DNA of 64,000 nucleotides from Pseudomonas putida (lineage in GTDB: Bacteria > Pseudomonadota > Gammaproteobacteria > Pseudomonadales > Pseudomonadaceae): NCBI RefSeq assembly GCF_005080685.1, contig NZ_CP039371.1:248001-312000 (forward strand), given 5' to 3'. Positions 1-64,000 of this stretch are shown in pieces; position 1 is the first letter of the stretch, and every line of letters starts with the position of its first letter. The notes under the pieces were generated by a model. That model was not told where the DNA came from, ran no database searches, and saw only the letters and a program-made list of their open reading frames with translations. Position numbers and translations under genes: made by a program.

Positions 1-686
1 CCAGTGTCAGCCTGCCCTTGCTGGCCATCGAGCCGGAGCCACTGGACGCGCCCAGGCGCGGCTTGCTGGCTGCGCTGGCGGGCTGCCAGGCGATCATCGT
101 GGTCAGCAAGCCGGCAGCCAGGCTGTTGCTCGAGCGGCTTGCCGAAGCTTGTGTGCAGCCGCCGCGCACGGGCTGGTTCAGTGTCGGCGAGGCCACCGCC
201 GGCGTGCTCCAGGCCGCCGGCCTGGAGGTGACCTTCCCGGCCCAGGGCGATGACAGCGAGGCCTTGCTTGCCAACCCCACCCTGCGCCAGGCTGTCGCCA
301 CACCCGGGGCGCGGGTGCTGATCGTGCGCGGCGTCGGAGGTCGCGAACTGCTGGCAGAGCGTCTTGGAGAGCAAGGTGCTAGTGTCGATTATCTGGAACT
401 GTATCGCCGCCGCCTGCCGCAATACCCGGCCGGTACGCTGATGCAGCGCATCGAAGCGGAACACCTCAACGGCCTGGTGGTCAGCAGTGGGCAGGGTCTT
501 GAACATTTGCGTCAGATGGCCGGGGGCGACTGGCCGCGCGTGGCGCGCCTGACGCTGTTCGTGCCGAGCCCACGGGTCGCCGAGCAGGCCAGGGCCGCCG
601 GGGCCCAACAGGTTGTGGATTGCCGTGGCGCCAGCGCCGCGGCCTTGCTGGCAGCCGTGCAGCGCAGCGCTGCACCTGCCTCCTAA
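1..686 (+). CDS. hemD: uroporphyrinogen-III synthase, 5'-truncated by window edge
   Basis: The last ~227 residues of HemD are present; the open frame runs back to base 3 without a start, so only about 25-30 N-terminal residues are missing compared with the usual ~255. The enzyme closes hydroxymethylbilane to uroporphyrinogen III with inversion of ring D, in the cytoplasm, on the way to heme, siroheme and B12. The visible part has the two-lobed alternating alpha/beta pattern of the family, with the conserved VGEATAGVLQAAG stretch of the inter-domain region and the VVSSGQGLEHL segment near the C terminus. hemX follows 45 bases downstream and hemY overlaps hemX, the normal pseudomonad order. Identification rests on family patterns plus this context. 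Confidence 0.95.
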   Translation, partial: SVSLPLLAIEPEPLDAPRRGLLAALAGCQAIIVVSKPAARLLLERLAEACVQPPRTGWFSVGEATAGVLQAAGLEVTFPAQGDDSEALLANPTLRQAVATPGARVLIVRGVGGRELLAERLGEQGASVDYLELYRRRLPQYPAGTLMQRIEAEHLNGLVVSSGQGLEHLRQMAGGDWPRVARLTLFVPSPRVAEQARAAGAQQVVDCRGASAAALLAAVQRSAAPAS

Positions 687-731
687 GGCGCTAAGCTAGG
701 GCGATGCGCCTCCCATGCAAAGGATGGATAC

Positions 732-1832
732 GTGAGCGAAACTGTCTTGCCCAATAATGAACAGCCGTCGGCCCAGGAGCCGACGCAATCCGATACCGCC
801 GCGCCCGCCAAACGTGCCGGTAGCGGCCTGGCCTTGCTGGCCCTGCTGGTCGGCGCGGCCGGCGTCGCGGTTGGCGGCTGGGGCGTTTGGCAGGTGCGGC
901 AACTGCAAGGCAGCGAACTGAGCCAGGGCCAGCACCTGGAATCGTTGAGCCAGCGCGCCGCGAGCTTGCAGCAGCGTGAACAACAGATCAGCGAGCAGTT
1001 GGCCAGCCTGCCAGCGGCCAGCGAACTGGAAGACCGTCGCCGCCTGGTTGCCCAGCTGCAGGGCGACCAGCAACGCCTCAGCCAGCGCCTAGAGACGGTA
1101 TTGGGCGAGAGCCGCAAGGAGTGGCGCCTGGCCGAGGCCGAGCATCTGCTGCGCTTGGCCACCCTGCGCCTTTCGGCGCTCCAGGACATCACCAGCGCCA
1201 AGGCCCTGGTCGAAGGTGCCGACGAAATCCTCCGCGAGCAGAGCGACCCGGGCGCCTTTGCCGCCCGCGAGGCACTGGCCCGCAGCCTGGCCACGCTCAA
1301 CAGCACCCAGCAACCGGACCGTACCGGGCTGTTCCTCAAACTGGCCGCCCAGCGCGAGCTGGTGCAGCAGCTCAGCGCCCAGTCGCCGGAGTTCGACAGC
1401 AACGCCGATGCCATGGGCGCGCTGACCTCCGACGGTGACGGCGCCAGTCGCTGGTCGCAATGGTGGGCGGAAATCTCCAAGTACTTCCAGATCGATTTCA
1501 ACGCCGATGACAACGTTCGCCCGCTGTTGGCCGGGCAGTCGCTCAACCAGCTGCGCCTGGCCCTGAGCCTGACCATCGAGCAGGCCCAGTGGGCGGCGCT
1601 CAATGGCGAGGCCAAGGTCTACACCCAGGCCCTGGACGACGCCCGCAGTGTGCTGCTGGCCAACTTCAACGCCGACAACCCGCAAAGCCAGGCCATGCTC
1701 GAAAGCCTCAACGCACTGGCCGAGCAGCCGGTATCGGTGGTCACCCCTGACCTGAGCGACAGCCTGGCCGCTGTGCAGGCCTATATCCAGCGTCGCCACC
1801 TGCCGGTCGAAGGCGAGGGGGCCAAACCATGA
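732..1832 (+). CDS. hemX: HemX-family inner-membrane protein
   Basis: A 366-residue protein of the HemX family (PF04375), sometimes labelled uroporphyrin-III C-methyltransferase although the family lacks a methyltransferase fold and its role in tetrapyrrole synthesis is unproven. A short cytoplasmic tail is followed by one membrane helix (about residues 33-54) and then a glutamine-rich stretch (about 58-120) that looks like a coiled coil, with a large periplasmic C-terminal domain. The start is GTG, about ten bases after AAAGGA. The stop overlaps the ATG of hemY by four bases, so the two are translationally coupled. Confident in the family, not in any biochemical activity. Confidence 0.92.
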   Translation: MSETVLPNNEQPSAQEPTQSDTAAPAKRAGSGLALLALLVGAAGVAVGGWGVWQVRQLQGSELSQGQHLESLSQRAASLQQREQQISEQLASLPAASELEDRRRLVAQLQGDQQRLSQRLETVLGESRKEWRLAEAEHLLRLATLRLSALQDITSAKALVEGADEILREQSDPGAFAAREALARSLATLNSTQQPDRTGLFLKLAAQRELVQQLSAQSPEFDSNADAMGALTSDGDGASRWSQWWAEISKYFQIDFNADDNVRPLLAGQSLNQLRLALSLTIEQAQWAALNGEAKVYTQALDDARSVLLANFNADNPQSQAMLESLNALAEQPVSVVTPDLSDSLAAVQAYIQRRHLPVEGEGAKP

Positions 1833-3067
1833 AGCGTGTCTACCTGTTGGCGGTGCTGGCGATCGTGATCGCCGCAGCGCTGGGCATCGCGGTGGCCAAG
1901 CACAGTGGCTACGTGATGATCGCCTACGGCGGCTTCCGCTATCAGTCGGGGCTGTGGGCGGCACTGGCGGCGCTGGTGGCGATCGTGGTCGTGCTGTGGC
2001 TCGTGCGCTATCTGGTCGGCCTGGTGCTGACCTCCAGCGGCGTGGTCAACCCATGGTCGCGGCGCAACCGCAGCCGGCGTGTGCGCCTGGCCATCGAGCA
2101 AGGTCAGTTGGACCTCGCCGAGGGTCGCTGGGCCAGTGCCCAGCGTCATCTGCACCGCGCCGCCGAAGCAGAGCGCCAGCCACTGCTCTACTACCTCGGT
2201 GCTGCCCGGGCGGCCAACGAACAAGGGCGTAGCGAGGACAGCGACAACCTCCTCGAGCGTGCACTGGAACGCCAACCCCAAGCCGAACTGGCCATCGCCC
2301 TGACCCATGCGCAGTTGCAGATGGACCGCGGCGAGTCCGACGGCGCCCTGGAAACCCTGCTGGCGATGCAGGAGCGCCACCCGCACAACGGCCAGGTGCT
2401 GCGCCTGCTGCAGCGCCTGTATCTGGAGCGTGGCGACTGGTCGGCGCTGATTCGCCTGCTGCCCGACCTGCGCAAGCACAAGGTGCTTCCGGCCAAGGAA
2501 CTGGCAGCGCTGGAACAGCGTGCGTGGGGCCAGAACCTGAGCCTGGCAGCCACCCGTGGCGAGGACGCGCAGACCGCGCGGCAAGCACTGGAGCGAGCCT
2601 GGCAGCAATTGAGCACAGCCCAGCGCCAAGAGCCGCAACTGGTCCTGGCCTACGCCGAGCAACTGCGCCAGGTGGGCGCCCAGGGCGAGGCCGAGCAGGT
2701 ATTGCGCACGGCGCTCAAGCGCGAGTACGAAAGCCACCTGGCGCGCCTATATGGGCTGGTGCGGGGGGATGATCCGGCGCGTCAGTTGCAGACCGCCGAA
2801 GGCTGGCTCAAGGCGCATCCGCAGGATCCTAGCCTGCTCCTCACCCTGGGGCGCTTGAGCTTGCAGAACCGCTTGTGGGGCAAGGCCCGCGACTACCTCG
2901 AAAGCAGCCTGAGCATGGAGCGCAACCCCGAAGCCTGTGCCGAGCTTGCGCGCCTGCTGGCTGGCCTCGGCGAGACCGAGCGCAGCAACCAGCTGTTCCA
3001 GGAAGGGCTCGGCCTGCTCGATGAGCGTTTGTTGGCCTTGCCGCTTCCGGAAAGCGTGCGAGCTTGA
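1829..3067 (+). CDS. hemY: HemY-type TPR membrane protein
   Basis: A 412-residue proteobacterial HemY (PF07219 N-terminal region plus TPR repeats). Two membrane helices are visible at about residues 4-23 and 42-67, after which the protein is a long run of helical TPR-like units (for example the SLQNRLWGKARDYLESSL unit near residue 340). The family is linked to late protoheme synthesis by gene neighbourhood; it is not the protoporphyrinogen oxidase also called HemY in Bacillus. The ATG overlaps the hemX stop (ATGA). A strong hairpin follows the stop. Confidence 0.92.
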   Translation: MKRVYLLAVLAIVIAAALGIAVAKHSGYVMIAYGGFRYQSGLWAALAALVAIVVVLWLVRYLVGLVLTSSGVVNPWSRRNRSRRVRLAIEQGQLDLAEGRWASAQRHLHRAAEAERQPLLYYLGAARAANEQGRSEDSDNLLERALERQPQAELAIALTHAQLQMDRGESDGALETLLAMQERHPHNGQVLRLLQRLYLERGDWSALIRLLPDLRKHKVLPAKELAALEQRAWGQNLSLAATRGEDAQTARQALERAWQQLSTAQRQEPQLVLAYAEQLRQVGAQGEAEQVLRTALKREYESHLARLYGLVRGDDPARQLQTAEGWLKAHPQDPSLLLTLGRLSLQNRLWGKARDYLESSLSMERNPEACAELARLLAGLGETERSNQLFQEGLGLLDERLLALPLPESVRA

Positions 3068-3070
3068 GCT

Positions 3071-3106
3071 ACCCAGCAGCCCGCGTCCAGGCGCGGGCTG
3101 CTGGGT
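3071..3106 (+). terminator. strong hairpin ending the hem operon
   Basis: A perfect 15-bp inverted repeat, ACCCAGCAGCCCGCG (3071-3085) with CGCGGGCTGCTGGGT (3092-3106), separated by 6 bases and beginning 4 bases after the hemY stop. There is no run of T after it, so it may act as a weak intrinsic terminator or as a 3' stabilising hairpin rather than a full rho-independent terminator. Confidence 0.6.
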
Positions 3107-3287
3107 GAGTAACTTATCTAGCGAGCGGGGTTAGTCTTGCAAGGCAGCTTCTAATGCGCATCTTACGTTGCGGTCGGAATTTTCCCTCGCATCGAAGCGA
3201 CTTCCCTTTCCCGTAGCGCCTTGAAACAAAGCGCGCCTTTCCACTACCGTCTCAGGCCAGCCTTCCACCCCCGGACCTTCTCCACCC

Positions 3288-3788
3288 ATGTTGCCGGCCC
3301 GTTTGCGCACCCGTTTCCTTCCAGCCAGCCTCGCCTCCCTGGCGATACTCGTTGCGTCTTTTTACCTCGAAGGCGCCTTGGGCCTGATGCCATGCCCCCT
3401 CTGCTTCAGCCAGCGGGTATTGCTGGGGGGTTACGCGTTGGTCTGTTTCGTTGCCGTATTGCATGGCCCCCAGTTGGCGGGCATCCGGCGCTACATGGTG
3501 GCCGCGTTGGCCTGTGCGCTGGGAGGTGGGGCGCTCGCGGCACGCCATGTGTGGCTGCAGGGCGTGGTCGGCATTGCCTGTCCCGAGCCGTTGCCTGGCG
3601 TATTCGAGCAGCCCTGGCATGAGGTCGCCTGGAGCTTGTTGTGGAATGGTTCGGATTGTGGCTCGCTGACCTGGAGCTTCATCGACCTTACACTTCCGGA
3701 GTGGAGCCTGATGGCGTTTGTGCTGTTGGCGTCGATGCCGCTGACCTACCTGCTCGCCCTTCGTTTGCGTGGCCTGGCCAATGTTTGA
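3288..3788 (+). CDS. dsbB: disulfide bond formation protein B
   Basis: A 166-residue inner-membrane quinone reductase that reoxidises periplasmic DsbA. Four membrane helices are apparent. The N-terminal redox pair is Cys36/Cys39 in the motif MPCPLCFSQR and the second periplasmic pair is Cys98/Cys124 (IACPEP and GSDCGS), so both catalytic disulfides are intact. The gene stands alone between the hem operon and rsd, with about 180 bases of non-coding DNA before it. Pseudomonads often carry two dsbB copies; which one this is cannot be told from the window. Confidence 0.93.
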   Translation: MLPARLRTRFLPASLASLAILVASFYLEGALGLMPCPLCFSQRVLLGGYALVCFVAVLHGPQLAGIRRYMVAALACALGGGALAARHVWLQGVVGIACPEPLPGVFEQPWHEVAWSLLWNGSDCGSLTWSFIDLTLPEWSLMAFVLLASMPLTYLLALRLRGLANV

Positions 3789-4018
3789 CCTGTAGCAACG
3801 CCAAGGCATTGCGCGACCAGTGGTGAAAGGAAAAGCTATTAAACGCTTGTATGAACTTTGTCCGCTGCGTACCTTGAAGGCCAGCACGCGCGGGAATAAT
3901 CTCGCAGCACGTATACCGACTTTACAACTGCTCGATGCCGTCCTGCTGATGTCACCTTTGTGCTGCACGATTGTGCTACGAGGTGCAACGGCATCAACCC
4001 AGAAGGGATGAGATCGCC

Positions 4019-4501
4019 ATGCTCGATAGTTGCCAGAACGCCCAGGAACGCTGGGGTGGGGTTCACAAGCTGATCGACCGTTGGCTTGAGGAGCGAGAGG
4101 AGCTGGTCCAGGCCTTTCGCGCCTTGCGCGACGCCAAGCCGGCCTTTGCCGACAAGGACAAGAACCGTGATTTTTGTGCGGTGTTGGTCGACTATGTCTC
4201 GGCCTGGCACTTCGAGGTCAGTGAGCAATTGGTCACCGAAGCCAAGGCATTCGGGGATCAAAAGGCGCTGAAACTGGCCGAAGAGATCAACCCGCGTATC
4301 AACGACAGCACCCAGATTGCCCTGGCTTTCAACGACCATTGCGAAAAGGGTGAATGCACGGACACTGAGCGCTTCGCCGAGAAGCTCGGCAAGTTGGGTG
4401 CCCTGTTGCATGAGCGCTTCGAGTTGGAAGACTGCCTCATCGAAGTACTGCACAACGCCCACAAGGAAGAAGGGGCTGTAGCGGCTGGTGCCCTGGGTTA
4501 A
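4019..4501 (+). CDS. rsd: sigma-70 regulator Rsd/AlgQ
   Basis: A 160-residue Rsd/AlgQ-family protein (PF04353), which binds region 4 of sigma-70 and shifts RNA polymerase toward alternative sigma factors; in P. aeruginosa AlgQ also affects alginate and siderophore genes. The all-helical sequence beginning MLDSCQNAQERWGG and the motif VDYVSAWHFEVSEQL are family hallmarks. I chose the ATG at 4019 over an in-frame upstream start because family members begin here and GAAGGGAT lies just upstream. The stop overlaps by four bases with the stop of the convergent FKBP gene. algP lies beyond, as in other pseudomonads. Confidence 0.92.
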   Translation: MLDSCQNAQERWGGVHKLIDRWLEEREELVQAFRALRDAKPAFADKDKNRDFCAVLVDYVSAWHFEVSEQLVTEAKAFGDQKALKLAEEINPRINDSTQIALAFNDHCEKGECTDTERFAEKLGKLGALLHERFELEDCLIEVLHNAHKEEGAVAAGALG

Positions 4502-5163
4502 TCGGCCACCGACAGCAGCTCGATCTCGAACACCAGCGGCGTATAGGGCGCGATCAGGTCGCCCGCTCCCTGCGCACCGTAGGCCTGGGCCGAAGGAATG
4601 ACCAGGCGCCACTTGGCGCCGGTTTTCATACGTGGCAGTGCCACTTGCCAACCTTCTATCACCGAGTCCAGGCTGAACCACTGCGGTTGCAGGCTCTGGT
4701 CGAAGACCGAGCCGTCCGGCAACTTGCCCACATAGCGTACCTGCACCTTGCCGCCTGCCTTTGGCTGCGCGCCGGTACCGCCGGCCACTTCACTGTAGAG
4801 CACGCCTTCGGGCAACTCGTGTATGCCGGCGCGCGCCCGTTCGGTGGCCATGAAGCGTGTCTCGGCCGCTTGCAATTTCACACTGTCTTGCTGCCCAGCG
4901 GAGCTCTCGGCTTGGGCTTGTTGCGCCTGCAAGATGGCTTGCATGCGCGCGTTGTCGAGCTTCAGAGGCTGGCCCTGATAGGCCTGGCGCAGTCCCTCTA
5001 CCAGTGCGTCCAGTTGCAGGCCGGGCACGTCCTGGCGCAGGCGTTCCCCCAGGCTTGCGCCCAGGCTGTAGGCCAGGTCGTGGTCGTTGGCAGGGGCGGC
5101 GTCAGGATTGGCCATGGCGAACGGCGCCACCAGGCACAGGCCGAGAACCAGAGAACGGGGCAT
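4498..5163 (-). CDS. FKBP-type peptidyl-prolyl cis-trans isomerase (Mip/FkpA-like)
   Basis: A 221-residue periplasmic FKBP. It has a signal peptide cleaved at about residue 18 (LVAPFAMA), a helical FKBP_N dimerisation region (about 25-110, glutamine-rich) and a C-terminal FKBP domain (about 125-220) with VRYVGKLPDGSVFD and IPSAQAYGAQG motifs. It catalyses prolyl isomerisation and assists folding in the periplasm. I chose the ATG at 5163; an in-frame start 15 bases upstream would add five residues before the signal peptide. Tail-to-tail overlap with rsd. Confidence 0.9.
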   Translation of the reverse strand: MPRSLVLGLCLVAPFAMANPDAAPANDHDLAYSLGASLGERLRQDVPGLQLDALVEGLRQAYQGQPLKLDNARMQAILQAQQAQAESSAGQQDSVKLQAAETRFMATERARAGIHELPEGVLYSEVAGGTGAQPKAGGKVQVRYVGKLPDGSVFDQSLQPQWFSLDSVIEGWQVALPRMKTGAKWRLVIPSAQAYGAQGAGDLIAPYTPLVFEIELLSVAD

Positions 5164-5376
5164 GACAACTCCAGGCAATTGACGGAAGCAGGCAATAGAG
5201 TGATGGCGCTAAATATCGGCAATGATTTGTTAAGCAACTACACTTGCTCGGAGCTGCAAGATAACAACTTTGCCCAGGCATGCAACGCGGCGCAAACAAT
5301 ACTGTCAACATGCCCTAGCGGCGGTAGCAGCAGAAGCATAGTATGAGCCGCAATCTCGTCAGCCAGGAGGTAAACC

Positions 5377-6576
5377 ATGTCGGCCAAAAAGAAGCCAGTA
5401 AGTACGCCGTTACACCTGCTCCAGCAACTTTCGGGCAGCTTGCTCGAACACTTGGAAGATGCCTGCTCTCAAGCACTGGCGGACGCGGAGAAACTGCTGG
5501 CCAAGTTGGAAAAGCAGCGTGGCAAAGCTCAGGAAAAACTACACACCGGTCGCCTGAAGTTGCAGGACGCGGCCAAGGCAGGCAAAGCCAAGGCACAGGG
5601 CAAAGCGCAGAAAGCCGTCGGTGAACTGGAGGAATTGCTCGGTTCCCTGAAGGATCGTCAAACTCAGACTCGCGGCTATATCCAGCAACTCAAGCGTGAT
5701 GCCCAGGAAAGCCTGAAACTGGCCCAGGGCGTTGGCAAGGTGCGCGAGGCTGCCTCCAAGGCGCTCGATCAGCGCGCTGCCAAACCCGCTGCGGCCAAGG
5801 CACCGGCCCGTGCCGTCGCCAAGCCGGCTGCGGCCAAGGCGCCGGCCAAAGCCGCTGCTGCCAAACCGGCTGCAACCAAGGCGCCAGCCCGCGCCGCCGC
5901 CAAGCCCGCTGCCGCCAAAGCGCCAGCCAAGGCCGCCGCCAAACCCGCCGCCACCAAGGCAGCCGCTAAGCCTGCAGCGAAAACCGCTGCCAGCAAAGCG
6001 CCGGCTCGCGCTGCTGCAGCCAAGCCTGCCGCTGCCAAGGCTCCAGCCAAGGCCACCGCTGCCAAGCCTGCGACCCGCGCCGCTGCCGCCAAACCGGCTG
6101 CCGCCAAAGCTCCAGCACGGGCCGCTGCCGCCAAGGCTCCAGCCAAGCCAGCCGCCGCCAAGCCTGCTGTTGCCAAGGCCCCGGCCAAGCCCGCCGCCGC
6201 TAAAACTGCTGCCGCCAAGGCGCCGGCCAAGCCAGCCGCTGCCAAGCCTGCTGCTGCCAAGGCCTCGGCCAAGCCAGCCGCCGCTAAAGCTGCTGCCGCC
6301 AAGGCGCCGGCCAAGCCAGCCGCGGCTAAAGCTGCTGCTGCCAAGGCCCCAGCCAAGCCAGCCGCCAAGCCTGCTGCCGCCAAGGCGACCACCGCCAAGC
6401 CAGCTGCAAAACCTGCAGCCGCCAAGCCGGTGGCCAGCAAGCCCGCCGAGACCAAGCCAGCCGCCGCTCCGGTAGCCAGCGCCCCGGTGACCAACTCGGC
6501 CACCCCGGCCACCCCGGCCTCGCCATCGGCGGCAGCTGCCAGCACCCCGGCTCAGTCGCCGTCTTCGGCCTCCTGA
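5377..6576 (+). CDS. algP: AlgP, histone H1-like lysine/alanine repeat protein
   Basis: A 399-residue basic protein. Residues 1-125 are a conserved helical part rich in Lys, Gln and Glu; residues ~130-360 are a degenerate tandem array built on units such as KPAAAKAPA, and the tail is Pro/Ala/Ser rich. In P. aeruginosa AlgP (AlgR3) binds DNA, resembles eukaryotic histone H1 and influences alginate gene expression. A strong AGGAGGT lies six bases before the ATG. The array is encoded by near-repeats of GCCAAGCCnGC, and copy number varies between strains because such tracts recombine, so length here may differ from relatives. The 3' end overlaps the convergent TIGR02444 gene by 25 bases. Confidence 0.92.
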   Translation: MSAKKKPVSTPLHLLQQLSGSLLEHLEDACSQALADAEKLLAKLEKQRGKAQEKLHTGRLKLQDAAKAGKAKAQGKAQKAVGELEELLGSLKDRQTQTRGYIQQLKRDAQESLKLAQGVGKVREAASKALDQRAAKPAAAKAPARAVAKPAAAKAPAKAAAAKPAATKAPARAAAKPAAAKAPAKAAAKPAATKAAAKPAAKTAASKAPARAAAAKPAAAKAPAKATAAKPATRAAAAKPAAAKAPARAAAAKAPAKPAAAKPAVAKAPAKPAAAKTAAAKAPAKPAAAKPAAAKASAKPAAAKAAAAKAPAKPAAAKAAAAKAPAKPAAKPAAAKATTAKPAAKPAAAKPVASKPAETKPAAAPVASAPVTNSATPATPASPSAAAASTPAQSPSSAS

Positions 6577-7037
6577 AGCCTCCTGGCCGCGACGCGCAAT
6601 TGCAACAGCGCGTCGTGGCCCAGGGCCTGATCGGGCGCCAGCCCTTCCAGCCAGTCGTCCCTGGGCCCACTCGGGCCCGTGGGCCATTGTTGCGCGCAGG
6701 CTTGCAGCCGCGCCAGCAGTGTCCTTTCCGCCTCCAGTTCCAACGCCTTCACCTGCGTGCGTAGCGTCGCCAGGGCGGCATCGTCCTGGGCGGGTGCGCG
6801 CCAGTGCTGACGCAGCTCGCGCAGCGGGCCGACCACCTGGCGTTGCCAGGGCTCGGCAATCTCACGCAAGGCCTGGATCCGCGCTGGGCTGACGGCCACC
6901 CCGCGGGCTTGCAGCCAGGTTGCGCAAAGCAACAGGCAAACGTCGCCGCCCAGGTCTTGCAGGGTCAGGCAGGTGCTTTGCACGCCGGGCCGGGCATACA
7001 GGGCCAGGGCGTGATTCCACAGGTCGGTGTGCATCAT
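6552..7037 (-). CDS. TIGR02444 family protein
   Basis: About 161 residues, matching the conserved proteobacterial TIGR02444 family of unknown function found beside algP and an ABC-F gene in pseudomonads. The protein is helical, without membrane segments; the N-terminal part (LWNHALALYARPGVQ) is the most recognisable. A GTG at 7046 and two ATGs at 7037 and 7034 are possible starts; none has an ideal ribosome site, so the start is uncertain by up to four codons. Only about 40 bases separate it from the divergent ABC-F gene, so the two share a compact promoter region. Confidence 0.8.
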   Translation of the reverse strand: MMHTDLWNHALALYARPGVQSTCLTLQDLGGDVCLLLCATWLQARGVAVSPARIQALREIAEPWQRQVVGPLRELRQHWRAPAQDDAALATLRTQVKALELEAERTLLARLQACAQQWPTGPSGPRDDWLEGLAPDQALGHDALLQLRVAARRLQEAEDGD

Positions 7038-7084
7038 TCCACTCACGCTACGGGCCGAGGAAGCTGGTAGACTCCGCGACCATC

Positions 7085-8995
7085 ATGATCAGACTATCCA
7101 ACCTCACTTTACAGCGTGGTCCGCAGCGCTTGCTAGAAGGCGCCGAGATGACCCTGCACGCCGGTCACAAGGCCGGCCTGATCGGCGCCAACGGTGCCGG
7201 AAAATCCAGCCTGTTCGCCCTCCTGCGTGGCGAACTGACGCCCGATGCCGGCGATTGCCAGTTGCCCGGCGACTGGCGCATCGCGCACATGCGCCAGGAG
7301 GTCGATACCCTCGACCGCCTGGCCGTGGACTACGTGCTCGATGGCGACGCGCGCCTGCGCAAGGTCCAGGCCGAGCTGGCGGTGGCCGAGGCGGCCCACG
7401 ACGGTACGGCCCTGGCCCGTCTGCACAGTGAGCTGGAAAGCGCCGACGGCTATACCGCCGACGCCCGCGCGCGCAAGTTGCTGGCAGGCCTGGGCTTCAC
7501 CAACGAGCAGATGGATCGCCGCGTCGGCGACTTCTCCGGCGGCTGGCGGATGCGCCTGAACCTGGCCCAGGCGCTGATGTGCCCGTCCGACCTGCTGCTG
7601 CTCGACGAGCCCACCAACCACTTGGACCTCGACGCCATCCTGTGGCTGGAAGACTGGCTCAAGGGTTACCCCGGTACGCTGTTGCTGATCTCCCACGACC
7701 GCGACTTCCTCGATGCCGTGGTCGATCATGTGCTGCATGTCGAACAACGCAAGCTCAACCTGTACAAGGGCGGCTACAGCGCCTTCGAGCGCACCCGGGC
7801 CGAGCGCCTGGCGCAGCAGCAGCAGGCCTACGAGAAGCAGCAGGCGCAACGTGCGCACATGGAAAAGTACATCGCCCGCTTCAAGGCCCAGGCCACCAAG
7901 GCCCGCCAGGCGCAAAGCCGGATTAAGGCCCTGGAACGCATGGAAGAGTTGTCGGCGGCGCATGTCGATTCGCCGTTCGACTTCGTCTTCCGCGAGTCGC
8001 AGAAAATTTCCAGTCCGCTGCTCGATCTGTCCGAAGGGCACCTGGGTTATGGCGACAAGGCCATCCTCGAGAAGGTCAAGCTGCAGCTGACGCCGGGTGC
8101 CCGGATTGGCCTGCTGGGCCCCAACGGTGCGGGCAAGTCGACGCTGATCAAGAACCTCGCCGGCGAACTCGAGCCGCTCTCCGGGCGCCTGGTGCGCGGT
8201 GAGAACCTGGCGGTGGGCTACTTCGCCCAGCATCAGCTCGACTCGCTCGACGACAAGGCCAGCCCGTTGCTGCACCTGCAGCGCATCGCCCCCAGCGAGC
8301 GCGAGCAGACCCTGCGCGACTTCCTCGGCGGCTTCGATTTCCATGGCGACCGCGTCGACGAGCCGGTGTTGAATTTCTCCGGTGGCGAGAAGGCCCGCCT
8401 GGCCCTGGCGCTGATTGCCTGGGAGCGGCCCAACCTGTTGCTGCTCGACGAACCGACCAACCACCTGGACCTGGAGATGCGCTTGGCGCTGACCATGGCC
8501 CTGCAAGAATTCGCCGGTGCTGTGGTGGTGGTTTCCCACGATCGTCACTTGCTCAAGAGCACCACCGACGACTTCCTGCTGGTGGCCGATGGCAAGGTCG
8601 ATACCTTCGACGGCGACCTCGACGACTATAGCCGTTGGTTGGTCGAGTACCGCCAGCGCAGCGCACCGACCAGCAGCGCGCCGGCCAATCCGGACAAGAC
8701 CGACAAGAAGGCCCAGCGCCAGGCTGCAGCGGCCTTGCGCCAGCAGTTGGCGCCGCACAAGAAGGCCGCCGACAAGCTCGAGACCGAGCTCAACCAGCTG
8801 CATGGGCAACTGGCCGAGGTCGAGGCCGCGCTGGGCGACAGCGGTGTCTACGACGCGGCGCGCAAGGATGAGTTGCGTGATCTTCTGGCGCGGCAGACCA
8901 AGCTCAAGCAGCGCGAGGCCGAGCTGGAGGAGGCCTGGATGGAAGCGCTGGAAACCCTGGAGAGCATGCAGGCGGAGCTCGAAGCGCTGTCCTGA
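7085..8995 (+). CDS. ABC-F family ATPase (YheS-like)
   Basis: A 636-residue soluble protein with two ABC ATPase domains and no membrane part, the hallmark of ABC-F proteins that act on ribosomes. Domain 1 has GANGAGKSS, FSGGWRMRL and LLLDEPTNHLD; domain 2 has GPNGAGKST, NFSGGEKARLAL and LLLDEPTNHLD. Between them lies a basic P-site-tRNA-interaction-type linker (about residues 240-300), and the C terminus (about 560-636) is a coiled coil. Length and the C-terminal extension fit the YheS subgroup. The ATG at 7085 is chosen because the family begins at MIRLSNLTL; the open frame extends upstream into the divergent gene only by chance. A REP pair follows. Confidence 0.93.
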   Translation: MIRLSNLTLQRGPQRLLEGAEMTLHAGHKAGLIGANGAGKSSLFALLRGELTPDAGDCQLPGDWRIAHMRQEVDTLDRLAVDYVLDGDARLRKVQAELAVAEAAHDGTALARLHSELESADGYTADARARKLLAGLGFTNEQMDRRVGDFSGGWRMRLNLAQALMCPSDLLLLDEPTNHLDLDAILWLEDWLKGYPGTLLLISHDRDFLDAVVDHVLHVEQRKLNLYKGGYSAFERTRAERLAQQQQAYEKQQAQRAHMEKYIARFKAQATKARQAQSRIKALERMEELSAAHVDSPFDFVFRESQKISSPLLDLSEGHLGYGDKAILEKVKLQLTPGARIGLLGPNGAGKSTLIKNLAGELEPLSGRLVRGENLAVGYFAQHQLDSLDDKASPLLHLQRIAPSEREQTLRDFLGGFDFHGDRVDEPVLNFSGGEKARLALALIAWERPNLLLLDEPTNHLDLEMRLALTMALQEFAGAVVVVSHDRHLLKSTTDDFLLVADGKVDTFDGDLDDYSRWLVEYRQRSAPTSSAPANPDKTDKKAQRQAAAALRQQLAPHKKAADKLETELNQLHGQLAEVEAALGDSGVYDAARKDELRDLLARQTKLKQREAELEEAWMEALETLESMQAELEALS

Positions 8996-9013
8996 TCCAT
9001 TGCTGTGGTCAGT

Positions 9014-9113
9014 GCCGGCCTCTTCGCGGGACAAGCCCGCTCCCACAGGTAACCCCATAGTGTTTGAAAACCATGGTGTACCTGTGGGAGCGGGCTTGTC
9101 CCGCGAAGAGGCC
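9014..9113. repeat. pair of convergent REP palindromes
   Basis: Two copies of the putida-group REP sequence in opposite orientation: 9014-9050 (GCCGGCCTCTTCGCGGGACA onward) and 9080-9113, its near-exact reverse complement, with a 29-base spacer. They fill most of the gap after the ABC-F gene and may end or stabilise its transcript. Confidence 0.9.
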
Positions 9114-9214
9114 TGTACAGGCAACAGAAATCCCGCAAAATTCGCTGGTCATTTTTTCACCAACCGCTTAGCTTAATGTTTTGCAACATTTGTTCGAGCG
9201 AAGTGAGGTGTGTG

Positions 9215-9847
9215 ATGTCGATGGAAGTGTGGTTGGGCTTCTTTGCCGCGTGCTGGATCATCAGCCTGTCGCCGGGTGCTGGGGCCATTGCCTCGATGTC
9301 CAGCGGGCTGCAGTACGGTTTCTGGCGTGGCTACTGGAATGCCCTGGGCCTGCAGTTGGGCCTGATCGTGCAGATCGCCATCATCGCCGCCGGTGTCGGC
9401 GCGGTGCTCGCCGCATCCGCCACGGCCTTCCATGTGATCAAGTGGTTCGGCGTCGCCTACCTCGTGTACCTGGCCTACAAGCAATGGCGGGCCTTGCCGA
9501 TGGACATGAGCGACGAGTCCGGCGTGCGGCCGATTGGTAAGCCGCTGAGCCTGGTGTTCCGTGGCTTTTTGGTCAACGTCAGCAACCCCAAGGCGCTGGT
9601 GTTCATGCTCGCGGTGCTGCCGCAGTTCATCAACCCGCATGCGCCGCTGCTGGCGCAGTACGTGGCGATCACCATCACCATGGTGGCGGTCGACATGCTG
9701 GTGATGGCCGGCTACACCGGGCTGGCCGCGCGGGTACTGCGGGTGCTGCGCACGCCGAAGCAACAGAAGCGCCTGAACCGCACGTTCGCCGGCCTGTTCA
9801 TCGGTGCCGCCACCTTCCTCGCGACCCTGCGTCGCGCGCCGATCTGA
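9215..9847 (+). CDS. LysE/RhtB-family amino-acid exporter
   Basis: A 210-residue inner-membrane protein of the LysE superfamily (PF01810), predicted to have six helices. The N-terminal LSPGAGAIASMSSGLQYG and the middle FLVNVSNPKALVFMLAVLPQF motifs are diagnostic. Substrate cannot be assigned (amino acids or homoserine lactone-like compounds in the family). I chose the ATG at 9215, preceded by GAGGTG at 5 bases spacing, over an upstream in-frame ATG at 9176 that would add 13 hydrophilic residues without a ribosome site. Confidence 0.88.
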   Translation: MSMEVWLGFFAACWIISLSPGAGAIASMSSGLQYGFWRGYWNALGLQLGLIVQIAIIAAGVGAVLAASATAFHVIKWFGVAYLVYLAYKQWRALPMDMSDESGVRPIGKPLSLVFRGFLVNVSNPKALVFMLAVLPQFINPHAPLLAQYVAITITMVAVDMLVMAGYTGLAARVLRVLRTPKQQKRLNRTFAGLFIGAATFLATLRRAPI

Positions 9848-9855
9848 TCGGCTCG

Positions 9856-9874
9856 GGGGGCGCCAGGCGCCCCC
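9856..9874. terminator. GC hairpin between convergent genes
   Basis: GGGGGCGCC and GGCGCCCCC form a 9-bp palindrome around one base in the 30-base gap between the LysE and slipin stops. It could serve both transcripts, although no T-run follows on either strand. Confidence 0.45.
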
Positions 9875-9877
9875 GCT

Positions 9878-10630
9878 TCATTTGGGTTTGTCCGCCAGCC
9901 CCTTGAGCAGATCCACCGGCAACGGAAAGACGATGGTCGAGCTCTTGTCCCCGGCAATCGCGCCCAGCGTCTGCATGTAGCGCAGCTGCATCGCACCCGG
10001 CTCCTTGCCGAGCATCTGCGCGGCCTGCATCAGCTTCTCCGATGCCTGCACTTCCCCTTCGGCGTGGATGACCTTGGCCCGCCGTTCGCGTTCGGCCTCG
10101 GCTTGCCGGGCGATGGCGCGGACCATCGATTCGTTGAGGTCGACGTGCTTGATCTCGACGTTGGCGACCTTGATGCCCCAGGCATCGGTCTGCGCATCCA
10201 GTACCAGGCGAATATCCGAATTGAGCTGCTCGCGCTCGGCCAGCAGCTCGTCCAGTTCGTGCTTGCCCAGTACTGCACGCAGCGTGGTCTGGGCCAGTTG
10301 GCTGGTGGCGACGAGAAAATCCTCGACCTGGATGATCGCCTTCTGTGGATCGAGCACGCGAAAGTACACCACGGCGTTGACCTTGACCGACACGTTGTCG
10401 CGGGTGATCACATCCTGCGGCGGCACGTCCAGCACCACGGTACGCAGGTCGACCCGGACCATCTGCTGGACCACCGGGATCAGCAGGATCAGCCCCGGCC
10501 CCTTGACCTGCCAGAAGCGTCCCAGCTGAAACACCACGCCGCGTTCGTACTCGCGCAGGATGCGAAAGGCCGACAGCAACAGCATGGCCAGCACGATCAG
10601 CACGGCGGCGAAACCCACTTGCATGAACAT
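9878..10630 (-). CDS. slipin / SPFH (band 7) membrane protein
   Basis: A 250-residue stomatin-like protein: one N-terminal membrane helix (about residues 5-27) followed by the SPFH domain ([31 protein letters not shown]) and a helical tail with the charged [16 protein letters not shown] segment. Such slipins form large membrane rings. It sits directly downstream of a long-form NfeD, its usual partner, in which the NfeD protease domain is thought to cut slipin C termini. The start at 10630 gives a 7-base spacing to GGAGA; a start at 10636 would overlap the nfeD stop (ATGA) but puts the Shine-Dalgarno too close. Confidence 0.9.
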
Positions 10631-10632
10631 CG

Positions 10633-11991
10633 TCATTCTCCTTGCGCCGCAGGTGCGGCGGCGCTCACTTGCAGCATGAGGCCCTGGCGGGCCGTGATCC
10701 GCACCTGCTGGCCGATCTGCAACGGTGTCGCGCAGCGGGCCTGCCAGTGTTCCCCCTGGGCTTGCACCGCACCGTTGCGCGGGTCGTCCTCCATCACCTG
10801 GGTGACGATCGCCAGGCTGCCGACCAGGCCTGCATCGCCGCTGACCGGCACGCGTCGCCGCGCCTTGATGGCCATGCCCAGCACGCCACCGATCAGCAGC
10901 GCCGAGAGCACCGCCAACGTGGCGATCAGCCCCAGCGGGATGCCGAAGCCCGGGGCATCGGTGTCGATCAGGATCAGCGCGCCAACGACGAAAGCGACGA
11001 TGCCTCCGAAGCCGACCGCGCCGAAGCTGGGCAGGAAGGCCTCGGCGATCATGAAAGCGATGCCCAGCAGGATCAGCGCCATGCCGGCGAAGCTCACCGG
11101 TAGCAGTTGCAAGGCATACAGCCCCAGCAGCAGGCAGATGCCACCAACTACGCCGCCCAGGGCCGAACCTGGGTTCATGAATTCGAACAACAGGCCATAC
11201 ACCCCGATCATGATCAGGATCAGCGCCACGCTGGGGTTGGTGATCACCGCCAGCAGCCGGGTGCGCCAGTCGGGCAGGTGTTCGACCAGGCTGGCGTCCC
11301 GGGTTTGCAGCAAGCGCGGCTGGCCCGCGGCGACCAGGGTCTTGCCGTCGAGCTGGCGGAGCAAGGCGGGCACGTCGTCGGCGAGCTGGTCGATCACCTT
11401 CAGGCGCAGCGCTTCGCTGGCCGGCAGGCTGACCGCTTCGCGCACCGCCTGCTCGGCCCAGTCGGCATTGCGCCCTCGTAGCTGGGCCAGGCCTCGGATG
11501 TAGGCCGCTGCATCGTTGACCTGCTTGCGCGCCAGGGTGGCTTCATCACCGTCCGGCTTGGCCTTGTTATCGGGGGCCGGTGCTGGGCACGTGCCGGCGG
11601 GGCCGCCGATTTGCACGGGTGTGGCGGCGCCGAGGTTAGTCCCCGGGGCCATGGCTGCGACGTGGCTGGCGTACAGGATGTAGGTGCCGGCACTGGCAGC
11701 CCGGGCGCCGCTGGGGGCGACGAAGCTCGCCACTGGCACCGTGCTTGCGAGGATCGCCTTGATCATCTGGCGCATGGCGCTGTCCAGCCCGCCGGGGGTA
11801 TCGAGGCGCAGTACCACCAGTTGCGCACCCTGGTCCTGTGCTTGGGTAAGGGTTCGTACCAGGTAATCGGCGCTGGCCGGGCCGATGGCATCGCTGATGT
11901 CGAGCACCCAGACGCTGCCCGGCGCGGCCTGGCTGGCCGGAGCCAGGGCCAGTAGCATCAACAGCAACCAGCAGCGACAGCGCCTGTACAC
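10633..11991 (-). CDS. long-form NfeD serine protease (1510-N type)
   Basis: A 452-residue membrane-bound protease. Order: signal peptide (about 1-22), ClpP-like protease domain (about 28-215) with the LDTPGG loop and the probable nucleophile Ser100 in [10 protein letters not shown], then four or five membrane helices (about 230-370) and a C-terminal OB-fold NfeD domain (about 385-445). It degrades or processes its slipin partner encoded immediately downstream. The catalytic Lys follows in the next helix region but I did not pin it down. Transcribed away from the ybaK-like gene across a 98-base intergenic. Confidence 0.9.
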
Positions 11992-12089
11992 CTGTCGTCA
12001 CCTCATCGAGGTCCCTGAACAAAGTTTAGCCATGCCTGCCTGGGCACGGCCTAAAATTGAAGATTGGGGGGATCATCCGGAGGTGCATC

Positions 12090-12548
12090 ATGCGTATGGC
12101 CAAGACCCTGCAGCAGCGCCTGGACCAGGCCAACTGCGATTACGACATCGTTCCCCATCCACATTCAGCGACCAGCCTTGAGTCGGCGCGTACTGCGGGC
12201 GTGCCCGCCGAGCGGGTCGCCAAGTCGGTGATGCTCGACGACCGCCATGGCAACTACATCATGGCCGTGCTGCCGGCCAACCGGCACCTGGACATGAGCA
12301 AGGTGCGCATGACCGGCGCCTGGCAACTGACCCGTGAAAGCGGCCTGCCGACCCTGTTCGGCGATTGCGAGCGCGGCGCGGTGCCCGCGCTGGGCGATGC
12401 CTATCAGATAAACATGCTGCTCGATTCGAGTCTTACCCGTCAGGGCGATGTCTACCTGGAGGCAGGCGATCACGATCACCTGATCCATATGAGTATGGAG
12501 CAATACCTGAAACTGGTACCACGCGCCGAAGTGCGCGAATTGTGCTGA
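12090..12548 (+). CDS. YbaK/ProX-domain aminoacyl-tRNA deacylase-like protein
   Basis: A 152-residue protein with a single YbaK/aminoacyl-tRNA-synthetase-associated domain (PF04073). Family members hydrolyse mischarged tRNAs such as Cys-tRNA-Pro or Ala-tRNA-Pro. The motifs AERVAKSVMLDD (with the conserved Lys) and HLIHMSMEQYLKL support the assignment; the exact tRNA specificity is unknown. Start at 12090 follows GGAGGTGCATC; an upstream TTG gives a longer but unlikely frame. Confidence 0.87.
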   Translation: MRMAKTLQQRLDQANCDYDIVPHPHSATSLESARTAGVPAERVAKSVMLDDRHGNYIMAVLPANRHLDMSKVRMTGAWQLTRESGLPTLFGDCERGAVPALGDAYQINMLLDSSLTRQGDVYLEAGDHDHLIHMSMEQYLKLVPRAEVRELC

Positions 12549-12608
12549 TGTTCTTCAACCCATGCCGGGCGGTGTCGTGGACAACCGCCCAGGCGCCTAG
12601 GAGGCACC

Positions 12609-12851
12609 ATGGACGCACCGATCCATCCTTTTTCGGAAATCTTCAAGCAGCTCGGCCTGTCGGACGACCCGACGGACATCGAGCGTTTCATCACCACCCA
12701 CTCACCGCTCGATGACGGTATCAAGCTGGTCGACGCGCCGTTCTGGAATGACTCCCAGCGTGCCTTCCTCAAGGAAAGCTACGCCCAGGACGCCGACTGG
12801 ATCCCGATGATCGATCAACTCAACGAGGCGCTGCACCCGCAGAAAAAATAA
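12609..12851 (+). CDS. DUF2789 family protein
   Basis: An 80-residue soluble protein matching DUF2789, a small helical family common in gamma-proteobacteria with no known function. Features: FSEIFKQLGLSDDP near the N terminus and the DAPFWNDSQRAFLKE motif in the second half. AGGAGGCACC lies just before the ATG. It lies 60 bases downstream of the YbaK-like gene and may be cotranscribed. Confidence 0.85.
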   Translation: MDAPIHPFSEIFKQLGLSDDPTDIERFITTHSPLDDGIKLVDAPFWNDSQRAFLKESYAQDADWIPMIDQLNEALHPQKK

Positions 12852-12917
12852 GCCGAGCGGCACCTGTGAGTAATTTGGCCGTTGCTATGCTCAGGAAAAC
12901 AATAAGGGGATATCGCG

Positions 12918-13556
12918 ATGAAAGATCCCTACGCACCAGGTTTCTGGTGCTCCGTGACGATCCTGGGCACACTGACGGCCGGTTACTTCTACGGCATCCG
13001 CCATACGCACCAGATGAACCAGGCGGTGCAGTTTCTCTACGCCGCGGCAGCGGTTACCGCCGCCGTGACGTTGGTGGCGTTGACGTGGATCGCCTGGCAG
13101 CAGTGGCACCTGAACAAGCGCGAAGTGATCCAGGGCCGAACGTTGCTGACCATCTGGAACACCAAAGTAGCCCTGCGCCGGGTCGAGACGGTGTTCGACC
13201 GCTATTTCTGGGGCAGCTACTGGCATTCCGGGCGCACGTTCGAGGAGGTCATGGGCGAGCTCAAGGGTACGCCGCTGGAGCAGAGCCTGGATGCACTCAA
13301 GCGCCAGTGTCGGGCGCTTGACCGCGAGGTGCACGACCACCACCACCACTGGCTGGCCAACGCCCGGGACCTCTCCAGCGTGGCCACGGCGATGGCTCGC
13401 GAACGCTACCAGCTGGACTTGTGCGAACCCTCGAGCACTGGCCGGGGCAATACCGCAGTGCTCAACCGGGACCTGGAAGTGCTGGTGTACACCTGGTCGG
13501 CACGCCTGCGCAGCTTCGATCATCAGCTCGACGAACTGGAGCGTGCCTACCACTGA
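12918..13556 (+). CDS. conserved membrane protein of unknown function
   Basis: A 212-residue protein that I do not recognise beyond pseudomonad conservation. Two membrane helices are seen at about residues 9-27 and 38-59, then a long cytoplasmic helical region (about 65-212) with a run of histidines (HDHHHH at about 138). AATAAGGGGATATCGCG precedes the ATG. It converges on the CBS-domain gene with a 19-base gap. No function is proposed. Confidence 0.75.
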   Translation: MKDPYAPGFWCSVTILGTLTAGYFYGIRHTHQMNQAVQFLYAAAAVTAAVTLVALTWIAWQQWHLNKREVIQGRTLLTIWNTKVALRRVETVFDRYFWGSYWHSGRTFEEVMGELKGTPLEQSLDALKRQCRALDREVHDHHHHWLANARDLSSVATAMARERYQLDLCEPSSTGRGNTAVLNRDLEVLVYTWSARLRSFDHQLDELERAYH

Positions 13557-13575
13557 AGCAGGGACTGAGACGTGC

Positions 13576-14013
13576 TCATTCGCCGCGAATGTACTGCTCC
13601 AGCTGCTGGATCAGGCCAGCCTGTTCGGCGATGGTTTCCTTGACCAGGTCACCGATCGACAGCAGGCCGAGCAGCTTGCCGCCGTCCACCACCGGCAGGT
13701 GACGCAGGTGGCGGTCGGTCATCAATTGCATGCAGTCGTCCAGTTTCTTGCGTGGCTCGACCGTGACCACCGGTGCGCTCATGATCTCCCGCACCGGCGT
13801 TGCAGCCGAGGAGCGCCCCTTGAGCACCAGCTTGCGTGCGTAGTCGCGCTCACTGACGATGCCCACCACCTGGCCGTCCTCGACCACGGGCAGGGCCCCG
13901 ATGTTCTTTTCCGCCAGCAGCTTGAGGGCCTCCAGCACCGAGTCGTCAGGGCCGATGGTGTATACGGTCTGATGCTGGGACTTGGTCTTGAGTAATTGTT
14001 CGACGTTCTTCAT
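13576..14013 (-). CDS. CBS-domain pair protein
   Basis: A 145-residue protein made of two CBS domains (about 15-65 and 75-130), which as a pair bind adenosyl ligands such as AMP, ATP or NAD(H). Motifs: GALPVVEDGQVVGIVSERDY and LRHLPVVDGGKLLGLLSIGD. Start at 14013 (MKNVEQLLK) follows GAGGCCCTT; the frame stays open for another 400 bases upstream, but that part translates REP repeats and the tRNA flank and is not coding. Its physiological role is unknown. Confidence 0.88.
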   Translation of the reverse strand: MKNVEQLLKTKSQHQTVYTIGPDDSVLEALKLLAEKNIGALPVVEDGQVVGIVSERDYARKLVLKGRSSAATPVREIMSAPVVTVEPRKKLDDCMQLMTDRHLRHLPVVDGGKLLGLLSIGDLVKETIAEQAGLIQQLEQYIRGE

Positions 14014-14140
14014 AAGGGCCTCTGCGGGGTGAAAAGTACGACCTGTCGGAGTAAATAAAGCATCCGGCACGGCGCCTTGCACGGCAATGCAGGAAACGGC
14101 ATGGAGGCGATTGAAAAACGTCATTTCACTTGAGAATGCC

Positions 14141-14269
14141 GGGGCTGCTGCGCAGCCCTTTCGCGACACAAGGCCGCTCCCACAATGACCGTGAAAGCCC
14201 CTATCGACAGGGCAAGCACGGACAATGTGGGAGCGGCCTTGTGTCGCGAAAGGGCCGCAAAGCGGCCCC
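14141..14269. repeat. pair of convergent REP palindromes, CGCGACACAAGGCCGC type
   Basis: 14141-14184 and 14226-14269 are near-reverse-complements with the core TTTCGCGACACAAGGCCGCTCCCACA. This is a second REP subtype, distinct from the CGCGGGACAAGCCCGC type elsewhere. Together with the terminator at 14372 it accounts for most of the 400-base gap between the CBS gene and the tRNA; I see no gene in that gap. Confidence 0.88.
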
Positions 14270-14371
14270 AATGCCGACGATGTAGAGCTTAAGTGAACAG
14301 CTTTCGTCGATGGCGAAACAGTGGCGTGCTCCAGGCCGCTCGCTTTTGCCATCTTCTGCCGGATGATCCGC

Positions 14372-14403
14372 AAAAACGACAAAGCCCGCACGAGGCGGGC
14401 TTT
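14372..14403 (-). terminator. rho-independent terminator of tRNA-Arg
   Basis: On the minus strand AAAGCCCGC-CTCGT-GCGGGCTTT (9-bp stem) is followed by GTCGTTTTTG. It begins 11 bases after the tRNA 3' end. Confidence 0.85.
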
Positions 14404-14413
14404 GCGATGAAGA

Positions 14414-14490
14414 TGGCGCACTCGGCGGGATTCGAACCCACGACCCCTGCCTTCGGAGGGCAGTACTCTATCCAGCTGAGCTACGAGTGC
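14414..14490 (-). tRNA. tRNA-Arg (anticodon CCG)
   Basis: A 77-base cloverleaf read on the minus strand: acceptor GCACTCG paired with CGAGTGC, D arm GCTCAGCTGGATAGAGT, anticodon arm CTGCC-CTCCGAA-GGCAG with anticodon CCG (reads CGG), T arm GTGGG-TTCGAAT-CCCGC and an encoded CCA end. It has its own terminator. Confidence 0.96.
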
Positions 14491-14650
14491 AACGCGCAGG
14501 CATGATACCCATCTGATTCGGTTGCGTCCATCGCCTTGATCTATGGATGTTTTTCCTCCGTAACCAGCTCCAGCAGGGCGAACCTCGTCTATTTATATTC
14601 CATAACAGTATTTCTAAAGCGGCAGTTATGCTCGCTATCATCTGGTCACA

Positions 14651-14666
14651 ACTTGTTATAACAAGT
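14651..14666. promoter_or_regulatory. perfect 16-bp palindrome, probable GntR operator
   Basis: ACTTGTTATAACAAGT reads the same on both strands and lies 21 bases before the gntR start. GntR proteins of the HutC subfamily bind GT-AC type palindromes of this kind and usually repress their own operon, so this is the likely autoregulatory site. Inference from position and symmetry only. Confidence 0.6.
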
Positions 14667-14687
14667 CAGCCAACAGCGAAGAAAACC

Positions 14688-15437
14688 ATGGCCGAACTGC
14701 TCCCCCTTTCCCCCGTACCGCTCTACACCCAGCTCAAGGAGCTGCTGCGCGAGCGGATTCTCGATGGCACCTACCCTCCGCACAGCCGCATGCCCTCGGA
14801 GAGCGAGCTGGGCAAGGCGTTCGAGGTCAGCCGCATCACGGTGCGCCAGGCATTGGGCGACCTGCAGAAGGAAGGCCTGATCTTCAAGATCCATGGCAAA
14901 GGCACCTTCGTCGCCAAGCCCAAGGCCTTCCAGAACGTCAGCACCTTGCAGGGCCTGGCCGAGTCGATGACGCAGATGGGTTATGAAGTGCTCAACCGTC
15001 TGCGCAGCTTTCGGCACGTGCCGGCCAATGCCCTGGTCGCGGCGCGCCTGCAGGTCGAGGAGGGCACGCAGGTGACGGAGATTCGTCGGGTGCGCTTGAT
15101 CAATCGCGAGCCGGTGTCGCTCGAAATCACCTGGTTGCCCAGGACTGTCGGTGAAAAACTGGAAAAGGCCGACCTGGTCACCCGCGATATTTTCCTGTTG
15201 CTGGAGAACGATTGCGGCATTCCCCTCGGCCATGCCGACCTTGCCATTGACGCCGTGCTGGCCGACAGCGACCTGACCCAGGCGCTGGAAGTGGAGGAAG
15301 GCTCGCCGATCATGCGCATCGAACGCCTCACCCATGCCGCCGATGGCACGCCGCTGGACTTCGAACACCTCTATTACCGTGGGGATGCCTTCCAGTATCG
15401 CCTGCGCATCGACCGCCAGAAGGGGGCCAAGGCATGA
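14688..15437 (+). CDS. GntR-family regulator, HutC/UTRA type
   Basis: A 249-residue regulator: N-terminal winged helix (about residues 8-72; YTQLKELLRERI, SRITVRQALGDLQKEGLI) and C-terminal UTRA ligand domain (about 90-240). The UTRA domain binds small effectors and releases DNA. Start at 14688 (MAELLPLSP) fits the family; an in-frame extension upstream would cover the operator palindrome. The stop overlaps the ATG of the flavoprotein gene (ATGA), so it is cotranscribed with the genes it probably controls. The inducer is unknown; from the operon it may be a sulfur- or nitrogen-containing organic acid. Confidence 0.9.
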   Translation: MAELLPLSPVPLYTQLKELLRERILDGTYPPHSRMPSESELGKAFEVSRITVRQALGDLQKEGLIFKIHGKGTFVAKPKAFQNVSTLQGLAESMTQMGYEVLNRLRSFRHVPANALVAARLQVEEGTQVTEIRRVRLINREPVSLEITWLPRTVGEKLEKADLVTRDIFLLLENDCGIPLGHADLAIDAVLADSDLTQALEVEEGSPIMRIERLTHAADGTPLDFEHLYYRGDAFQYRLRIDRQKGAKA

Positions 15438-17158
15438 GCATCGAGACCCAGGACTACGACATCATCGTCATCGGCGGTGGCACCGCCGGCCCCATGGCGG
15501 CCATCAAGGCCAAGGAGCACGACAAATCATTGAGCGTACTGCTGCTGGACAAGGCCAACGTCAAGCGCAGCGGTGCCATCAGTATGGGCATGGACGGCCT
15601 GAACAACGCGATCATCCCTGGTCACGCCACCCCCGAGCAGTACACCAAGGAAATCACCGTGGCCAATGACGGCATCGTCAACCAGGCGGCGGTGCATGCC
15701 TATGCAACTCATAGCTTCGAGACCATCGAGCAGCTCGATCGCTGGGGCGTGAAGTTCGAGAAGGACGAGACCGGCGACTACGCGGTGAAGAAGGTGCATC
15801 ACATGGGCGCCTACGTGCTGCCGATGCCCGAGGGTCACGATATCAAGAAGGTGCTGTACCGCCAGCTCAAGCGAGCCCGGGTGCAGATCAGCAACCGCAT
15901 GGTTTGCACCCGGGTGTTGCTTGACGAGCAGGGCGCCGCTGCCGGTGTGCTGGGTTTCGATTGCCGCAGCGGCGAGTTCCGGGTGATCCGCGCCAAGGCG
16001 GTGATTCTTGCCTGCGGCGCAGCCGGACGCCTGGGCCTGCCATCGTCCGGCTACCTGATGGGCACCTACGAGAACCCAACCAATGCCGGCGACGGCTATG
16101 CCATGGCGTATCACGCCGGGGCCGAGCTGGCCAACCTCGAATGCTTCCAGATCAATCCGCTGATCAAGGACTACAACGGTCCGGCCTGCGCCTACGTCAC
16201 CGGCCCGCTTGGGGGGTATACCGCCAACAGCAAGGGCGAGCGCTTCATCGAGTGCGATTACTGGAGCGGGCAGATGCTGTGGGAGTTCCACCAGGAACTC
16301 GAAGGCGGCAACGGCCCGGTGTTCCTCAAGCTCGATCACCTGGCCGAAGAGACCATCCAGAACATCGAGGAAATCCTGCACAGCAATGAGCGCCCCAGCC
16401 GGGGCCAGTTTCATGCCGGCCGCGGCACCGATTATCGTCAGCACATGGTCGAGATGCACATCAGCGAGATCGGCTTCTGCTCCGGGCATTCGGCATCGGG
16501 GGTGTGGGTCAACGAAAAGGCCGAGACCAGCGTCAAGGGCCTGTACGCTGCGGGCGACATGGCCGCGGTGCCGCACAACTACATGCTCGGCGCTTTCACC
16601 TATGGCTGGTTCGCCGGGGTCAATGCCGCGCAGTACGTGGCTGGGCGTGACTTTGCCGAAGTCGATGCGACGCAGGTCGCACGGGAACGCGAGCGGGTAT
16701 TCGCGCCGTTGCGGCGTGAGCATGGGCTGCCACCTTCGCAGGTGGAGTACAAGTTGCGGCGCATGGTCAACGACTACCTGCAGCCACCCAAGGTGACCAA
16801 GAAGATGGAAATCGGCTTGGCCCGCTTTGCCGAGATCGAGCGCGACCTGGCGCAGATGAAAGCCAACAACCCGCACGAGTTGATGCGCGCCATGGAAGTC
16901 GCGGTGATCCGCGATTGCGCGGAGATGGCGGCACGTGCATCGCTGTTTCGCGAAGAGAGCCGCTGGGGCCTGTACCACCACCGGGTAGATTTCCCCGAGC
17001 GCAACGACGGCGACTGGTTCTGCCATTGCCACCTGAAAAAGGGTGAGGACGGCGAGATGACCAGCTTCAAGAAAGCGGTCGAGCCCTACCTGATCCCGCT
17101 CGATGCTGACGAGCAGACCGCCTACGACCGCCTGCGGGTGAAGGCCGACGCCGCCTGA
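15434..17158 (+). CDS. FAD-dependent oxidoreductase, APS-reductase/fumarate-reductase-like
   Basis: A 574-residue flavoprotein of the FAD_binding_2 superfamily. It has the N-terminal dinucleotide-binding motif DIIVIGGGTAGPMAAIKAKE, ILACGAAGRLG, and a C-terminal AAGDMAAVPHNYMLGAF FAD-binding segment with a histidine where AprA-type enzymes carry an active-site His. The C-terminal helical region (about 430-574) resembles the succinate/fumarate/APS reductase alpha subunits. The partner ferredoxin lies 63 bases downstream, giving an AprAB-like pair. No dissimilatory sulfur genes are in view, so assimilation or catabolism of an imported organic compound is more likely than true APS reduction. The reaction is unknown. 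Confidence 0.85.
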   Translation: MSIETQDYDIIVIGGGTAGPMAAIKAKEHDKSLSVLLLDKANVKRSGAISMGMDGLNNAIIPGHATPEQYTKEITVANDGIVNQAAVHAYATHSFETIEQLDRWGVKFEKDETGDYAVKKVHHMGAYVLPMPEGHDIKKVLYRQLKRARVQISNRMVCTRVLLDEQGAAAGVLGFDCRSGEFRVIRAKAVILACGAAGRLGLPSSGYLMGTYENPTNAGDGYAMAYHAGAELANLECFQINPLIKDYNGPACAYVTGPLGGYTANSKGERFIECDYWSGQMLWEFHQELEGGNGPVFLKLDHLAEETIQNIEEILHSNERPSRGQFHAGRGTDYRQHMVEMHISEIGFCSGHSASGVWVNEKAETSVKGLYAAGDMAAVPHNYMLGAFTYGWFAGVNAAQYVAGRDFAEVDATQVARERERVFAPLRREHGLPPSQVEYKLRRMVNDYLQPPKVTKKMEIGLARFAEIERDLAQMKANNPHELMRAMEVAVIRDCAEMAARASLFREESRWGLYHHRVDFPERNDGDWFCHCHLKKGEDGEMTSFKKAVEPYLIPLDADEQTAYDRLRVKADAA

Positions 17159-17221
17159 GCGCAGTTGCCCGCTTCAGCGAAACACCAGAACGAGGGCCAA
17201 AGGCCCCAAGGACACCGTGAA

Positions 17222-17467
17222 ATGGCCTACCAGCCGCAAGAAATTTTCTTCCGCAGCAGTGCCCCGGTAACCATCGACGAAGACAAGTGCATCGCCGAAA
17301 AAGGCTGCACCGTGTGCGTCGAGGTCTGCCCCATGGACCTGCTGGCCATCAACCCAGCCACGCAGAAGGCCTACATGGCCTTCGACGAATGCTGGTACTG
17401 CATGCCCTGTGAGAAGGACTGCCCCACCGGCGCGGTGAAGGTCGACATCCCTTACCTGCTGCGCTGA
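17222..17467 (+). CDS. 2x[4Fe-4S] ferredoxin (AprB-like)
   Basis: An 81-residue iron-sulfur protein with two cluster motifs: KCIAEKGCTVCVEVCP (Cx5Cx2Cx3CP) and ECWYCMPCEKDCP (Cx2Cx2Cx3CP). The spacing of the first motif and the pairing with a fumarate-reductase-like flavoprotein resemble the N-terminal part of APS reductase beta subunits, but the AprB tail is missing. It probably passes electrons to or from the flavoprotein encoded just upstream. Start at 17222, with AAGGACACCGTGAA before it. Confidence 0.88.
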   Translation: MAYQPQEIFFRSSAPVTIDEDKCIAEKGCTVCVEVCPMDLLAINPATQKAYMAFDECWYCMPCEKDCPTGAVKVDIPYLLR

Positions 17468-17587
17468 TCTCCCCCGCCATCCGGCGAACCACCGGACGCC
17501 CTTGCAACGCTGCCCCTCGTTTCCCACCACCCGAGCCTGGTGGCGGAGACGACACCATTATTCGAAACGATTCGAGGGGAAACACCC

Positions 17588-18994
17588 ATGCGCCTTGTAG
17601 CAACCGTGGCCGGCCTCGCGCTGGCATTGACTGGCCTGAACGCCAGCGCCGAAACCATCCGTGTGGCCATCGGCACCCAGGACACCACCATCAACTGCGC
17701 CACCGGCGGCCTGCTGATCCGTGAGCTGGGATTGCTGGAGAAGTACCTGCCACACGATGGCAAGTACAAGGATGCCCAGTACCAGATCGAATGGAAGAAC
17801 TTTACCAGCGGCGCACCGCTGACCAATGAAATGGTCGCCGGCAAGCTGGACTTCGGCGCAATGGCCGATTTCCCCGGCTCGTTCAATGGCGTGGCGCACC
17901 TCGATGCCGGCAAGCGCAGCCTGTTCATCAGCGTGCTGTCGGGCAGCGTACGCGGCAGTGGCAATGGCATCGTGGTGCCGGCCAACTCGCGCGTGCAGTC
18001 GCTGGCCGAGCTCAAGGGCAAGACCATTTCCGTGCCGTTCGCCTCCACCGCCCACGGCATGCTGCTACGTGCCGTGGCAGCCCAGGGCTGGGACCCGCAA
18101 AAGGATGTCCGCATCATCGCCCAGGCTCCGGAGATTGCCGGCTCGGCGCTACGCAGCAACCGCATCGAGGCGCATGCCGACTTCGTGCCGTTCGCCGAGC
18201 TGTTCCCCAACCGCGGCTTTGCCCGCAAGATCTACGACGGCTCGCAGGCCAACGCACCGACGATGCATGGCGCGCTGGTCGACGCCGACTACGCCAAGCG
18301 CTACCCCGAGGTGGTCACCGCCTACCTGCGCGCGAGCATCGAGGCCGACCGGCTGATCGCTGCAGAGCCTGAAAAGTACAGCGAGCTGATCGAAAAGGTC
18401 ACCGGCATCGAAGCCGAGGTCAATTATCTGTTCCATGGCCCGCTCGGCCTGCAGACCCGCGACCTGACCTGGAAACCCGAGTACCGCCAGGCAGTAGCTA
18501 CCTCGATCGACACGCTCAAGCTGCTGAAGAAGACCGACCGAGGCCTGGACACCGCGCAGTTCATCGACGACCAGTACATTCGTGCGGCCTTCAAGCAGGC
18601 CGGCCTGGATTACGACAAGGCGCTGAAGAACTACGAGCCGCTGCCGCTGCAGGCGAACGATGCACTGACCGGCAAACCGATCACCGACTTCAGCCACCTG
18701 GCGCAGATCTGGGTGCGTGGCGAGGACAAGGTCCGTCACTATGCTTCGCCGCAAGCTGCGCTCACCGCCTTGGCCCAGCTCGAGCAAGAGGGCAAGGACA
18801 TCCGAGCGATCTATGCCCAGGCCGCCGACACCGGCATCAAGCTGCTGGCCAACCAGGCCTGGTTCGTGCGCAGCGCCAACGGCGAGCTGGCGGCATTTCT
18901 GCTCAAGGATCAGGCCGAGCAGTATGCCAATGCCCATGGTGGCGAAGCGTTGGACTTCGTCAGTGCCAACCAGAAGCTGGTAGCCCAGCGCTGA
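17588..18994 (+). CDS. ABC transporter substrate-binding protein, NrtA/SsuA/TauA type with C-terminal extension
   Basis: A 468-residue periplasmic binding protein: signal peptide (residues 1-22, ending NASA), NMT1/THI5-like binding fold (about 24-330) with GAMADFPGSF and LAELKGKTISVPFAS, then a C-terminal extension (about 390-468). The usual family length is about 320-340, so about 130 residues are extra. The segment WFVRSANGELAAFLLKDQAE followed by HGGEAL resembles the copper-chaperone NosL fold, but I cannot prove that by eye. RBS GAGGGG before the ATG at 17588. It serves the permease and ATPase immediately downstream. Confidence 0.87.
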   Translation: MRLVATVAGLALALTGLNASAETIRVAIGTQDTTINCATGGLLIRELGLLEKYLPHDGKYKDAQYQIEWKNFTSGAPLTNEMVAGKLDFGAMADFPGSFNGVAHLDAGKRSLFISVLSGSVRGSGNGIVVPANSRVQSLAELKGKTISVPFASTAHGMLLRAVAAQGWDPQKDVRIIAQAPEIAGSALRSNRIEAHADFVPFAELFPNRGFARKIYDGSQANAPTMHGALVDADYAKRYPEVVTAYLRASIEADRLIAAEPEKYSELIEKVTGIEAEVNYLFHGPLGLQTRDLTWKPEYRQAVATSIDTLKLLKKTDRGLDTAQFIDDQYIRAAFKQAGLDYDKALKNYEPLPLQANDALTGKPITDFSHLAQIWVRGEDKVRHYASPQAALTALAQLEQEGKDIRAIYAQAADTGIKLLANQAWFVRSANGELAAFLLKDQAEQYANAHGGEALDFVSANQKLVAQR

Positions 18995-19009
18995 CCGGGA
19001 GGCACCGTC

Positions 19010-19792
19010 ATGACCCGCGACCTCAAGCGTTGGCCGTTGCGACTGGCGTCGTTGGTGGCCTGCCTGGTGTTCTGGCAGGTGGCTGCCAGCGCCAGGCTCG
19101 ACCTGGGCCTGTTCACCTTCACCTACGTGCCTACGCCGCGTGCGGTGTTCGATGCCGGTTGGCAACTGCTGACCTCCAATACCTTGCTGGCGCACCTGGG
19201 CAGTAGCCTGGCGCGGGTGTTCGCCGGGTATGGCGTGGCTGCGTTGTTGGGGATCGGGCTCGGCTTGTCGATCGGTCGCTGGAAATGGGCCGAGGACACG
19301 CTGTTGCCACCCCTGGAAGTGCTGCGGCCGATTCCGGCTGTGGCCTGGATTCCCCTGGCGATCCTGATGTTCCCGTCGTCGGAGCTGTCGATGGTCTTCA
19401 TCACCTTCACCGGTGCATTGTTCCCGATCCTGCTCAATACCATCCACGGCGTGGAAGCGGTCGATCCGCGGCTGGTGGCCTCGGCGCGCAGCCTGGGAGC
19501 AGGGCGCTGGGCCATCCTGCGTGAGGTGGTTCTGCCCGGGGCGCTGCCGAGCATCGTCACCGGCCTTGCCATCGGCATGGGTACCTCCTGGTTCTGCCTG
19601 GTGACCGCCGAGATGATCGCCGGCCAGTTCGGCATTGGCTACTACACCTGGGAGTCGTACACCTTGCAGAACTACCCGGACATCATCGTCGGCATGCTGC
19701 TGATCGGTCTGCTGGGCATGGGCAGCAGCACCTTGGTCAAACGCCTTGGTGCGTTGGCGACACCCTGGTACCGCACCCGGAGGAGCACCTGA
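19010..19792 (+). CDS. ABC transporter permease (SsuC/TauC family)
   Basis: A 260-residue inner-membrane permease with about six helices and the BPD_transp_1 domain. The EAA-loop motif is VASARSLGAGRWAILREVVLPGALPSI cut short here to its core ASARSLGAGRWAI, in which the ATPase docks. It starts after GGGAGGCACC and its stop overlaps the ATPase ATG by one base. Substrate follows the upstream binding protein and is unknown. Confidence 0.9.
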   Translation: MTRDLKRWPLRLASLVACLVFWQVAASARLDLGLFTFTYVPTPRAVFDAGWQLLTSNTLLAHLGSSLARVFAGYGVAALLGIGLGLSIGRWKWAEDTLLPPLEVLRPIPAVAWIPLAILMFPSSELSMVFITFTGALFPILLNTIHGVEAVDPRLVASARSLGAGRWAILREVVLPGALPSIVTGLAIGMGTSWFCLVTAEMIAGQFGIGYYTWESYTLQNYPDIIVGMLLIGLLGMGSSTLVKRLGALATPWYRTRRST

Positions 19793-20649
19793 TGAGCAGT
19801 TATCAACAGGGCCTGGAGCCGGGGCGCATCGAGGCGCGGGGCGTGTCGATCCGTCTGGGGCAGGGCAGCGAGGCCTTCGAGGCCGTGCAGCGCCTGGACT
19901 TCAGCGTGGCACCGGGCGAGTTCGTGTGCATTCTCGGGCCGTCGGGGTGTGGCAAGTCGACCTTGCTCGGCGCCCTGGCAGGCCACCTGGTGCCCAGTGG
20001 CGGCCACCTGAACGTCGATGGCCAGGCGATCGATGGGCCATCCCCCCAGCGCGGCATGGTCTTCCAGCACCACACCTTGCTGCCATGGCGCAGCGTACTC
20101 GACAACGTGGCCTTTGGCTTGAAGATGCAGGGACTGGGCAAGGCCGAACGCCGCCGCCAGGCGCAGGAGATGTTGCAACTGGTGGGGCTGGCCGATTTCG
20201 CTGGGCGCTGGCCCAGCCAGTTGTCCGGCGGCATGCAGCAACGTGCCGAGATTGCCCGGGTGTTGATCAACCGCCCGCGCCTGCTGCTGATGGATGAGCC
20301 GTTCGGTGCCCTGGATGCCCAGACCCGGTCGCGCATGCAAGAGCTGTTGCTGGATATCTGGACCCGCATTCGCACCACCGTGGTGTTCGTCACCCATGAC
20401 ATCGATGAAGCGCTGTTCCTGGCCGACCGCATCCTGGTGATGAGCCCGCGGCCAGGCCGCTTCATCGAGGACCTGCGTTTGGATTTTGCCCGCCCGCGCC
20501 GTGCCAGCTTGCTGACCAGCCCGGCGTTCACCCACCTCAAACGCCACTGCCTGGCCTTGCTGCGCCATGAGGAGGGCCGCGAGTTGCCGCGTCTGACCCC
20601 GCTTGGCCTGCCGGACACCGACCACCCGCCGTTACGGATTGCGCTATGA
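19792..20649 (+). CDS. ABC transporter ATPase (SsuB/TauB family)
   Basis: A 285-residue ATPase of the nitrate/sulfonate/taurine class: Walker A GPSGCGKST, Q-loop VFQHHTLLPW, signature LSGGMQQR, Walker [13 protein letters not shown], switch His in VTHDIDEA. It energises the permease encoded upstream. The C-terminal ~45 residues beyond the catalytic core are unremarkable. The stop overlaps the start of the HEAT-repeat gene by four bases, so that protein is made in step with the transporter. Confidence 0.92.
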   Translation: MSSYQQGLEPGRIEARGVSIRLGQGSEAFEAVQRLDFSVAPGEFVCILGPSGCGKSTLLGALAGHLVPSGGHLNVDGQAIDGPSPQRGMVFQHHTLLPWRSVLDNVAFGLKMQGLGKAERRRQAQEMLQLVGLADFAGRWPSQLSGGMQQRAEIARVLINRPRLLLMDEPFGALDAQTRSRMQELLLDIWTRIRTTVVFVTHDIDEALFLADRILVMSPRPGRFIEDLRLDFARPRRASLLTSPAFTHLKRHCLALLRHEEGRELPRLTPLGLPDTDHPPLRIAL

Positions 20650-21611
20650 CTGAAAGAATCACCGACAACCCCGACATCCTCGACCTGCTGCCGCGTATCC
20701 AGGCCGATGACGCCGCTGTGCGTCGCATTGCCCTGATCGCATTGGCCGATCTGGGAGACCCGGATGCCCTGCCGTGGCTGACCGACGCCTTGCTGGTCGA
20801 TGCTGACGATGAAGTGCGCGCCGAGGCGGCGCGCCTGCTCGAAGCCTGGGAAGAGCCAGAGGTGGTGCAGGCTTTGTGCGCGGCCCTGGCCGATAGCGCC
20901 GAAGCCGTGCGCCTGGCTGCAGCGCAGAGCCTGAGCGAGCTCAAAAGCAGCGATGCCGGCCTGCTGATTCTGCCTTGGGCCAACCATGCCGATGCCTTCG
21001 TGCGTGCCAGTGCGCTGCGTGCCTTGCGCGAGCTGCGCCTGGAAGAAGCCGCGCAACCGGCGTTGCTGGCGCTGGCCGATGAGGACTCGGTGGTACGCCG
21101 CGAAGCGGTCGGTATCCTTGGCTGGCTCAAGCATGTGGCGGCCTTGCCGGCGTTGGCCGAGCTGGCCCGAGACGAAGCCGACACCGACGTGCGCCGCGCC
21201 GCCATCGGTGCGCTGGGCCTGGCCCGGGATGGTTCGGTGTTGCCGGCGTTGATCGCGGCGCTGAACGATCCGGCTTGGCAGGTGCGCGAAGAGGCTGCCA
21301 CCACCCTTGGCAAAGTGGGTCAGGGCCAGGCCGGCCCGGCATTGGTCGCCGCCCTGGCTGATGGCTTCTGGCAGGTGCGCCTGAGGGCGGCGCGTTCGCT
21401 CGGGCGGCTGCGTTATGGGGAAGGCCTGGATGCGCTTGCGCAGTTGCTGGGGCACGGTATTGCCAACTTGCGCAAGGAAGCCGCGCTGGCGCTCGGTGAA
21501 CTGGGCCTGGCGCGGGCGTTACCGTCGCTACAGGCGGCCGAGGCCGACAGTGACCCGGAAGTGCGCAAGGCGGTGCGCATCGCCCTGGCGCAATTGCGTG
21601 GGGCTGCCTGA
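20646..21611 (+). CDS. HEAT-repeat protein
   Basis: A 321-residue protein built almost wholly of about nine or ten 30-residue HEAT / PBS-lyase-type repeats, each with the pattern D-x-V-R-x-x-A-x-x-A-L-G (for example DEDSVVRREAVGILGWL, DTDVRRAAIGALGLA, DPAWQVREEAATTLGKVG). No signal peptide or membrane helix, so cytoplasmic. Such solenoids bind proteins; PBS-lyase relatives attach or handle cofactors. Its place inside the operon, with overlapping start and stop codons, suggests a scaffold or maturation role for the flavoprotein/ferredoxin pair. That role is inference. Confidence 0.88.
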   Translation: MTERITDNPDILDLLPRIQADDAAVRRIALIALADLGDPDALPWLTDALLVDADDEVRAEAARLLEAWEEPEVVQALCAALADSAEAVRLAAAQSLSELKSSDAGLLILPWANHADAFVRASALRALRELRLEEAAQPALLALADEDSVVRREAVGILGWLKHVAALPALAELARDEADTDVRRAAIGALGLARDGSVLPALIAALNDPAWQVREEAATTLGKVGQGQAGPALVAALADGFWQVRLRAARSLGRLRYGEGLDALAQLLGHGIANLRKEAALALGELGLARALPSLQAAEADSDPEVRKAVRIALAQLRGAA

Positions 21612-21886
21612 TGGAGGCTCCGAGCGCGATCCGCAACCAAAAGGAACTCGGGCTCTTGGCCGTGCAGTGGCGCGACGGCGAAACCGTCATCAGCCATGCA
21701 CGGCTGCGGGGTGCTTGCCCTTGTTCACGGTGCCGGTCGACGCGCTTGCTGGGGGGGATCGGGATGGTGGACGCAGACGTGCGCATCGAACGGATCGAGC
21801 CGCAAGGTTATGGCGTGCAGTTGCTTTTCAGTGATGGACACGAGCGCGGCATCTATCCCTGGAGCTACTTGCGCACCCTGGCGTGA
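21611..21886 (+). CDS. DUF971 (GBBH-like N-terminal domain) protein
   Basis: A 91-residue protein matching DUF971 / PF06155, the small domain also found at the N terminus of gamma-butyrobetaine hydroxylases. It has a probable metal-binding cluster ACPCSRCRS and the family motif DGHERGIYPWSYLR near the C terminus. Some DUF971 proteins occur with Fe-S or Mrp/ApbC-type ATPases, which would fit a role in cofactor handling here. The ATG overlaps the HEAT gene stop (TGATG). Last gene of the operon; 26 bases separate it from the convergent atsC stop. Confidence 0.88.
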   Translation: MEAPSAIRNQKELGLLAVQWRDGETVISHARLRGACPCSRCRSTRLLGGIGMVDADVRIERIEPQGYGVQLLFSDGHERGIYPWSYLRTLA

Positions 21887-21912
21887 CCTGGGATCGACTC
21901 ATGTGTCGTCCT

Positions 21913-22776
21913 TCACAGAGCGATCAACTCCGGCCTCAGACCCTCCACGCGCCGAACAGACGGCTGCAGGTAGCCGCTCTCGCCGGTAATCTGATGCAGC
22001 ACCTTCTCCCGCAAACCATGCAGGGCCACGCCGGTACGCAAGCGCGGGTGGGGCAGGTCGATTTCCACCACCGACTTGATCCGGCCAGGACGCGGCTCCA
22101 ACACCACCACCCGGTCGGCCAGGTAGGTGGCTTCCTCGGCATCGTGGGTGACCAGCAGGGTGGTGATGCCGGCGCGTTCGCGAATGGCCAGCAGCTCGTC
22201 CTGGAGTTGCTGGCGGGTCAATGCATCCAGTGCGCCGAATGGCTCGTCGAGCAGCAGGATGCGCGGGCTGGCCACCAGCCCACGGGCAATCGCCACGCGC
22301 TGGGCCATGCCGCCGGAAAGCTGATGTGGATAAGCTGACTCGAAGCCGGTCAGGCCTACCAGCAACACGAATTCATGGATGCGGCGGGCGCGCTCGCCCT
22401 GGGTCAGGCGCTCGTTGACCAAGCCCAGGGCAATGTTCTGCTCCACCGTCAACCATGGGAACAGTCGATGCTCCTGGAACACGATGCCACGCTCACCGCC
22501 TATGCCGCTGACCGGCTGGCCATCGATACGGATGCTACCGCTGTAGTCGGTGTCCAGCCCCACCAGCAGGCGCAGTAGCGTGGACTTGCCGCAACCCGAT
22601 GCACCGACGATGGCGATGAACTCCCCTTCGTTGATCGACAGGCTGAAATCACGGATGGCCTCGAAAGGCTGGCCATCGACGGCGAATACCTTGCCGACGC
22701 CCTCGAAGCTCACCCGAGGCGGCGTGGCGTCGGGCTGGTTGGCCGCGTGCAGGTGCGAAGTATTGAAAGCGTTCAT
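21913..22776 (-). CDS. atsC: sulfate-ester ABC transporter ATPase
   Basis: A 287-residue ATPase of the SsuB/TauB class: Walker A GASGCGKST, signature LSGGMAQR, Walker [21 protein letters not shown]. It overlaps the upstream double permease by four bases (ATGA), and the divergent neighbours encode the matching binding protein and the AtsK alkylsulfatase. That arrangement is the one I recall for atsBC / atsRK of P. putida S-313. ATG at 22776 after GGAGAACCGC; a longer open frame upstream is only the shadow of atsB. The C-terminal 40 residues after the catalytic core are longer than in SsuB. Confidence 0.87.
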   Translation of the reverse strand: MNAFNTSHLHAANQPDATPPRVSFEGVGKVFAVDGQPFEAIRDFSLSINEGEFIAIVGASGCGKSTLLRLLVGLDTDYSGSIRIDGQPVSGIGGERGIVFQEHRLFPWLTVEQNIALGLVNERLTQGERARRIHEFVLLVGLTGFESAYPHQLSGGMAQRVAIARGLVASPRILLLDEPFGALDALTRQQLQDELLAIRERAGITTLLVTHDAEEATYLADRVVVLEPRPGRIKSVVEIDLPHPRLRTGVALHGLREKVLHQITGESGYLQPSVRRVEGLRPELIAL

Positions 22777-24380
22777 GCGGTTCTCCAGCGCGTGGCGCGC
22801 AATTCGAGGCGTTGGCCCAGCGCGCCGAGCAAGGCGCCGACCAGGCCGATCAAGACCATGGCGGCCATCACCTGGTCCATTCGAAACAGCTGTTGTGCCC
22901 CCAGCATCAGGCTGGCGATGCCGCCGTCCGAGGGCATGAAGTATTCGGCGCCGATGGTGCCTAGCCAGGCGTAGATCAGCGCAAGGCGCAGGCCGGCGAA
23001 GATCGCGGGTGCGGCGCCGGGCAGGACCAGCAGGCGCAGGCGTTGCCAGAGGTTCAGGCGCAACGTGCGCGCCGCCTCGCCAAGCTGTGGCGACAGGCTG
23101 GCGATGCCGCGCTGGGTGGCGATGAGCATCGGGAAGAACGCCGCCAGGCCGACGAACACCAGCTTGGCGCCTTCGCCCAGGCCGAACCATGCGGTCAGCA
23201 ACGGCACCCAGGCGAACAACGCCACCTGGCGCAGGGCTGACAGGCTTGGGCCGAGCAGTCGTTCGGCAATCGCCGAGAGGCCGAGCCCCAGGCCGATCAA
23301 CAACCCCGCGCCGGCGCCGAGCGCCAAGCCGCCCAGGGCGCGTTGCAGGCTCAACAGTAGCGCTTGCGCCAGCGTGCCGTCGCGCAGCCCGTCGAGGAGG
23401 CTGCGCAGCACGTCCAAGGGGGCGGTGAGAATGTTGCTGTCGACCCAGCCGAAGCTATTGCTGGCCTGCCACAGCGCCAGCAGCGCCACCGGCAGCAGCA
23501 GGCTCTGCCAACCCCGGGGGATGGCGCCACGCTGTTGCTCGCCAGTGGCCGGCTGCGGCCAGTGCAGCAGGCGTTTTTCCAGGCGGGTGAAGGCTCGTTC
23601 CATCACCGCGCCAACCACACCGATCACCAGGATGCACAGCAGCACCAGATCGAGCATGAACAGCTGCCGTCCCCAGACCATCAGGTAGCCGATGCCTTCG
23701 CTGGAGGCCAGCAGCTCCACCGCCAGCAACGACGTCCAGCCGGTCGCCAGGGCCAACCGGGTGCCCGTGAGGAAGGCGGGCAGCGCCGCCGGAAGCAGCA
23801 GGCGCAGGAACACCAGGTGGCGCGGCAGGCGCAGCACGGCGGCGGCCTCGCGCAGCTTGGGCTGGGCATCGCGCACGCCGACCAGGGTGTGCAGGGTCAC
23901 CGGCACCACGACGGCCTTGACCAGCACGACCAGCTTGAGCATTTCGCCGATGCCGAAGAACAGCATGAACAGTGGGATCCAGGCGAGGGTGGGAATCTGC
24001 GCCAGCGCCACGAAGGTCGGCAGCACCAGGGTCTGGGCGCGTCGCGAAGACCCCAGCCAGGTGCCCAGCAGCAAGCCGCTGGCCACCCCGGCGAGCAACC
24101 CCCAGCAGAGCCGTTGCAGGCTTATCCACAGATGTTCCCAGAGCTCGCCCGAGCCGAACTCCAGCGCGCTCTGCCAGACCAGCGCCGGCGAGGGCAGGAT
24201 CTGCTCGCTCATCCAGTGCTGTCGGCTGGCGACTGCCCACAGCAATGCAACCGCCACCGGCACCAGCCAAGGGAGAACCGGTTGGCTGGCGATACCGGCA
24301 TGGGAGCGGCCCGGTGTCGCGAAAGGGCCGCGCAGCGGCCACCAAGGCCACCTGCGGCGGCGGCTGAGAACTCCATTCAT
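22773..24380 (-). CDS. atsB: fused double-permease for sulfate esters
   Basis: A 535-residue protein holding two complete BPD_transp_1 permease modules in tandem, each of about six helices: module 1 around residues 35-265, module 2 around 285-530. Each has its own EAA loop (for example REAAAVLRLPRHLVFLRLLL and GEAARTLRLNLWQRLRLLVL, each shown in part). A double-sized membrane component is the described peculiarity of AtsB. The first 30 residues are encoded by a REP palindrome (24301-24340). The start at 24380 has GGGAGAGG six bases upstream, so the extension is probably real. Its promoter lies in the 296-base gap shared with atsR. Confidence 0.87.
   Translation of the reverse strand: MNGVLSRRRRWPWWPLRGPFATPGRSHAGIASQPVLPWLVPVAVALLWAVASRQHWMSEQILPSPALVWQSALEFGSGELWEHLWISLQRLCWGLLAGVASGLLLGTWLGSSRRAQTLVLPTFVALAQIPTLAWIPLFMLFFGIGEMLKLVVLVKAVVVPVTLHTLVGVRDAQPKLREAAAVLRLPRHLVFLRLLLPAALPAFLTGTRLALATGWTSLLAVELLASSEGIGYLMVWGRQLFMLDLVLLCILVIGVVGAVMERAFTRLEKRLLHWPQPATGEQQRGAIPRGWQSLLLPVALLALWQASNSFGWVDSNILTAPLDVLRSLLDGLRDGTLAQALLLSLQRALGGLALGAGAGLLIGLGLGLSAIAERLLGPSLSALRQVALFAWVPLLTAWFGLGEGAKLVFVGLAAFFPMLIATQRGIASLSPQLGEAARTLRLNLWQRLRLLVLPGAAPAIFAGLRLALIYAWLGTIGAEYFMPSDGGIASLMLGAQQLFRMDQVMAAMVLIGLVGALLGALGQRLELRATRWRTA
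24301..24340. repeat. REP palindrome inside the atsB coding region
   Basis: TGGGAGCGGC-CCGGTGTCGCGAAAGGGCCGCGCAGCGGCC follows the CGCGACACAAGGCCGC REP subtype (compare 14226-14269), with a few changes. It is read in frame as part of the AtsB N terminus (GPFATPGRSH). A single copy, without a convergent partner. Confidence 0.75.
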
Positions 24381-24676
24381 CGGCCTCTCCCGAAGCGTTT
24401 CAAGGTTATTCGTTTATGGAATTAAAAAATCAACGAATCATATTTCAAGAGATAAGAGCATGCGCCTTGTGCATACGGAAGCCCCCATGCGTTGCGTTTT
24501 CCTCATATTTTCCATGCGTTTTTCGCAACCTCGGCGCAGAGCCGCATGGGTATTGGTTTATGTCTTTCAGTTACTAAAAAATGAAGTTTTGATCTTTTGA
24601 GGTTCTAACCCGATTTGCCTAGCTTCTGGCCTACACGCCGGCCTTCGCCGGTTGCAGCCTGCCAAGGAGCCGTGCC
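24381..24676. promoter_or_regulatory. divergent promoter region atsBC / atsRK
   Basis: A 296-base AT-rich gap between two divergent sulfate-ester operons. It contains TCATATTTC at 24438-24446, the reverse complement of the GAAATATGA motif found before other sulfur genes in the window, and a second AT-rich stretch around 24575-24600. No gene seen. In the S-313 system these promoters need SftR and sulfate starvation; I cannot identify exact operators. Confidence 0.5.
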
Positions 24677-25723
24677 ATGAAAACAACACCCATACGCCAT
24701 CTGCTGACTGCCGTGGGTCTGCTCACTGCCTTCACCCTGGCCGCCAATGCCGCCGAGGGGAACAAGCCACAAAGCATCCGCATCGCCGTGCCCGACCTGA
24801 GTGCTGGCAGCAAGCACAGCGCCGGTGGGGTGGTCGATGTGCTGCGCGACCAGCAGCTGCTGGAGAAGGAATTCGCCAAGGACGGCATTCGCATCGACTG
24901 GCACTTCTTCAAAGGCGCGGGGCCCGTAGTCAACGAGGCGTTGGCCAACGGACAAGCCGATTTCGCCTACCTCGGTGACCTGGCGGCCATCGTCGGCAAG
25001 GCCAATGGGTTGGACACGCGTGTACTTTCAGCCGGGGTGCGTGGGGTGAAGAGCTACCTTGGCGTGGTGCCTGGCTCCGGCATCAAGACCCTGCAAGACC
25101 TCAAGGGCAAGCGCGTGGCCGTGTTCCGCGGTACAGCCAACCAGCTGTCGTTCGCCAGCGCCCTGGCCAGCCAGGGGCTGTCCGAGCGCGACCTTAAGGT
25201 GATCAACCTCGACTTCAACGCTGCCAACGCGGCCCTGGCCGCCAAGCAGATCGACGCCACCTGGGGGCTTTCCAACTTGCTGTCGCTGCGTGAGCGCGGT
25301 CTGGTCGAACTGCCGGTAAATTCCCGCGACCTCGAAGGTGCCGGCAGTACCCAGGCGGTGTTGCTGGGCACCGGCGAGTTCATTCGCCAACACCCCGACC
25401 TGGTCCAGCGCCTGGTCAACGCCCAGCAGCGGGCGAGCGACTGGGTGCGCGACGAGCACAACCGCCAGGCCTTCATCGACCTGGTGGCAAGCAATGCCAA
25501 CTGGCCGCGCAACATCCTCGACGACGATCTGGCCAAGGAAGACCTGGCCCACTACTTCGACCCACGGCTGGACGCCGATTTCATCGCCCAACTGCAGCAG
25601 GGCGTCGACCTGGCGGCCAAGGAGCGCTTGATCCGCCGTGGTTTCCAGGTAGCCGACTGGGTCGAGCCGCGCTTTCTCGATGCTGCCCTGAAGCAGGAAC
25701 AGGCCACCCAGGCCGCCCGCTGA
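24677..25723 (+). CDS. atsR: sulfate-ester ABC transporter substrate-binding protein
   Basis: A 348-residue periplasmic binding protein of the SsuA/TauA group: signal peptide 1-26 (TLAANAAEG region), then the NMT1/THI5-like fold with DLSAGSKHSAGG, QADFAYLGDLAAI and TLQDLKGKRVAVFRGTA. It delivers its ligand to AtsB/AtsC, encoded divergently. AAGGAG lies 8 bases before the ATG. atsK starts 34 bases after the stop, so atsRK form an operon, as described for P. putida S-313. The ligand (aliphatic or aromatic sulfate ester) is assigned by context. Confidence 0.87.
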   Translation: MKTTPIRHLLTAVGLLTAFTLAANAAEGNKPQSIRIAVPDLSAGSKHSAGGVVDVLRDQQLLEKEFAKDGIRIDWHFFKGAGPVVNEALANGQADFAYLGDLAAIVGKANGLDTRVLSAGVRGVKSYLGVVPGSGIKTLQDLKGKRVAVFRGTANQLSFASALASQGLSERDLKVINLDFNAANAALAAKQIDATWGLSNLLSLRERGLVELPVNSRDLEGAGSTQAVLLGTGEFIRQHPDLVQRLVNAQQRASDWVRDEHNRQAFIDLVASNANWPRNILDDDLAKEDLAHYFDPRLDADFIAQLQQGVDLAAKERLIRRGFQVADWVEPRFLDAALKQEQATQAAR

Positions 25724-25757
25724 ACCCTCCTCGACAACAACCGTAAGGACCACGACC

Positions 25758-26663
25758 ATGAGCAATGCCGCCCAGGCCCGCGCGCCACAGATCCTCGAAC
25801 TCGACATCCAGCCCGTTGCCGGCCGCATCGGCGCCGAGATCCGCGGTGTGAACCTGTCCGCCGACCTCGACAGCGCCACCATCGACGCGATCCAGGCGGC
25901 GCTGGTGACGCACAAGGTGATCTTCTTCCGTGGCCAGCATCACCTCGACGACCAGGGCCAGGAAGCCTTTGCCAAGCGCCTTGGCGAGCCGGTCGCGCAC
26001 CCCACCGTGCCGGTGGTCGAAGGCACCAGCTACCTGTTGCAACTCGATGGCGCCGAAGGCCAGCGGGCCAATTCGTGGCATACCGACGTGACCTTCGTCG
26101 ATGCCTACCCCAAGGCTTCGATCCTGCGCAGTGTGGTCGCACCGGCTTCGGGTGGCGACACGGTCTGGGCCAATACGGTCACGGCTTACCAGGAACTGCC
26201 CGAGCCGCTGCGCGAGCTTGCCGACAAGCTCTGGGCGGTGCACAGCAACGAATACGACTACGCGTCGCTCAAACCCGATGTCGACCCCGCCAAGCTGGAG
26301 CGCTACCGCAAGGTGTTCACCTCGACGGTGTACGAAACCGAGCACCCGGTGGTGCGGGTACACCCAATCAGTGGCGAGCGGGCGCTGCAGCTGGGGCATT
26401 TCGTGAAACGCATCAAGGGCTATTCGCTGGCCGATTCACAGCACCTGTTCGCGGTGCTCCAGGGCCATGTCACGCGCTTGGAAAATACCGTGCGCTGGCG
26501 CTGGCAGGCGGGAGACGTGGCGATCTGGGATAACCGCGCTACGCAGCACTACGCGGTGGACGACTACGGCACCCAGCCACGGCTGGTGCGTCGGGTGACA
26601 CTGGCCGGTGAAGTGCCGGTGGGGGTGGATGGGCAACTGAGCCGGACTACCCGCAAAGGCTGA
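25758..26663 (+). CDS. atsK: alpha-ketoglutarate-dependent alkylsulfatase
   Basis: A 301-residue Fe(II)/2-oxoglutarate dioxygenase of the TauD family that oxidatively cleaves alkyl sulfate esters to aldehyde and sulfate. The iron ligands fall at His108, Asp110 (SWHTDVTF) and His264 (TQHYAVDDYG), with the 2-oxoglutarate-binding Arg at 275; as far as I recall these are the numbers reported for AtsK of P. putida S-313, whose length is also 301. It has MLSNA-type cytoplasmic start without a signal peptide. Cotranscribed with atsR, and followed by the convergent regulator gene sftR. This is a second dioxygenase beside TauD at 54.6-55.5 kb. Confidence 0.93.
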   Translation: MSNAAQARAPQILELDIQPVAGRIGAEIRGVNLSADLDSATIDAIQAALVTHKVIFFRGQHHLDDQGQEAFAKRLGEPVAHPTVPVVEGTSYLLQLDGAEGQRANSWHTDVTFVDAYPKASILRSVVAPASGGDTVWANTVTAYQELPEPLRELADKLWAVHSNEYDYASLKPDVDPAKLERYRKVFTSTVYETEHPVVRVHPISGERALQLGHFVKRIKGYSLADSQHLFAVLQGHVTRLENTVRWRWQAGDVAIWDNRATQHYAVDDYGTQPRLVRRVTLAGEVPVGVDGQLSRTTRKG

Positions 26664-26697
26664 TATTGCCGGGGCCGCTTTGCGGCCCTTTCGCCCG

Positions 26698-27612
26698 CTA
26701 CACCTCGGCATCACAGGCAATCAACTGCCTGACCAGGCCCTGCGCCAACGGCGACAAGCCATAGCCCACCCGGCTCACCACCCCATAACGGGTGTAGAAA
26801 GCCTCTTCCTGCTCGACCGTCAGGTCGGCCAGCTCCAGCGCCACCAGGCCACGCTCGCCCTGATAAGGCCGCAGGTTGGCGTTGCAGGCGATGCCGATGG
26901 TGTCGGACTGCATCACCACGTTCAGCAGCGCGTAGCCATGCTCGCACTCCACCGTCGGCAGGAAGTCCTGGCGGCCACTGAGGTCGCTGATGATCTTGCG
27001 GATGTTCGGTGGCCGGAAGGTGGTCGCCAGGGGGTAGTCGAACAGCTCATGGGCCTGCACCTGCTTGCGCTCGGCCAGCGGGTGCCCGGCGCGGCAGCAG
27101 AAGTGCCAGCGCTGCGGTGCCAGCTTGTGCACGCGGTAGTCCGGATCGGACTCGAACTGACGTGTGTCGGCGACGAAGAACTCGATCTCCTCGGCCACCA
27201 GCTTGCGGTTCAGCGCCTGCCAGTTGTCCACCTGGAAGCAGGTGCGTGCGGCCGGGTATTCGGCGACGAAGCGCGCCACCGCCCGAGGCACCAGGCCGCC
27301 GGCGGGAGCCGGGCCCGAGCCGAAACGCACTACGCCGGTGGTAGCGCCATTGAACTGGTGGATTTCGTTCACCAGGTTGTGCGCCCCGTGCACCAGGCGC
27401 CGGGAATGCTCCAACACCAGTAACCCCTGGCGGGTCGGTGCCAGATCCTTGCTGGCGCGGTCGACCAGGCGGCAGCCGACGTTGTGCTCGAGCGTCTGGA
27501 TGCTGCGGCTGAACGCCGATTGCGAGAGGTTCACCGCCGACGCGGCCGCGACGAAACTGCGGTGCTCGACGAGGGCGATGAAGTGACGAAGCTGGCGGAG
27601 GTCGATATGCAT
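26698..27612 (-). CDS. sftR: LysR-type regulator of sulfate-ester genes
   Basis: A 304-residue LTTR: N-terminal HTH (residues 1-62, DLRQLRHFIALVEHRSF and AVNLSQSAFSRSIQTLE) and C-terminal effector domain. It is transcribed divergently from the TonB receptor gene and flanked by atsRK, exactly where sftR lies in P. putida S-313, in which SftR activates atsBC, atsRK and the sftP-astA genes under sulfate starvation. Gene symbol is from this context; sequence identity was not computed. The 192-base divergent gap carries GAAATATGAA at 27691. Confidence 0.82.
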   Translation of the reverse strand: MHIDLRQLRHFIALVEHRSFVAAASAVNLSQSAFSRSIQTLEHNVGCRLVDRASKDLAPTRQGLLVLEHSRRLVHGAHNLVNEIHQFNGATTGVVRFGSGPAPAGGLVPRAVARFVAEYPAARTCFQVDNWQALNRKLVAEEIEFFVADTRQFESDPDYRVHKLAPQRWHFCCRAGHPLAERKQVQAHELFDYPLATTFRPPNIRKIISDLSGRQDFLPTVECEHGYALLNVVMQSDTIGIACNANLRPYQGERGLVALELADLTVEQEEAFYTRYGVVSRVGYGLSPLAQGLVRQLIACDAEV

Positions 27613-27804
27613 TTTCTACATGAAAACTTTCGGTCGAATGCAATTGATGGGAAACGCCTGCCCACTTATAAAGGCTGTTACTTATTCCACGAAATATGAA
27701 AAACAAATATTTATATATTTTAAAAGAATATAAGCCCATCTGATCGCGACTCGGTTCCGCCAACGGAAATGCTCGCCAGGGCCCATGCCTCAAGGAGCAT
27801 TTGC
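27613..27804. promoter_or_regulatory. divergent promoter region sftR / sftP
   Basis: A 192-base gap whose middle (27690-27735) is unusually AT-rich for this genome. GAAATATGAA at 27691-27700 matches motifs before tauA and between atsB and atsR. Likely binding zone for SftR and possibly CysB. No gene seen. Confidence 0.5.
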
Positions 27805-30141
27805 ATGTCCGGAGTTTCCCGTTGGCCAGCGCGCGCGTCGCGTCTTGCCTTGCACCCCCTGGCCGCCGGCGTGTTGCTGGCGGCTGCCAATGGCAGCTAT
27901 GCCGAAGAGCCTGCCAGCGTCACCCCGACTGCAGAGCAGGAGGCCAAGCTCGGTACCGTCACGGTCAATGCCCGGCGTCGCGAGGAGACCGCGCAAAGCG
28001 TGCCCACGCCAATCAGCGTACTCGACAGCGAAACCCTGGAGACCCAGCGCATCTACCGCGTGCAGGATCTGCAACAGCTGGTACCCAGCACCAACGTCGC
28101 CTATGTGCATGCTCGCCAATCGAGCATCTCGATCCGTGGCCTGGGCAACAACCCGGCCAGCGACGGCCTGGAAGGCAGCGTCGGCATCTACCTGGACAAT
28201 GTCTACCTCGGGCGCCCCGGCATGGCGGTGTTCGACCTGCTCGACGTCGAGCAACTGGAGGTGCTGCGCGGTCCGCAAGGCACGCTGTTCGGCAAGAACA
28301 CCACGGCTGGCGTGCTCAACATCACCTCGCGCAAGCCGACCTTCCACCGCGAGGGCAGCCTCCAGCAATCGATCGGCGAGGACGGCTACCTGCAGACCCA
28401 GGGCAGCTTCTCCGGTCCGATCAGCGACACCCTGGCCGGGCGCATCAGCGCCTACCGCACCGAGGACGATGGCTACGTCAAGAACCTGTACAACGGCGAC
28501 GACCTCAACGGCGGCAAGCGCCAGGGATTTCGTGCCCAGCTGCTGTTCCAGCCCAGCGACACCTTCAACCTGCGCTGGATCGGTGAGTACAACGAGGAAG
28601 ACTCCAACAACGGCATCCTCAGCCTGTACAGCACCGGCCCGACCATCAATGGCGTCAATCGCTACGAAAGCCTGGCGGCCCAGGCCGGCGCCACGCTGGT
28701 GTCGGGCAAGGACCGCAAGGTCAATTTCGATTCCGACCAACAGGTGACGGTGTTCCAGGGTGGCACCTCGGTGGAGGCCAACTGGACCCTGCCCAACGAC
28801 TTCACCCTCACCTCCATCACTGCCTATCGCTGGTGGGATTTCACCCCGCGCAACGACGACGGCCTGAACGTGCCGGTGTTCTACAACGCCGGCGTGTCGG
28901 TACGCGACAAACAGTACTCACAGGAAATCCGCCTGGCATCGCCGACCGGTGGGGCCTTCGATTACGTGCTCGGCGCGTACTACTTCAAGCAGGATCTGGA
29001 TAACACCTCGTTCACCTACTACGGCCCACAGGCGGACATCTGGAACCAGACGCCTACAGGCGCCCTGAACAACGTCACTACCCTGGGTGATGGCCACATC
29101 GACACCGACAGCTACGCGCTGTTCGCCCAGGGCACCTGGCATGTCACCGATCGCCTGGACTTCACTGCCGGTATCCGTGGCACCTATGAAGAGAAGAATG
29201 CCTCGGTGACGCGCGATGCGCCGGTCGGCGGCGATACGGTGACCGGCGCGGCAGCCGCGGCACGCCAGGGGCGCGTCGGTGCCTACGATTCCGGCGACCT
29301 CAACCAGTACAGCTTCAGCCCTTCCGGCCTGCTAGGCCTGAGCTACCGCTTCAACGAACAATTGCTCGGCTACGCCACCCTGACCCATGGCGAGAAGTCC
29401 GGCGGCATCAACCTCACCGTCGGCGCCGCGCCGCGGCTGGGCACCGACTCGCTGCTGGTGGGTACCGAGCGGGTCAACAATGCCGAGGTCGGCCTCAAGA
29501 GCACCCTGTTCGACGATCGCCTGCAGCTCAACGCCAACCTGTTCTGGGCCGAGGTGCATGGTTACCAGGCCAACGTCTACGACCAGGTCAACCGCGTGCA
29601 GTACCTGGCCAACGCTGGCCGTGTGCGTTCACGTGGCCTGGAGTTCGAGGCCACGGCATTGCCGGTGCGCGGCCTGACGGTGAACTTCAACGGCTCGTGG
29701 AACGACGTGCGCTACACCGAGTACGACGACGCCCCATGCCCGCCGGAAGTGAGCCTGGCCAACGCCACTGCAACCTGCGATCTGTCCGGGCACCAGGTGG
29801 TCGGCGCCTCCAAGTACATCGCCAACCTCAATGCCCAATACAAATGGCAACTGGCCGAGCGCATCGAGCCCTACGTCACCGCCAGCTACGCGTTCCGCTC
29901 CAAGGCGGTGGGCACCATCGACGATTCCGACTACGGCCAGATCCCCAGCTATGCGCTGGTCAACCTGTCCGCCGGCGTGCGGCTGGATCAAGGCGACGGC
30001 CTGCTCGACCTGTCGCTATGGGTGAAGAACGCCGGCGACAAGACCTATTTCACCAGCCTGTGGAATTCCGCCAACGGCGGCTATGCCGGTGTGCTTGGCA
30101 CCCCGCGCACCGTGGGCGCTACCGCCCGTTACGACTTCTGA
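27805..30141 (+). CDS. sftP: TonB-dependent outer-membrane receptor
   Basis: A 778-residue receptor: signal peptide (about 1-33), plug domain (about 45-170; SISIRGLGNNPASDGLEGSV, LEVLRGPQGTLFGKNTTAGV) and a 22-strand barrel ending in a C-terminal Phe (VGATARYDF). There is no N-terminal signalling domain. In this context it probably carries sulfate esters, not iron, across the outer membrane, matching SftP of P. putida S-313. ATG at 27805 follows AGGAG at 7 bases; an upstream in-frame ATG at 27769 would put 12 polar residues before the signal peptide. astA follows after 17 bases. Confidence 0.88.
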   Translation: MSGVSRWPARASRLALHPLAAGVLLAAANGSYAEEPASVTPTAEQEAKLGTVTVNARRREETAQSVPTPISVLDSETLETQRIYRVQDLQQLVPSTNVAYVHARQSSISIRGLGNNPASDGLEGSVGIYLDNVYLGRPGMAVFDLLDVEQLEVLRGPQGTLFGKNTTAGVLNITSRKPTFHREGSLQQSIGEDGYLQTQGSFSGPISDTLAGRISAYRTEDDGYVKNLYNGDDLNGGKRQGFRAQLLFQPSDTFNLRWIGEYNEEDSNNGILSLYSTGPTINGVNRYESLAAQAGATLVSGKDRKVNFDSDQQVTVFQGGTSVEANWTLPNDFTLTSITAYRWWDFTPRNDDGLNVPVFYNAGVSVRDKQYSQEIRLASPTGGAFDYVLGAYYFKQDLDNTSFTYYGPQADIWNQTPTGALNNVTTLGDGHIDTDSYALFAQGTWHVTDRLDFTAGIRGTYEEKNASVTRDAPVGGDTVTGAAAAARQGRVGAYDSGDLNQYSFSPSGLLGLSYRFNEQLLGYATLTHGEKSGGINLTVGAAPRLGTDSLLVGTERVNNAEVGLKSTLFDDRLQLNANLFWAEVHGYQANVYDQVNRVQYLANAGRVRSRGLEFEATALPVRGLTVNFNGSWNDVRYTEYDDAPCPPEVSLANATATCDLSGHQVVGASKYIANLNAQYKWQLAERIEPYVTASYAFRSKAVGTIDDSDYGQIPSYALVNLSAGVRLDQGDGLLDLSLWVKNAGDKTYFTSLWNSANGGYAGVLGTPRTVGATARYDF

Positions 30142-30158
30142 GCACAAGGAGCTTTGCC

Positions 30159-31835
30159 ATGAATGCCAAGACCCAATCCCCTGCACTGCCCGAAGGCGCC
30201 TGCCTGACCGCCAAGGTGCCTGACCGCGACGATGCGCTGCTCGGCGACGTGGTGGTCAATCCGTACCGCCTGGCCCCGCTGACAGCGATCATTCGCGACG
30301 GTGGGCGCAGCCTGAGCGGTGCCCACGTGCGCGTCCTGGGACGTGGCGAACGAGGTGTCGACATCGCCTACGAGGTGTCGGACCGTTCGCTGTGGACCTA
30401 CGGCGGCATCCCGGTGTTCGGGCTGTATCCGGACCACGTCAACCAGGTCGAGGTCACCTACAAGCTCGATGGCGAGCGCATCCGCCAGCGCTACCAGATC
30501 TACGCGCCGGCCGTGCGCCTGCCGGTGGTCGCCAAGCAGACCGCAGCCTTGCCCGAAGTCGAACCGGTCAAGGTCGCACCGGGCTTCGAGAACCGCCTCT
30601 ACCTGTTCAACCACCTGCTGGCCGAGATCCCCGGCGCCCGTGCCTTCAAATGGAACGGCCTGGGCGGCGCGGCCGAGTGGGACCAGGTCGGCAACAACTG
30701 GATCGCCGACAGCAATGGCGACGTGCGCTGGTACCTGGACATCGAGCAGATCCACGATTCCAACCGCCGCGACGGCATCGGCGGCACCATGGGCTTCCAG
30801 CAGACCCGCGATGGCAAGCTGATCTGGGGCCAGGGACAGACCTACTCGAAGTACGACCTGCTGGGCCGGCGCATCTGGCAGCGCAGCCTGCCGGACAAGT
30901 TCGCCGACTTTTCCCATGAAATCCGCGAGACGGCCAACGGCACGTACCTGCTGCGGGTCGGCACCAGCGACTACCGCCGCCCCGACGGCAAGCGCGTGCG
31001 TTCGGTGCGCGACCATATCATCGAGGTCGACGAGGCGGGCGACGTGCTCGACTTCTGGGACCTGAACCAGATCCTCGACCCCTACCGCGGCGATCTGCTG
31101 GGTACCCTGGGCAAGGCGGCGATCCAGTTGCCGGAGGGCGTGGTCAAGCAAGACGACCGGCTGGCCAACGAACTGGCCGAAGGCGAGCTGCCGTTCGGCG
31201 ATATCCCCGGTGTCGGCACCGGGCGCAACTGGGCCCACGTCAATGCCATCGACTACGACGCCGATGACGACAGCATCATCGTTTCAGCACGCCACCAGGG
31301 TGTGGTGAAGATTGGTCGCGACAAGCGTGTGAAGTGGATCCTCGCCTCGCCACAGGGGTGGCCGCAGCACCTGCGCGACAAGGTGCTCACCCCGGTTGCC
31401 AGCGAGGGCTTCGACTGGTCGTGGACCCAGCACACCGCCTGGCTGACCGGCAAGGGCACGCTGACCGTGTTCGACAATGGCTGGGGGCGCGACTTCGCGC
31501 CGACCAAGCTCAGCGGCAACTACAGCCGGGCGGTGGAGTACAAGATCGACGAGGCCAAGGGCACGGTCGAGCAGGTGTGGGAATACGGCAAGGAACGCGG
31601 CGACGAATGGTACAGCCCGGTGACTTCGGTGGTGGCCTATCGACCGGACACCGATACCCAGTTCATCTATTCGGCTTCGGTGAATTTCCTCACGCCGGAG
31701 AAGCTCACCACCACGGTGCTCAACGAAGTGCGGCGGGGCAGCCAGGAGGTGCTGGTGGAACTCAAGGTGCACAGCCGCCAGCCGGGCAGCGTTGGCTACC
31801 GGGCCTTGGTGATCGACCTGGCCAAGGCGTTCTGA
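30159..31835 (+). CDS. astA: arylsulfate sulfotransferase
   Basis: A 558-residue protein of the arylsulfotransferase family (PF05935, beta-propeller), which moves the sulfuryl group from an aryl sulfate to a phenol through a sulfated histidine. Conserved histidines lie in HEIRETANGTYLL, NWAHVNAIDYD, SARHQGVVK and WTQHTAWLTG, the last in the region of the catalytic His of E. coli AssT. It lacks a signal peptide, unlike AssT, so it is probably cytoplasmic. Start at 30159 after AAGGAG. Operon with sftP, giving uptake followed by transfer, as in P. putida S-313. A short GGGAGG/CCTCCC hairpin follows the stop. Confidence 0.88.
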   Translation: MNAKTQSPALPEGACLTAKVPDRDDALLGDVVVNPYRLAPLTAIIRDGGRSLSGAHVRVLGRGERGVDIAYEVSDRSLWTYGGIPVFGLYPDHVNQVEVTYKLDGERIRQRYQIYAPAVRLPVVAKQTAALPEVEPVKVAPGFENRLYLFNHLLAEIPGARAFKWNGLGGAAEWDQVGNNWIADSNGDVRWYLDIEQIHDSNRRDGIGGTMGFQQTRDGKLIWGQGQTYSKYDLLGRRIWQRSLPDKFADFSHEIRETANGTYLLRVGTSDYRRPDGKRVRSVRDHIIEVDEAGDVLDFWDLNQILDPYRGDLLGTLGKAAIQLPEGVVKQDDRLANELAEGELPFGDIPGVGTGRNWAHVNAIDYDADDDSIIVSARHQGVVKIGRDKRVKWILASPQGWPQHLRDKVLTPVASEGFDWSWTQHTAWLTGKGTLTVFDNGWGRDFAPTKLSGNYSRAVEYKIDEAKGTVEQVWEYGKERGDEWYSPVTSVVAYRPDTDTQFIYSASVNFLTPEKLTTTVLNEVRRGSQEVLVELKVHSRQPGSVGYRALVIDLAKAF

Positions 31836-32023
31836 TTCATACCTTTCGGGAGGGCCGTCGGTCCTCCCATCACATTTCCTTCAGCTCGATCGTCTAACCT
31901 GTAGCGGCCGCTTTCGCGGCCGTTGCTGCTCTGCAGATCATGAATTCTGCCCCTGGCCGTTCAACCATTCGTTCTTTTTTTCGAACAGCCTATTGTCCAA
32001 CCCCCCAGCAGCCGCTTAGCATT

Positions 32024-32041
32024 CGTTTGAGATTTCAAACG
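32024..32041. promoter_or_regulatory. inverted repeat upstream of gabD
   Basis: CGTTTGA-GATT-TCAAACG, 7-bp arms around 4 bases, ending 33 bases before the gabD start. It has the size of a dimeric regulator site. The regulator is unknown. Confidence 0.4.
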
Positions 32042-32074
32042 CTTTTTCTACAATCAACAATTCGGGAAGCCGAC

Positions 32075-33517
32075 ATGCAGCTCAAAGACGCTCAGTTGTT
32101 CCGCCAGCAAGCCTTCATCAACGGTGAGTGGCTGGATGCGGACAGCGGCCAGACCATCAAGGTGACCAACCCGGCCACCGGTGAAGTCATCGGTACCGTG
32201 CCAAAGATGGGCACCGCGGAAACCCGCCGCGCCATCGAAGCCGCCGACAAGGCCCTGCCGGCCTGGCGTGCACTGACCGCCAAGGAGCGTTCGACCAAGC
32301 TGCGTCGCTGGTTCGAACTGATGATCGAGAACCAGGACGACCTCGCTCGCCTGATGACCACCGAGCAAGGCAAGCCACTGGCCGAAGCCAAGGGCGAAAT
32401 CGCCTACGCCGCCTCGTTCATCGAGTGGTTCGCAGAAGAAGCCAAGCGCGTCTATGGCGACACCATCCCGGGTCACCAGCCAGACAAGCGCCTGATCGTC
32501 ATCAAGCAGCCGATCGGCGTTACCGCGGCCATCACCCCGTGGAACTTCCCGGCCGCCATGATCACCCGTAAAGCCGGCCCGGCCCTGGCCGCTGGCTGCA
32601 CCATGGTGCTCAAGCCTGCCTCGCAGACCCCGTACTCGGCCCTGGCCCTGGTAGAGCTGGCTACCCGCGCCGGCATCCCGGCTGGCGTCCTGAGCGTCGT
32701 CACCGGCAGCGCTGGCGAAGTCGGCGGCGAGCTGACCGGCAACTCCCTGGTTCGCAAACTGTCCTTCACCGGCTCGACCGAAATCGGTCGCCAGCTGATG
32801 GAAGAATGCGCCAAGGACATCAAGAAGGTTTCCCTGGAGCTGGGTGGCAACGCCCCGTTCATCGTGTTCGACGACGCCGACCTGGACAAGGCGGTCGAGG
32901 GCGCGATCATCTCCAAGTACCGTAACAACGGCCAGACCTGCGTCTGCGCCAACCGTATCTACGTGCAGGACGGCGTCTACGACGCGTTCGCCCAGAAGCT
33001 GGCTGCCGCGGTCGCCAAGCTGAAGATCGGCAACGGCCTGGAAGACGGCACCACCACTGGCCCGCTGATCGACGGCAAGGCTGTCGCCAAGGTTCAGGAA
33101 CACATCGAAGACGCCGTTGGCAAAGGCGCCAAGGTGCTGGCCGGTGGCAAGATCATCGAAGGCAACTTCTTCGAGCCGACCATCCTGGTCGACGTACCGA
33201 AGACTGCTGCAGTCGCCAAGGAAGAGACCTTCGGCCCACTGGCGCCGCTGTTCCGCTTCAAGGACGAGGCTGAAGTCATCGCCATGTCCAACGACACCGA
33301 GTTCGGCCTGGCCTCGTACTTCTATGCCCGTGACATGAGCCGTGTGTTCCGTGTCGCCGAGGCCCTGGAGTACGGCATGGTCGGTATCAACACCGGCCTG
33401 ATCTCCAACGAAGTCGCGCCGTTCGGCGGCATCAAGGCCTCGGGCCTTGGCCGTGAAGGCTCCAAGTACGGTATCGAGGACTACCTCGAAATCAAATACC
33501 TGTGCATCAGCGTCTGA
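32075..33517 (+). CDS. gabD: succinate-semialdehyde dehydrogenase (NADP+)
   Basis: A 480-residue aldehyde dehydrogenase that oxidises succinate semialdehyde to succinate, the second step of GABA breakdown; also accepts glutarate semialdehyde in lysine catabolism of pseudomonads. Motifs: ITPWNFPAAMI, FTGSTEIGRQL, catalytic Glu in SLELGGNAPFIVFDDAD, catalytic Cys in GQTCVCANRIY. The codon usage of gabD and gabT is noticeably more biased to C-ending codons, as in well-expressed genes. ATG at 32075; the open frame extends upstream without a ribosome site. A terminator follows, then gabT. Confidence 0.95.
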   Translation: MQLKDAQLFRQQAFINGEWLDADSGQTIKVTNPATGEVIGTVPKMGTAETRRAIEAADKALPAWRALTAKERSTKLRRWFELMIENQDDLARLMTTEQGKPLAEAKGEIAYAASFIEWFAEEAKRVYGDTIPGHQPDKRLIVIKQPIGVTAAITPWNFPAAMITRKAGPALAAGCTMVLKPASQTPYSALALVELATRAGIPAGVLSVVTGSAGEVGGELTGNSLVRKLSFTGSTEIGRQLMEECAKDIKKVSLELGGNAPFIVFDDADLDKAVEGAIISKYRNNGQTCVCANRIYVQDGVYDAFAQKLAAAVAKLKIGNGLEDGTTTGPLIDGKAVAKVQEHIEDAVGKGAKVLAGGKIIEGNFFEPTILVDVPKTAAVAKEETFGPLAPLFRFKDEAEVIAMSNDTEFGLASYFYARDMSRVFRVAEALEYGMVGINTGLISNEVAPFGGIKASGLGREGSKYGIEDYLEIKYLCISV

Positions 33518-33541
33518 TCGCAGGGTAAAGGCTTTACCTCT

Positions 33542-33581
33542 GCCAGCGGGGCGCGAGAGCGACGTCTCGCTGGCCTTTTTT
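33542..33581 (+). terminator. intrinsic terminator after gabD
   Basis: GCCAGCG (33542-33548) pairs with CGCTGGC (33568-33574), with an alternative GCGAGA/TCTCGC stem inside, followed by six T. It suggests that gabT is only partly read from the gabD promoter. Confidence 0.75.
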
Positions 33582-33699
33582 ACATCGCAGTACCTGGTGG
33601 CCGGGCGCCCGAGACAGTCGATCAACGAATACTGATCAACGGCTCACCCAGCCACCCCCGAATAAAAGCGCCGCTCGAATCGGCGCGAATGAGGGCATT

Positions 33700-34977
33700 A
33701 TGAGCAAGACCAACGAATCCTTGATGCAACGTCGTGTCGCCGCCGTCCCACGTGGCGTTGGCCAGATTCACCCGATCTTCGTCGACACCGCGAAGAACTC
33801 GACCGTGATCGACGTTGAAGGCCGCGAACTGATCGACTTCGCTGGCGGCATCGCTGTACTGAACACCGGCCACCTGCACCCGAAAGTGGTCGCGGCCGTG
33901 CAAGAGCAGCTGACCAAGGTCAGCCACACCTGCTTCCAGGTGCTGGCCTACGAGCCTTACGTCGAGCTGTGCGAGAAGATCAACAAGCTGGTCCCAGGCA
34001 ACTTCGACAAGAAGACCCTGCTGGTCACCACCGGCTCCGAAGCCGTTGAAAACGCCGTGAAGATCGCCCGTGCCGCCACCGGCCGCGCCGGCGTGATCGC
34101 CTTTACCGGCGGCTACCACGGCCGTACCATGATGACCCTGGGCCTGACCGGCAAGGTCGTACCGTACTCCGCAGGCATGGGCCTGATGCCAGGCGGTATC
34201 TTCCGCGCCCAGTTCCCGAGCGAGCTGCACGGTGTCAGCGTCGACGACGCCATCGCCTCGGTCGAGCGCATCTTCAAGAACGACGCCGAGCCGCGTGACA
34301 TCGCCGCGATCATCCTCGAGCCGGTACAAGGCGAAGGCGGCTTCCTGCCAGCGCCGAAAGAGCTGATGCAGCGCCTGCGCGCCCTGTGCGACCAGCACGG
34401 CATCCTGCTGATCGCCGACGAAGTACAGACTGGCGCTGGCCGTACCGGTACCTTCTTCGCCATGGAACAGATGGGCGTCGCGCCTGACCTGACCACCTTC
34501 GCCAAGTCCATCGCTGGCGGCTTCCCGCTGGCCGGTGTGTGCGGCAAGGCCGAGTACATGGACGCCATCGCGCCAGGCGGCCTGGGCGGCACCTACGCCG
34601 GTTCGCCGATCGCTTGCGCCGCGGCCCTGGCCGTGATCGAAGTGTTCGAAGAAGAGAAACTGCTGGACCGCAGCAAGGCCGTCGGCGAGCGCCTGACCAC
34701 CGGCCTGCGTGAAATCCAGAAGAAGTACCCAATCATCGGCGACGTCCGTGGCCTGGGTTCGATGATCGCCGTGGAAGTCTTCGAAAAAGGCACCCACACC
34801 CCGAACGCCGCTGCCGTTGGCCAGGTCGTGGCCAAGGCGCGCGACAAGGGGCTGATCCTGCTGTCCTGCGGTACCTACGGCAACGTCCTGCGCATCCTGG
34901 TGCCGCTGACCGCCGAAGATGCCCTGCTGGACAAAGGCCTGGCCATCATCGAAGAGTGCTTCGCTGAACTCGCTTGA
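33700..34977 (+). CDS. gabT: 4-aminobutyrate aminotransferase
   Basis: A 425-residue PLP-dependent class-III aminotransferase that converts GABA plus 2-oxoglutarate to succinate semialdehyde plus glutamate; also acts on 5-aminovalerate. PLP site features: TTGSEAVENAVKIAR, GYHGRTMMTLGLTG, DEVQTGAGRTG and the Schiff-base Lys in TTFAKSIAGGFPLAG. GAGGG is 6 bases before the ATG. Product feeds GabD, encoded 182 bases upstream on the same strand; an intrinsic terminator lies on each side. Confidence 0.95.
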   Translation: MSKTNESLMQRRVAAVPRGVGQIHPIFVDTAKNSTVIDVEGRELIDFAGGIAVLNTGHLHPKVVAAVQEQLTKVSHTCFQVLAYEPYVELCEKINKLVPGNFDKKTLLVTTGSEAVENAVKIARAATGRAGVIAFTGGYHGRTMMTLGLTGKVVPYSAGMGLMPGGIFRAQFPSELHGVSVDDAIASVERIFKNDAEPRDIAAIILEPVQGEGGFLPAPKELMQRLRALCDQHGILLIADEVQTGAGRTGTFFAMEQMGVAPDLTTFAKSIAGGFPLAGVCGKAEYMDAIAPGGLGGTYAGSPIACAAALAVIEVFEEEKLLDRSKAVGERLTTGLREIQKKYPIIGDVRGLGSMIAVEVFEKGTHTPNAAAVGQVVAKARDKGLILLSCGTYGNVLRILVPLTAEDALLDKGLAIIEECFAELA

Positions 34978-34994
34978 TGTGACACGCTTCAGAG

Positions 34995-35020
34995 AAAACC
35001 CGCCTCGGCGGGTTTTTTTT
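34995..35020 (+). terminator. intrinsic terminator after gabT
   Basis: AAAACCCGCC-TCG-GCGGGTTTT followed by more T, 16 bases after the gabT stop; a typical rho-independent terminator. Confidence 0.9.
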
Positions 35021-35114
35021 GTGCCCACGAAACCGGCTTGACGCTATGGTTGTGGGAGGATTTGCCTTGGAAGCTGCGACGGATGTGCATGTCAGGATTA
35101 CTCAGGAGTTGGCC

Positions 35115-36323
35115 ATGAGCGCTGCAGACCCCATTCCCCCTTGCGTACTGATTGCCGAAGGCGATCCGTGGGTACGCGACATGCTGCGCGAAACCCTGCT
35201 CAGCGTGCGTTGCGATGCCCGCTTGCAGGTCTGTGCCGATGGCGCCCAGGCCTTGAGCGCGCTGGCGAGCAAGCCCGACCTGATCATCGCTGCCCGCGAG
35301 CTGCCGGGTGGCGACGGCCTGGACCTGCTGCGCCGGGTGCGTGCCAAGAGTGAGAAGCCGGGGCTGCCGTTCATTCTGCTGAGCAACCGGATCGATGCCG
35401 CCAGCGTCAGGGAAACCTTGCCGTTGCACCCCACCGAATATCTGGGCAAGCCCCTGGATCTGGACAAGCTGCGCCGTAGGCTGGAGGTGCTGCTGGTGGC
35501 CGAGGGCGAGCAAGTGGCCTGCCCGATACCGCCATTGCAGCCGGGTGCCTCGCTGCCCAAATACCTGGAACAGCGTCGCGCCACCGCCGATGGCGGGCCA
35601 CTGTTCGCCGATGTGCAGGTGGCGATCAAGCGCGCCCTGAACCCCCAGGGCCTGAACCTGAACCTGCTCGAACAGGAAGTGCGCAACGATCCGCAGATCA
35701 CCGGCGTGCTGATCGCGGCCGCCAACAGTGCCTCGCTGCATCGCGAGGCGCCAGTGCAGACCTTGATGCAGGCGCTGAACAAGCTGGGCAGTACCCAGAG
35801 CATGAACCTCATCCTCGGCCTTACGCTCAAGCGCAGCGCACGGCTGAGCGACCCGCTGCTGGCCGAGCCTGCCGCGCGCTACTGGAACCAGTCGCTGCAC
35901 ACCGCTGAATATGCCCGCAGCCTGGCCCGGCTGCTCGAGCTCGATGCCGAATGGTGCTACTGCGCCGGCCTGTTGCATTGCCTGGGCGACCTGGCAGTGC
36001 TGCGTTGCCTGCAGGAGTGGCGCCTGGCCGGCGGCGAGCTGGACGAAACGCAGGTGCAGCGCTCGCTGGGCGACTTTGGCGCGGCCTTCGGCTCGGCGCT
36101 GCGTACCCGCTGGCGCTTGCCATTGAGCCTGCGTGAGTTGATCGCGGCGATCTACCAGTTGGGCGGCGGGGTGTATTCGCGGGAGATCCTGGCCATGAAC
36201 CTGGCGGGGCAACTGGCACGCTTGCCGGCCAATCAAGGCCTGGAAAAGCTTGCCGATGGCAAGACTGCGCGGCTGCTCAAGCTGGGGCTGCCGGAGTTGA
36301 GCCGTCTGCGCAAGGTGGAGTGA
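35115..36323 (+). CDS. HDOD-domain protein with degenerate receiver domain
   Basis: A 402-residue protein: receiver-like domain (about 10-125) and HDOD domain (about 160-360; NDPQITGVLIAAANSAS, LHTAEYARSLARLLEL). In the receiver the position of the phosphorylated Asp is Ala (PDLIIAARELPGG where DLxxxDxxMPG is usual), while the switch Thr/Ser region LSNR and the conserved Lys (GKPLDLDKL) remain, and the N-terminal acidic pair is E-G. It is therefore unlikely to be phosphorylated. HDOD proteins work in signalling without the HD phosphodiesterase residues. Start at 35115 after CAGGAG. Next to two c-di-GMP genes. Confidence 0.85.
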   Translation: MSAADPIPPCVLIAEGDPWVRDMLRETLLSVRCDARLQVCADGAQALSALASKPDLIIAARELPGGDGLDLLRRVRAKSEKPGLPFILLSNRIDAASVRETLPLHPTEYLGKPLDLDKLRRRLEVLLVAEGEQVACPIPPLQPGASLPKYLEQRRATADGGPLFADVQVAIKRALNPQGLNLNLLEQEVRNDPQITGVLIAAANSASLHREAPVQTLMQALNKLGSTQSMNLILGLTLKRSARLSDPLLAEPAARYWNQSLHTAEYARSLARLLELDAEWCYCAGLLHCLGDLAVLRCLQEWRLAGGELDETQVQRSLGDFGAAFGSALRTRWRLPLSLRELIAAIYQLGGGVYSREILAMNLAGQLARLPANQGLEKLADGKTARLLKLGLPELSRLRKVE

Positions 36324-36367
36324 TGACGACGCTGACCTTGTGGGGGCGGACTCTGTGGCAGCGGACC

Positions 36368-36486
36368 CTGTGGGAGCGGCCTTGTGTCGCGATTGGGGCG
36401 CGCAGCGGCCCCTGCAATGGATATGGCGCCTCTTGAATCCTGGGGCCGCTGCGCGCCCCAATCGCGACACAAGGCCGCTCCCACAG
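36368..36486. repeat. pair of divergent-facing REP palindromes
   Basis: 36368-36412 and 36442-36486 are almost exact reverse complements (CTGTGGGAGCGGCCTTGTGT onward). They use the CGCGACACAAGGCCGC subtype and lie between convergent HDOD and GGDEF genes. A partial third copy (CTGTGGCAGCGGACC) lies just before at about 36353. Confidence 0.88.
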
Positions 36487-36507
36487 CAACCTTGCAGCGC
36501 AGGCGGG

Positions 36508-37491
36508 CTATGCCCTGACGATCTGGTTCTTGCCCTGGCGCTTGGCCCGGTACATCGCCGCATCGGCCCGGGCGAACAGGGTATCGAGGGTTTCGTCCTG
36601 CTCGGTCAGCCCGGTGAGCCCCTGGCTCACCGTCACCCCGTAGGTATGCTCGCCATGGCTGAAGCTCAGGCGTTGGATCTCGCGCTGCAGCCTCTGGGCG
36701 ATCTGCTCGGCAACCTGCGCCGTGCAACCGGGGAACACCGCCGCGAACTCCTCGCCACCGACACGCCCGAACAGGTCGCCACGGCGTAGGGTGGCCTTGC
36801 CGCTGTCGGCGATGCGCTGCAACACCTGGTCGCCTTCCTGGTGGCCGAAACTGTCGTTGATGCGTTTGAAGTCGTCGATGTCCAGCAACAGGAAGGCCAG
36901 CGGGGTGCCGTTGTCGCGCGCCTCCTCGAAGGCCTGGCGGGCGCATTCGAAGAAGTGCCGGCGATTGCTGCTCTGGGTCAGTACGTCGGTGGTGGCCAGG
37001 CGCTGCAACTCGCCTTCGAGCTGCTTCTTCTCGGTGATGTCCTCGGCAATGCCGACGATGATGACCCGCTCGCCCTGCTGTTGGTTGATGTAGCACTTGT
37101 CGCTGAGCCAGCGCACCTGGCCGCTGGCGTTGAGGATCCGATACTCGCGGTCCTCCACGGCGCCTTTGTGCAGGACCTGGGCGAGGCTGCGCTCGGCGAA
37201 TTCGAGGTCGTCGGGGTAGATGCTGTCGCGCCACTCGTTGTAGTCGGCCAGCACCAGGCTGACTGGCTTGCCGAAGATGCGCTCGTAGGCAGGGCTGACA
37301 TACAGCACCTGGCGGGTTTCCCAGTCGAACGCCCAAAGCACCGCGTTGACGCTGTCCAGTAGCGCGCTGTAGAGCTGCTCGCGCTCGCTCAGGCGGGCGA
37401 CTTCGCCCTCGGCATGGAGCAGGGCCAGGAGGGTCTGGGCGGCTTCGGGTGCGGGGTTGCCGGGAGAGGGGAAATCGGTGTCGTTGGCCAT
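36508..37491 (-). CDS. PAS-GGDEF diguanylate cyclase
   Basis: A 327-residue cytoplasmic protein: a short helical N terminus, one PAS domain (about 45-155) ending in the PAC motif EDITEKKQLEGELQRL, and a GGDEF domain (about 165-327) with the active-site sequence GRVGGEEFAAVF. The A-site is intact, so it should make c-di-GMP. No RxxD inhibitory site is evident five residues before the GGEEF motif. The start is uncertain: MANDTDFP at 37491 is favoured; the frame stays open to 37602, with further starts but no good ribosome site. Confidence 0.88.
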   Translation of the reverse strand: MANDTDFPSPGNPAPEAAQTLLALLHAEGEVARLSEREQLYSALLDSVNAVLWAFDWETRQVLYVSPAYERIFGKPVSLVLADYNEWRDSIYPDDLEFAERSLAQVLHKGAVEDREYRILNASGQVRWLSDKCYINQQQGERVIIVGIAEDITEKKQLEGELQRLATTDVLTQSSNRRHFFECARQAFEEARDNGTPLAFLLLDIDDFKRINDSFGHQEGDQVLQRIADSGKATLRRGDLFGRVGGEEFAAVFPGCTAQVAEQIAQRLQREIQRLSFSHGEHTYGVTVSQGLTGLTEQDETLDTLFARADAAMYRAKRQGKNQIVRA

Positions 37492-37633
37492 GTGCACGGA
37501 GCGAATCTCGACAGGGGAGCGTGCGGCCAGCATCCGGCCCGCCACGCGGGCAATATGCCGAATTCGAGTGAAAGAACAGCCGGGAAGTTCCGCGCGGCAC
37601 ACCCCGGCCAGGGGGCGTGCCGATCGGCGGCGG

Positions 37634-38818
37634 TCAGGCGCCGGTGGGGCGCAGGGAGTAGGTCTTGAGCTGGGCAGCGAAGTCGCGCAAGGCCTGGATA
37701 CCGCTGGCTTCGGCCTCGTGTACCCAGTCTTTCATGGCCGCCAGCATGTCGTGGCCGTTGGCACTGGTGCGGGCCCAGATCTGCTGCAGCGCCAGGCGCT
37801 TCTCGTAGATGGTCTTCAGTGCCTGGCTGTGCGCGAGCATGCCTTCGATGCGCAGGTGGTGGCGGTCTTCCAGCAGGCTGGTTTCGCGGGACAGCAGGCG
37901 CTTGGCGCGGCGCAGGCGATGGCGTACCGAGGCATCCGCCTGGCCCAGCTCCTGGCTCACCAGTGGCGCGATCACCAGCTTGCGGTACTGGGCCATGATC
38001 TGGAAGCGGTTGTTGAGGATCGCCATGGCGGTGTCCATGTCCAGGCTGGCCTTGCCTTCGACGCGGTGGGCGATCGGCGCCACCCGCTGCACCTTGGCCA
38101 GGCGCAGCAGGCACAGCAGGCGGATCCACGCCCAACCCATGTCGAACTCCCAGCGCTTGACCGACAGCTTGGCCGAGTTGGGGTAGGTATGGTGGTTGTT
38201 GTGCAGTTCTTCGCCGCCGATGACGATGCCCCAGGGCACCAGGTTGGTGGCAGCGTCACGGCATTCGAAGTTGCGGTAGCCAATGGCGTGGCCCAGGCCG
38301 TTGACCACACCGGCGGCCCAGAACGGAATCCACATCATCTGGACCGCCCAGATGGTGATGCCGATGGTGCCGAACAGCGCCAGGTCGATGACCGCCATCA
38401 GGGCGATGCCCCCGAGCTTGTAGCGCGAGTAGACGTTGCGCTCGACCCAGTCGTCGGGGCAGTTCTTGCCATAGATGCGCAGGGTCTCGGGGTTGCGCGC
38501 CTCTTCGCGGTAAAGCTCGGCGCCCTTGCGCAGCACCGTGCTCAAGCCCTTGTGCACGGGGCTGTGCGGGTCGTCCGGGGTTTCGCATTTGGCGTGGTGC
38601 TTGCGGTGCACCGCGGTCCATTCACGGGTGTTCTGCGCCGTGGTCAGCCACAGCCAGAAACGGAAGAAATGCTTGAGCGCACCGTTGAGCTCCAGGGCGC
38701 GATGCGCCGAGTAGCGGTGCAGGTAGATGGTGACGCTGACGATGGTCACATGGGTCATCAGCAGGGTGACGGCGACCAGTTGCCAGGCCGACAAGTCGAG
38801 CAGGCCGTTGTACCACAT
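37634..38818 (-). CDS. membrane fatty-acid desaturase (delta-9 acyl-CoA/acyl-lipid type)
   Basis: A 394-residue integral-membrane di-iron desaturase. The three histidine boxes are present: HRYSAHR (34-40), HRKHH (71-75) and HNNHH (about 210), with hydrophobic helices between them. It introduces a cis double bond into saturated acyl chains; P. putida-type bacteria use such enzymes aerobically beside the FabA/FabB route, for example in cold adaptation. The C-terminal 120 residues are a long helical extension, partly coiled-coil-like. ATG at 38818; a TTG nine bases upstream is a less likely start. Confidence 0.9.
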   Translation of the reverse strand: MWYNGLLDLSAWQLVAVTLLMTHVTIVSVTIYLHRYSAHRALELNGALKHFFRFWLWLTTAQNTREWTAVHRKHHAKCETPDDPHSPVHKGLSTVLRKGAELYREEARNPETLRIYGKNCPDDWVERNVYSRYKLGGIALMAVIDLALFGTIGITIWAVQMMWIPFWAAGVVNGLGHAIGYRNFECRDAATNLVPWGIVIGGEELHNNHHTYPNSAKLSVKRWEFDMGWAWIRLLCLLRLAKVQRVAPIAHRVEGKASLDMDTAMAILNNRFQIMAQYRKLVIAPLVSQELGQADASVRHRLRRAKRLLSRETSLLEDRHHLRIEGMLAHSQALKTIYEKRLALQQIWARTSANGHDMLAAMKDWVHEAEASGIQALRDFAAQLKTYSLRPTGA

Positions 38819-38964
38819 AGGTGTCAAAACCCTCGGGAAAACAGGGAAAGGTCTGATTATCCCTGGGTGAGGAAATAAAACCAGTCAGCCGTTCAGATAG
38901 GAAGTCACGGCATGTTTCAGCCTTTATAATGCCCCGACCGTTCTCATGGGCTTTACTTTCCGAC

Positions 38965-40859
38965 ATGTCTGTTTCCGTTCGCGACGCCTTGCGCATGGCC
39001 GCGCTCTACGTGGTGCTCTCGATACTCTGGCTGGTGCTGGCCGAAATGGTATTGCGCAGCATGGCCGACGATCCGCTGGCGTTGACCGTGGGCCGGCAGA
39101 TCAACGTGGTGGTCTGGGTGCTGGTCAGTGCCCTGCTGATTTTCGTGTCGCGGGCTCGGTTGCTCAATTTCATCGGCATCGGTGCGCGCCTGCGCAGCGA
39201 GGATCGCGAGCGCCTGCGCATGGCCGCAGCGGTGTTCGACAGCACCCTCGAAGGCGTACTGGTGACCGATCGCCAGGGCCTGATCGTGCACGTCAACCGG
39301 GCGTTCATGCGCATCACCGGCTACCAGCAGGACGAAGTGCTCGGCCAGCGGCCGAACAAGTTCAAGTCGGGACGCCACGGCGCCGATTTCTATCAGAAGA
39401 TCTACGCCGCCCTGGCCCAGAAGGGCGAATGGAGCGGGGAGATCTGGAACCGCCGCAAGAGCGGCGAGATCTACCCGCAGTGGCAGACCATCTGCGCCAT
39501 CCGTGACGATGCCGGCGAACTGAGCCACTACGTGGCGGTGTTCAGCGACATCAGTGCGATCAAGCATTCCGAGCGCGAGCTGGCCTACCTGGCCCACCAC
39601 GACCCCTCACAGGATTGCCCAACCGCCTGCTGTTCAGCGACCGTGCCGAGCAGGCGTTGGCCGCAGCCCAGGCCAACAAGCGCGGCTGCGCCTTGCTGCT
39701 GCTCGACCTGGACCACTTCCAGAGCATCAACGACGGCCTCGGCCACACCATCGGCGACCAGTTGTTGCGACTGGTGGGCGAGCGTCTGCGTGAACTGCTC
39801 GGCACCGGCGTGACCCTGGCGCGCCTGGGCGGTGACGAGTTCGCAGTGCTGGCCGAAAACTGCCAGCAGGCCGGTGAGGCGGGCAAGCTGGCCCAGGCCA
39901 TCATCGAGCGCATGCGCGAGCCGTTCGAGTTCGAGGGCCACCGCTTGTTCATCAGCGCCAGCGTCGGTATCAGCCTGTTCCCGGCCGATGCCTTGAGCGC
40001 CGAGCAGTTGCTGCGCAATGCCGATGCCGCGCTGTTCAAGGCCAAGGGCAACGGCCGGGCCTGCTATGCGCTGTACACCGAGGAACTGACCGCCCACGCC
40101 CAGCAGCGGGTGGAGACCGCTGGCGAGTTGCGCCGGGCCCTGGCCCAAGGGGAATTGCGGGTGTTCTTCCAGCCGGTGCATGACCTGCTGCAGGCGAACA
40201 TGGTCGGGGTCGAGGCGCTGGTGCGCTGGCAGCATCCGCAGCGTGGGCTGGTGCCGCCGAGCGAGTTCATTCCGATAGCCGAGCGCACCGGGTTGATCGC
40301 CGATATCGACGCCTGGGTACTGCGCCAGGCATGCGCGCAGATGGTCGAGTGGCAGCGGCAGGGGCGTCGACTCGCGTTCGTCGCGGTGAACATTTCCAGC
40401 CGCTTGTTCGGTCAGCGTGAGCTCTATCAGCAGGTCGACGACGTGCTGCACGACACCGGTCTGGATCCTGCGCTGCTGGAGCTGGAGGTGACCGAAAGTG
40501 CGGTGATGGAGGAGCCGGAGGTGGCGTTGGAGCAACTGCACCGCTTGCGCGAGCTGGGCCTGAGCCTGGCGATCGATGACTTTGGCACGGGGTATTCGTC
40601 ATTGTTGCGGCTCAAGCGTCTGCCGGTGCAGAAGCTGAAGATCGACCAGGGCTTCGTCGCCGGCCTGCCGCACGATGACGATGACATCGCCATCGTCCGG
40701 GTGATCATCGCCCTGGCCCGGAGCATGGGCATGCAGGTGCATGCCGAAGGGGTCGAGCAGGCCGAGCAGGCTAGGTTCCTGCTGGAGCAGCATTGCCAGC
40801 TGGGGCAGGGGTACTGGTTTGGGCGGCCGGTGCCGGCTGGGGAGTTGCGCTGGGGGTGA
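38965..40859 (+). pseudogene. PAS-GGDEF-EAL protein, frameshifted
   Basis: The gene reads in one frame from ATG 38965 to about 39602 (two membrane helices, residues ~8-30 and 40-65, then a PAS domain ending in AYLAHHDP) and then continues in the +1 frame from about 39606 to 40859 (GLPNRLLF, GGDEF domain with RLGGDEFAVL, EAL domain with GVEALVRWQ and DDFGTGYSSL). Restoring one C in the run at 39603-39606 (GACCCCTCAC) would give the canonical HHDPLTGLPNR junction and a single protein of about 630 residues. Either a true null allele, a reversible slippage allele, or a sequencing error. Both catalytic signature motifs are otherwise intact. Confidence 0.85.
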
Positions 40860-40866
40860 GGGCCTC

Positions 40867-40910
40867 ATCGCCGGCAAGCCGGCTCCTGCCGGAGCCGGTT
40901 TACCGGCGAT
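40867..40910. terminator. imperfect 20-bp hairpin between convergent genes
   Basis: ATCGCCGGCAAGCCGGCTCC and GGAGCCGGTTTACCGGCGAT are reverse complements with two mismatches around TGCC. It is a different repetitive palindrome from the REP types elsewhere in the window and sits between the GGDEF-EAL and metI stops. Confidence 0.6.
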
Positions 40911-40924
40911 TGGATGCCATGCGA

Positions 40925-41569
40925 TTACCGCTTGTTCAACCCCTTCGCCAACCGATCGCCCCCCAGCTGAATCAACGCCACCAACGCCACCAGCATGGCG
41001 ATCACGGTCAGCATGATCTGGCTGTCGAAGCGCTGGTATCCATAGCGGTAGGCGATATCGCCCAACCCGCCCGCACCGATCGCCCCGGCCATGGCCGACG
41101 AGTTGATCAGGGTCACCAGGGTAATGGTGAAACCACCGACGATCCCCGGCAGCGCCTCAGGCAGCAGCACATGCCAGACGATGTGCCAGCGTCTGCAACC
41201 CATGGCTTGCGCGGCTTCCACCAGGCCGTGGTCGACTTCGCGCAGGCTCACCTCGGCGATGCGTGCGAAAAACGGCGTGGCGGCGATGGTCAGCGGCACC
41301 ACGGCCGCCCACACGCCATAGGTGGTGCCGACCACCAGGCGGGTGAAGGGGATCAGCGCGACCATCAGGATCAGGAACGGGATCGAGCGGAACAGGTTGA
41401 CGAAGGCGCCCAGCACCCGGTTCAGCATCGGCGCCTGGAAGATCCCGCCCTTGTCGCTGGTGACCAGCAGCACCGCCATCGGCACCCCGACCAGCAACGC
41501 GATCAATGACGACACGCCAACCATCAGCAAGGTGTCGAGCAAGCCTTCGAGCAAACGATCAAACCACAT
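40925..41569 (-). CDS. metI: methionine-type ABC transporter permease
   Basis: A 214-residue permease of the MetI family with five helices and the EAA-loop motif [20 protein letters not shown]. It works with the MetN ATPase and MetQ binding protein encoded just upstream. The ATG at 41569 lies inside the end of metN (11-base overlap) and has GAGGTG 7 bases before it. Last gene of a six-gene operon that begins with two SfnB-like oxidoreductases, so the real substrate may be an oxidised or S-substituted methionine-like compound. That is inference. Confidence 0.9.
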
Positions 41570-42668
41570 GGCCCAGCACCTCCACGTCCTCGGCCCAGCG
41601 GCGGGCACGTTCGAGCAATTGATGGGTATCGTGCGGCGAGCCCTGCACTGCCAGGATCAACTGGCCCAAGGCCTGCGCGCCGATGGTTTCGACGCCGCCC
41701 TGCAGCAGGCGCACACGCCCGCCGAGATCCTGGAACAGGTCGGACAGCGCCGGCTCGCCGAGCACGCTGAGCCTGAGGACCACGGCACTGTCACGGCCTA
41801 CCGGGCTGGCCCGCAAGCTTGCCTGCAAGGCTGCGGGCAGCTTGGCCTGCAACGGTGCGAGCAGGGTCCGGGTGACCTCGTGGCGCGGCGCACCGAACAC
41901 CCGCCAGACCTCCCCCTGCTCGACCACCTCGCCACGTTCGAGCACCACCACCCGGTGGCAGATATCGCGGATCACCGCCATCTCGTGGGTGATCAGCACG
42001 ATGGTCAGGCCGAGTCGCTGGTTGATGTCGCGCAGCAGTTCGAGGATCGACGCGGTGGTCTCCGGATCCAGCGCCGAGGTCGCCTCGTCGCACAGCAGGA
42101 TCTCGGGGTCGTGCACCAGGGCGCGGGCGATGCCGACCCGCTGCTTCTGCCCACCCGACAGTTGCGCCGGATAGACATGGTGCTTTTCCTGCAGCCCGAC
42201 CAGCTCCAGCAGCTCACGCACCTTGCGCTGGCGCTCGGGCTTGGCGATGCCGGCGACCTTGAGTGGCAGTTCGACGTTCTGCCACACGGTCTTGGCCGAC
42301 ATCAGGTTGAAGTGCTGGAAGATCATGCCGATGCGTCGGCGCAGGGCGACGAGGCGATCCTCGTCGAACGGCGCGATGTCGATCTGGTCGATCAGCACCC
42401 GGCCCTGGCTCGGTTGCTCCAGGCGGTTGATGGTACGCAGCAGCGACGACTTGCCAGCGCCGCTGCGACCGATGATGCCGAAGATCTCGCCGCGGCGGAT
42501 GTTCAGGTCGATGCCCTGCAAGGCCGGCTGCGTCTGGCCCGGGTAGGTCTTGCCAAGGCCGATGAAGCGCACGTGGGCCTGGTTCACCTCCGGGCGCAGG
42601 GCCTGTTCGCGGCCTGGGGCCGGTGCGGTATGCGGGGGATACGCCTGGTAGGCGTTGGCCTGGCCCAT
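41559..42668 (-). CDS. metN: methionine-type ABC transporter ATPase
   Basis: A 369-residue ATPase: Walker [11 protein letters not shown]-loop IFQHFNLM, signature LSGGQKQR, Walker [23 protein letters not shown], and the C-terminal NIL regulatory domain (about 295-365) that senses methionine in E. coli MetN. A ~30-residue N-terminal extension precedes the ATPase core. Start at 42668 with GGAAGG 5 bases upstream; a start at 42704 would overlap metQ further. One base separates it from the metQ stop. Confidence 0.92.
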
Positions 42669-42669
42669 G

Positions 42670-43470
42670 TCAGCCTTCCCAACCGGCTTGGTAGAGGTTG
42701 CCATGGGCTTTGTTCAGCGCTTCGCGCACCACCGGCGAGTGCTGGTAGATGTCGACGAACTTGGCCAGGCGCGGGTCGTCCTTGCTTTGTGGGCGGATGA
42801 CGAACTGGATCACGTATTCCTTGTTCTCCAACCCGTCGAACAGCAGCGCCGAGGCCGGATCGAAGGTCTTGGCCAGGCGGATGTAGGCCGGGTAGCCCTG
42901 CACCAGGTCGGCATCGTCGTAGGCACGCACCAACTGCACGGCCTCGACCTGGAGGATCTTGATCTTCTTCGGGTTGGCGACGATGTCGTCTTCGGTAGCC
43001 TTGTAGCCCACGCCCGGCTTGAGCGTGATCAGCCCGGCTTTGGCCAGCAGTTGCAGGCCACGGCCGCTGTTGATCGGGTCGTTGGCGATGGCCACGCTGG
43101 CACCTTCGGGCAGCTCGGCGAAGCTTTTGTAGCGCTTGGAGTAGAGACCGACGTTGTTGATGATGCCTGGGGCGTAGGGCACCAGGTCGAAGCCTGCGGC
43201 GGCCTTGGCGTTTTCCAGGAAGGGAATGTGCTGGAAGTAGTTCACGTCGATGTCGCCGCTGTTGAGGCTGACATTGGGTGCGATCCAGTCGCTGAACTCG
43301 ATCAGCTTGACCTCCAGGCCCTGCTTGTGGGCTTCCTCGACTGCCGCTTCCAGGGGGATGGCAAAGGCCGATGTGGTGCCGATCTTCAATGGCTCGGCGG
43401 CCAGCGCAGTGGCGCTCAAGCCGAGGCCCAGGGCGATGGCCGCGACGGGCCGGAACAGTTTGTCAAGCAT
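42670..43470 (-). CDS. metQ: MetQ/NlpA-family substrate-binding protein
   Basis: A 266-residue periplasmic binding protein of the NlpA/MetQ family: signal peptide about 1-24 (GLSATALA), then the fold with [10 protein letters not shown] and [16 protein letters not shown]. There is no Cys at the cleavage site, so it is a soluble periplasmic protein and not a lipoprotein like E. coli MetQ. Its start overlaps the end of the upstream monooxygenase gene by 8 bases, which ties uptake to that enzyme. Confidence 0.9.
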
Positions 43471-44851
43471 GGTGCAGGGCTCCAGTCGGGGCAGGGGTGG
43501 TGTGGCGATAGGCCGAGCCTGGGTGGTCGGCGGGCAGGTGTGCCTGGTCGCTGGCGAACAGTTTTTCGCGCAGCGTGCCTTCGGCGTAGGCGGTCTTGTA
43601 GCGGCCGCGTTGCTGCAGCTGCGGGATCACCAGGTCGATGAAATCCTCGAAGCTTTCCGGGGTGACGGTCCGGGTCAGGTTGAAGCCGTCCAGGCCGGTT
43701 TCGTCGATCCAGGCGATCAGCTCGTCGGCGACCTGCTCGGGCGAGCCGACCACGGTCACGTAGCGTCCGCCGAGTGCGTGCTGCTCCAGCAGGCGGCGGC
43801 GGGTCCAGGCGTTGTCCTGCAGCTGGCGCGTGGCCGACTGGATGGCATTGCCGGTGCTGGCGCCGATCGGCTCGTCCAGCGCGTAGGCGGCGAAGTCGAT
43901 CCCGGTGGAGGCGGCAAAGTGCGCGACGCCGGCTTCAGGGCTGGCATGGCGCAGGTACTCGGCGTGCTTGGCCTGGGCGGCCTGCTCGGTTGGCGCGACG
44001 ATCACGGTGATGCCCATGAACACCTTGATCGCCTGCGGGTCGCGGCCTGCGGCCTTGGCGGCGGCGCGCACCTTGTCGACCTGGGCGCGGGTGGCGGCCT
44101 TGTTCTGGCCGCTGATGAACACGCACTCGGCATGGTTGCCGGCGAAGGCCAGGCCGCGCGGCGAACTGCCGGCCTGGAACAGCACCGGGGTACGTTGCGG
44201 CGAGGGTTCGCACAGGTGGTAGCCCTCGACCTTGTAGAACTCGCCCTGGTGGCGGACCTTGCGCACCTTGTCCGGTTCGGCATACACGCGTCGCTCGCGG
44301 TCGGCGACCACCGCATCAGTGGCCCAACTGCCTTCGAGCAGCTTGTACAGCACCTGCAGGTACTCGTCGGCCTGGTCGTAGCGGCGGTCGTGCTCGGGCT
44401 GTTGGTCCAGGCCCATGGCCCGGGCTGCGCTGTCCAGGTAGCCGGTGACGATGTTCCAGCCAACCCGGCCGCCGGTCAGGTGGTCTAGGGTGGAAAGGCG
44501 TCGGGCGAACAGGTAGGGCGCCTCGTAGGTGAGGTTGGCGGTCAGGCCGAAGCCCAGGTTGCGGGTGACCGCGGCCATGGCCGAGACCAGCAGCAGTGGG
44601 TCGTTGACCGGCAGCTGGATCGACTCCTTGAGGGTCACGTCCAGCGACTGGCCATAGACGTCGTAGGTGCCCACGATGTCGGCGATGAACAGGCCATCGA
44701 ACAAGCCGCGCTCGAGCAGCTTCGCCAGGTCGGTCCAGTAGCCCAGGGTCTTGTACTGCGTCGAGGTGTCTCGTGGGTGGGTCCACAAGCCGTGGTTGAT
44801 GTGCCCGATGCAGTTCATGTTGAAGGCGTTGAGCAGGATTTCCCTGGCCAT
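43463..44851 (-). CDS. LLM-class flavin-dependent monooxygenase (NtaA/SnaA/DszA family)
   Basis: A 462-residue FMNH2-dependent monooxygenase with the bacterial-luciferase fold. Motifs: LLNAFNMNCIGHINHGLW, GRVGWNIVTGYLDSAARAMG, and LFQAGSSPRGLAFAGNHAE. Relatives oxidise dibenzothiophene sulfone (DszA), nitrilotriacetate (NtaA) or dimethylsulfone-type compounds. It needs reduced flavin from a separate reductase such as SsuE. Translationally coupled to sfnB-like (one-base overlap) and to metQ (8 bases). Substrate unknown; an organosulfur compound is likely from the neighbours. Confidence 0.88.
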   Translation of the reverse strand: MAREILLNAFNMNCIGHINHGLWTHPRDTSTQYKTLGYWTDLAKLLERGLFDGLFIADIVGTYDVYGQSLDVTLKESIQLPVNDPLLLVSAMAAVTRNLGFGLTANLTYEAPYLFARRLSTLDHLTGGRVGWNIVTGYLDSAARAMGLDQQPEHDRRYDQADEYLQVLYKLLEGSWATDAVVADRERRVYAEPDKVRKVRHQGEFYKVEGYHLCEPSPQRTPVLFQAGSSPRGLAFAGNHAECVFISGQNKAATRAQVDKVRAAAKAAGRDPQAIKVFMGITVIVAPTEQAAQAKHAEYLRHASPEAGVAHFAASTGIDFAAYALDEPIGASTGNAIQSATRQLQDNAWTRRRLLEQHALGGRYVTVVGSPEQVADELIAWIDETGLDGFNLTRTVTPESFEDFIDLVIPQLQQRGRYKTAYAEGTLREKLFASDQAHLPADHPGSAYRHTTPAPTGALHHA

Positions 44852-46032
44852 CAGATGGTCCCCCGGCGCGGAGGGTTTTCGTCGTTGAGGTAGTAGTTGC
44901 CGATGGCGTGGTACTTCCAGCGCACCGGGTCGTGCAGGGTGTGCACGCGGGCGTTGCGCCAGTGGCGGTCGAGGTTGTGCTCGGCCAGGGTAGCCTGGCT
45001 GCCGGCCAGCTCGAACAGCGTGGTGCCGGCGGCGAGGGCGATCTCGGTGCTGATGGCGCGGGCCTCGGCGACGGCGATGGAGGCGGCGGCGACGCTGCTC
45101 TCGGTGCTGTCCTGCTGGGCCAGGTCCAGGTACTGGCCGGCCCGTTCGAGCAGGGCTTCGCTGGCATGCAGACGGATCGCCAGTTGGCCGAAACTCTTCA
45201 GCGTCAGCGGATCGTCGCTGGCCTTGTCGACGCCGGAGTCGACCCAGGGCCGGCTGCGGGTGCGCACGAAGTGCAGGGCATCTTCATAGGCGGCGCGGGC
45301 GATGCCGGTGTCGATCGCGGCGTGGAGAATCTGCGCGAGCGGGCCGACCGGCGTCGGGCGTTCGAAGGCGCTCTGGAACGGCACCACGTCCTCGGCGCTG
45401 ACCTGCACATTGTCGAACAGCACCGAACCGCTGCCAGTGGTGCGCTGGCCGAAGCCGCTCCAATCGTCGATCACCTGCAGACCCGGGCTGTCAGCCGGGA
45501 CGAAGGCGAGGTGCTGCACGCCCTGCTCGTCGATGACCGAGGTGGGGATGCGCTGGGCGTACAGGGCGCCGGTGGCGTAGAACTTGCGGCCATCGATGCG
45601 ATAGCCGTCACCGTCGCGGGTCAGGCGGGTGGTGCGGTCGTGGGCGGTCTTGGTGCCGAGTTCGGCGAGGGCATTGCCCAGGCGTTGACCGGCCAGGACT
45701 TCCTGGTAGATGCGTCGTTGTTGCTCGGGGCTGCCGTTCACGCGCAGCACCTCAAGGGCGTAGAAGTGGTTCTGCGGGATCTGTCCGAGAGAGGCGTCCG
45801 CCTGGGCGATGCGGGCGACTACCTGGGCCAGGGTGACATTGGAGACCCCGGCGCCGCCGAATGCCTTGGGCACGCTGATGCCCCAAAGGCCAGAGCGGCT
45901 GAACAGCTCCAGTTCCGCGTGTGGCAGGCGACGTTCGCGGTCGCGCAGGGCGCTGTCGCGGCGCAGTTGCTGGGCGATTTGCTCAGCGATGGCCAGTGCC
46001 TGGGCATCGCTGCTGATTACTGATGTCGTCAT
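44851..46032 (-). CDS. SfnB-family acyl-CoA-dehydrogenase-like monooxygenase (copy 1)
   Basis: A 393-residue flavoprotein of the acyl-CoA dehydrogenase fold, SfnB/DszC sulfur-acquisition subgroup. Such enzymes use FMNH2 and O2 to oxidise sulfur compounds and lack the acyl-CoA catalytic Glu. Conserved pieces: GLWGISVPKAFGGAGVS, GQIPQNHFYALEV and the C-terminal HWRNARVHTLHDPVRWKYHA signature. ATG at 46032 with GGAGAAC upstream; the frame stays open through a REP repeat but that part is not coding. It is a paralog of the next gene upstream in the operon. Confidence 0.88.
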   Translation of the reverse strand: MTTSVISSDAQALAIAEQIAQQLRRDSALRDRERRLPHAELELFSRSGLWGISVPKAFGGAGVSNVTLAQVVARIAQADASLGQIPQNHFYALEVLRVNGSPEQQRRIYQEVLAGQRLGNALAELGTKTAHDRTTRLTRDGDGYRIDGRKFYATGALYAQRIPTSVIDEQGVQHLAFVPADSPGLQVIDDWSGFGQRTTGSGSVLFDNVQVSAEDVVPFQSAFERPTPVGPLAQILHAAIDTGIARAAYEDALHFVRTRSRPWVDSGVDKASDDPLTLKSFGQLAIRLHASEALLERAGQYLDLAQQDSTESSVAAASIAVAEARAISTEIALAAGTTLFELAGSQATLAEHNLDRHWRNARVHTLHDPVRWKYHAIGNYYLNDENPPRRGTI

Positions 46033-46049
46033 GGTGTTCTCCGGGCCTT

Positions 46050-46170
46050 GGGGCCGCTGTGCGGCCCATTCGCGGGACAAGCCCGCTCCCACAGAATCTG
46101 CGCTGATGCTCAGAGCAACGCGTACTTGTGGGAGCGGGCTTGCCCCGCGAATGGGCTGCGCAGCAGCCCC
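46050..46170. repeat. pair of convergent REP palindromes inside an operon
   Basis: 46050-46094 and 46127-46170, CGCGGGACAAGCCCGC type, with 32 bases between them. They separate the two sfnB-like paralogs on the same strand and could cause differential mRNA stability or partial termination between them. Confidence 0.88.
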
Positions 46171-46182
46171 GAGGCTTTTAAG

Positions 46183-47424
46183 TCAGATCCAGGAATGCCG
46201 CGCGGGCAGCGTGCCGTTGAGGTGATAGGCGCCCACCGCGTGATACTTCCAGCGCACTGGGTCATGCAGCGTGTGCACGCGGGCATTGCGCCAATGCCGG
46301 TCGAGGTTGTACTCGGCCAGCGTCGCGCGACTGCCGGCCAGCTCGAACAGCTTCTCGCTGGCCTGCAGGGCGATCTCGGTGGTGAGCACCTTGGCCTCGG
46401 CCACGGCAATCGATGCCCGCGCCGCGGCTGCAGCATCGATAGGCCCGGCGTTGACCTCGTCGAGCACTCGCGCGGCCTTGGCCAGCAACGCCTGGGCGGC
46501 GTGCAGCTCGAGCTTCAGGCGACCGATCTCGGCAATCACGTACAGATCCTCGCTGGCCTTCTCGACCTTGGCCTCGATCCATGGCCGCGAATACTGGCGG
46601 ACAAAGGCGATGGCGTCGTCGATCGCCGCTTCGGCGATGCCGGCGTCGATGGCCGCTTGCACCAACTGCGACGAGGCGCCCTGGATGTTCGGCAGGTCGC
46701 GCTGGCGCCAGTTGTCGATGACCAGTTCGGCATCCACCGGCACCTGGTCGAGCAGCACGGTGCCGCTGGCGGTGGTGCGCTGGCCGAAGCCGGACCAGTC
46801 GTCGACGATGCGCAGCCCAGGGCTGCCACGGCGCACGAAGGCCAGGCGCTGGCGGCCTTCATCGTCCAGCGCCTTGACCGCCACCCAATGGGCGAACAGG
46901 GCACCGGTGGAATAGAACTTCTCGCCGCTGATGCGATAGCCGTCGCCGTGACGAGTGATCCGCGCCTTGAGGGTCAAGGTGTCCTTGGTGCCACGCTCGG
47001 GGCCGGCATTGCCGATCCTCCAGCCGTCGAGCACGCTACGGAAGATCAGCGCCTGCTGGGCCTCGGTGGCGGTCACGCGCAGCAGTTGCAGCATGCCGAA
47101 CTGGTTTTGCGGAATCTGCCCCAGCGCAGGGTCTGCGGCGCTGATGATGCGAAATACTTCGGCAACGGTGGCGAAACTGACGTCGGGTCCGCCATGGGCC
47201 TTGGGCACGGTGATGCTGCCCAGGCCGCTGCGGGTGAACTGTTCGATCTCGGCCCAAGGCAGTTTGCGTTGCTGGTCGCGCCGGGCGGCCTGCTCGCGGG
47301 CCACGTCGGCCAGTTCGCGAGCGGCTTGCAGGGCTTCGGCATCGCTGCGCAGCACCTTGGCTGGCAGCAGCAGGGGCGAGCTGTCGACGTCGCTGTGGGA
47401 AAGCGGGTGTGCCTGGCTGGACAT
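46183..47424 (-). CDS. SfnB-family acyl-CoA-dehydrogenase-like monooxygenase (copy 2)
   Basis: A 413-residue paralog of the gene downstream, with matching landmarks: GLGSITVPKAHGGPDVS, GQIPQNQFGMLQL, DDWSGFGQRTTASGTVL and the shared HWRNARVHTLHDPVRWKYHA C-terminal signature. Presumed FMNH2-dependent organosulfur oxidase like DszC/SfnB. It is first in the six-gene minus-strand operon running to metI. Start at 47424, preceded by AAGGAGCG. The promoter should lie in 47425-47644, upstream of which a REP has been split by an insertion sequence. Confidence 0.87.
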   Translation of the reverse strand: MSSQAHPLSHSDVDSSPLLLPAKVLRSDAEALQAARELADVAREQAARRDQQRKLPWAEIEQFTRSGLGSITVPKAHGGPDVSFATVAEVFRIISAADPALGQIPQNQFGMLQLLRVTATEAQQALIFRSVLDGWRIGNAGPERGTKDTLTLKARITRHGDGYRISGEKFYSTGALFAHWVAVKALDDEGRQRLAFVRRGSPGLRIVDDWSGFGQRTTASGTVLLDQVPVDAELVIDNWRQRDLPNIQGASSQLVQAAIDAGIAEAAIDDAIAFVRQYSRPWIEAKVEKASEDLYVIAEIGRLKLELHAAQALLAKAARVLDEVNAGPIDAAAAARASIAVAEAKVLTTEIALQASEKLFELAGSRATLAEYNLDRHWRNARVHTLHDPVRWKYHAVGAYHLNGTLPARHSWI

Positions 47425-47644
47425 CAGTACCGCTCCTTGGCTGCACTCAATGCCCTGGCGTTACGCACTGGGGTGATTGTGATCCTGACCATACCTGACC
47501 TCACGAAAATGAATGCGTCGCTGCAGCTGATCGCGACGGACGTGTGCGGGTCCGGTGGTCCGGTTCATATACCCTAAATGCTTATTAAAGGTTTATGAAC
47601 TAACTCTTTGGAATATTGATAGAAGGGGAGATTGTTTGTGTCTG
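47425..47644 (-). promoter_or_regulatory. promoter region of the sfnB-like/metNIQ operon
   Basis: 220 bases without a gene. The AT-rich part 47570-47640 (containing TTATTAAAGGTTTATG) is where a minus-strand promoter could lie; I cannot point to a definite -35/-10 pair. Confidence 0.35.
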
Positions 47645-47673
47645 GGCCGGCCTCTTCGCGGGACAAGCCCGCT
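47645..47673. repeat. left part of a REP palindrome split by the IS
   Basis: GGCCGGCCTCTTCGCGGGAC onward to GCCCGCT at 47673, identical to the first 29 bases of the REP at 9014-9050. The remaining CCCACAGGT lies at 48846-48854, on the other side of the insertion sequence. Confidence 0.9.
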
Positions 47674-47675
47674 TG

Positions 47676-47682
47676 TATGGTT
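47676..47682. repeat. left subterminal inverted repeat of the IS
   Basis: TATGGTT, the exact reverse complement of AACCATA at 48833-48839. It would also form the -10 element (TATGGT) of a promoter when the element ends are joined. Confidence 0.7.
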
Positions 47683-47687
47683 AGACT

Positions 47688-47860
47688 TGAAGGGGTGGTG
47701 GGACTAAATACCCGATTCTGACTGTTCGCAGCAGTACAGACCGTGGGAGACATCGCCCCACCCCTTCCACCAAAGCGCCGATAAAGAATGCATCGTTTGC
47801 AAGCGACGATAGAAGCAAGCCAGCGCCTCTGGGTGAAACCCCTTCAAGCCGAAAAACCAT
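47688..47860 (+). ncRNA. candidate bridge RNA of the IS110 element
   Basis: Non-coding region between the left end and the transposase. Stem GAAGGGGTGG (47689-47698) with CCACCCCTTC (47758-47767), 10 bp perfect, encloses a target-type loop: CCCGAT at 47711-47716 resembles the left target CCCGCT, a small CTGT/ACAG hairpin follows, and GTGGGAG at 47743-47749 is the exact complement of CTCCCAC, the right target including the CT core. A second module has AAGAAT (47784-47789, like the right IS end TAGAAT), a hairpin ATCGT/ACGAT (47792-47796/47806-47810) and GCAAG (47815-47819, near-complement of the left end CTTGT). This is the layout of published IS110 bridge RNAs. Boundaries are estimates. Confidence 0.65.
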
Positions 47861-47861
47861 A
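47839..47861 (+). promoter_or_regulatory. 5'-UTR element complementary to the IS left end
   Basis: CCCCTTCAAG (47839-47848) is the exact complement of CTTGAAGGGG (47686-47695), and AACCATA (47855-47861) is the complement of TATGGTT (47676-47682). The segment ends a few bases before the transposase ribosome site GAGGAG (47866-47871), so it could control translation by switching pairing with the bridge-RNA stem. Confidence 0.5.
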
Positions 47862-47877
47862 ACGTGAGGAGCCGCCC

Positions 47878-48831
47878 ATGGCAATGCAGGTAAGCAAGTT
47901 GATCATGGGGGTGGATGTCGCGAAAGTAGAACTGGTTATCCATCACGATGATCGTGATGAGATCATCAGGCTGAAAAATTCCAAACTCGAAATCAAAAGG
48001 TGGCTGAAGCAGCAGCCTCTCAATACTGCTATCGCAGTTGAAGCAACCAATGTCTATCACCTGGACTTGGTCGAGCTGGCCCATCACCTGGGTTTTGAGG
48101 TTTATGTCATCGATGGCTTTCAACTCAGCAACTACAGAAAAAGTGTCGGTGGGCGGGTAAAAACCGATCCGTCTGATGCTCGGTTGCTGTCCCGTTTTCT
48201 GAAAAACGAAGGTGAGGACCTCCGCCCTTGGAGCCCGCCTCCTGCTGTCTACAGCAAGCTTCAGAGTCTCCTTCGGCGCAGAGCCAGATTGGTGACTGCT
48301 CGCACGGCTATGACTCAAAGCTGGGCGAATGAAAGCCTTTTGAAAACCGCCTTCGAGACCTTCTTAAAGTCGATAGATCGACTGGATCAATTGATCCAAA
48401 AGAAGATTAAAGAAGTACTCCGAGAGGCTGGGCTGCACGAGCAAGTCGCTCGCTGCCAGGCGGTAGAGGGTATTGGTTTTCTCACCGCCACCGCGTTGGT
48501 GATGGCTTTTATGAGGGGCGAATTCAAAAGCAGTGACTCGTACATTGCATTCTTGGGAATGGATCTGCGAGTGAGTGATTCCGGACAAAAGAATGGACGC
48601 CGCCGCCTCACCAAGCGAGGTTGTTCAGAAATTCGTCGCTTATTGCATAACGCTGCGATGGCTGCCAGCAGATCGGCTGCCTGGAGAGGGTTTTACGAAC
48701 AGCATCGGAGCACAGGTAAAGCCACAACCCAAGCTTTAGTAATCCTGGCAAGAAAGCTTGCGCAGGTAGCATTCGCCCTGATGAAAAATCAGGACGAATA
48801 CGTCACAAAAGGCGGGAAATTGGTTTGCTGA
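47878..48831 (+). CDS. IS110-family DEDD transposase/recombinase
   Basis: A 317-residue RNA-guided recombinase. N-terminal RuvC-like DEDD domain: Asp13 (MGVDVAK), Glu55 (AVEATN), Asp96 and Asp99 (KTDPSDARLL). Middle helical coiled region (about 125-195), then the Transposase_20 domain (about 200-317; AVEGIGFLTATALV, FLGMDLRVSDSGQKNGRRRL) and AASRSAAW with a candidate catalytic serine. All catalytic residues are present and the frame is intact, so the element may be active. ATG at 47878 after GAGGAG; an internal ATG at 47884 is possible. The codon use is less GC-rich than the neighbours, as expected for a mobile gene. Confidence 0.95.
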   Translation: MAMQVSKLIMGVDVAKVELVIHHDDRDEIIRLKNSKLEIKRWLKQQPLNTAIAVEATNVYHLDLVELAHHLGFEVYVIDGFQLSNYRKSVGGRVKTDPSDARLLSRFLKNEGEDLRPWSPPPAVYSKLQSLLRRRARLVTARTAMTQSWANESLLKTAFETFLKSIDRLDQLIQKKIKEVLREAGLHEQVARCQAVEGIGFLTATALVMAFMRGEFKSSDSYIAFLGMDLRVSDSGQKNGRRRLTKRGCSEIRRLLHNAAMAASRSAAWRGFYEQHRSTGKATTQALVILARKLAQVAFALMKNQDEYVTKGGKLVC

Positions 48832-48832
48832 A

Positions 48833-48839
48833 AACCATA
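48833..48839. repeat. right subterminal inverted repeat of the IS
   Basis: AACCATA, the exact reverse complement of TATGGTT at 47676-47682, two bases after the transposase stop. Confidence 0.7.
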
Positions 48840-48845
48840 GAATCT

Positions 48846-48916
48846 CCCACAGGTATCGCGCCACATCCGAAATCAGCACTGAATCTGTGGGAGCGGGCTT
48901 GTCCCGCGAAGAGGCC
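48846..48916. repeat. right remnant of the split REP plus its convergent partner
   Basis: 48846-48854 (CCCACAGGT) is the missing end of the REP begun at 47645. 48885-48916 (CTGTGGGAGCGGGCTTGTCC onward) is the intact convergent partner, so the IS interrupted one half of an ordinary REP pair. Confidence 0.88.
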
Positions 48917-48925
48917 CGTGAGGAC

Positions 48926-49684
48926 CTACTCGGACGCAGCGGTCCCGAGGAACTTGCGCAGAAACTGCCGGGTGCGTTCTTCCCTGGGCGCGGCGAACAA
49001 CGCCTTGGCCTCGCCCTGTTCGACGATCACGCCCTTGTCGAAAAAGATCACCCGGTTGGCCACGTCGCGGGCGAAGCTCATCTCGTGGGTGACGATGATC
49101 ATCGTGCGCTTCTCCTCGGCCAACCCGCGAATGGTCTCCAGCACCTCGCCGACCAGCTCGGGGTCCAGCGCCGAGGTGGGTTCGTCGAACAGGATCACTT
49201 CCGGTTCCATGGCCAGCGCCCGGGCGATCGCCACCCGCTGCTGCTGGCCGCCGGACAGGCGCCGGGGGTAGGCATCCTCCTTGCCCGCCAGGCCGACCTT
49301 GGCCAGCAGCCGCCGACCCAGCGCCAGCGCCTGCGCACGGGGCGTCTTCTTCACAATCACCGGTCCTTCGATGACGTTGTCCAGGGCGGTGCGGTGAGGG
49401 AACAGGTTGAAGTTCTGGAACACGAACCCGGCCTGCTGGCGCAAACGGCGAATCGCCGCTTGCTGGCTACCCAGCGGGCGATTGGCGTCGATGCTGATGT
49501 CGCCGATCTGGATGTGCCCGGCATCGGGAGTTTCCAGCAGGTTGAGGCAACGCAGGAAGGTGGTCTTGCCCGAGCCGCTGGGGCCGATGATGGCGATCAC
49601 TTCGCCGGCCTCGACGGTCAGGCCGATGCGGTCGAGCACGGTCTGGCCGTTGAAACGCTTGGTCAGGCCTTCTACCACGATCAT
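48926..49684 (-). CDS. tcyN: cystine-type polar amino-acid ABC ATPase
   Basis: A 252-residue ATPase of the polar-amino-acid class: Walker [11 protein letters not shown]-loop VFQNFNLFPH, signature LSGGQQQR, Walker B VILFDEPTSALDP, VTHEMSF. It powers the permease encoded 2 bases upstream. ATG at 49684 with CAGGAG before it. The cystine assignment comes from the operon (binding protein similar to TcyJ/FliY and a divergent serine acetyltransferase); other disulfide or sulfur amino acids are possible. Confidence 0.87.
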   Translation of the reverse strand: MIVVEGLTKRFNGQTVLDRIGLTVEAGEVIAIIGPSGSGKTTFLRCLNLLETPDAGHIQIGDISIDANRPLGSQQAAIRRLRQQAGFVFQNFNLFPHRTALDNVIEGPVIVKKTPRAQALALGRRLLAKVGLAGKEDAYPRRLSGGQQQRVAIARALAMEPEVILFDEPTSALDPELVGEVLETIRGLAEEKRTMIIVTHEMSFARDVANRVIFFDKGVIVEQGEAKALFAAPREERTRQFLRKFLGTAASE

Positions 49685-49686
49685 CG

Positions 49687-50355
49687 TCAGTGCTCCTGGT
49701 CGTGCTGATTGACCCGCGCTTCCATGCGGTTCTGGAAGTGCGCGAGGATGCTGCAGAGAATCCAGTAGATCACCGCCACCGCCAGGTACATGGTGAACAC
49801 CTCGAAGGTGCGCGCGGTAATCAGCTGGGCCTGGCGGAACAGCTCGGGGACCTGGATGGTCGCCGCCAGCGCGGTGTCCTTGACCAGCGAGATGAAACTG
49901 TTGCCCAGCGGCGGCAGGGCCGTGCGCATGGCTTGCGGCAGGATCTCCCGGCGCATTGCCTGAGCACGGGTCATGCCGATGCTGGCCGCAGCTTCCCACT
50001 GGCCGCGATCGATCGATGAAATCGCCGCCCGCAGGATCTCGCAGATGTACGCGGCCATGTTCAGCGACAGGCCGATCAGCGATGCCGGGATCGGGTCGAG
50101 CTCGATGCCGATCTGCGGCATGCCGAAGTAGATCACGAACAGCTGGACCAGCAACGGCGTGCCGCGAAAGAACGACACGTAGACACGTGCCGGCCAGTCC
50201 AGCAGCGCGGTCTTGGACAAGCGCATCAGTGCCAGGGCGAAGCCCAGCAGCAGGCCGAAGAACATGCCGCCGACGCTGAGCAGCACGGTATACCCGGCGC
50301 CCTTGAGCAGGAAGGGCGTCGAGTCGGCGACGAGTTGCAGGCTCTCGGCGATCAT
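49687..50355 (-). CDS. tcyL: cystine-type amino-acid ABC permease
   Basis: A 222-residue permease of the HisM/TcyL class with five helices; FFRGTPLLVQLFVIYFG and the EAA loop QWEAAASIGMTRAQAMRREI (shown in part) are typical. The ATG overlaps the stop of the binding-protein gene (ATGA) and its own stop is 2 bases before the ATPase start, so the three subunits are coupled in translation. Confidence 0.89.
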   Translation of the reverse strand: MIAESLQLVADSTPFLLKGAGYTVLLSVGGMFFGLLLGFALALMRLSKTALLDWPARVYVSFFRGTPLLVQLFVIYFGMPQIGIELDPIPASLIGLSLNMAAYICEILRAAISSIDRGQWEAAASIGMTRAQAMRREILPQAMRTALPPLGNSFISLVKDTALAATIQVPELFRQAQLITARTFEVFTMYLAVAVIYWILCSILAHFQNRMEARVNQHDQEH

Positions 50356-51146
50356 TTAGTCACATCGGCACCGAAGTACTTTTCCGAGAGCTTGGCCAGG
50401 GTGCCGTCGGCCTTGAGCTTGTCCAGTGCCTGGTTGATCGCGGCCAGCAGTTCCGGTTCGCCCTTGCGCAGCGCCACGCCGCTTTCCAGGCGCGAGAAGG
50501 CATCCCCGGCAAGCTCGGTGTCCTTGGCTTTCTGCGCGTATTCCAGTGCGGCCAGGCGGTCGATCAGGATGGCATCGATGCGGCCATTGCGCAGGTCGGC
50601 GAACTTGCTCGGGTCATCCTCGTAGGTGCGCACGACGGCCTTGGGCACGTCCTGTGTCACCCACTGCTCGTAGTTGGTGCCCAGGCCGACGCCGACCTTC
50701 TTGCCGGCCAGGTCCTGGGCGCCCTTGATGTTCAGTTTTTCGGCCTTTTTCTTCAGGATCAGCGCCTGGATGCCGGAAACGGTGTAGGGCTCGGAGAAGT
50801 CGTACTTTTTCTTGCGTTCCTCGGAGATGGTCACCTGGTTGACCACCACGTCCAGTCGCTTGGACTCGAGCGCTGCGAGGATGCCGTCCCATTTGGTCGG
50901 CTGGATCTTGGCCTTGACCCCCAGCTCCTTGGCCAGCAGTTCCGATAACTCGACCTCGAAGCCGGTCAGCTTGCCGTTTTCGTCCTGGAAGCTGAAGGGC
51001 GGGTAGGTGCCCTCGAGGCCTACGTTGATCACGCCTTTTTCCTGGATGGTCTTGAGTTGCTCGCCAGCGAACCCCTGGCTGAACAGGCCGCTACCGAGCA
51101 CGACGGCCAGGCTGGCGGTGAGAAGCGGTTTGACGAATTTCGACAT
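50352..51146 (-). CDS. tcyJ: cystine-type substrate-binding protein
   Basis: A 264-residue periplasmic binding protein (SBP_bac_3): signal peptide about 1-27 (LFSQGFA before GEQL), then GLEGTYPPFSFQDENGKLTG, KWDGILAALESKRLDVVVNQ and YDFSEPYTVSG, close to E. coli FliY/TcyJ. MSKFVKP at 51146 is the most likely start; MTNPGPA at 51167, which has AGG 7 bases upstream, is an alternative. Divergent from the serine acetyltransferase gene with only 120 bases between, suggesting joint control by sulfur status. Confidence 0.87.
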   Translation of the reverse strand: MSKFVKPLLTASLAVVLGSGLFSQGFAGEQLKTIQEKGVINVGLEGTYPPFSFQDENGKLTGFEVELSELLAKELGVKAKIQPTKWDGILAALESKRLDVVVNQVTISEERKKKYDFSEPYTVSGIQALILKKKAEKLNIKGAQDLAGKKVGVGLGTNYEQWVTQDVPKAVVRTYEDDPSKFADLRNGRIDAILIDRLAALEYAQKAKDTELAGDAFSRLESGVALRKGEPELLAAINQALDKLKADGTLAKLSEKYFGADVTK

Positions 51147-51266
51147 GGCAGGCCCCGGGTTGGTCATAAAGTAACCTTGAGGGTAGGCCAGGATGGGGGT
51201 GGCGTCATGGCGGCTTATGCATGACGATAAGGACAGTGAGATTAGCCGAGTTGGCAGGAGAACACC

Positions 51267-52199
51267 GTGAGCGAACAACCTTCATCCGGGCATTGGCAGT
51301 TGCACAGCATCGTCAGCGGCATGCGTGGTGCCCGTGAGCAGTGGCGTACCCGCAATGGCCGTAGCAGTGGCGAGCAGGGGGGCCGGGAACTGCCCTCGCG
51401 CGAGGCGATGCGGCATATCCTCGAGCAGCTGTGCGGGGCCTTGTTCCCGATGCGCCTGGGCCCGGTCGATCTGCGCGAGGAGAGCGAGGACTTCTATGTC
51501 GGGCATACCCTCGACGCTGCACTCACTGCGCTGCTGGCCCAGGCCCGCCTGGAGCTGCGCTATGCCGCGCGGCAGAGCAAGGCGGACCTCGCTGAAGTCG
51601 ACGCCCAGGCCCTGCGCCTGATCCAGGGCTTCGCGGCAGCCTTGCCCGAGCTGCGCGTGTTGCTCGACACCGATGTGCTCGCTGCCTACCACGGCGACCC
51701 GGCGGCGCGTAGCGTGGATGAAGTGCTGCTGTGCTACCCCGGCATCCTGGCGGTGATCCACCATCGCCTGGCCCACCATCTGTACCAGGCCGGCTTGCCG
51801 CTGCTGGCGCGTATCAGTTCGGAGCTGGCGCACTCGGCCACCGGCATCGACATCCATCCGGGCGCACAGATCGGCCCGAGCTTCTTCATCGACCACGGCA
51901 CTGGCGTGGTGATCGGCGAAACCGCGATCATCGGCGAACGGGTGCGTATCTACCAGGCGGTGACCCTGGGCGCCAAGCGCTTCCCCAGTGACGAGTCGGG
52001 CAACCTGCACAAGGGCCTGGCGCGCCACCCCATCGTCGAGGACGACGTGGTGATCTACGCCGGGGCGACCATCCTCGGGCGCATCACCATCGGCAAGGGC
52101 TCGACCATCGGCGGCAACGTGTGGCTGACCCGCAGCGTGCCGGCCGACAGCAACATCACCCAGGCCAATTTGCAGCTGGATTGCCAGGACAAGAATTGA
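51267..52199 (+). CDS. serine O-acetyltransferase (EpsC type)
   Basis: A 310-residue enzyme that acetylates serine to O-acetylserine, the carbon acceptor for sulfide in cysteine synthesis. A helical N-terminal domain (about 1-180) precedes the left-handed beta-helix (about 190-300) with hexapeptide repeats: GIDIHPGAQIGPSFFIDHGT, GVVIGETAIIGE, and AGATILGRITIGKGS. The catalytic His lies in FIDHGTG and HPGAQIG. EpsC-type proteins are longer than CysE and many resist cysteine feedback. GTG start at 51267 after CAGGAGAACACC. Likely induced with its divergent cystine transporter. Confidence 0.9.
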   Translation: MSEQPSSGHWQLHSIVSGMRGAREQWRTRNGRSSGEQGGRELPSREAMRHILEQLCGALFPMRLGPVDLREESEDFYVGHTLDAALTALLAQARLELRYAARQSKADLAEVDAQALRLIQGFAAALPELRVLLDTDVLAAYHGDPAARSVDEVLLCYPGILAVIHHRLAHHLYQAGLPLLARISSELAHSATGIDIHPGAQIGPSFFIDHGTGVVIGETAIIGERVRIYQAVTLGAKRFPSDESGNLHKGLARHPIVEDDVVIYAGATILGRITIGKGSTIGGNVWLTRSVPADSNITQANLQLDCQDKN

Positions 52200-52210
52200 G
52201 GTGAGGGGCT

Positions 52211-52336
52211 GTCTGTACCGGCCCTTTCGCGGGCAAGCCCGCTCCTACAGGTACAACACGGCATCTGAAATTGTGCTGCCCCTGTAGGAGCGGCGGTTCG
52301 GCGCCCCGACTTGCCCGCGAAAGGGCCGGTACAGAC
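52211..52336. repeat. REP pair, one copy enlarged
   Basis: 52211-52251 and 52281-52336. The second is the exact reverse complement of the first except for 15 extra bases in its centre (CGGTTCGGCGCCCCGA replaces one G). Both end in GTCTGTACCGGCCC, longer than other REPs here. Confidence 0.85.
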
Positions 52337-52386
52337 CCCTACCGATCAGCTACCCGGTTCGCTTTGAAAGCCGATCCATGTTTAAC

Positions 52387-52402
52387 TTGAACGCTTGTTC
52401 AA
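52387..52402. promoter_or_regulatory. TTGAAC-GCTT-GTTCAA operator-like palindrome
   Basis: 6-bp perfect arms around 4 bases, about 100 bases before the BCCT gene. TTGAAC/GTTCAA symmetry resembles the boxes reported for BetI, the TetR-type repressor of choline/betaine genes, which would fit a BetT-like transporter. Sequence resemblance only. Confidence 0.5.
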
Positions 52403-52499
52403 CGAAAAACGCTGGTCCGCTGCCGGTGTTCAACAGGAGGATTCCTTTGCTGAACCCGTTCAATCCGAACCTCACGTCCCGTGACGAGGTGCGCGTCCG

Positions 52500-54503
52500 A
52501 TGAGTGCACCGATTTCCAACCTTGCCCCTGGCAAGATCCGCATGAACCCCCCCGTGTTCTACTTCGCGGCAAGCTTCATCCTCATCTTCGGCCTGGTAGT
52601 CATTGCGCTGCCGGAGGCTGCTGGCGAGTGGCTGCTGGCGGCGCAGAACTGGGCGGCCAACACGGTCGGCTGGTACTACATGCTCGCCATGAGCCTGTAC
52701 CTGGTCTTCGTGGTGGTCACCGCCTTGTCCGGCTACGGCAAGATCAAGCTCGGTGCCGACCACGACGAGCCCGAGTTCAGCTACCTGTCCTGGGCCGGCA
52801 TGCTGTTCGCCGCGGGCATCAGCATCACCCTGTTCTTCTTCTGCGTCTCCGAACCCCTTACCCACATGCTGCAGCCGCCCCAGGGCGAGGCCGGTACCGC
52901 CGAGGCCGGGCGCCAGGCGATGCAGATCCTGTTCCTGCACTGGGGCCTGCACGGCTGGGGCGTGTTCGCCTTCGTCGGCATGGCCCTGGCCTACTTCGCC
53001 TACCGCCACAACCTGCCGCTGGCGCTGCGCTCGGCGCTGTACCCGCTGATCGGCAAGCGCATCAACGGGCCAATCGGTTATGCGGTGGACGGCTTCGGCA
53101 TCATCGCCACGGTGTTCGGCCTGGGCGCCGACATGGGCTTTGGCGTGTTGCATCTCAACGCCGGGCTCGACTACCTGTTCGGCATCAGCCACAGCCAGTG
53201 GGTGCAGGTGATCCTGATCACCCTGATGATGGGCGCGGCAGTGGCCGTGGCGGTCGCCGGGGTGGAGAAGGGCGTGCGGGTGATGAGCGACATCAACCTG
53301 TTCCTGGCCTGCGCGCTGCTGCTGTTCGTGCTGTTCGCCGGCCCCACCCAACACCTGCTCAACACCCTCATCCAGAATCTCGGCGACTACCTGGGGGCCT
53401 TGCCGAGCAAGAGCTTCGATGTCTATGCCTATGGCGACAAAAGCGACTGGCTGGGCGGCTGGACAGTGTTCTACTGGGCCTGGTGGATTGCCTGGGCGCC
53501 GTTCGTGGGTCTGTTCATCGCGCGGATCTCGCGCGGGCGGACCATCCGCGAATTCGTCTTCGGCGTGCTGTTGATCCCGCTGGGCTTCACCCTGGCGTGG
53601 ATGTCGATTTTCGGCAACAGCGCCCTGGACCAGGTGATCAACCACGGCATGACCGCGCTCGGCCAGTCGGCGCTGGATAACCCGTCGATGAGCCTGTACC
53701 TGCTGCTCGAGACCTACCCCTGGAGCAAGGTGGTGATCGCTGTGACGGTGTTCATCAGCTTCGTGTTCTTCGTGACCTCGGCCGACTCCGGCACCGTGGT
53801 GCTCGCGACCTTGTCGGCCAAGGGCGGCGACCCGGACGAGGACGGCCCGAACTGGTTGCGGATCTTCTGGGGTGCGATGACCGCGCTGGTCACCAGCGGG
53901 CTATTGTTCGCCGGCAGCATCGATTCGCTGAAGTCGGCGGTGGTGCTGACCTCGTTGCCGTTCTCGCTGATCCTGCTGTGCATGATGTGGGGGCTGCACA
54001 AGGCCTTCTACCTGGAAAGCCAGCGACAGATCGCGCAGATGCACTCGTTGGCACCGTTCGCCCAGTCACGCCGTGGCCGCGGTGGCTGGCGCCAGCGCTT
54101 GAGCCAGGCGGTGCACTTCCCGTCGCGCGACGAGGTGTACCGCTTCATGGACGACGTGGTGCGCCCGGCGATCGCCGATGTGACCGAAGTGTTCGCGCAG
54201 AAGGGCCTGGTGCTGATCACCCAGGACGATCCGAGCCATGACAACGTCAGCTTGAAGATCGGCCATGGCGAGGAGCAGCCGTTCATCTACCAAGTGCAGA
54301 TGCGTGGTTACTTCACGCCGTCGTTCGCCCTCGGTGGGCTGGGTACCCAGGACTTGAAGAACCGCCGCTATTACCGGGCCGAGGTGCACCTTGCCGAGGG
54401 CAGCCAGAACTATGATCTGGTGGGCTACAGCAAGGAGCAGATCATCAACGACATCCTTGATCAGTACGAGCGGCACATGCAGTTCCTGCATCTGGTTCGC
54501 TGA
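52500..54503 (+). CDS. betT: BCCT-family transporter (BetT-like)
   Basis: A 667-residue betaine/choline/carnitine transporter with twelve helices (residues ~15-510) and a long cytoplasmic C-terminal domain (~515-667). The TM8 signature WWIAWAPFVGLFIARISRGR is present and TM3 reads LGADMGFGVLHLNAG. The C-terminal domain length matches BetT of P. putida/P. syringae, where it controls osmotic activation. It has MetSer start at 52500 with GAGGTG upstream. Placed among sulfur genes, it could also carry a sulfur betaine or choline-O-sulfate; choline is the default guess. REP pairs flank it on both sides. Confidence 0.85.
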   Translation: MSAPISNLAPGKIRMNPPVFYFAASFILIFGLVVIALPEAAGEWLLAAQNWAANTVGWYYMLAMSLYLVFVVVTALSGYGKIKLGADHDEPEFSYLSWAGMLFAAGISITLFFFCVSEPLTHMLQPPQGEAGTAEAGRQAMQILFLHWGLHGWGVFAFVGMALAYFAYRHNLPLALRSALYPLIGKRINGPIGYAVDGFGIIATVFGLGADMGFGVLHLNAGLDYLFGISHSQWVQVILITLMMGAAVAVAVAGVEKGVRVMSDINLFLACALLLFVLFAGPTQHLLNTLIQNLGDYLGALPSKSFDVYAYGDKSDWLGGWTVFYWAWWIAWAPFVGLFIARISRGRTIREFVFGVLLIPLGFTLAWMSIFGNSALDQVINHGMTALGQSALDNPSMSLYLLLETYPWSKVVIAVTVFISFVFFVTSADSGTVVLATLSAKGGDPDEDGPNWLRIFWGAMTALVTSGLLFAGSIDSLKSAVVLTSLPFSLILLCMMWGLHKAFYLESQRQIAQMHSLAPFAQSRRGRGGWRQRLSQAVHFPSRDEVYRFMDDVVRPAIADVTEVFAQKGLVLITQDDPSHDNVSLKIGHGEEQPFIYQVQMRGYFTPSFALGGLGTQDLKNRRYYRAEVHLAEGSQNYDLVGYSKEQIINDILDQYERHMQFLHLVR

Positions 54504-54512
54504 TCGGGAAAT

Positions 54513-54625
54513 GTCTGTGCCGGCCTCTTCGCGGGCAAGCCAGCTCCCACAGGATCACCACCATCATTGCAGACGGTGTAGTCCTTGTGGGAGCGGGCTT
54601 GCCCCGCGAAGGGGCCGGCGCAGAC
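54513..54625. repeat. pair of convergent REP palindromes
   Basis: 54513-54553 and 54586-54625, CGCGGGCAAGCC(A/C)GCT type, between the convergent BCCT and tauD genes. Confidence 0.88.
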
Positions 54626-54628
54626 CCC

Positions 54629-55525
<897 letters not shown>

Positions 55526-56365
55526 TCAGTGGCTCTGGCCGTGCCACGGCACCAGCTTGCGTTGCAGGGCGCGCAGGCCCATCTCCAGAGCGAAGGCGAT
55601 CAGGGCGATCAGCAGGATGCCCAGCACCACCACGTCGGTGACCAGGAACTGCGCCGCCGACTGCACCATGAAGCCCAGGCCGCTGGTGGCGGCGATCAGC
55701 TCGGCGGCCACCAGGGTCGACCAGCCGACGCCAAGGCCGATGCGAATGCCGGTGAGGATGTCGGGCAGGGCACTGGGCAGGATCACGTGGCGCACCAGTT
55801 GCGCTCGAGTCGCGCCCAGCGATTGCGCGGCGCGCAGCTTGGCGGGGTCGACGTTGCGCACGCCGGTGGCGGTGGCGATGGCGATGGGGGCGAAGATCGC
55901 CAGGTAGATCAGCAGCACCTTGGACAGCTCACCGATGCCGCACCAGATGACGATCAGAGGCAGGTAGGCCAGCGGCGGGATCGGCCGGTAGAACTCGATC
56001 AGGGGGTCGAGGATGCCGCGGGCCACGCGGTTGTAGCCGATGGCGATGCCCACCGGGATGGCGGTGAGCGTGGCGGCGACCAGGGCCAGGCCGATGCGAC
56101 CGAGGCTGGCGCCCAGGTGTTGCCACAGGCTGGCGTCCATGTAGCCCTGGGTGAGCAGGGTCCAGGCCCTGGCCAGGATATCGCCGGGCGAGGGCAGGAA
56201 CAGCGGCTCGATCCAGCCGGCGGCGGTCACCAGCCACCAGGCGAGCAGCAGGGTGGCCAGGGTCAGGGCGCTGATCCAGCGGGTCGGCAACGGCCGGCGC
56301 GGTTTCGCACCGGGCGGGGTGTGGGTGTCGCGCTTGCCGGCGACAGGCAGGTCGAGGCTGCTCAT
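55526..56365 (-). CDS. tauC: taurine ABC transporter permease
   Basis: A 279-residue permease with six helices and a BPD_transp_1 domain; the EAA loop is [20 protein letters not shown] (shown in part). Works with TauB and TauA. A ~30-residue proline/arginine-rich cytoplasmic N terminus precedes the first helix. The ATG overlaps the tauB stop by four bases. Confidence 0.93.
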
Positions 56366-57156
56366 ACGGGCTCCTGTTGGCGGCTGGCCTGGCGTTGCGA
56401 GAACACCCGCGCCAACACATGCTCGCGGGTTTCGATGAAGCGTGGATCGGACTTGATCGCCCGCGCCGATTCGCCAGCGGCGTAGCGCTGGCCGAAGTCC
56501 AGTTGCAGGCGCTCGACCACGCGGCCGGGGTTGGGCGCCAGCAACACCAGTTCGCTGGCGAGGAATACCGCTTCCTCGATGTCGTGGGTGATCAGGAACA
56601 CCGGCTTGGCGGTGCGCTGCCAGACCTGCAGCAGCAATTCCTGCATCTGTTCGCGAGTAAAGGCGTCGAGGGCGCCGAACGGCTCGTCCATCAACAATAC
56701 CCGTGGGTCGGCAGCCAGGGCACGGGCCAGGCCTACGCGCTGTTTCTGCCCGCCGGACAATTGCCAGATGCGCCGTTCGCCGAAGCCTTGCAGGTCGACC
56801 AGGGCCAGCATCTCGCGGGCCTTGGCTTCGCGCTGGGCGCGCGGCACGCCGGCAAGTTCCAGACCGAAGGCGACATTGCCCAGCACGTTCTGCCAGGGCA
56901 GCAGCGCATCGTCCTGGAACACCACGCCGCGTTCGGCGCCGGGGCCTTGCACCGGCACGCCGTCGAGGGTGATGCGCCCGGCGCTGGGGGCGACGAAGCC
57001 TGCGATGAGGTTGAGCAGCGAGGTCTTGCCGCTGCCGGATGGCCCAAGGGCCACCAGCAGCTGGCGTGGCCCCAGGCTCAGGTCGATGTCGGCCAGCACC
57101 GGGGCGTCGGCGCCGGGGTACTGTGCGCTGATGCGCTCCAGTTCAAGCAAGGCCAT
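56362..57156 (-). CDS. tauB: taurine ABC transporter ATPase
   Basis: A 264-residue ATPase: Walker [11 protein letters not shown]-loop [11 protein letters not shown], signature LSGGQKQR, Walker [22 protein letters not shown]. Drives taurine import through TauC. Start at 57156 with CGGAGCC upstream; 24 bases from the tauA stop. Confidence 0.94.
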
Positions 57157-57180
57157 GGCAGGCTCCGGTCGATTGCGATC

Positions 57181-58152
57181 TTAGTTGGGCAGGTACTTGG
57201 CGCTGACGTAGGGCGAGTAGTCCGGCAGCACCGCCTCGACCTTGCCTTGCTGCTTGAGGAAGGTCGCGGTGTCGGTGAGGGCCTGGGTGGTCGGTGCGCC
57301 CAGCGCACTGGCCTGGTCGGCCGCCAGCGGGTAGACGTTGCCTTGCAGCAGCACCGGGATGTCGGTGGGCTTGGCACCGGAGAGCTTGGCCAGCTTGGCG
57401 ACGTTGTCCGGGTTGGCCAGCCAGGCCTTGGGGTCGTTGCGGTAGTCGGCATAGGCGTCCAGGGTGACCTTGGCGAAGGCCTTGACCACGTCCGGATGCT
57501 TGGCAGCGAAGTCCTTGCGCACGATCCAGGCGTCGAAGGTCGGTGCGCCTTTTTCGGCCAGCTCGCCGGAGGTGATCAGCACCTTGCCGTTTTCCTTGGC
57601 CACGCCCAGGGCCGGGTCCCAGACGTAGGTCGCGTCGATGTCGCCGCGCTTCCAGGCGGCGATGATCGCCGGTGGCGCGAGGTTGAGGATCTGCACCTTG
57701 GACGGGTCGATGTTCCAGCTCTTCAGCGCGGCCAGCAGGCTGTAGTGGCCGGTCGAAACGAACGGCACGGCGACTTTCTTGCCGATCAGGTCTTGCGGGG
57801 TCTTGATGTTGTCACGGGCGACCAGCGCCTCGCCAGCGCCGATCTGCGTGGCGATGAGGAAGGTCTCGACCGGCAGTTTTCGGGTGGCGGCGGCGGCCAG
57901 CGGGCTGGAGCCGAGGTAGCCGATCTGCACGTCGCCACTGGCCACGGCGGTGATCACGTCGGCGCCATTATCGAATTTGCGCCAGTCGATGCTGGCCTTG
58001 CTGGCCTTTTCATAGTCGCCGTCCACCTGGGCCACCTTGGCTGGGTCGACGGTGGTCTGGTAGGCAACGGTCAGGTCGGCGGCCTGGGCCAACCAGCTGG
58101 TGCTGGCGAGGGTCAGGGCAGCGAACAGGCGCAGCGGGGCGTGCAGGATCAT
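57181..58152 (-). CDS. tauA: taurine-binding periplasmic protein
   Basis: A 323-residue binding protein: signal peptide about 1-24 (WLAQAAD), then the TauA fold with VAYQTTVDPAKVAQ, DWRKFDNGADVI, ASGDVQIGYLGSSPLAAA and VPFVSTGHYSLLAAL. It captures taurine for TauBC. First gene of tauABCD, with the promoter in the 500-base gap shared with the porin gene; GAAATATGAAA lies 54 bases before its start. RBS GAGAGG. Confidence 0.94.
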   Translation of the reverse strand: MILHAPLRLFAALTLASTSWLAQAADLTVAYQTTVDPAKVAQVDGDYEKASKASIDWRKFDNGADVITAVASGDVQIGYLGSSPLAAAATRKLPVETFLIATQIGAGEALVARDNIKTPQDLIGKKVAVPFVSTGHYSLLAALKSWNIDPSKVQILNLAPPAIIAAWKRGDIDATYVWDPALGVAKENGKVLITSGELAEKGAPTFDAWIVRKDFAAKHPDVVKAFAKVTLDAYADYRNDPKAWLANPDNVAKLAKLSGAKPTDIPVLLQGNVYPLAADQASALGAPTTQALTDTATFLKQQGKVEAVLPDYSPYVSAKYLPN

Positions 58153-58652
58153 GGAGAACCTCTCGTCAGGCGGGTAATGGATGACGGAGAGACTAAATGA
58201 TCTAAGAAATATGAAATAAATAACTTTTTAGAATTAGCTTAGCTGGCAATTGCCTTAGCGCGCCGTAGAGCTCGAGGGGCGGGGAAACTGGTGAAAACGC
58301 GATCGGCTGCTAGCCTTGAACCCCTTTGACGAGGAGGATTTCGCCTAGCGCATTGGCAAACGTTTGCAAATAACCTAAAGGTATGATGCCTTACGTCGAT
58401 ACAATTTTTTGCAGTAAAGGTTCCTACCTTATTCCGCAAAAGTCTTAGAAATTCATAAAACAGTCATTTTGGATTTATAGGATTGTCATTATCCTGTAGC
58501 GCAGGGGGCTTCTTAGACCAAAGTCGTGAAACGTTTAGAAATGTATTGACTAGACGGTGACCTTTTAAGGCTAAATCGCCCATCCACGGTGAGTGGGGCA
58601 GAAGACCCCGCCGCCTGAGACGCACAAGAATTAGAACGTAGAGGAGCAAAAC
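58153..58652. promoter_or_regulatory. divergent promoter region tauA / porin
   Basis: 500 bases without a convincing gene. The tauA side (58190-58240) is AT-rich with GAAATATGAAA at 58206-58216 and probably binds CysB or a similar activator. A perfect 12-bp palindrome lies at 58356-58367. The porin side has TTGACT at 58546 followed about 18 bases later by GCTAAA, a possible but weak sigma-70 promoter, and a long 5' leader. Confidence 0.5.
58356..58367. promoter_or_regulatory. LacI-type palindrome GCAAACGTTTGC
   Basis: A perfect 12-bp palindrome with a central CG, the form bound by LacI/GalR-family regulators. About 290 bases before the porin gene and 200 before tauA. Regulator unknown. Confidence 0.4.
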
Positions 58653-59984
58653 ATGTACAAGTCCAGCCTGGCTCTCGCCGTGGCACTGGGGGTTCTCGCC
58701 CAACAAGCAGGCGCTGCTGGTTTCATCGAGGACAGCAAGCTGTCCGTCAGCTCGCGTACCATGTACTTCAACGATGACAACCGTGACGGTGGCACCGACC
58801 AGGAAGAAAGCGGTCAGGGCTTCAAGCTCGACTACCTGTCCGGCTTCACCGAGGGCACCGTTGGTTTCGGTGTCGACGTTCAGGCGCTGTGGGGCATTCA
58901 CCTGGATGGTGGCCGTGGTAGCCGTCCAGACGCCAACAACACCTTCTTCCCAAGCGACTCCGATGGCTCCGCAGTGCACAACTGGGCACGCATCGGTGGT
59001 AACGCCAAGGCTCGCTTCTCGAAGACCGAGGCCCACTTCGGTAGCGCCCTGGCGCCGAACCTGCCGATCCTGGTCTCCAACGATGGCCGTCTGCTGCCGC
59101 AGACCTTCGAAGGTGGCACCATCACCTCGAAGGAAATCGACAACCTGACCATTAACGCCGGTCAACTGACCCACGCCATGGGCCGTGCTTCGAGCAACCG
59201 TACTGGTCTGTCCGTTGCAGGTTCCGCTGTCGACAGCAACAAGTTCTACTACGGCGGCCTGGACTACAAGCTCACTCCAGACCTGACCCTGCAGTACTAC
59301 TACTCGAACCTGAAAGACTTCTACAAACAGCACTTCCTGGGTGCGACTCACGTTTACAAGATTTCCGACGACTCCTCGTTCAAGACCGACCTGCGCTACT
59401 TCGATAGCAGCAGCGATGGCAAGAACGGCGATGGCGGCGAGTACTTCTTCAACAACAACGGTGGCTACGCCAAGAACTCTGGCGAGATCGACAACAAGAC
59501 CTGGTCTGCCATGTTCACCTATACCCTGGGTGGCCATGCGTTGATGCTCGGCCATCAACAGGTCAGCGATGACGGTGGTTTTGTCTGGCTGAACCAAGGT
59601 AACGTCACCGATGGCAACGGCAACCTGGAAGGCGCTGGCGGTGCAAGCTTCTACCTGTTCACCGATAGCATGATCAACCAGTTCGCTCGTGCTGGTACCA
59701 ACACCACCTTCGGTCAGTACAGCTACGACTTCGCCCGTGTTGGCGTACCTGGCCTGAAGGCGTCGGTCGCTTACCTGCGTGGTACCGACATTCGTAACGC
59801 TTCCGGCAGCGGTACCTACCACGAGTGGGAACGCGACGCCCGTATCGACTACGTGATCCAGGAAGGCACCCTGAAAGGTCTGGGCGCCAGCCTGCGTCAC
59901 GGTATCTACCGCGGCGAAGGTGAGGCTCCGGTCGACAAGGACCAGACTCGCTTCATCGTCAACTACACTTACAACTTCCTGTAA
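58653..59984 (+). CDS. OprD-family outer-membrane porin
   Basis: A 443-residue substrate-specific porin: signal peptide 1-22 (QQAGAAG), conserved N-terminal strand SKLSVSSRTMYFNDD, GFKLDYLSGFTEGTVGFGVD, and a C-terminal aromatic-containing strand (NYTYNFL). OprD porins take up small anionic or zwitterionic molecules. Divergent from tauA and upstream of lsfA-ssu, so it may admit sulfonates, but proof is lacking. The bias to optimal codons and the GAGGAG ribosome site suggest strong expression. A clear terminator follows. Confidence 0.9.
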   Translation: MYKSSLALAVALGVLAQQAGAAGFIEDSKLSVSSRTMYFNDDNRDGGTDQEESGQGFKLDYLSGFTEGTVGFGVDVQALWGIHLDGGRGSRPDANNTFFPSDSDGSAVHNWARIGGNAKARFSKTEAHFGSALAPNLPILVSNDGRLLPQTFEGGTITSKEIDNLTINAGQLTHAMGRASSNRTGLSVAGSAVDSNKFYYGGLDYKLTPDLTLQYYYSNLKDFYKQHFLGATHVYKISDDSSFKTDLRYFDSSSDGKNGDGGEYFFNNNGGYAKNSGEIDNKTWSAMFTYTLGGHALMLGHQQVSDDGGFVWLNQGNVTDGNGNLEGAGGASFYLFTDSMINQFARAGTNTTFGQYSYDFARVGVPGLKASVAYLRGTDIRNASGSGTYHEWERDARIDYVIQEGTLKGLGASLRHGIYRGEGEAPVDKDQTRFIVNYTYNFL

Positions 59985-60001
59985 GTCGTAGCTGCAAGAA
60001 G

Positions 60002-60027
60002 AGCCTCGCCTAGTGCGAGGCTTTTTT
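60002..60027 (+). terminator. intrinsic terminator of the porin gene
   Basis: AGCCTCGC-CTAGT-GCGAGGCT followed by six T, 18 bases after the stop. Confidence 0.92.
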
Positions 60028-60148
60028 GTGCCTGTAATTTCGTATGCCTAATAGTTATAAATAAATCATTATTTATTCTTTTTGTTTTTATTCGAATGCA
60101 GGCACATTGAACCCACAACGCCAGAACACAGCACAGGAGCCGTACACC

Positions 60149-60787
60149 ATGAGTCTCAAACTCGGCGACATCGCCCCCGACTTCGAGCAGGAATCCAGCG
60201 AAGGCAAGATCCGTTTCCACGAATGGCTCGGCAACAGCTGGGGCGTGCTGTTTTCCCACCCGGCCGACTTCACCCCGGTGTGCACCACCGAGCTGGGCCT
60301 GACCGCCAAGCTCAAGGACGACTTCGCCCAGCGCGGCGTCAAGGCCATCGCCCTGTCGGTGGACCCGGTCGACTCGCACCACAGGTGGATCGATGACATC
60401 AACGAGACCCAGAACACCGTGGTCAACTTCCCGATCATCGCCGACGCCGATCGCAAGGTCTCCGACCTGTACGACCTGATCCACCCCAACGCCAACGACA
60501 CGCTGACCGTGCGTTCGCTGTTCGTCATCGACCCGAACAAGAAGGTGCGCCTGACCATCACCTATCCGGCCAGTACCGGGCGCAACTTCAACGAGATCCT
60601 GCGGGTGATCGACTCGCTGCAGCTGACCGACAACTACAAGGTCGCCACGCCAGGCAACTGGCAGGACGGCGACGACGTGGTGATCGTGCCTTCGCTGAAG
60701 GACGAGGACGAGATCAAGCAGCGCTTCCCCAAGGGGTATCGTGCGGTCAAACCCTATCTGCGCCTGACCCCGCAGCCGAATCGTTAA
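60149..60787 (+). CDS. lsfA: 1-Cys peroxiredoxin LsfA
   Basis: A 212-residue Prx6-type peroxidase that reduces hydrogen and organic peroxides. Peroxidatic Cys45 sits in HPADFTPVCTTELG; no resolving Cys is present. LsfA is induced by sulfate starvation in P. putida, and lies upstream of ssuE here, as in other members. Start MSLKLGD at 60149 after CAGGAG; the open frame extends 14 codons upstream without support. Its promoter region (60030-60148) is very AT-rich. Confidence 0.94.
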   Translation: MSLKLGDIAPDFEQESSEGKIRFHEWLGNSWGVLFSHPADFTPVCTTELGLTAKLKDDFAQRGVKAIALSVDPVDSHHRWIDDINETQNTVVNFPIIADADRKVSDLYDLIHPNANDTLTVRSLFVIDPNKKVRLTITYPASTGRNFNEILRVIDSLQLTDNYKVATPGNWQDGDDVVIVPSLKDEDEIKQRFPKGYRAVKPYLRLTPQPNR

Positions 60788-60830
60788 GTATTTGTTCGTT
60801 GCATCGCTCTTAGCCATAGCAGGGATTTCG

Positions 60831-60855
60831 GGGCCGTTTCGACGGCCCTTTTTTT
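60831..60855 (+). terminator. intrinsic terminator of lsfA
   Basis: GGGCCGT-TTCG-ACGGCCC followed by seven T. Confidence 0.92.
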
Positions 60856-60976
60856 ATGCCTGCAATCGGGGTCTTTCATATAGGTGCAAATGGAATAAAC
60901 AAATGAAAAAATATGATTTCTAGATATATAAAAGGGCTGGTAATGTCACCTCAACCCAACACAAGGAAGCGCTGCA

Positions 60977-61570
60977 ATGCTGGTCGTCTCAATCGGTGGT
61001 AGCCCCAGTACCCGATCACGCTCCGGCGTGCTGCTCGAGCGTTCGCGCCAGTGGCTGCAGGACCGTGGGGTCGAGGTGGTGACCTTCCAGGTGCGCGACT
61101 TTCCGGCAGAGGACCTGCTCCACGCGCGCTTCGACAGCCCGCAGGTGCAGCACTTCCAGCAGCTGGTGGCGCAGGCCGATGGCCTGGTGGTCGCAACCCC
61201 GGTGTACAAGGCATCGTTCGCCGGTGCCCTGAAAACCCTGCTCGACCTGCTGCCCGAACGCGCCCTGGTACACAAGATCGTATTGCCGATCGCCACCGGC
61301 GGCAGCATCGCCCACATGCTGGCGGTGGATTACGCGTTGAAACCCGTGCTGTCGGCACTCAAGGCGCAGGAGACCCTGCAAGGGATCTTCGCCGACGACA
61401 GCCAGATCGCCTACGGAGAAGGCGCAGGGCCTGCCAGGCTGGCACCCGCTCTGGAAGAGCGCCTGCAGGACTCGCTGGAGACCTTCCACATCGCCCTGGC
61501 CCGCAGGCCGAGGCCCGTGGCCCCCGGCTTGCTCAATGAACGCCTGATCAGTGCTCGCTGGAGCATCTGA
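60977..61570 (+). CDS. ssuE: NAD(P)H-dependent FMN reductase
   Basis: A 197-residue flavodoxin-fold reductase supplying FMNH2 to SsuD and probably to the other FMNH2 monooxygenases in the window. FMN-binding loop [13 protein letters not shown] and [18 protein letters not shown] are typical. RBS AAGGAAG. The AT-rich promoter with AAATATGA at 60909-60916 precedes it. The first gene of the ssu operon in Pseudomonas order (E-A-D-C). Confidence 0.94.
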
Positions 61571-61664
61571 CCCGGCACAACCGCTTCATCGCGTTATCCA
61601 CCTTACTCGCCCGTCAACGAGGCAAGCAGGTGCAACCCGAACCCTATTCGCACAGGAGAGCGCT

Positions 61665-62630
61665 ATGCGCACAGTCTTCTTGCGTCGTGGTCTGGTCGCC
61701 CTGTTTGCGGCGGCTGTGTCCTTCGGCGCCATTACCCAAGCCCAGGCCGAGAGCCTGCGTATCGGTTATCAGAAATACGGCACCCTGGTGCTGCTCAAGG
61801 CCAAGGGCTCGCTGGAAAAGCGCCTGGCTGAACAGGGCATCCAGGTGCAATGGACCGAGTTCCCCGGCGGCCCGCAGCTGCTCGAAGGGCTCAACGTCGG
61901 CTCGATCGACTTCGGCGTCACCGGCGAGACACCACCGGTGTTCGCCCAGGCAGCCGGCGCCGATCTGCTGTACGTGGCCTATGAGCCACCTGCGCCGCAC
62001 AGCGAAGCCATCCTCGTGCCCAAGGGCTCGCCGATCCAGTCGGTAAAAGAGCTCAAGGGCAAGAAGGTCGCCCTCAACAAGGGCTCCAACGTTCATTACC
62101 TGCTGGTCCGCGCCCTCGAGGACGCCGGCCTGAAGTACAGCGATATCCAGCCGGTGTACCTGCCTCCGGCCGATGCCCGCGCCGCCTTCGAGCGTGGCAG
62201 CGTCGATGCCTGGGTGATCTGGGACCCGTACCAGGCCGCAGCCGAACAGCAGTTGCAAGCCCGCACCCTGCGTGATGGCAAGGACCTGGTCGACAACCAC
62301 CAGTTCTACCTGGCCACCCGCGACTACGCGACCAAGCACCCTGCGGTGATCAGTGCGCTGATCGACGAAGTGCGCGCAGTCGGCGAATGGTCGCAGGCCA
62401 ACCCGCAACAGGTCACCGACCAGGTCGCGCCGCTGCTCGGCCTGCCGACCGACATCACCCTGACCTCGGTCAAACGCCAGGGCTACGGCGCCGCGCCGCT
62501 GACACCGGCGGTAGTCGCCGCGCAACAGAAGATCGCCGACACCTTCCAGGCGCTCAAGCTGATTCCCAAGCCGCTGAGCATCAAGGATGTGATCTGGACT
62601 CCACCCGCCAAGGTCGCCAGCGCGCCTTGA
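61665..62630 (+). CDS. ssuA: aliphatic sulfonate-binding protein
   Basis: A 321-residue periplasmic binding protein: signal peptide 1-27 (TQAQAES), then LRIGYQKYGTLVLLKAKGSL, GSIDFGVTGETPPVFAQAAG and LKGKKVALNKGSNVHYLLV. Binds alkanesulfonates for SsuBC. Start at 61665 after CAGGAG; 94 bases after ssuE. Confidence 0.94.
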   Translation: MRTVFLRRGLVALFAAAVSFGAITQAQAESLRIGYQKYGTLVLLKAKGSLEKRLAEQGIQVQWTEFPGGPQLLEGLNVGSIDFGVTGETPPVFAQAAGADLLYVAYEPPAPHSEAILVPKGSPIQSVKELKGKKVALNKGSNVHYLLVRALEDAGLKYSDIQPVYLPPADARAAFERGSVDAWVIWDPYQAAAEQQLQARTLRDGKDLVDNHQFYLATRDYATKHPAVISALIDEVRAVGEWSQANPQQVTDQVAPLLGLPTDITLTSVKRQGYGAAPLTPAVVAAQQKIADTFQALKLIPKPLSIKDVIWTPPAKVASAP

Positions 62631-62691
62631 TCGATCCGCCAGCGCCGGGGCGCCGCCCCGGCATGAGCCACCCTAGAAGGAGACAACTCCA

Positions 62692-63840
62692 ATGAGCTTG
62701 AACATTTTCTGGTTCCTCCCAACCCACGGTGACGGCAAGTACCTGGGCACCTCCGATGGCGCTCGCGCGGTCGACCACGGCTACCTGGCGCAGATCGCCC
62801 AGGCCGCCGACCGCCTCGGTTTCGGCGGCGTGTTGATCCCCACCGGGCGCTCCTGCGAGGACTCCTGGCTGGTGGCGGCATCGCTGATTCCGGTGACCCA
62901 GCGCCTGAAGTTCCTGGTCGCGCTGCGCCCTGGCATCATTTCGCCGACCGTGGCGGCACGCCAGGCGGCCACCCTCGATCGCCTGTCCAATGGCCGTGCC
63001 CTGTTCAACCTGGTGACCGGCGGTGACCCGGACGAGCTGGCCGGCGACGGCCTGCACCTGAACCACGAGGAGCGCTACGAAGCCTCGGTCGAGTTCACCC
63101 GCATCTGGCGCAAGGTGCTCGAAGGCGAAGTGGTCGACTACGACGGCAAGCACATCCAGGTGAAGGGCGCCAAGCTGCTCTATCCGCCGATTCAGCAACC
63201 GCGTCCGCCGCTGTACTTCGGCGGCTCCTCCGATGCCGCGCAGGATCTGGCCGCCGAGCAGGTCGAGCTGTACCTGACCTGGGGCGAGCCACCGAGCGCC
63301 GTGGCCGAGAAGATCGCCGCCGTGCGTGAGAAGGCCGCCGCCCAAGGCCGCGAAGTACGCTTCGGCATTCGACTGCACGTGATCGTGCGGGAAACCAACG
63401 AAGAGGCCTGGGCCGCCGCCGACAAGCTGATCTCGCACCTGGACGACGACACCATCGCCCGCGCGCAGGCTTCGCTGGCACGCTTCGACTCGGTCGGCCA
63501 GCAGCGCATGGCTGCCCTGCACAATGGCAATCGCGACAAGCTGGAAGTCAGCCCCAACCTCTGGGCCGGCGTCGGCCTGGTGCGCGGTGGCGCCGGTACC
63601 GCCCTGGTCGGTGACGGCCCGACCGTGGCCGCGCGGGTCAAGGAATATGCCGACCTGGGTATCGATACCTTCATCTTCTCCGGTTACCCACACCTGGAAG
63701 AGTCGTATCGCGTGGCCGAACTGCTGTTCCCGCACCTGGACGTGCAGCGCCCCGAGCAGCCCAAGTCCGGTGGTTATGTCAGCCCGTTCGGCGAGATGGT
63801 GGCTAACGACATCCTGCCCAAGTCCGTCGCGCAAAGCTGA
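62692..63840 (+). CDS. ssuD: FMNH2-dependent alkanesulfonate monooxygenase
   Basis: A 382-residue luciferase-fold monooxygenase that cleaves alkanesulfonates to aldehyde and sulfite. Begins with [15 protein letters not shown]; has the active-site Cys in GRSCEDSWL, and [20 protein letters not shown] (shown in part), and [19 protein letters not shown] typical for SsuD. RBS AAGGAG. Receives FMNH2 from SsuE. Confidence 0.95.
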
Positions 63841-63851
63841 GGGCCGAGGTC

Positions 63852-64000
63852 ATGAGTCGTGCAACCTCTACCAACCTGAGCCAGCGCCTGGCGCCCTGGG
63901 CGCTGCCGGTGCTGCTGCTGGCGGCCTGGCAGCTAGCGGTGAGCGCCGGTTGGCTGTCCACGCGGATCCTGCCGGCCCCGAGCGCTGTGGTCAGCGCCGG
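63852..64000 (+). CDS. ssuC: aliphatic sulfonate ABC permease, 3'-truncated by window edge
   Basis: The first ~49 codons are present, starting at an ATG 11 bases after the ssuD stop. They encode a short cytoplasmic stretch, a first membrane helix (about residues 15-33; LPVLLLAAWQLAVSAGWL) and the ILPAPSAVV motif common to SsuC permeases. Context (ssuEAD upstream) gives the assignment. Confidence 0.88.
   Translation, partial: MSRATSTNLSQRLAPWALPVLLLAAWQLAVSAGWLSTRILPAPSAVVSA

Follow-up and report, generated by a model that had tools for sequence, protein, structure and literature searches.

A candidate bridge RNA of an ISPpu10-type IS110 element in Pseudomonas putida, whose left guide covaries with the REPs entered

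Background

The non-coding DNA at 47686-47849 of a 64,000-nucleotide stretch of the Pseudomonas putida genome, hereafter called the window, almost certainly encodes a bridge RNA, which leads an ISPpu10-type element of the IS110 family into REPs. The left guide of this RNA covaries with its target among relatives of the element, the targets are REPs, the insertion point is fixed and the layout is conserved. An earlier note, made from the letters of the window alone, had proposed such an RNA as the reason why the element chooses REPs, and in this main claim it was right.

According to the parts of the literature drawn on here, insertion into REPs has been published for IS621, ISPpu9 and ISPpu10 (2003-2006) and RNA guidance has been published for the family (2024), and the present element is new only as a member of the known IS110 bridge RNA systems. 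All seven of the seven ISPpu10 copies of P. putida KT2440 lie in REPs with 2-bp repeats, and the insertion point of ISPpu9 in REPs is the same as that of ISPpu10 (Tobes and Pareja 2006, PMC1525189); the parts of that paper considered here describe no targeting RNA. IS621 of E. coli (Durrant et al. 2024, PMC11208160; Hiraizumi et al. 2024, PMC11208158) resembles the present element in having an IS110 transposase, a left-end RNA with two loops, a left guide pairing with the bottom strand and a right guide pairing with the top strand, a CT core, a REP target, a junction promoter (here a candidate) and short ATA/TAT subterminal repeats; it differs in its distantly related protein and in its REP sequence, the RNAs being compared by description. 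The seekRNAs of the IS1111/IS110 group (Siddiquee et al. 2024, PMC11187229) are likewise RNAs of a non-coding region that select the target, and natural reprogramming has been shown for ISEc11/ISXne4; however, the IS1111 RNAs usually lie downstream of tnp and their guide order is reversed (PMC11187229). No bridge RNA of ISPpu10, no natural guide-swapping series in this clade and no guides that track host REP classes were found in the titles and abstract openings of the literature searched, preprints and most subscription journals lying outside that search.

Results and discussion

The element and its insertion into REPs

The element occupies 47672-48843 of the forward strand (1172 bp counting one CT core), with boundaries taken from three copies in the genome, and the CT core at 47672 recurs at 48844. 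Its gene tnp (47878-48831, + strand) encodes a transposase of 317 aa, in which D13, E55, D97, D100 and serine 235 within SDSGQ were assigned by motif, and which matches PF01548 (2.7e-19) and PF02371 (1.3e-16), a DEDD RuvC-like domain together with Transposase_20 and its SG motif. Among solved structures it matches IS621 (1.6e-22, 83.5 bits) and ISCro4 (4.4e-22), and it is 69% identical to P0095, which one source names IS110 family transposase ISPpu10. The work cited for ISPpu10 of KT2440 is reportedly Ramos-Gonzalez 2006. The left non-coding end measures 204 nt from the core to tnp and the right end 12 bp from the stop codon to the core, giving the IS110-group layout of a long non-coding left end upstream of tnp and a short right end; long inverted repeats, as judged by eye, are absent from the ends. 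By the kinship of its transposase and by its REP target the element belongs to the ISPpu10 type of the IS110 family.

The genome (6.6 Mb, two contigs), whose REPs and closest relatives point to Pseudomonas, carries the element in three copies, whose 204-nt non-coding regions are 100% identical and one of which has an indel early in tnp. The REP is broken at one and the same position in all three, GGGACAAGCCCG/CT ... CT/CCCACA, the slashes marking the breaks. The third copy (G000:C1:5871899-5874697) lies within an array of REP units at a spacing of about 100 bp, and elsewhere on the same contig (G000:C1:176483-177683) eleven REP target sites follow one another at a spacing of exactly 119 bp. 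Another long array, of imperfect repeats with 42-bp and 15-bp periods among others, is found at 5773-6464 of the window, and presumably belongs to a repeat-rich DNA-binding protein. A search of the plasmid collection gave no match, and a scan of the window against Rfam at the gathering threshold returned only a tRNA, with no family match for the bridge RNA region.

In the window, the left part of the interrupted REP is TTCGCGGGACAAGCCCG (47655-47671, + strand), the last 7-9 bases of which form the left target, and the right part is CTCCCACA (48844-48851, + strand), which starts with the CT core. The 25-mer joined from both flanks, TTCGCGGGACAAGCCCGCTCCCACA, occurs 318 times in the genome at up to three mismatches (reversed-pattern control, 0), while CCCGCTCCCAC occurs 325 times against 21 in the control, and six times in the window against 0.09 expected. 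The arm preceding CTCCCAC in this genome reads GCCCG in 315 cases, GCTCG in one, GCCGG in eight and GCCAG in 14. An empty site, that is, an orthologous REP without the element, was sought in relatives (six loci inspected of the 12 fetched) and was not shown: L171-L173 have the same intergenic region without the element, with 96-162 bp between the flank matches, and L174-L176 have 887-1297 bp of other sequence at the corresponding intergenic region.

Relatives of the element

A search of the genus with the 204-nt region gave matches in 65 of 298 genomes, and a search of the order with the transposase gave matches in 85 of 293, the best one outside the window genome being 57% identical and most being far lower. 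The script that placed the left end, guide region and flank returned 98 rows from 96 loci, including three repeats of the window genome's own copies and one false row (L087). The loci without a row comprise right ends only, distant relatives and ten true members (L121, L122, L133-L135, L138, L139, L144, L147 and L148), the last of which were missed at first because the search pattern was strict. No guide was found by the patterns in the five more distant loci that are closest in protein identity beyond L062 (L063, L064, L155, L156 and the rest), and the covariation reported below covers the close relatives together with L060-L062 and L149-L151. The left flank of one insertion, L110 (G186), is no REP arm; its end repeats the 16 bases with which the right flank begins (CTCCCACATTTGGTAG), and we regard this insertion as odd or imprecise.

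The left target guide follows its target

The left target guide, AAATACCCGAT, lies at 47706-47716 (+ strand), with the covarying bases at 47709-47714 and the core-equivalent AT at 47715-47716. As had been claimed, CCCGAT at 47711-47716 matches CCCGCT at 47668-47673 in five of six bases, at the right coordinates. Read against its target over seven bases, the window copy has five matches, four of them contiguous, which is unconvincing by itself; the evidence beyond chance comes from the relatives. In these the guide was defined as the stretch directly before the conserved TCTGA hairpin strand and was read ungapped. Over 39 distinct guide-target pairs the guide agrees with its own target at 5.74 of 7 bases against 4.24 when targets are shuffled, a value that 0 of 20,000 shuffles reach, the shuffles ignoring relatedness; when two dropped rows are kept, the 41 pairs give 5.59 against 4.07, again with 0 of 20,000. 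The agreement follows the variants of the arm, with guide and target both reading GCCAG in L009, GCCGG in L016, GCTCG in L023 and ATTCG in L013, and ACCCG facing GCCCG in the window; in L061, whose protein is 56% identical and whose host belongs to another family of the order, both read AAGCACG. The mutual information between guide and target peaks at position -3 (0.85 bits), exceeds 0.3 from -6 to -1 and falls to 0.02 at -9; in the core it is zero by construction, because the target core is invariant.

The ten members without a row were read later, and nine of them agree with their flank in the five bases before the core: GCTCG in L122, L134, L135, L147 and L148, GCCCG in L138 and L139, ACCCG in L144, and, in L133, a GCTTG guide on a GCTTG flank, a variant new to the series. 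L121 disagrees, with the guide GCTCG and the flank CCACG. In all ten TCCGA or TCTGG replaces TCTGA, and most have GTACGG opposite instead of GTACAG, so that both sides of the hairpin have changed.

Agreement of this kind might also arise from shared ancestry alone, related elements residing in related genomes with no pairing involved, since within a clade both the elements and the REP sets are passed on by descent, and the shuffles over the 39 pairs take no account of kinship. A test on relatives used 25 disjoint pairs whose guides differ, at distances, measured outside the guide, of 0.01 to 0.26. Each guide fitted its own target better in 20 of them, the swapped target better in one, and four were tied (sign test, p = 1.0e-5). 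In the single unfavourable pair, L117/L141, a guide is offset by one base; offset guides were kept without realignment, which works against the covariation reading. Even RNAs about 2-5% apart, such as L007/L016 and L008/L009, differ jointly in guide and target.

The occupied REPs were also compared with those available in the same genomes. Of 67 insertions in 38 genomes, 58 lie in a REP of the same class as their guide, whereas hits on the four classes according to REP abundance would give 41.8 (P = 2.4e-7), and with one insertion counted per genome guide class equals target class in 33 of 38 against 23.4 (P = 5.5e-5). In genomes where another class is commonest, the guide's class was still hit in 14 of 18 cases, 5.0 being expected (P = 6.7e-6). 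Neither this nor the 20 to one of the close pairs rests on differences between clades alone, and we hold common descent without pairing very improbable, the least probable of the explanations considered, pairing of the guide with the target being strongly preferred. The remaining nine of the 67 are found either in an arm of a different class or away from any REP arm. Three of the four misses among the 18 are a CTCG guide on a CCCG target (two of them in one genome), in which U stands opposite G and pairing is possible; in the tally of mismatches this combination is seen three times and the reverse once.

A correction to the earlier note concerns the CT core, which only a minority of left guides match in full: over the 39 distinct pairs the core-equivalent is AT in 24, CA in eight and CT in seven. 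In IS621, by contrast, the core takes part in all four pairings (PMC11208160, in the part drawn on), a difference that we do not take as ruling out membership of IS110. The left guide is about 7 nt long and is followed by a mostly mismatched core.

Guide type and the REPs of the host

The class of the guide also coincides with the commonest of the four REP classes in its host in 28 of 38 genomes, whereas in 20,000 shuffles, uncorrected for kinship, the count averaged 14.0 and never exceeded 25; the 38 are those of 46 counted genomes whose guide falls in one of the four classes. Of the ten disagreeing genomes, nine are rich in CCCG, six of them having a CTCG guide and three a CCAG guide, and the tenth is rich in CCAG and has a CCCG guide. 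Three guide types are found even among RNAs that share 95% identity or more with that of the window along the matched part, each with its own commonest host REP: CCCG in G000, G217, G096 and G103, CCAG in G204 and CCGG in G215. This tracking of the host's commonest class by the guide type is the less expected part of the finding. With about even chances, in our judgement, the left guide is retuned to the commonest REP arm of a new host, a selfish element thereby trailing a drifting selfish repeat family; on the same footing, guides with U that tolerate C targets through G:U may form a bridge from one class of REPs to another, and the lack of pairing between left guide and core may be by design.

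The right target guide

The right target guide, GTGGGAG at 47743-47749 (+ strand), is followed by AC at the handshake position and is, as first noticed from the window alone, the exact complement of CTCCCAC at 48844-48850, CT core included. In the 62 insertions readable on both sides, GTGGGAG faces CTCCCAC in 54, CTCCTAC in five and CTCTCAC in one, and GTAGGAG faces CTCCTAC in two; the guide is thus an exact complement in 56, and the other six differ by G:T. This count omits the loops of L140, L145 and L146, which the right-guide pattern does not match. The compensatory pair GTAGGAG/CTCCTAC is found in L115 and L116, two copies of one genome, and hence counts as one event; as the right target hardly varies, the right guide shows one independent compensatory change only. 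Right targets found later in four genomes read CTCCCAC in all 20 loci with the pattern, of 21, and the right target of a GTAGGAG element in G147 was sought and not found. Covariation of both guides with the flanks, the check that the earlier note had named, accordingly holds for the left guide, the right guide being complementary and nearly invariant. Following the right guide, nearly all rows have A as the first handshake base and C or T as the second, whereas the IS621 scheme (PMC11208158, as far as drawn on) would predict A and then T for this donor.

The donor-binding loop

The proposed donor-binding loop is placed at 47775-47826 (+ strand), with a closing stem 47775-47778/47823-47826 and a hairpin at 47793-47806. 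Its left donor guide (47783-47789, + strand) matches the left donor, ATAGAAT, which stands in the element's right end (48837-48843, + strand), in six of seven bases, and its right donor guide GCAAG (47815-47819, + strand), followed by the handshake CC at 47820-47821, could form five pairs with one G:T; both were read by eye on donors that are nearly invariant. The AAGAAT proposed earlier for this second module is present at 47784-47789, and the GCAAG named with it occurs twice, at 47799-47803 in the hairpin and at 47815-47819 after it. The first was tried as the right donor guide and rejected, as it is unconserved in relatives, whereas [A/G]CAAG after the hairpin is conserved in the rows shown, which points to the second as the right donor guide. 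The two bases after the left donor guide are GC in the window copy and many others, and TC, CC or CT in the rest. In L145 and L146 (G080) the target arm ends in C and not G, and the donor-loop handshake is G and not C, which is suggestive of one possible compensatory change of the donor handshake with the target.

Structure of the RNA

The minimum-free-energy fold and the pair counts over 43 sequences place an outer helix between 47686-47696 and 47838-47848 (+ strand). It competes with the perfect 10-bp stem that had been taken to close the first loop: GAAGGGGTGG at 47689-47698 does pair with CCACCCCTTC at 47758-47767 without a mismatch, but the two helices share a 5' strand and are mutually exclusive. 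Relatives speak for the 10-bp stem about as much as for the conserved outer helix, 83.2% and 87.1% of the respective cells being paired, and either may close the first loop. The hairpin inside the target-binding loop (47717-47740, + strand) has 96.2% of cells paired. Fold z-scores are only -2.17 for 204 nt and -2.39 for 165 nt. In the model built of the outer helix, the loop-1 stem, the loop-1 hairpin and the donor-loop stems (43 sequences including that of the window), 88.2% of cells are paired and 11 pairs show two-sided changes, each value being reached by 0 of 500 shuffles; further pair types, one of five measures, are not unusual (48 of 500 shuffles reach the value). The corresponding whole model with the 10-bp stem gives 88.7% and eight two-sided changes, both 0 of 500, and pair types at 17 of 500. 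On these models the two-loop structure is conserved among the 43 sequences.

In the single-sequence minimum-free-energy fold the two guides pair with each other, CCCG with UGGG, which is the placement of guides in stems that had been named as speaking against a bridge RNA. RNAalifold over the 43 sequences, which chose the outer helix and the inner hairpin, leaves the left guide open and pairs three right-guide bases with the loop-1 closing strand. The pairing of the guides in the single-sequence fold does tell against taking the fold literally, and we give it less weight than the covariation. IS621 has a separate 5' stem-loop (in the published description drawn on), whereas the Pseudomonas copies have the outer long-range helix instead. 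In L060, L061 and L149, relatives from beyond the genus, an additional 5' stretch can fold into a stem-loop of its own, as reported for IS621; by eye, the aligned Pseudomonas copies are without this stretch.

A candidate junction promoter, an antisense promoter-like site and the alternative of a regulatory leader

At the left end a -10-like box, TATGGT (47676-47681, + strand), would acquire a -35-like partner only in the circular element, where comparison of junctions points to TTGCTG (48825-48830, + strand) at the right end. Scored on 40 distinct circle junctions, the slot located 17 bp ahead of the TATG.T box agrees with TTGACA at 3.15 of 6 bases, against 0.8 of 6 with the left flank of the inserted form and 1.9 at spacings of 16 or 18. 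The candidate promoter fits the junction promoter reported for IS621 in the parts of PMC11208160 and PMC11208158 considered here.

A promoter-like site is also seen on the - strand over the start of tnp, TTGCCA-17-TATGGT at 47884-47856, in the position of the Asr9 promoter of ISPpu9. Among 42 relatives read from the start codon, all 42 have TTGCCA or TTGTCA, a box that lies in the start codons and is partly required by the pattern; the second box starts with TA and ends with T in 37, and both boxes match at 4 or more of 6 bases in only eight of the 42. ISPpu9 of P. putida, compared by description, is like the present element in belonging to the IS110 family, in its AG direct repeat (CT on the other strand) and in an antisense promoter within the first codons, and it differs in its regulation by Asr9/Ssr9; the parts of PMC8450116 drawn on describe no targeting RNA. 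It has a 244-nt tnp leader with an antisense RNA (PMC8450116, same parts), and together with the antisense site found here in the same place this lends some credit to the view that the non-coding region serves tnp as a 5' regulatory leader under antisense control, with the transposase itself reading the REP and the guide matches being incidental. A leader role, however, does not predict that internal bases should track outside sequence among near-identical RNAs, and we hold it very improbable as the explanation of the region in place of a bridge RNA. The two roles can coexist.

How the bridge RNA would act

For the bridge RNA that we propose, excision of the element as a circle would join TTGCTG and TATGGT at the 17-bp spacing and so create its promoter; the RNA would then bind the transposase, as in IS621, its second loop pairing with the joined ends of the element, and the recombinase would exchange strands at the CT core. 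Transcription, binding and strand exchange are thus steps that we infer. With guide pairing and exchange at the CT core, the element would land at one fixed point of those REPs whose arm matches the guide.

Conclusions

The present case joins, within Pseudomonas, the insertion of IS110 elements into REPs with the RNA mechanism. Since REP arms vary between species and the rest of the target is nearly constant, the clade amounts to a natural guide-swapping experiment, which maps the important positions of the guide (-6 to -1), gives hints of the mismatches that are tolerated, and supplies naturally occurring guide variants on a single scaffold. A question of coevolution also becomes directly testable, namely whether the guides of a transposon track the repeats of its host.
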